This document shows, piece by piece, positions 1 through 14,015 of a stretch of 14,015 bases of DNA. Numbering within the stretch: position 1 is the first letter of the stretch; each line of letters opens with the position of its first letter. Origin of the DNA: a bacterium. Its GTDB lineage: Bacteria; JAMOTN01. The translations under genes and the position numbers were made by a program. A model generated the notes under the pieces. It did not search any database and was not told the origin of the DNA. It worked only from the letters and a program-made list of their open reading frames with translations. The stretch is taken from NCBI GenBank assembly GCA_027062325.1, contig JAMOTN010000002.1:1-14015 (forward strand), in the 5' to 3' direction.

Positions 1-508
1 TTTCGTAAAATTCGCGTGGCAAAGCATAAAGGTATACATGCTCTGGAATTGTTTGATGAAAAGCAGTATCAAATACTCCAACCTGTGGAACATCAGGCAA
101 AAGTTTGGTTATAGCCTCAATCCCTGCAAGATTCGGCGGATTATGAAGAGGAGCAAGTGTGATACACTCTTTTAACTTCTCAATAACCTCTTCCGTTATC
201 TTCACAGAACTTGCAAACTTTTCTCCTCCATGAACTACACGATGACCCACTGCCGAAATCTCTGACAAATCCTTTATAACACCCTTTTCTTCATCTACTA
301 TTACCTCTAGGATTCTCTGGATAGCCTGTTCGTGATCCTTAGCTTCAACTTCAAACTTGTACTCGTTATCTTGAGTTTTGTGCTTTACAAAAGCATCATC
401 TTTCCCAATTCTATCCACTATTCCCCTACACAACACTTTTTCCCCTTCCATATCAATTATCTGGTACTTTGCAGAAGAGCTTCCACAGTTCAAAACAAGT
501 ATTTTCAC
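1..508 (-). CDS. ackA: acetate kinase, N-terminal part (3' end cut by window edge)
   Basis: Interconverts acetate plus ATP and acetyl phosphate plus ADP in the cytoplasm, the last ATP-yielding step of acetate fermentation. The 169 visible codons open with MKILVLNCGSSSAKY, the phosphate-1 motif of the acetate/butyrate kinase (ASKHA) fold. HRVVHGG at residues 89-95, LHNPPN at 121-126 and FDTAFH at 146-151 follow. R90, H122 and D147 match the positions of the catalytic Arg, His and Asp of Methanosarcina acetate kinase, as I recall them; the remaining catalytic residues lie beyond the left edge. FDTAFH and the PREFYE end favour acetate kinase over butyrate kinase. The start is GTG at 506-508, 7 bases after a GGGGGG tract. 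About 200 non-coding bases separate it from the upstream HEAT gene on the same strand, so it probably has its own promoter. No pta is visible. Confidence 0.95.
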   Translation of the reverse strand, partial: MKILVLNCGSSSAKYQIIDMEGEKVLCRGIVDRIGKDDAFVKHKTQDNEYKFEVEAKDHEQAIQRILEVIVDEEKGVIKDLSEISAVGHRVVHGGEKFASSVKITEEVIEKLKECITLAPLHNPPNLAGIEAITKLLPDVPQVGVFDTAFHQTIPEHVYLYALPREFYE

Positions 509-610
509 AACAAAACCCCCCTTTGACTTTTATTTGCACCTGAACACTTATTCACTTTTATTTTACAACACAAAAAGCAAAAATCATTTTATTCGCTAAA
601 TTATCACTAC

Positions 611-621
611 AGGGAATCCCT
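611..621. repeat. short perfect palindrome in the ackA upstream region
   Basis: AGGGAATCCCT is an inverted repeat (AGGGA, central A, TCCCT) about 100 bases upstream of the ackA start. It is the only GC-rich patch in an AT-rich intergenic stretch (509-706), which otherwise shows no clear gene. A weaker dyad, GAAGA...TCTTC, lies at 634-650. It could be an operator or the foot of a small hairpin. Position and symmetry are observed; any function is inferred, and an 11-base dyad can occur by chance. Confidence 0.3.
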
Positions 622-706
622 TAATAAAATTTCGAAGATTAAAATTCTTCTAAATTCAAAGCAAACAATTAAACAAAATTCTTACAATCATTTTGTTGGT
701 ACAAAA

Positions 707-1345
707 CTAGGTGCTAAACCTTGGTGCAAGCCAAATCTCATATGCCAATTCTCTCACTTTAAAAGAAAAAACCACACTCTTTACCAAAGTACGCAATCTT
801 TCAACATCATGATAACTGCACTTTGCCTTCAAAAGCGTTTTCAAAAGTATGTAAACTATTTCTTCATCCGTCTCTTTCTCCACCTTATCAAGTATCCACT
901 CCTTCACTGCCTCTTTTTCAACAATTATTGCCTTTAAGATAGCAGAAAGCTTTCCCTTAGAAGAAGCCTCATACATTCTCTCCAAATACTCTACTGTCTT
1001 TTCAGGATCCCACAAAGACAACACCTTGAAACTGGCTGCAACCACTCTTCTATCTTTGGAATTCAAACCCTTTTGAATTATCTGGCAATCTCTTGCTGGA
1101 TCTCCAATAACTCCCAAAGCTTCTATTGCATTTGCCCTCACTCGAACATCCTTGTGATAAGCCAAAATTCGCGCCTGCCCCGCAAATTCTTTTAACCTAA
1201 ATTCCCTCACCACTCCCAGTGCAAAAGCCTTAACAAACGGCTCCTTCCAATTCAAAAGATTCTCCAGTTTCTCAACATCAACCTTTCCATCTTCTCGTAT
1301 CACAGATCCCCTTAAAAAACCAATCTTCTTTCTCTTAAACTCCAC
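707..1345 (-). CDS. HEAT-repeat alpha-solenoid protein (212 aa)
   Basis: A small soluble protein made almost wholly of paired amphipathic helices. The clearest HEAT units lie at about residues 33-115: the stretch starting KDVRVRANAIEALGVIGDP has the usual D-x-x-V-R-x-x-A-x-x-A-L-G pattern, followed by a second unit with RRVVAASFKVL. The C-terminal half (about 120-212) is also predicted helical but degenerate. HEAT solenoids bind proteins and have no catalysis of their own, and I see no enzymatic motif, signal peptide or membrane segment. The start is GTG at 1343-1345 with GAGG four bases upstream; an in-frame GTG 15 codons later, after AGGGG, is an alternative. It lies 33 bases downstream of the larger HEAT gene and is probably the last gene of the purD-clp-HEAT transcript. 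A partner or adaptor role beside the Clp-like ATPase is inferred from context. Confidence 0.8.
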   Translation of the reverse strand: MEFKRKKIGFLRGSVIREDGKVDVEKLENLLNWKEPFVKAFALGVVREFRLKEFAGQARILAYHKDVRVRANAIEALGVIGDPARDCQIIQKGLNSKDRRVVAASFKVLSLWDPEKTVEYLERMYEASSKGKLSAILKAIIVEKEAVKEWILDKVEKETDEEIVYILLKTLLKAKCSYHDVERLRTLVKSVVFSFKVRELAYEIWLAPRFST

Positions 1346-1378
1346 AGTTCCTCACTTCCACCAAACACTTTTAACAAA

Positions 1379-3313
1379 CTACCTAAAAAACTCCGCTACT
1401 TTTCTCAACTCTTCATTCTCCAACCTTTCAATTTTTCTGAGAACGAGAGGATTTTCCTTTATTACTGCCCCCAACTTATCTTTAACCACAACATCCTCTG
1501 CCTCTTTCCACCACATCACAAACTTTTCTATATCTTCGTTCGCACATCTTAACAATGCCTTTGCCGTATACTCTCCTCCCACCTTAAATGGTGCTCCTTC
1601 AACTTTTGCCAGCTCTGATACATCAAGAACCTTGAAGAAAAAGTATATGGAGGCTGCAACCATCATGGGGCTGTCACTCTTGAAAACCTCTCTCATGCGT
1701 TCTATTCTGAATTCGTCTGGATTTTCCGCTAAAACCGATGCCACCCAAAGAGAAAAATCAAAACTTTCTGCTTCAAGTGCAACTATCAGAGAATCTATTG
1801 CAATAGGAGTTCCAATCTTTCCAAGAGCAGTGGCTGCATACCTTCTAACCCACTCATCTGTATCGTTCAACATCACATCTATCAACTTGTCTGTCGCCTT
1901 CTCATAACGAATCATACTCAGTCCATATGCCGCAAGCTGTCTTTCTTCCCTATTCCCATGAATTAACTTGTTCAACAACACATCCGGATACCTAGGCCCA
2001 ACATCCTCAAGTACTCTCTTGGCCCAGAATCTGATATTCTCATCCTGAAGTTGTATGTAACGCAGAAGTTCAATCAGTACAACCGGCCCAAGTTTCTTCA
2101 GACTCTCTGCCGCAGCAGATCTTACTATCCACTCAGGATCACCAAGTGCTTCTATCAAGGCACGCACAGCCCTCTCGTCACGGGTCTCTCCAAGTGCAAT
2201 AGCCGCATGCTTCCTTATCAACTTTTTATCGCTCTTTATCAAGTTTATAAGCGCAGGAACACTTTCTTCCCCAATTTCTCCCAAAACGCTTGTAATCCAG
2301 TAAATCTCGGACCCTGTCGCCTCCCAAAGAGCATTTACCAAGTCTTCTACCGCTTTACCACCAAGACGCACCAAAGCTTTAGCTGCTTCTTTCTTTACAA
2401 GCCAAACGCTATCTTTTAACCTCTCAATCAAAGGCTTAATAGCCTCTGCATACCCACTCTCTCCTAAAAAGTGGGCCGCAAGTATTCTCATCTCACTGTC
2501 AGGATGTGATAGCAATTCTATAAGAGGTCTAAGTTTCTTTCTTCCCAACCTATCTAAAACCTTCTTGACCCATATGTAAAGTTCTTCTTTTCCCTCTTTA
2601 AGAACAACCAAAATCGGCTCAACTATCATTTCTCCCATTTTAGCTAGAGCATCAGTTACCGCCTCCCTCACACTCCACACTGGATCCAGCAATGCTTTGA
2701 CTAAATATCTGATAACTGCAGGATTCTCCGACTCTGATAAAGCCTCCGCTGCCATAGCCTTTAAGCGACTCTCCGAAAAAGAAAGAACTCTTATAAGGAG
2801 TTTTACACCTTGGTTTCCCCCTCGAGCAAAGTATCTGAACAGCCAATATAGTTTATTGTAAGAGGACTTCTTTAAAGCAAGCTTTGCCTCTTCAAATGCC
2901 AAATCCTCCAAAACTATGAGAGAACGAACAGCCTCATTACATACCAACCAATCCTCATCCTCAAGCATCGAAATCAAAATTTTGGCGCTCTCTTTGGCTT
3001 TGACTTTACCAAGCGCCGTAGCCGTCCACTGACGAACGGTAGCAGCGCTATCTTTTGCATAACGTACAAGAAGCTTAAAAGCCTCTGGAGTTCCAATATA
3101 TGCTAGTGTATTTATAGCCCAGAAAACCTTATCTTCATTTTCCCTTTTTTCAATGACCTCTTTCAATTTAGGAAGAGCAGAGACACCATAATTATTAGCA
3201 ACTGCAAGCGCTGCCTGCCTCCTTTCAAACCACTTAGGAGAAGAAAATTTCTCTATCAATTTTTCTAAAGACAACTTCGACAAATTTTCCATCTCACTTC
3301 CTGAAACCACCAT
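1379..3313 (-). CDS. large HEAT-repeat protein with a three-HEAT super-repeat (644 aa)
   Basis: A long alpha-solenoid. About sixteen HEAT units fill residues 10-530. They fall into a regular super-repeat of three units: tryptophans of one unit type fall at W65, W157, W248, W339, W430 and W523, and those of a second type, in motifs such as DPVWSVR, DSVWLVK and DPEWIVR, at W122, W213, W304, W395 and W488. Residues from about 530 to 644 are a different, mostly helical tail containing KFVMWWKEAED. No signal peptide, membrane segment or catalytic motif is seen. I chose ATG at 3311-3313 because GGAGGT lies 9 bases upstream; a GTG at 3361 would add 16 residues but has its SD only 2 bases away. The upstream clp-like gene ends 57 bases before this start, so the two are probably cotranscribed. 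A scaffold or substrate-recruiting role for that ATPase is inference. Confidence 0.85.
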   Translation of the reverse strand: MVVSGSEMENLSKLSLEKLIEKFSSPKWFERRQAALAVANNYGVSALPKLKEVIEKRENEDKVFWAINTLAYIGTPEAFKLLVRYAKDSAATVRQWTATALGKVKAKESAKILISMLEDEDWLVCNEAVRSLIVLEDLAFEEAKLALKKSSYNKLYWLFRYFARGGNQGVKLLIRVLSFSESRLKAMAAEALSESENPAVIRYLVKALLDPVWSVREAVTDALAKMGEMIVEPILVVLKEGKEELYIWVKKVLDRLGRKKLRPLIELLSHPDSEMRILAAHFLGESGYAEAIKPLIERLKDSVWLVKKEAAKALVRLGGKAVEDLVNALWEATGSEIYWITSVLGEIGEESVPALINLIKSDKKLIRKHAAIALGETRDERAVRALIEALGDPEWIVRSAAAESLKKLGPVVLIELLRYIQLQDENIRFWAKRVLEDVGPRYPDVLLNKLIHGNREERQLAAYGLSMIRYEKATDKLIDVMLNDTDEWVRRYAATALGKIGTPIAIDSLIVALEAESFDFSLWVASVLAENPDEFRIERMREVFKSDSPMMVAASIYFFFKVLDVSELAKVEGAPFKVGGEYTAKALLRCANEDIEKFVMWWKEAEDVVVKDKLGAVIKENPLVLRKIERLENEELRKVAEFFR

Positions 3314-3370
3314 ATTAGAATTACCTCCAGCACTTTGGCTTTCCCAGATTAAACAACTCACATCCTCCCT

Positions 3371-4813
3371 CTACTCTTTTTGTGGCTCAACATCAGGTGA
3401 AGGTTGTGGCTTTATAGGCTTTTCATCCCTCTTTTTATCCTTTCTTCCCCCTTCCTTTGGAGGTGAGAATATTGCTCCTCCTTTTCCTTTACCAGATCCA
3501 CCGGGACCTTTTTTGTAAAGCTTAAATCTTATGCGCCCACGTTTAGAATCAACAGAACATGTGATAACATCACCACGCGAATACTTACCGGCTATTATCT
3601 CCTCTGCCAGAGGTGCTTGAACATGCTTTTGAACAACACGGCGCAAAGGACGCGCTCCGTATTTTGGATCAAAACCTCGCTCTACCAAGAACTCTTTTAC
3701 CTTTTTAGGCACACGCAACTCCATCCCCAAATTTTCGCGCAATCTAACAAGCACTTCTTCCTCTAACATTATGTCTACAATCTTCAGCATATCCTCCTTA
3801 GATAGAGGATTAAACACAACTATTTCATCAACACGGTTTATAAACTCGGGAGGAAACACCTTTTCAAGTGCCTTAATAGTCTCATCTTCCCTAACCTCAT
3901 CAGTAACTTTGTGAGTTCCAAAACCTATTGCGCGCTTTATCTCCTCGAGCTTCGCCACACCAACATTCGAAGTCATAATTATAACAGCCTCTCTAAATGA
4001 AACCTTTTCTCCCTTAGCATCGGTTAAAACTCCATCTTCCAAAATCTGAAGCAGTATGTTGTGAACCTTTTGGTGGGCTTTCTCTATTTCATCAAACAGA
4101 ACAACTGAGTGCGGCTTGGCTTTGACTGCCTCTGTAAGCTGTCCTCCTTCTTGGTATCCAACATATCCCGGAGGAGCTCCTATGAGCTTTGCATATTCGT
4201 GTGCCTGAGCATACTCTGAACAGTCAATTCTTATAAGCTCATCCTCACTTCCAAATAAGAACTCTGCTAGAGCCTTAGCAAGAGCTGTCTTTCCAACACC
4301 GGTTTGCCCTGCAAATATGAAGCTTCCTATGGGACGCCGTGGATTTCTCAACCCAACATAAGCACGCCTCACTGCCTGCGCTAGAACTTCAATTGCTCTA
4401 TCTTGACCTATTATCTTCTTCTTGAGGTGCTCCTCCATGTTTATGAGGCGCTTCAATGTATCTTCTGGCTCCTCATCCTCTTGACCCACAATTGCAAGCT
4501 TTTTATCCTCTTCGTCCTCCTCAACCTCTATGCTTACACGCTTTATATCAAGCTGTGGATTTACTTTTATGCACAAGTTGTAAAGCTCCTGCTCAGCAAT
4601 ATCTGCAAACAAAGAATAGTCCTTCTTGTTTTTCAAAACAGGCTCTATTTCCTGGAAGTAATCCACCACACAAACGGTAATAACCAATCGCTTGTAAGAC
4701 TTTTTGTCGTTTATTTTTGCATCTTTGAATATTCTCTTTACCTCCTCATCACTAAGCACTTTTATCTTCACAAATCTGTCTAAAGACTCACAGTATTTCA
4801 TTACAACTTTCAC
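3371..4813 (-). CDS. single-ring Clp-type AAA+ ATPase (ClpC/ClpB D2-like) with unrecognised N-domain
   Basis: A 480-residue ATP-driven protein-threading machine. Residues 127-435 match the second AAA+ module of ClpB/ClpC: IIGQDRAIEVLAQAV, Walker A GQTGVGKT (169-176), pore loop GYVG (216-219, Y217), Walker B VVLFDEIEKAH (D241, E242), sensor-1 Asn N283, Arg finger in PEFINRVDE (R327), sensor-2 GARPLRR (386-392), then the D2-small domain. IGF at 296-298 sits where ClpC carries its ClpP-docking loop. There is no first AAA ring, no Clp_N repeat and no zinc-binding ClpX domain. Residues 1-115 form a domain I do not recognise, ending in an acidic linker (EVEEDEEDKK, 96-105). The last 45 residues are a Gly/Lys/Pro-rich tail, probably disordered. 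I chose GTG at 4811-4813, 9 bases after GGGGGGG; a TTG at 4864 would add 17 residues. The two HEAT genes follow closely downstream. Confidence 0.9.
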   Translation of the reverse strand: MKVVMKYCESLDRFVKIKVLSDEEVKRIFKDAKINDKKSYKRLVITVCVVDYFQEIEPVLKNKKDYSLFADIAEQELYNLCIKVNPQLDIKRVSIEVEEDEEDKKLAIVGQEDEEPEDTLKRLINMEEHLKKKIIGQDRAIEVLAQAVRRAYVGLRNPRRPIGSFIFAGQTGVGKTALAKALAEFLFGSEDELIRIDCSEYAQAHEYAKLIGAPPGYVGYQEGGQLTEAVKAKPHSVVLFDEIEKAHQKVHNILLQILEDGVLTDAKGEKVSFREAVIIMTSNVGVAKLEEIKRAIGFGTHKVTDEVREDETIKALEKVFPPEFINRVDEIVVFNPLSKEDMLKIVDIMLEEEVLVRLRENLGMELRVPKKVKEFLVERGFDPKYGARPLRRVVQKHVQAPLAEEIIAGKYSRGDVITCSVDSKRGRIRFKLYKKGPGGSGKGKGGAIFSPPKEGGRKDKKRDEKPIKPQPSPDVEPQKE

Positions 4814-4822
4814 CTTTTTTAT

Positions 4823-4829
4823 CCCCCCC
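4823..4829 (-). promoter_or_regulatory. poly-G ribosome binding site of the Clp-like gene
   Basis: Seven consecutive G on the minus strand, 9 bases before the GTG at 4811-4813, act as the only SD-like sequence near this gene and decide its start. The tract can pair with the CCUCC anti-SD only through G:U and G:C pairs. ackA (GGGGGG, 516-521) and purD (GGGGG, 6213-6217) use the same form, whereas the plus-strand genes mostly have AGGAGG-type sites. Confidence 0.5.
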
Positions 4830-4927
4830 AGTATTTGATTAATCACATTGTTTGCTTCGCACAATCCATCGCTAAAGTTTTGCTAGTAAAATTCTCGACC
4901 TTTATATGGCATCCAACACCATTTTTG

Positions 4928-6205
4928 CTAAACATTTTGCCTCTTTTCTATATCCTCCCCTATATCCTTTCGGTAATACATTCCATCAAAGTATATCTCT
5001 TTCAACCGCCTATAGGCATTTTCTCTCGCTTCTGCCACATTTTTACCCTTACCTATCACATTTACAACCCTTCCTCCATCCGTAACATACGAATCTTTAT
5101 CTTTTTTGACAGCCGCCAAATAAATTAAGCTTCCATCCTTTTCTTCCAAACTCAACCCCTTTATTTTAAAGCCCTTTCGGTACTTTATTGGGTAACCTTC
5201 AGAAACTGTCACAACTCCAACTGTCACAAAATCCTCCCACTCTATTTCTATCTCATCTAAGCGTTTTTCCATACAATGTCTTATTATCAACCCAAGATCT
5301 GTCTTCAAACGAGGAAGAATAACTTGAGTTGCTGGATCGTTAAACCTAACGTTTAAATCCACAACCTTAGGGCCTCTTTCTGTAACCACAACATGCAAAA
5401 ACATCGGCCCAACATAAGGGGTTCCCTCTTTCTTTAAAGCCTCAAGCAACGGAGCTATAATTTCATCTTTTATTCGTAGCATATCTGCTTTATCAACCAT
5501 AAATGACGGAGAAAGTGCTCCCATTCCACCCGTATGCGGTCCCCTATCCCCATCCATTGCTCGCTTATAAACCACCGCGTCTTCTCCAATCACAAAATTT
5601 TCTCCATCCGAGAAAACAAGTATCCCTACTTGCACCCCTTGTAAAAACTCTTCAATCACAACCCTGCTTCCAGCATCTCCAAAAGCCCGATCTTTCAATA
5701 TTACACTAACTGCAAGCTTGGCTGTAATTTCATCCCTTGCTATTATCAACCCCTGCCCACCTTCTGCACCATCTGCTTTCACCACAACCGGCATACTCAT
5801 TGTATCGATGTATTCAAACGCTTCCTGTTCATCGTCAAATACCCCGTATTCAGGAACTGGGATTTCATATCGCCTCATTAAACTTTTAGCAAATGACTTA
5901 CTTAGCTCAAGTTGAGCTGCTCTAAAAGACGGCGCAAAAGCGTATATTCCATTTTCTTTTAAAACATCCGGCAACCCCATAGTGAGTGCAACTTCCGGAT
6001 TTATTATCACAACATCCACACCATTTTCCTTGCAAAATTTAACTATATCTTCAGTATCTTCCGCCCACATCGGCACATTTCCTGCAATTTCTGCAGTGGC
6101 AGCATTTCCACGTGCACACCATACTTTATCAACTTCGCTGCTTTTTACAAGTTTATCTACAATAGCATGTTCACGCGCACCTTTTCCTAGCACCAGTACC
6201 CTCAT
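4928..6205 (-). CDS. purD: phosphoribosylamine-glycine ligase (PurD), divergent
   Basis: PurD joins 5-phosphoribosylamine and glycine using ATP to give GAR, step two of purine synthesis. The 425 residues match the family length and order: N-domain GKGAREH (8-13), central ATP-grasp domain with VVKADG (141-146), VVIEEFL (182-188), DGDRGPHTGGMGA (218-230) and LNVRF (284-288), then the C-domain with DGGRV (376-380) and a YYRKDIG end. Several usually conserved positions differ: GSGGREH is GKGAREH, GKGV is GQGL (150-153), GPNTGG is GPHTGG, RFGDPETQ is RFNDPATQ (287-294), and the HAGT motif is replaced by LAAV (363-366). The metal-ligand Glu before the invariant Asn is Asp (D283). I chose ATG at 6203-6205 over the adjacent GTG because GGGGG lies 7 bases upstream. 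No other pur gene is in view. It may be a true but fast-evolving PurD or a paralogue with a changed substrate. Confidence 0.88.
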   Translation of the reverse strand: MRVLVLGKGAREHAIVDKLVKSSEVDKVWCARGNAATAEIAGNVPMWAEDTEDIVKFCKENGVDVVIINPEVALTMGLPDVLKENGIYAFAPSFRAAQLELSKSFAKSLMRRYEIPVPEYGVFDDEQEAFEYIDTMSMPVVVKADGAEGGQGLIIARDEITAKLAVSVILKDRAFGDAGSRVVIEEFLQGVQVGILVFSDGENFVIGEDAVVYKRAMDGDRGPHTGGMGALSPSFMVDKADMLRIKDEIIAPLLEALKKEGTPYVGPMFLHVVVTERGPKVVDLNVRFNDPATQVILPRLKTDLGLIIRHCMEKRLDEIEIEWEDFVTVGVVTVSEGYPIKYRKGFKIKGLSLEEKDGSLIYLAAVKKDKDSYVTDGGRVVNVIGKGKNVAEARENAYRRLKEIYFDGMYYRKDIGEDIEKRQNV

Positions 6206-6460
6206 CACTTTACCCCCTAATCTTTAATCTTTAGTTATTGTCAATTATCCCCAATTCAGCTTCTACATTCTCCGCATACATTTAAACAGCTTACTTTCAT
6301 TAACCTCACATCATTAACTTTTATCGACGAACTTAGCATTAATCTTTCCACCCCAATTTCAATAATCAAAAATCTTGCCTCTTTTTAGTTTTTCCAATAC
6401 GATTATAACAATAGGTAGGTTGTAAACTAATTATCCTAATTTCTTTAGGAGGTGGCAGGA
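6206..6460. other. divergent intergenic promoter region between purD and galT-like 1
   Basis: About 255 AT-rich bases with no supportable ORF separate two divergent operons, so promoters for both must lie here or nearby. The sequence TTATAA at 6403-6408 gives a TATAAT-type -10 on the minus strand (complement of 6402-6407, perfect match) and TATAAC on the plus strand (6404-6409), so the two promoters could overlap. No convincing -35 accompanies the minus-strand box. The remaining sequence shows no obvious riboswitch or strong hairpin. Confidence 0.5.
6375..6403 (+). promoter_or_regulatory. candidate sigma-70 type promoter of the galT-glgA cluster
   Basis: TTGCCT at 6375-6380 (four of six consensus bases) is followed after 17 bases by TACGAT at 6398-6403 (four of six). 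It ends about 58 bases before the galT-like 1 start. The overlapping TATAAC at 6404-6409 is a better -10 box but has no good -35 at 16-18 bases. The spacing is right, but both boxes are weak. Confidence 0.35.
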
Positions 6461-7468
6461 GTGCCGGTACTTAGAAAAGATCCTGTTGTTAAAAGATGGG
6501 TAATAATAAAGGACGATCAGCCATTTAAACTCTCTCAACTTCAAGTTGAAGACACCACCCCAAAAGGGGATACCTCAAAATGCCCATTCTGCCCAGGGCA
6601 TGAGGAAATGACTCCTCCAGAAGTTCTAGCTTATCGCTCAAAAGATTCAGAACCAAACAAAGAAGGCTGGGAAGTGCGTGTAATCCCAAATAAATTCGCA
6701 GCTTTGAAAAACGAAGGAGAATTAAATCGCAAACTTTTTGGAGTTTACGATAAAATGAACGGAGTTGGAGCTCACGAAGTTATCATAGAAACCCCTGAAC
6801 ATTTTGAGTCATTCTATACATATCCGGTAAGCAAAGTTGAACAGATAATTTGGGCATTCGTAGATAGATATGATGATCTGCGCAAGGACAAGAGGCTCCG
6901 CTACATCCAAATCTTCAAGAATCACGGTAAAGCAGCAGGAGCTTCTCTTGAACATCCACACTGTCAAATAATCGCAACACCAGTTGTTGTCAAACGTGTT
7001 ATGGAAGAGATTGACGGTTCAAAAGAGTATTACATCTATCATGACAGCTGTCTTTTCTGTGATATGATTGATCAAGAAATTGCAGAAGGTATAAGAGTTA
7101 TAGAGAAAAATTCCCATTTTGTCGCATTTTGTCCATTCGCATCCAGGTTTCCTTTTGAAATTTGGGTACTTCCACTAAAACACAGGGCAGACTTTGGCCA
7201 TATAAGTGAGGAGGAAGTAAGAAGCCTAGCAGAGATAATGAGCAACGTTTTTAAACGTCTAGGAAGAGCTCTCTCTAATCCTCCTTACAACTTTATAATT
7301 CACACATCCCCTGTTAATTCACCAGGAATCGATTGCAGTAAATTTTACCACTGGCATATTGAAATCATGCCAAGAGTTATCAAAACTGCTGGTTTTGAAT
7401 GGGCGAGTGGTTTCTATACCAATCCGTTATCACCTGAGGAGGCAGCAAAACTCCTCAGAAACGCATAA
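6461..7468 (+). CDS. GalT-family nucleotidyltransferase 1 (HPH active site; UDP-hexose or ADP-glucose type)
   Basis: A 335-residue HIT-superfamily enzyme that moves a nucleoside monophosphate between a nucleoside diphosphate sugar and a sugar phosphate (GalT), or to phosphate (ADP-glucose phosphorylase). CPFC (41-44), H114 in TPEH and H165 fit the structural zinc site. The active site is EHPHCQ (164-169) with H167 as the expected nucleophile and Q169 retained. A second CxxC (C197, C200) and YHWHIEIMPR (296-305) follow. E. coli GalT lacks this second CxxC, whereas the Arabidopsis GalT-like ADP-glucose phosphorylase has two Cys-containing zinc sites, as I recall. I chose GTG at 6461 because AGGAGG (6447-6452) lies 8 bases upstream; an earlier GTG at 6452 overlaps that SD. 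It is first in the cluster with glgA, galT-like 2 and pgm, so an ADP-glucose role is plausible; the substrate cannot be read from sequence. Confidence 0.88.
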   Translation: MPVLRKDPVVKRWVIIKDDQPFKLSQLQVEDTTPKGDTSKCPFCPGHEEMTPPEVLAYRSKDSEPNKEGWEVRVIPNKFAALKNEGELNRKLFGVYDKMNGVGAHEVIIETPEHFESFYTYPVSKVEQIIWAFVDRYDDLRKDKRLRYIQIFKNHGKAAGASLEHPHCQIIATPVVVKRVMEEIDGSKEYYIYHDSCLFCDMIDQEIAEGIRVIEKNSHFVAFCPFASRFPFEIWVLPLKHRADFGHISEEEVRSLAEIMSNVFKRLGRALSNPPYNFIIHTSPVNSPGIDCSKFYHWHIEIMPRVIKTAGFEWASGFYTNPLSPEEAAKLLRNA

Positions 7469-7472
7469 TGAT

Positions 7473-7540
7473 AATATTTTTGCCAATCTAACTTAATGCC
7501 GATCTAATCTAAGGCAAAAATTGCTTAGATTAAAAATATT
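7473..7540 (+). promoter_or_regulatory. structured leader of glgA (candidate cis-regulatory RNA)
   Basis: Between the galT-like 1 stop and the glgA SD (AGGAGG, 7542-7547) the sequence can form a long stem. AATATTTTT (7473-7481) and AATCTAA (7485-7491), separated by a GCC bulge, pair with the continuous TTAGATTAAAAATATT (7525-7540): 16 base pairs ending one base before the SD. A competing 8-bp stem pairs TTTTTGCC (7477-7484) with GGCAAAAA (7513-7520). Both need 7477-7481, so they exclude each other. Three direct copies of ATCTAA occur in the same interval. The pairings are seen in the sequence; regulation of glgA is inferred. The long stem is nearly all A-U and would be weak in a thermophile. 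Confidence 0.4.
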
Positions 7541-7556
7541 TAGGAGGGTGATAAAC

Positions 7557-8990
7557 ATGAAAGTTTTGATAGTCTCGTCAGAAGTTGTGCCTTTTGCTAA
7601 AACAGGAGGCCTTGCTGACGTTGCAGGTGCTCTTCCAAAAGCACTTAAAGCAAAAGGTGTTGATGTTCGCGTCGTAATGCCGAAGCATGATTGCCCAAAT
7701 TGCAAATGCGAAGGTGAATATTTGACTCACTTTGGAGTAGAGTTTGATGGTAGAACAGAAACTGCTGTCGTTTTAGAGACAAGTATTGACGGTAAAATTC
7801 CAGTTTACATCATTGATAATAAAAATTTCTTCTCTCGACCCGGACTTTATGGCGAAAGTGGTAAAGATTATGATGATAACGCTTTGAGATTTGGCTTTTT
7901 CTCAAAAGCAGTACTTGAACTATGCTTAAATATGGATTTTATTCCAGACGTTTTGCACATAAACGATTGGCAGAGCGCAATGGTTGCCGTGTACAAGAAG
8001 GTATTTTATGAAGACAAGATAAGCTCTAAGGTTCTTCTTACTATCCACAATCTACAATACCAAGGAGTATTTGATCCACTCTTTTTACCACGTTTGGGGT
8101 TAGGCTGGGACTTGTTTGATATGGAAAAGCTCGAATTCTATGGGAAGATTAATTTCTTAAAAGGAGCAATAGTATTTTCCGATGCTATAAATACTGTTTC
8201 TCCAACCTATGCAAAAGAGATACAAACTCCTGAGTTTGGTTACGGACTTGATGGAATACTAAAACACCTAAATTACAAGCTTTACGGTATTCTAAATGGC
8301 ATAGATTACGATGTATGGAATCCAAAAACAGATCCTCTTATTTGGGAAAATTACGATGTTCAAACGCTGGAGAAAAAGCAAATAAATAAAAAAGAGCTTG
8401 CAAAATATACAAATCTTCCTGAAAATCGTATGTTCTTTGGTTTAGTTTCTCGCCTAGTTGATCAAAAGGGCTTGGATATACTTATTCCCGCAGTAAAAGA
8501 GATGATTAAGTACACAGACGCATGCTTTGTCTTTTTGGGTAGCGGACAGCCCGAATATGAGGAAGAGGTTGCTAAGTTGAGTAAGGAATTTTCCGACAGA
8601 GTGTGGGCAAAGATTGGCTATGACAATGAATTAGCGCACAAGATTTATGTAGGCGTAGATGCTTTCTTAGTTCCTTCTAAATTTGAACCATGTGGACTTA
8701 CTCAGATGATAAGCATGCGCTATGGTACTCCTCCAGTTGTCAGAAATACTGGTGGACTTGCTGATACTGTTGTGGATCCAAACGAAGACAGACCAGAAGC
8801 ACCATGCGGTATTAAATTTGATGATTATACTGCTCATGCATGTTTTGCTGCTATGAAACGTGCCTATGAAATTTACACATCCTCACCATCAACGTGGCGT
8901 GATTGGATGACAGCAGGAATGAGAAAAGACTTCTCCTTCTCATCATCTGCAGAGGAGTACATAAAACTTTACAAGAAGATCTCCTCTTAA
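7557..8990 (+). CDS. glgA: glycogen (starch) synthase, GT5 family
   Basis: Transfers glucose from ADP-glucose (sometimes UDP-glucose) to the non-reducing end of an alpha-1,4-glucan. The 477 residues match bacterial GlgA (E. coli 477) and cover the whole GT-B fold: KTGGLADVAGALPKAL at 15-30 (the KxGGL nucleotide-sugar motif), HINDWQ (134-139), TIHNLQYQG (162-170), NGIDYDVWNP (247-256), SRLVDQKGLD (298-307, with R299 and K304), and KFEPCGLTQ (375-383), whose E377 is the catalytic Glu. TGGLADTV (398-405) completes the donor site. An unusual Cys-rich patch, HDCPNCKCEG (44-53), replaces the usual loop near the N-domain. I chose ATG at 7557 because AGGAGG lies 9 bases upstream; the upstream in-frame TTG at 7521 would begin inside the leader hairpin. 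It lies between two GalT-family genes, which probably supply or recycle its nucleotide sugar. No glgC is visible. Confidence 0.96.
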   Translation: MKVLIVSSEVVPFAKTGGLADVAGALPKALKAKGVDVRVVMPKHDCPNCKCEGEYLTHFGVEFDGRTETAVVLETSIDGKIPVYIIDNKNFFSRPGLYGESGKDYDDNALRFGFFSKAVLELCLNMDFIPDVLHINDWQSAMVAVYKKVFYEDKISSKVLLTIHNLQYQGVFDPLFLPRLGLGWDLFDMEKLEFYGKINFLKGAIVFSDAINTVSPTYAKEIQTPEFGYGLDGILKHLNYKLYGILNGIDYDVWNPKTDPLIWENYDVQTLEKKQINKKELAKYTNLPENRMFFGLVSRLVDQKGLDILIPAVKEMIKYTDACFVFLGSGQPEYEEEVAKLSKEFSDRVWAKIGYDNELAHKIYVGVDAFLVPSKFEPCGLTQMISMRYGTPPVVRNTGGLADTVVDPNEDRPEAPCGIKFDDYTAHACFAAMKRAYEIYTSSPSTWRDWMTAGMRKDFSFSSSAEEYIKLYKKISS

Positions 8991-9052
8991 TTCTAAAATT
9001 GAGACAACATTCATGATTGCTGGTAAAATTTAAATATTGAGGAGTGATAAAT

Positions 9053-10090
9053 ATGCCAGAGTTGAGGTTTGATCCTATAACGCGAAGATGGGTTATTATA
9101 GCAACAGAGCGTGCTAAGCGCCCCTCTGACTTCGGAGGGCATTCTCCCACAGCTGGATCTGAGGTAGAATCAACCGATTTTCACCCTGATTGTCCCTTTT
9201 GTGAGGGGAATGAAGCTAAAACACCTCCAGAAGTTTTAGCTTTTAGAAAACCTGGAACAAAACCTAATGAACCTGGATGGTGGGTACGCGTTTTTCCGGA
9301 TATAAGTCCGCTAGTTTCAACAAATACCCCAATAAATAAGCGCGGTTATGGAATATACGATGAAATTTCAGGATACGGTTATCACGAAATAGTAGCTGAA
9401 ACTCCAAAGCATTTAGCGGATCTTTCTGATCTTGACGATGGGCACGTGTATGAAGTGCTATGGGCTTACAAAGAGAGGATGATCAAAATCAAAACAACAG
9501 ATCCAAATATAAAGCAGTTTATAATTGTCAGAAATTTTGGCGTAGAAGCAGGTGAACGTTTTGTTATAAGGCACAGCCACTCTCATATAATAGGTCTTCC
9601 AATAATTACAAAGCGAATAAATGATGAATTGATTGGTAGCAGTATCTTCTACAGATTCCACGAAAGATGCATATTCTGCGACATAATAACAAATGAACTT
9701 GAGAGTAAGGAACGCATAGTATTGGAAAGTGATCACTTCGTGGTAATAAGTTTTTACGCTGCACGCGTTCCTTTTGAGCTTCACATATTACCAAAACGAC
9801 ACAATCCGTTTTACGAAACCTCTACAGAGGAAGAACTTCGGGACTTAGCTAAGGTTATTCGGACAACTTTGATAAAGCTCAAGAAAGTTGTAAATCCTGC
9901 GTACAACATGATTCTGCATACAGCTCCTTACTACAGTCCAAATCCTGTATATCCAGTGGAAGAAATTTACCATTGGCATATCGAAATAATGCCTCGTCTT
10001 ACCAAAGCAGCTGGATTCGAGTGGGGAACTGGTTTCCATATCAATCCAGTTCCACCTGAGAAGGCTGCCCTCTACTTGGCTGAGGCTTAG
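9053..10090 (+). CDS. GalT-family nucleotidyltransferase 2 with altered active site (HSHSH)
   Basis: A 345-residue paralogue of the galT-like gene upstream of glgA, with the same frame of motifs: CPFC (47-50), TPKH with H120, a second CxxC (C206, C209), YHWHIEIMPR (306-315) and AGFEWGTGFH (320-329). It differs at the active site. Where the first paralogue has EHPHCQ, this protein reads RHSHSH (173-178), so the Gln that contacts the phosphate in GalT is His (H178). This gives the H-x-H-x-H-x-x motif of HIT hydrolases. The preceding loop (AGERFVIR, 166-173) is two residues longer and lacks the usual GAS. The putative nucleophile H176 is kept. I chose ATG at 9053 with GAGGAG 8 bases upstream; a GTG at 9044 overlaps that SD. 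It sits 62 bases after glgA and 46 before pgm. It may act on ADP- or UDP-sugars as transferase, phosphorylase or hydrolase. Confidence 0.85.
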   Translation: MPELRFDPITRRWVIIATERAKRPSDFGGHSPTAGSEVESTDFHPDCPFCEGNEAKTPPEVLAFRKPGTKPNEPGWWVRVFPDISPLVSTNTPINKRGYGIYDEISGYGYHEIVAETPKHLADLSDLDDGHVYEVLWAYKERMIKIKTTDPNIKQFIIVRNFGVEAGERFVIRHSHSHIIGLPIITKRINDELIGSSIFYRFHERCIFCDIITNELESKERIVLESDHFVVISFYAARVPFELHILPKRHNPFYETSTEEELRDLAKVIRTTLIKLKKVVNPAYNMILHTAPYYSPNPVYPVEEIYHWHIEIMPRLTKAAGFEWGTGFHINPVPPEKAALYLAEA

Positions 10091-10136
10091 TATAAATCTG
10101 GTTGAATTTTAATTTTAAGATTATGGAGGGATGGAG

Positions 10137-11561
10137 ATGCTTAAATTCGGAACAGATGGATGGAGAGCTATCATAGCAGATGAATACACATTTTCAAACT
10201 TGAGAATAGTATCGGAAGCTGTAGCACGCTATGTTGATTCAAAAGGAGCACAAGATAAAGGAGTGCTGATAGGATACGATTGCAGGTTTCTTTCCGACAA
10301 ATTTGCTCGTGAAGTAGCTGAGGTATTCGCAGCACATGGAATAAAGGTCAAAATTTCTGATTCGGTCATTCCAACACCTGTTCTTGCATTTGCTGTTAAG
10401 CATTTCAGAGCTTTCGGAGCAGTTATGATAACTGCATCTCATAACCCTCCAGAGTACAACGGATTCAAATTTATCCCTGAGTATGCAGGTCCAGCCTTTC
10501 CTGAAATAACAAAGGTCATCGAGGAAAATATTAAACAGATATTAGAAAATGAGACAAAAATAGACAAAATTCCCTTCGAAGAGGCAAAAGTTAAGGGATT
10601 GGTTGAAGAATTTAATATTCAAGAAATCTATTTAGAACACATAAAATCCATTGTTGATGTGGATGCTATAAAATCGCTCGGCTCTAAAGTTATCGTTGAT
10701 CCACTTTTCGGGGCAGGGGCAGGTTATATTGAAAAATTCTTAACCTCTATAGGCGTTGAGGTAAAGTCCATGCACAATTGGAGGGATCCTCTATTCGGTG
10801 GTGGTATGCCAGAGCCTGCAGAGAAGTTTTTAACCCCACTTAAAAATGCAGTTCTTACAAATAAAGCTATAATTGGCCTTGCAATGGATGGAGATGCAGA
10901 TAGATTCGGCGTCATAGACTCGAAAGGTGAGTACATCACTCCAAACTACTTAATAACCATTTTGGCAATGCATCTTATAAGATATAAAAAGTTCACTGGT
11001 TCTCTAGTAAGAACAGTTGCCACAACCCATCTCATAGACAGAATTGGAGAAAAGTACGGCATAACTGTTCACGAAGTTCCTGTTGGCTTTAAGTACATCG
11101 CAGAGAAGATGCTTTCTGAAAAAGTTATCATAGGCGGCGAAGAGAGTGGAGGTCTGAGTGTTCTAGGCCATATACCTGAAAAGGATGGAATTCTGGCAGA
11201 TCTATTAGCTCTTGAAGTTGTTGCTGTTGAGAGAAAACCGCTATCAGATGTACTATTTGAAATTATGAGGGAAATCGGCACTCTCTATTCAAAACGCATA
11301 AATCTTCCAGTAACGGAAGAAGCTAAGGAAGGAGTTATATCATCTCTCAAGTCAAATCCTCCTGAGTATGTGGCTAATATTAAGGTTTTGAACGTTACAA
11401 CCATTGACGGCGTTAAATTGATTCTCAGAGACGGCAGCTGGATTTTGATGCGTCCATCCGGAACAGAACCTGTTGTGAGAATATATGCGGAAGCCACAAC
11501 ATTTGAAACTTTAAATAGGCTAATCAAATGGGGGGAAGAGATATTTGCAAAGTATAAATAA
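10137..11561 (+). CDS. phosphoglucomutase/phosphomannomutase, alpha-D-phosphohexomutase family
   Basis: Interconverts hexose 1- and 6-phosphates through a phosphoserine enzyme and a bisphosphate intermediate. The 474 residues carry all four domains: FGTDGWR at the N-terminus, the phosphoserine loop TASHNPPEYNG (99-109, S101), metal loop DGDADR (251-256, three Asp), sugar-specificity loop GGEESGG (333-339) and phosphate-binding RPSGTEP (439-445) in domain 4. GEESGG is shared by PGM and PMM/PGM enzymes, so glucose versus mannose cannot be settled; the glgA neighbourhood favours glucose. I chose ATG at 10137 because GGAGG (10125-10129) lies 7 bases upstream; an ATG at 10131 directly abuts that SD. 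It probably links Glc-6-P to the Glc-1-P used or made by the GalT-like enzymes. It follows galT-like 2 by 46 bases and precedes the HAMP protein gene by 29. Confidence 0.95.
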   Translation: MLKFGTDGWRAIIADEYTFSNLRIVSEAVARYVDSKGAQDKGVLIGYDCRFLSDKFAREVAEVFAAHGIKVKISDSVIPTPVLAFAVKHFRAFGAVMITASHNPPEYNGFKFIPEYAGPAFPEITKVIEENIKQILENETKIDKIPFEEAKVKGLVEEFNIQEIYLEHIKSIVDVDAIKSLGSKVIVDPLFGAGAGYIEKFLTSIGVEVKSMHNWRDPLFGGGMPEPAEKFLTPLKNAVLTNKAIIGLAMDGDADRFGVIDSKGEYITPNYLITILAMHLIRYKKFTGSLVRTVATTHLIDRIGEKYGITVHEVPVGFKYIAEKMLSEKVIIGGEESGGLSVLGHIPEKDGILADLLALEVVAVERKPLSDVLFEIMREIGTLYSKRINLPVTEEAKEGVISSLKSNPPEYVANIKVLNVTTIDGVKLILRDGSWILMRPSGTEPVVRIYAEATTFETLNRLIKWGEEIFAKYK

Positions 11562-11590
11562 GAGTATCGCTCAAATAGGAGGGAAGGAGA

Positions 11591-12223
11591 ATGAGTGAAG
11601 TAAGCGAGAAGGAAAAGATCAAAGAATCCTCAATGTCAGAAGCTATGAAGAGATTTGTAATGAGGAGAAATTATCTAGTCAAATCAGGTTATCAGTTTAA
11701 GATTATAATGTCACTTGTTTTACTTTTTGCTCTTATTTCACTTGTAGCAGTTATAAATCTTTATTTTGTTGGATGGAGAGTAACTGCAACAATAACCGGC
11801 ACAAACGATCCATCTGTGTGGCATTCGCTTATCAAACTATTTTTTGATAGATATATAAACCTTATAATAGGAGTTGCTCTCATAGACATATTAGTTGTAA
11901 TTCTCCTCGGAATACTATTTTCTCATCAATTTGCAGGACCTATTCACAAACTTGAAAACTTCTTCTTAAAACTTAAAAATACCGGTAAAGCCGAAAAACT
12001 TCAATTTAGAAAAGAGGATAACCTTGATGATCTGGCAGATAGTGTGAACTCATTTACCGAAAGATTAAATCTTATAACGGAAGAGCTGAAGTTTTTAATA
12101 AAAGCTCTTGAAACCGATGATATTAAAGGAGCAAAAGAAAGAGCTGCTCTTATTAAAAAGATTGCACCTGAATGGTTTGGAGTAATTAAATCTGAGGATA
12201 AGGAGGCTGAAGGAACAGCGTAA
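11591..12223 (+). CDS. two-TM membrane protein with HAMP domain and no output domain
   Basis: A 210-residue inner-membrane protein. A charged cytoplasmic N-terminus (1-36) leads to TM1 (about 37-60), a short outer loop of about 28 residues (61-88), TM2 (about 89-110) and a HAMP-like region (111-162). The latter opens with FSHQFAGPIHKLENF, holding the conserved Pro after the membrane and the first heptad helix; the second helix is EDNLDDLADSVNSFTERLN. The last 48 residues are helical and charged, with no kinase, methyl-accepting or cyclase domain. Such HAMP-only proteins occur in several phyla, and their function is unclear to me. Normally HAMP relays signals between a sensor and an output module, so a partner protein is likely. 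AGGAGG (11577-11582) lies 8 bases before the ATG. It follows pgm by 29 bases, and its 3' end forms the ascending arm of a terminator. Confidence 0.85.
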   Translation: MSEVSEKEKIKESSMSEAMKRFVMRRNYLVKSGYQFKIIMSLVLLFALISLVAVINLYFVGWRVTATITGTNDPSVWHSLIKLFFDRYINLIIGVALIDILVVILLGILFSHQFAGPIHKLENFFLKLKNTGKAEKLQFRKEDNLDDLADSVNSFTERLNLITEELKFLIKALETDDIKGAKERAALIKKIAPEWFGVIKSEDKEAEGTA

Positions 12224-12238
12224 GCCTCCCCTTTTTTT
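12202..12238 (+). terminator. Rho-independent terminator overlapping the HAMP gene stop
   Basis: GGAGGCT (12202-12208) pairs perfectly with AGCCTCC (12223-12229) across a 14-base loop, followed by CC and seven T (12232-12238). The ascending arm lies inside the last codons of the HAMP gene, and the stop codon (12221-12223) is at the loop's end. It probably ends the galT-glgA-pgm transcript, in full or in part. The large loop makes it a moderate rather than strong terminator. Confidence 0.65.
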
Positions 12239-12268
12239 GTTAAAATATTTGTAAGGGAGGGGAGGCAG

Positions 12269-12841
12269 ATGTCTATTGAAAAGTTCAAAGTGGGTTGCAA
12301 AGTGGTCCACCCCGATCATGGAGCAGGTAGTATCAAATCAGTGAGCGAAGAAAATTTCTTTGGCTTCTCGAAAACCTATCTGATAATAGAGTTTTTTTCA
12401 ACAGGTTCTGTTGTAAAAATTCCAGTTGACGAAGTTTTGAATGGAAATATTCCCTTGCGTGAAGTCTTGCCGCGCAATATCCTGGAAGAAAAATTAAAGC
12501 TCTTGGGACAGGACGTAGGAGTCTTCAAAGAAAGCTACCAACGTTATCTTCTGGATGTAAAAAGTGGCTCTATTGATAAATTAATTGAAGTCATAAATGA
12601 ACTGTGGTTTAAACGTACTAAACGTCAGCTTCACTCCAGAGAAAACAAACTTCTAAAAGAAGCCATAAACTTACTTGCAAGCGAAATTTCTATAGCCTTT
12701 GACGTCATGCAAGATGAAGCACGTAGTATGATACTTCAAGCTGTTGGGGCAAGTGAAGAGGATGCAGAGAATTTATTTGATACAACTTTGAAGAATGCAC
12801 GTGGAATAAAGTGGGTCTTGAAAGAGAACGCTTCAAGTTAA
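12269..12841 (+). CDS. CarD/CdnL-family transcription regulator (190 aa)
   Basis: CarD/CdnL proteins bind the beta subunit of RNA polymerase and stabilise the open promoter complex, often at rRNA promoters. Residues 5-70 form the CarD/TRCF interaction domain: FKVGCKVVHPDHGAGSI, a Tyr-Leu-Ile-Ile-Glu strand and VVKIPVDEVLNGNIPLREV. Residues 75-145 are the helical DNA-binding part, with a Tyr-rich helix, the ELWFKRTKRQL segment and SRENKLLKEAINLLASEIS. About 45 extra residues at the C-terminus (about 146-190) go beyond the usual length of roughly 160; they are helical with an acidic patch, and I do not recognise them. GGGAGG (12255-12260) lies 8 bases before the ATG, and a second GGAGG is 3 bases away. 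The gene lies after a terminator, so it probably has some transcription of its own, but the short gap leaves little room for a promoter outside the terminator region. Confidence 0.9.
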   Translation: MSIEKFKVGCKVVHPDHGAGSIKSVSEENFFGFSKTYLIIEFFSTGSVVKIPVDEVLNGNIPLREVLPRNILEEKLKLLGQDVGVFKESYQRYLLDVKSGSIDKLIEVINELWFKRTKRQLHSRENKLLKEAINLLASEISIAFDVMQDEARSMILQAVGASEEDAENLFDTTLKNARGIKWVLKENASS

Positions 12842-12877
12842 CTAGTAACTCATCTTATTCTTTTAGGGAGTTGTTAT

Positions 12878-13885
12878 ATGAAATACATTTTCGGACCAGT
12901 CTCTTCTAGAAGACTTGGTTTGTCATTAGGAGTCGACCTTTTCAAAGGCTTCAAACTCTGCTCAATGAATTGTGTTTATTGTGAAGCAGGGAAAACCCTA
13001 CTTCTTTCTTCCGTTAGAATGTCTGTGGCAGATCCCGATGAAGTCTTGAGAGAGCTACTAGCATTCAAGGAAGTAGATTTCGAATATATAACTTTTTCTG
13101 GAACAGGAGAGCCAACTCTTTCTCTGGAAATTGAAGACGTAGCAAGGGGCATAAAAAAACTCTTTCCTGACAAAAAATTGTGTCTTCTTACCAATGCAAC
13201 ATTTCTATCTCCTGAGATAGCAAAACTATTCGATTTGATAATTCCTTCACTTGACGCAACAGATGAGAGAGTTTTTGGTCGCGTTAATAGACCTGCTTGG
13301 GGCATAGATCTCGAAACTGTCATGGAAAACATTATCTCTGCTGCAGCCTACTCTTCAGCCGAATTCTGGATTGAGATTTTAATAGTAAAAGGCATAAATG
13401 ACAAACCTGAGCATTTCTCAAGAATAGCAGAAGTGGTTCAAAAAGCCGCTGTTAAAAATGCTAATATTAAAAATATCCAACACGGCAAAATTTTATCTCC
13501 CATAACTAAGATCCAAATTGGAACTGTATCACGCCTTCCAGCAGAATCTGTCTTCTCTTCTGAAGCTCGAACTCTTGTAAACATAGCAAAATACATAGAA
13601 TCACAGCTAGATAAGCTAAGTGATAAAATTCAACCTCCAACTGTGGAGATAATAAGCAGAATTTACAAATCTCAAAACATAGACAAAACTGAACTAGAGA
13701 AGAAACTATTTGAAATCTCCATTAGAAGGCGTTTGGCTCTTTCAGAAGCATGCTCTACATTTGGAACGTCTGCCGCCGTTATAAGAAAGGTTGTAAAATA
13801 CTCTCCACGGCTAGATCTAACTGTGTTCGATGGGGAAGAGTTTATCATCGCCGTCCCCACTTCCGACGACACCGCTCCCCACTAA
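12878..13885 (+). CDS. radical SAM protein, COG0731 type, with C-terminal helical extension
   Basis: A 335-residue cytoplasmic enzyme expected to cleave S-adenosylmethionine with a [4Fe-4S] cluster. FGPVSSRRLGLSLGVD (5-20) is the signature opening of the COG0731 group, related to the TYW1 wyosine-tRNA enzyme. The cluster motif is CSMNCVYC with C28, C32 and C35, and GTGEPTLS (74-81) is the SAM-binding GGEP-like motif. Residues to about 220 form the partial TIM barrel. The rest (about 245-325) is charged and helical with a RRRLALSEACSTFG segment and may be a winged-helix domain. The substrate of this group is not known to me. The start is ATG at 12878 with TAGGGAG upstream. It follows carD by 36 bases and is probably cotranscribed. 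Its last 69 bases overlap a convergent ORF on the other strand. Confidence 0.9.
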   Translation: MKYIFGPVSSRRLGLSLGVDLFKGFKLCSMNCVYCEAGKTLLLSSVRMSVADPDEVLRELLAFKEVDFEYITFSGTGEPTLSLEIEDVARGIKKLFPDKKLCLLTNATFLSPEIAKLFDLIIPSLDATDERVFGRVNRPAWGIDLETVMENIISAAAYSSAEFWIEILIVKGINDKPEHFSRIAEVVQKAAVKNANIKNIQHGKILSPITKIQIGTVSRLPAESVFSSEARTLVNIAKYIESQLDKLSDKIQPPTVEIISRIYKSQNIDKTELEKKLFEISIRRRLALSEACSTFGTSAAVIRKVVKYSPRLDLTVFDGEEFIIAVPTSDDTAPH

Positions 13886-14015
13886 AAGATTTTTTAGAAA
13901 CTTCACGAAACCTTTGAACTGCACATCATTTTTAAACTTAAGTCGCAATTCAACTGCACTTTTTTTCTTTGAGATCTTTGCATCTAAACCAAGCTTCTTA
14001 AATTCTTCTTCGTAA
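13817..14015 (-). CDS. 3' end of an unidentified convergent gene (5' end beyond window)
   Basis: An open minus-strand frame enters from the right edge and runs 65 codons to a TAG at 13817-13819. Its visible protein begins YEEEFKKLGLDAKISKKKSA. Residues about 1-43 have the Lys/Glu/Leu/Phe-rich, helix-strand composition of a real protein in this genome. Residues 44-65 (rich in Gly, Val and Asp) lie antisense to the end of the radical SAM gene and may be a run-on tail. I do not recognise the family. The opposite plus-strand frame is Ser/Phe/Asn-rich and looks like a shadow. Being partial and short, this is a tentative call. Confidence 0.5.
   Translation of the reverse strand, partial: YEEEFKKLGLDAKISKKKSAVELRLKFKNDVQFKGFVKFLKNLLVGSGVVGSGDGDDKLFPIEHS

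Follow-up and report, generated by a model that had tools for sequence, protein, structure and literature searches.

A putative subfamily of single-ring Clp-type unfoldases with a distinct N-domain in bacteria and viruses, and its association with HEAT-repeat and Rad52-family genes

A gene for a single-ring Clp-type ATPase followed by two genes for HEAT-repeat proteins raises the question of whether the three products form one protein-remodelling system, as the preliminary description of this locus had proposed, with the HEAT proteins presenting substrates to the ATPase through its unrecognised N-terminal domain, or whether the ATPase works independently of them. The window (the whole stretch of DNA that was analysed) is an entire contig of 14,015 nt from a 1.65-Mb, 84%-complete genome that has no close relative among the genomes compared. 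The minus strand carries, in this order, purD (phosphoribosylamine-glycine ligase, assigned by Pfam GARS and synteny; 4928..6208), the ATPase gene, here called N-AAA (GTG 4813 to stop 3371; 480 aa, or 476 aa from the ATG at 4801), HEAT1 (ATG 3313 to 1379; 644 aa), HEAT2 (GTG 1345 to 707; 212 aa) and ackA (acetate kinase, assigned by Pfam; 2..508, truncated by the contig end). On recheck, the previously described order and coordinates were exact, as were the spacers of 57 bases between N-AAA and HEAT1 and 33 bases between HEAT1 and HEAT2. Divergently from purD, on the plus strand at 6452-11561, galT, a glycogen synthase gene, a second galT and a phosphoglucomutase gene follow in series (a sugar-nucleotide/glycogen cluster, read by eye); beyond it lie a gene for a 210-aa two-helix membrane protein (11591-12223, plus strand) with a HAMP-like look and without a confident Pfam match, and one for a CarD-type regulator (12269-12841).

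N-AAA has a single P-loop and matches Pfam AAA_2 (E = 7e-61; large domain at 3821..4336, minus strand) and ClpB_D2-small (E = 7e-24; 3560..3805). Its catalytic set is complete: the AAA_2 domain holds Walker A (4286-4309), the pore loop GYVG (4157-4168) and the DE of Walker B (4088-4093), and to these are added the sensor-1 N, the Arg finger in PEFINR, and sensor 2 in the GARPLRR of the small domain. The pore loop, both Walker motifs, both sensors and the Arg finger are invariant across the relatives. The Pfam search showed neither a Clp_N domain nor the zinc domain of ClpX. Thus, Pfam, the motifs and the single P-loop bear out the earlier view of a single-ring D2-type AAA+ module behind an unrecognised N-domain, and by its D2-type module, motifs and D2-small domain the protein is an AAA+ unfoldase of the Clp/Hsp100 type.

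It remains below the curated cut-off of every named Clp family that it matched. As a ClpB it scores 392.6 bits (over residues 137-441) against a cut-off of 1232.1, and it has one P-loop, not two rings; as a ClpX it scores 34.6 bits against 370.75, and the zinc domain is missing from its Pfam matches; ClpA and ClpC are rejected by the lack of a second ring and of Clp_N. The D2 module scores highest against ClpB and ClpC, and about half of the AAA+ module is identical to two-ring Clp proteins from many genomes. With the D2 ring of ClpC and ClpA (B. subtilis ClpC, PDB 3j3t) it shares the GYVG pore loop and an IGF/VGF tripeptide, but the D1 ring, Clp_N and middle domain of those proteins are all absent, and the N-domain is unrelated. 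ClpX and HslU, the single-ring partners of ClpP and HslV, likewise combine one AAA+ ring with a small N-domain, and ClpX also has an IGF-type loop, but the sequence of N-AAA is not ClpX-type. ClpB/Hsp104 possesses a homologous D2 module, but ClpB has two rings and a loop without the tripeptide. Human CLPB/Skd3 (PDB matches at E ~1e-49) is similar in that a non-Clp domain precedes its one D2-type Clp ring, but it is a mitochondrial disaggregase with an ankyrin solenoid in cis, whereas residues 1-115 of N-AAA contain no repeat domain and are modelled as a 95-aa domain with four helices; the HEAT solenoids beside N-AAA are encoded by separate genes, and in one lineage only.

We define N-AAA here by an N-domain placed directly before one Clp ring, an arrangement found in both bacteria and viruses. 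On balance, we consider that these proteins form a subfamily of single-ring Clp unfoldases not described before, built around one ring of the ClpC/ClpB-D2 type. In the open-access literature we found no description of such a protein, no paper on Clp in Riflebacteria and none pairing a phage Rad52 with a Clp ATPase.

The IGF loop docks ClpX and ClpA on ClpP (PMC9035409). In a phmmer alignment the segment RAIGFGTHK of the window protein falls on KYVGFNVQ of B. subtilis ClpC, which places IGF (3920..3928, minus strand) at the ClpP-docking position and gives N-AAA the hydrophobic-G-hydrophobic tripeptide of ClpP partners; ClpB has a shorter loop there and no such tripeptide. Bacterial N-AAA proteins read IGF or VGF, except those of the Riflebacteria family f119, which have PGF in a longer insert, so that docking may have been lost in this family. 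The viral tripeptide follows [LIVM]G[FI] in 19 of 21 sequences, the other two having AGF (L130) and TGF (L142). ClpP was found in all 12 bacterial genomes tested; as nearly all bacteria have ClpP, this adds little. In the window genome the ClpP gene (C51:943-1482) shares its contig with a further AAA_2 gene, which is probably clpX. One virus encodes a ClpP of its own (L144:9257-9901; PF00574, E = 4e-76), 3 kb downstream of N-AAA and a Rad52-family gene and on the same strand. Judged by the tripeptide and the presence of ClpP, N-AAA is probably coupled to this protease.

Alternatively, N-AAA could be a ClpP-independent disaggregase or remodeller resembling CLPB/Skd3 or ClpB, the IGF loop being a relic of ClpC-like ancestry. 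CLPB/Skd3 is itself a single-ring disaggregase, and both the top scores of the D2 module against ClpB as well as ClpC and the PGF of f119 would agree with this, but viral sequences retain the tripeptide despite their great divergence, and canonical ClpB coexists with N-AAA in 9 of 13 genomes, where the need for a further disaggregase is not evident. We therefore regard this alternative as possible, but clearly less probable than a ClpP-coupled unfoldase. The coexistence also rules out N-AAA as a replacement for ClpB. In the 84%-complete window genome canonical ClpB was not found; the two-ring Clp of that genome (G000:C56, L001) is ClpC-like, with LGY in the ClpP loop.

The N-domain itself (95 aa; 4517..4801, minus strand) is common to bacterial and viral relatives. 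Sequence searches of Pfam, PHROG and PDB with residues 1-115 yielded no family above the noise level. The AF2 model consists of small N-terminal strands and four helices, with a mean pLDDT of 81, up from 70 once viral rows were added to the alignment, and this gain is consistent with homology of the viral and bacterial domains. In PDB structural searches with two successive models, 3klu (Z 4.7, then 5.7) and 3fgx (Z 3.3, then 4.4) were the only ones among the matches listed to reach a middling range; a match to a family beyond that listing is possible. The better of them, YqbN (3klu), which we take to be an XkdN-like tail assembly chaperone, superimposes with an rmsd of 2.9 A over 75 aligned residues, but at 12% identity and a Z below 8 it serves as a lead only; for a phage tail assembly chaperone fold there was no profile match, and structural Z did not exceed 5.7. 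Apart from the AAA ring, the domain was seen in one MazG fusion, in L083, and likewise in a second match in G415. The fusion gene (L083:5810-7573), directly 3' of N-AAA, joins two N-domain copies to a MazG-like pyrophosphohydrolase; its later part looks frame-shifted, and sister genomes have only MazG after N-AAA.

Among 386 diverse genomes, an N-domain search yielded six besides the window genome, of which five had the full architecture, and an N-domain profile later confirmed these five. Scanning the GTDB species genomes brought up 34 loci, the majority from Wallbacteria, Riflebacteria/Ozemobacteria and UBP16/17, some with a Cloacimonadota label. Within the Riflebacteria/Wallbacteria phylum (G256, G118) the N-domain occurs in 35 of 39 genomes, including all 16 good ones, in one copy per genome except in G415, which has an extra separate N-domain gene. 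Thus, N-AAA is a core gene of this phylum. On a more distant branch (f92) it adjoins GroEL, as read by eye. Five contigs (L065, L074, L078, L080 and L082) are titled as Methylomirabilis, Erysipelotrichia or Cloacimonadota, while their N-AAA genes are phylum-typical; the Cloacimonadota-titled ones match genomes that taxonomy places with Riflebacteria, and the five titles are probably wrong or outdated.

With the bacterial N-domain as the query, neither the first viral scan nor the search of phage isolate records gave an N-domain match. When the N-domain model was compared with viral models in Foldseek, the single outstanding match was to an AAA protein from an uncultured phage (E = 6e-3, probability 1.00), and by sequence, in IMG/VR scans, viral relatives surfaced only with the AAA ring as bait. 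After removal of three repeats, we obtained 22 viral contigs encoding the N-domain and a single Clp ring; the domain usually occurs in two copies, compared with one in bacteria, and is matched at E values down to 4e-55 by a mixed profile and 1e-17 by a profile built from bacteria. These contigs are metagenomic and include several close relatives, with at least five divergent lineages among them. A protein of Xanthomonas phage XbC2, initially a near-full-length match, proved to be a 764-aa ClpA of the usual two-ring kind and was rejected. In one viral N-AAA of 1040 aa (L150:3610-6732, on the same contig as L318), an apparent intein splits the AAA module between KLIG and the pore loop.

Of the 22 viral loci, 19 have a Rad52-family gene directly upstream of N-AAA and in the same orientation. 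The corresponding number for other viral Clp loci, taken as the control, is 0 of 169, where Rad52s unlike those in the profile, which was built from eight N-AAA loci, could be missed. The gaps range from -41 to +28 bases, with one exception of 213, and PF04098 (Rad52) was above its cut-off in six of seven viral neighbours tested. Among the three remaining loci, a Toprim-DnaB primase-helicase gene precedes N-AAA in L131, and L142 carries an apparent recA, read by eye. No recognisable Rad52 was found in any of the 12 bacterial genomes searched for it, hence the viral client cannot simply be assumed for bacterial N-AAA. In an AU test a single clade for all N-AAA was not rejected (p = 0.60), and the likelihood was higher when they were held together; monophyly is thus permitted but not proven, and the branches are too long to fix direction or date.

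As to the HEAT genes, both proteins exceed the Pfam HEAT_2 gathering threshold of 27.7 bits (HEAT1, 216.9 bits, E = 3e-65; HEAT2, 47.9 bits, E = 2e-12). HEAT_2 matches number 53 in the window genome and 46-141 in relatives, so that a HEAT neighbour by itself says little. The order purD-AAA-HEAT1 was observed, besides the window, in families f205 (G256, G387), f262 (G388) and f265 (G419-421), with purD beyond the contig end in G387 (L057), where HEAT1 is also cut. A phosphoribosyltransferase-like gene stands between N-AAA and HEAT1 in G256 and G388; at the loci L046 (9631-10158) and L121 (9375-10073), where such a gene holds this place, purD comes before N-AAA, and with MazG in other families the nucleotide-metabolism neighbours of N-AAA number three. 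When window HEAT1 was searched in 14 genomes, the syntenic gene was by far the best match in all five syntenic genomes with a whole gene (G256, G388, G419, G420 and G421), with E values between 1e-102 and 1e-119 and ~530 aa aligned in register. In f261 purD-AAA is kept and the HEAT1 orthologue (E = 1.9e-73) lies on another contig beside other genes; outside these families only partial and much weaker matches were found. Families f259, f263 and f264 have an AAA-MazG arrangement (MazG named from sequence), and in f119 N-AAA is divergent from a TPR gene, in each case without a recognisable HEAT1; the TPR genes beside the ATPase in f119 and f259 are too weakly similar (22%, E = 1e-4) to be accepted as orthologues. 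HEAT2 has a counterpart in G256 only, a positional and weak one (39% over 69 aa), followed by ackA as in the window.

Chance does not explain why purD-AAA-HEAT1 keeps its order across deep lineages. In a quick tree the window diverges ahead of the phylum, which makes this order probably the ancestral state, with a single loss. Of the proposed three-gene system, the AAA-HEAT1 part stands as an old association; the rest does not, as HEAT2 is not conserved and HEAT1 is absent or displaced in other families. The ATPase is widespread without a HEAT1 neighbour (f119, f259, f263, f264, f92 and all viruses, with HEAT1 elsewhere in f261), which is largely the outcome that the preliminary description had named as refuting, and a fixed three-part system is not supported: the HEAT genes are old but dispensable companions. 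Since the N-domain is retained in genomes and viruses that have no HEAT1 beside the ATPase gene, docking of HEAT proteins is not its general function.

If, on the contrary, the neighbours had no functional meaning, then purD, HEAT1, ackA, MazG and TPR would be unrelated operon mates, and the complete change of neighbourhood between families would be expected; the retention of purD-AAA-HEAT1 over deep divergence and a viral Rad52 linkage far above the control make this rather improbable. A dedicated machine, in which both HEAT proteins dock on the N-domain and deliver clients to the ring, is less probable still: the conserved order with its likely ancestry, the true orthology of HEAT1 (no close second match) and the precedent of human CLPB/Skd3, which shows that one Clp ring can rely on a solenoid of repeats, there in cis (PMC9934407), speak for it, but N-AAA occurs in so many families and viruses without a linked or recognisable HEAT1, HEAT2 is not conserved, and HEAT genes are abundant.

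The reading we prefer, with somewhat better than even confidence, is that N-AAA is an unfoldase of the ClpX-like kind that has a new N-domain and is probably coupled to ClpP; it would act on recombination complexes in viruses and have HEAT1 as an optional candidate adaptor in some bacteria. Working most likely like ClpX, the putative hexamer would capture clients via the N-domain, thread them through the GYVG pore and pass them on, at least in part, to ClpP via the IGF loop. In viruses it would probably remodel Rad52-coated recombination or replication intermediates. In bacteria it would be a conserved housekeeping unfoldase, for which HEAT1, an ancient operon partner in the window lineage, could serve as a client adaptor, N-AAA being retained where HEAT1 is not.

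ClpX acts on the Mu transpososome, a parallel for the recycling of annealing proteins by an unfoldase. In the boldest version, which we consider unlikely as a whole, N-AAA would form a separate ClpP-coupled class with a virus-associated N-domain, having Rad52 as its regular viral partner, a core cellular role in the Riflebacteria/Wallbacteria phylum and its relatives, and a HEAT adaptor in trans. If so, the viral proteins would clear or reset Rad52-type annealing proteins on DNA, and the window lineage would use a HEAT solenoid in trans to select clients. Bacteria have a small and well-catalogued set of Clp partners for ClpP, and a single-ring subfamily that is fixed in a phylum and carried by viruses would add a class to this set. 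Its own N-domain would offer a handle on client choice by single-ring Clp machines, and the near-constant pairing with Rad52 makes the recycling of annealing proteins by a viral unfoldase directly testable.
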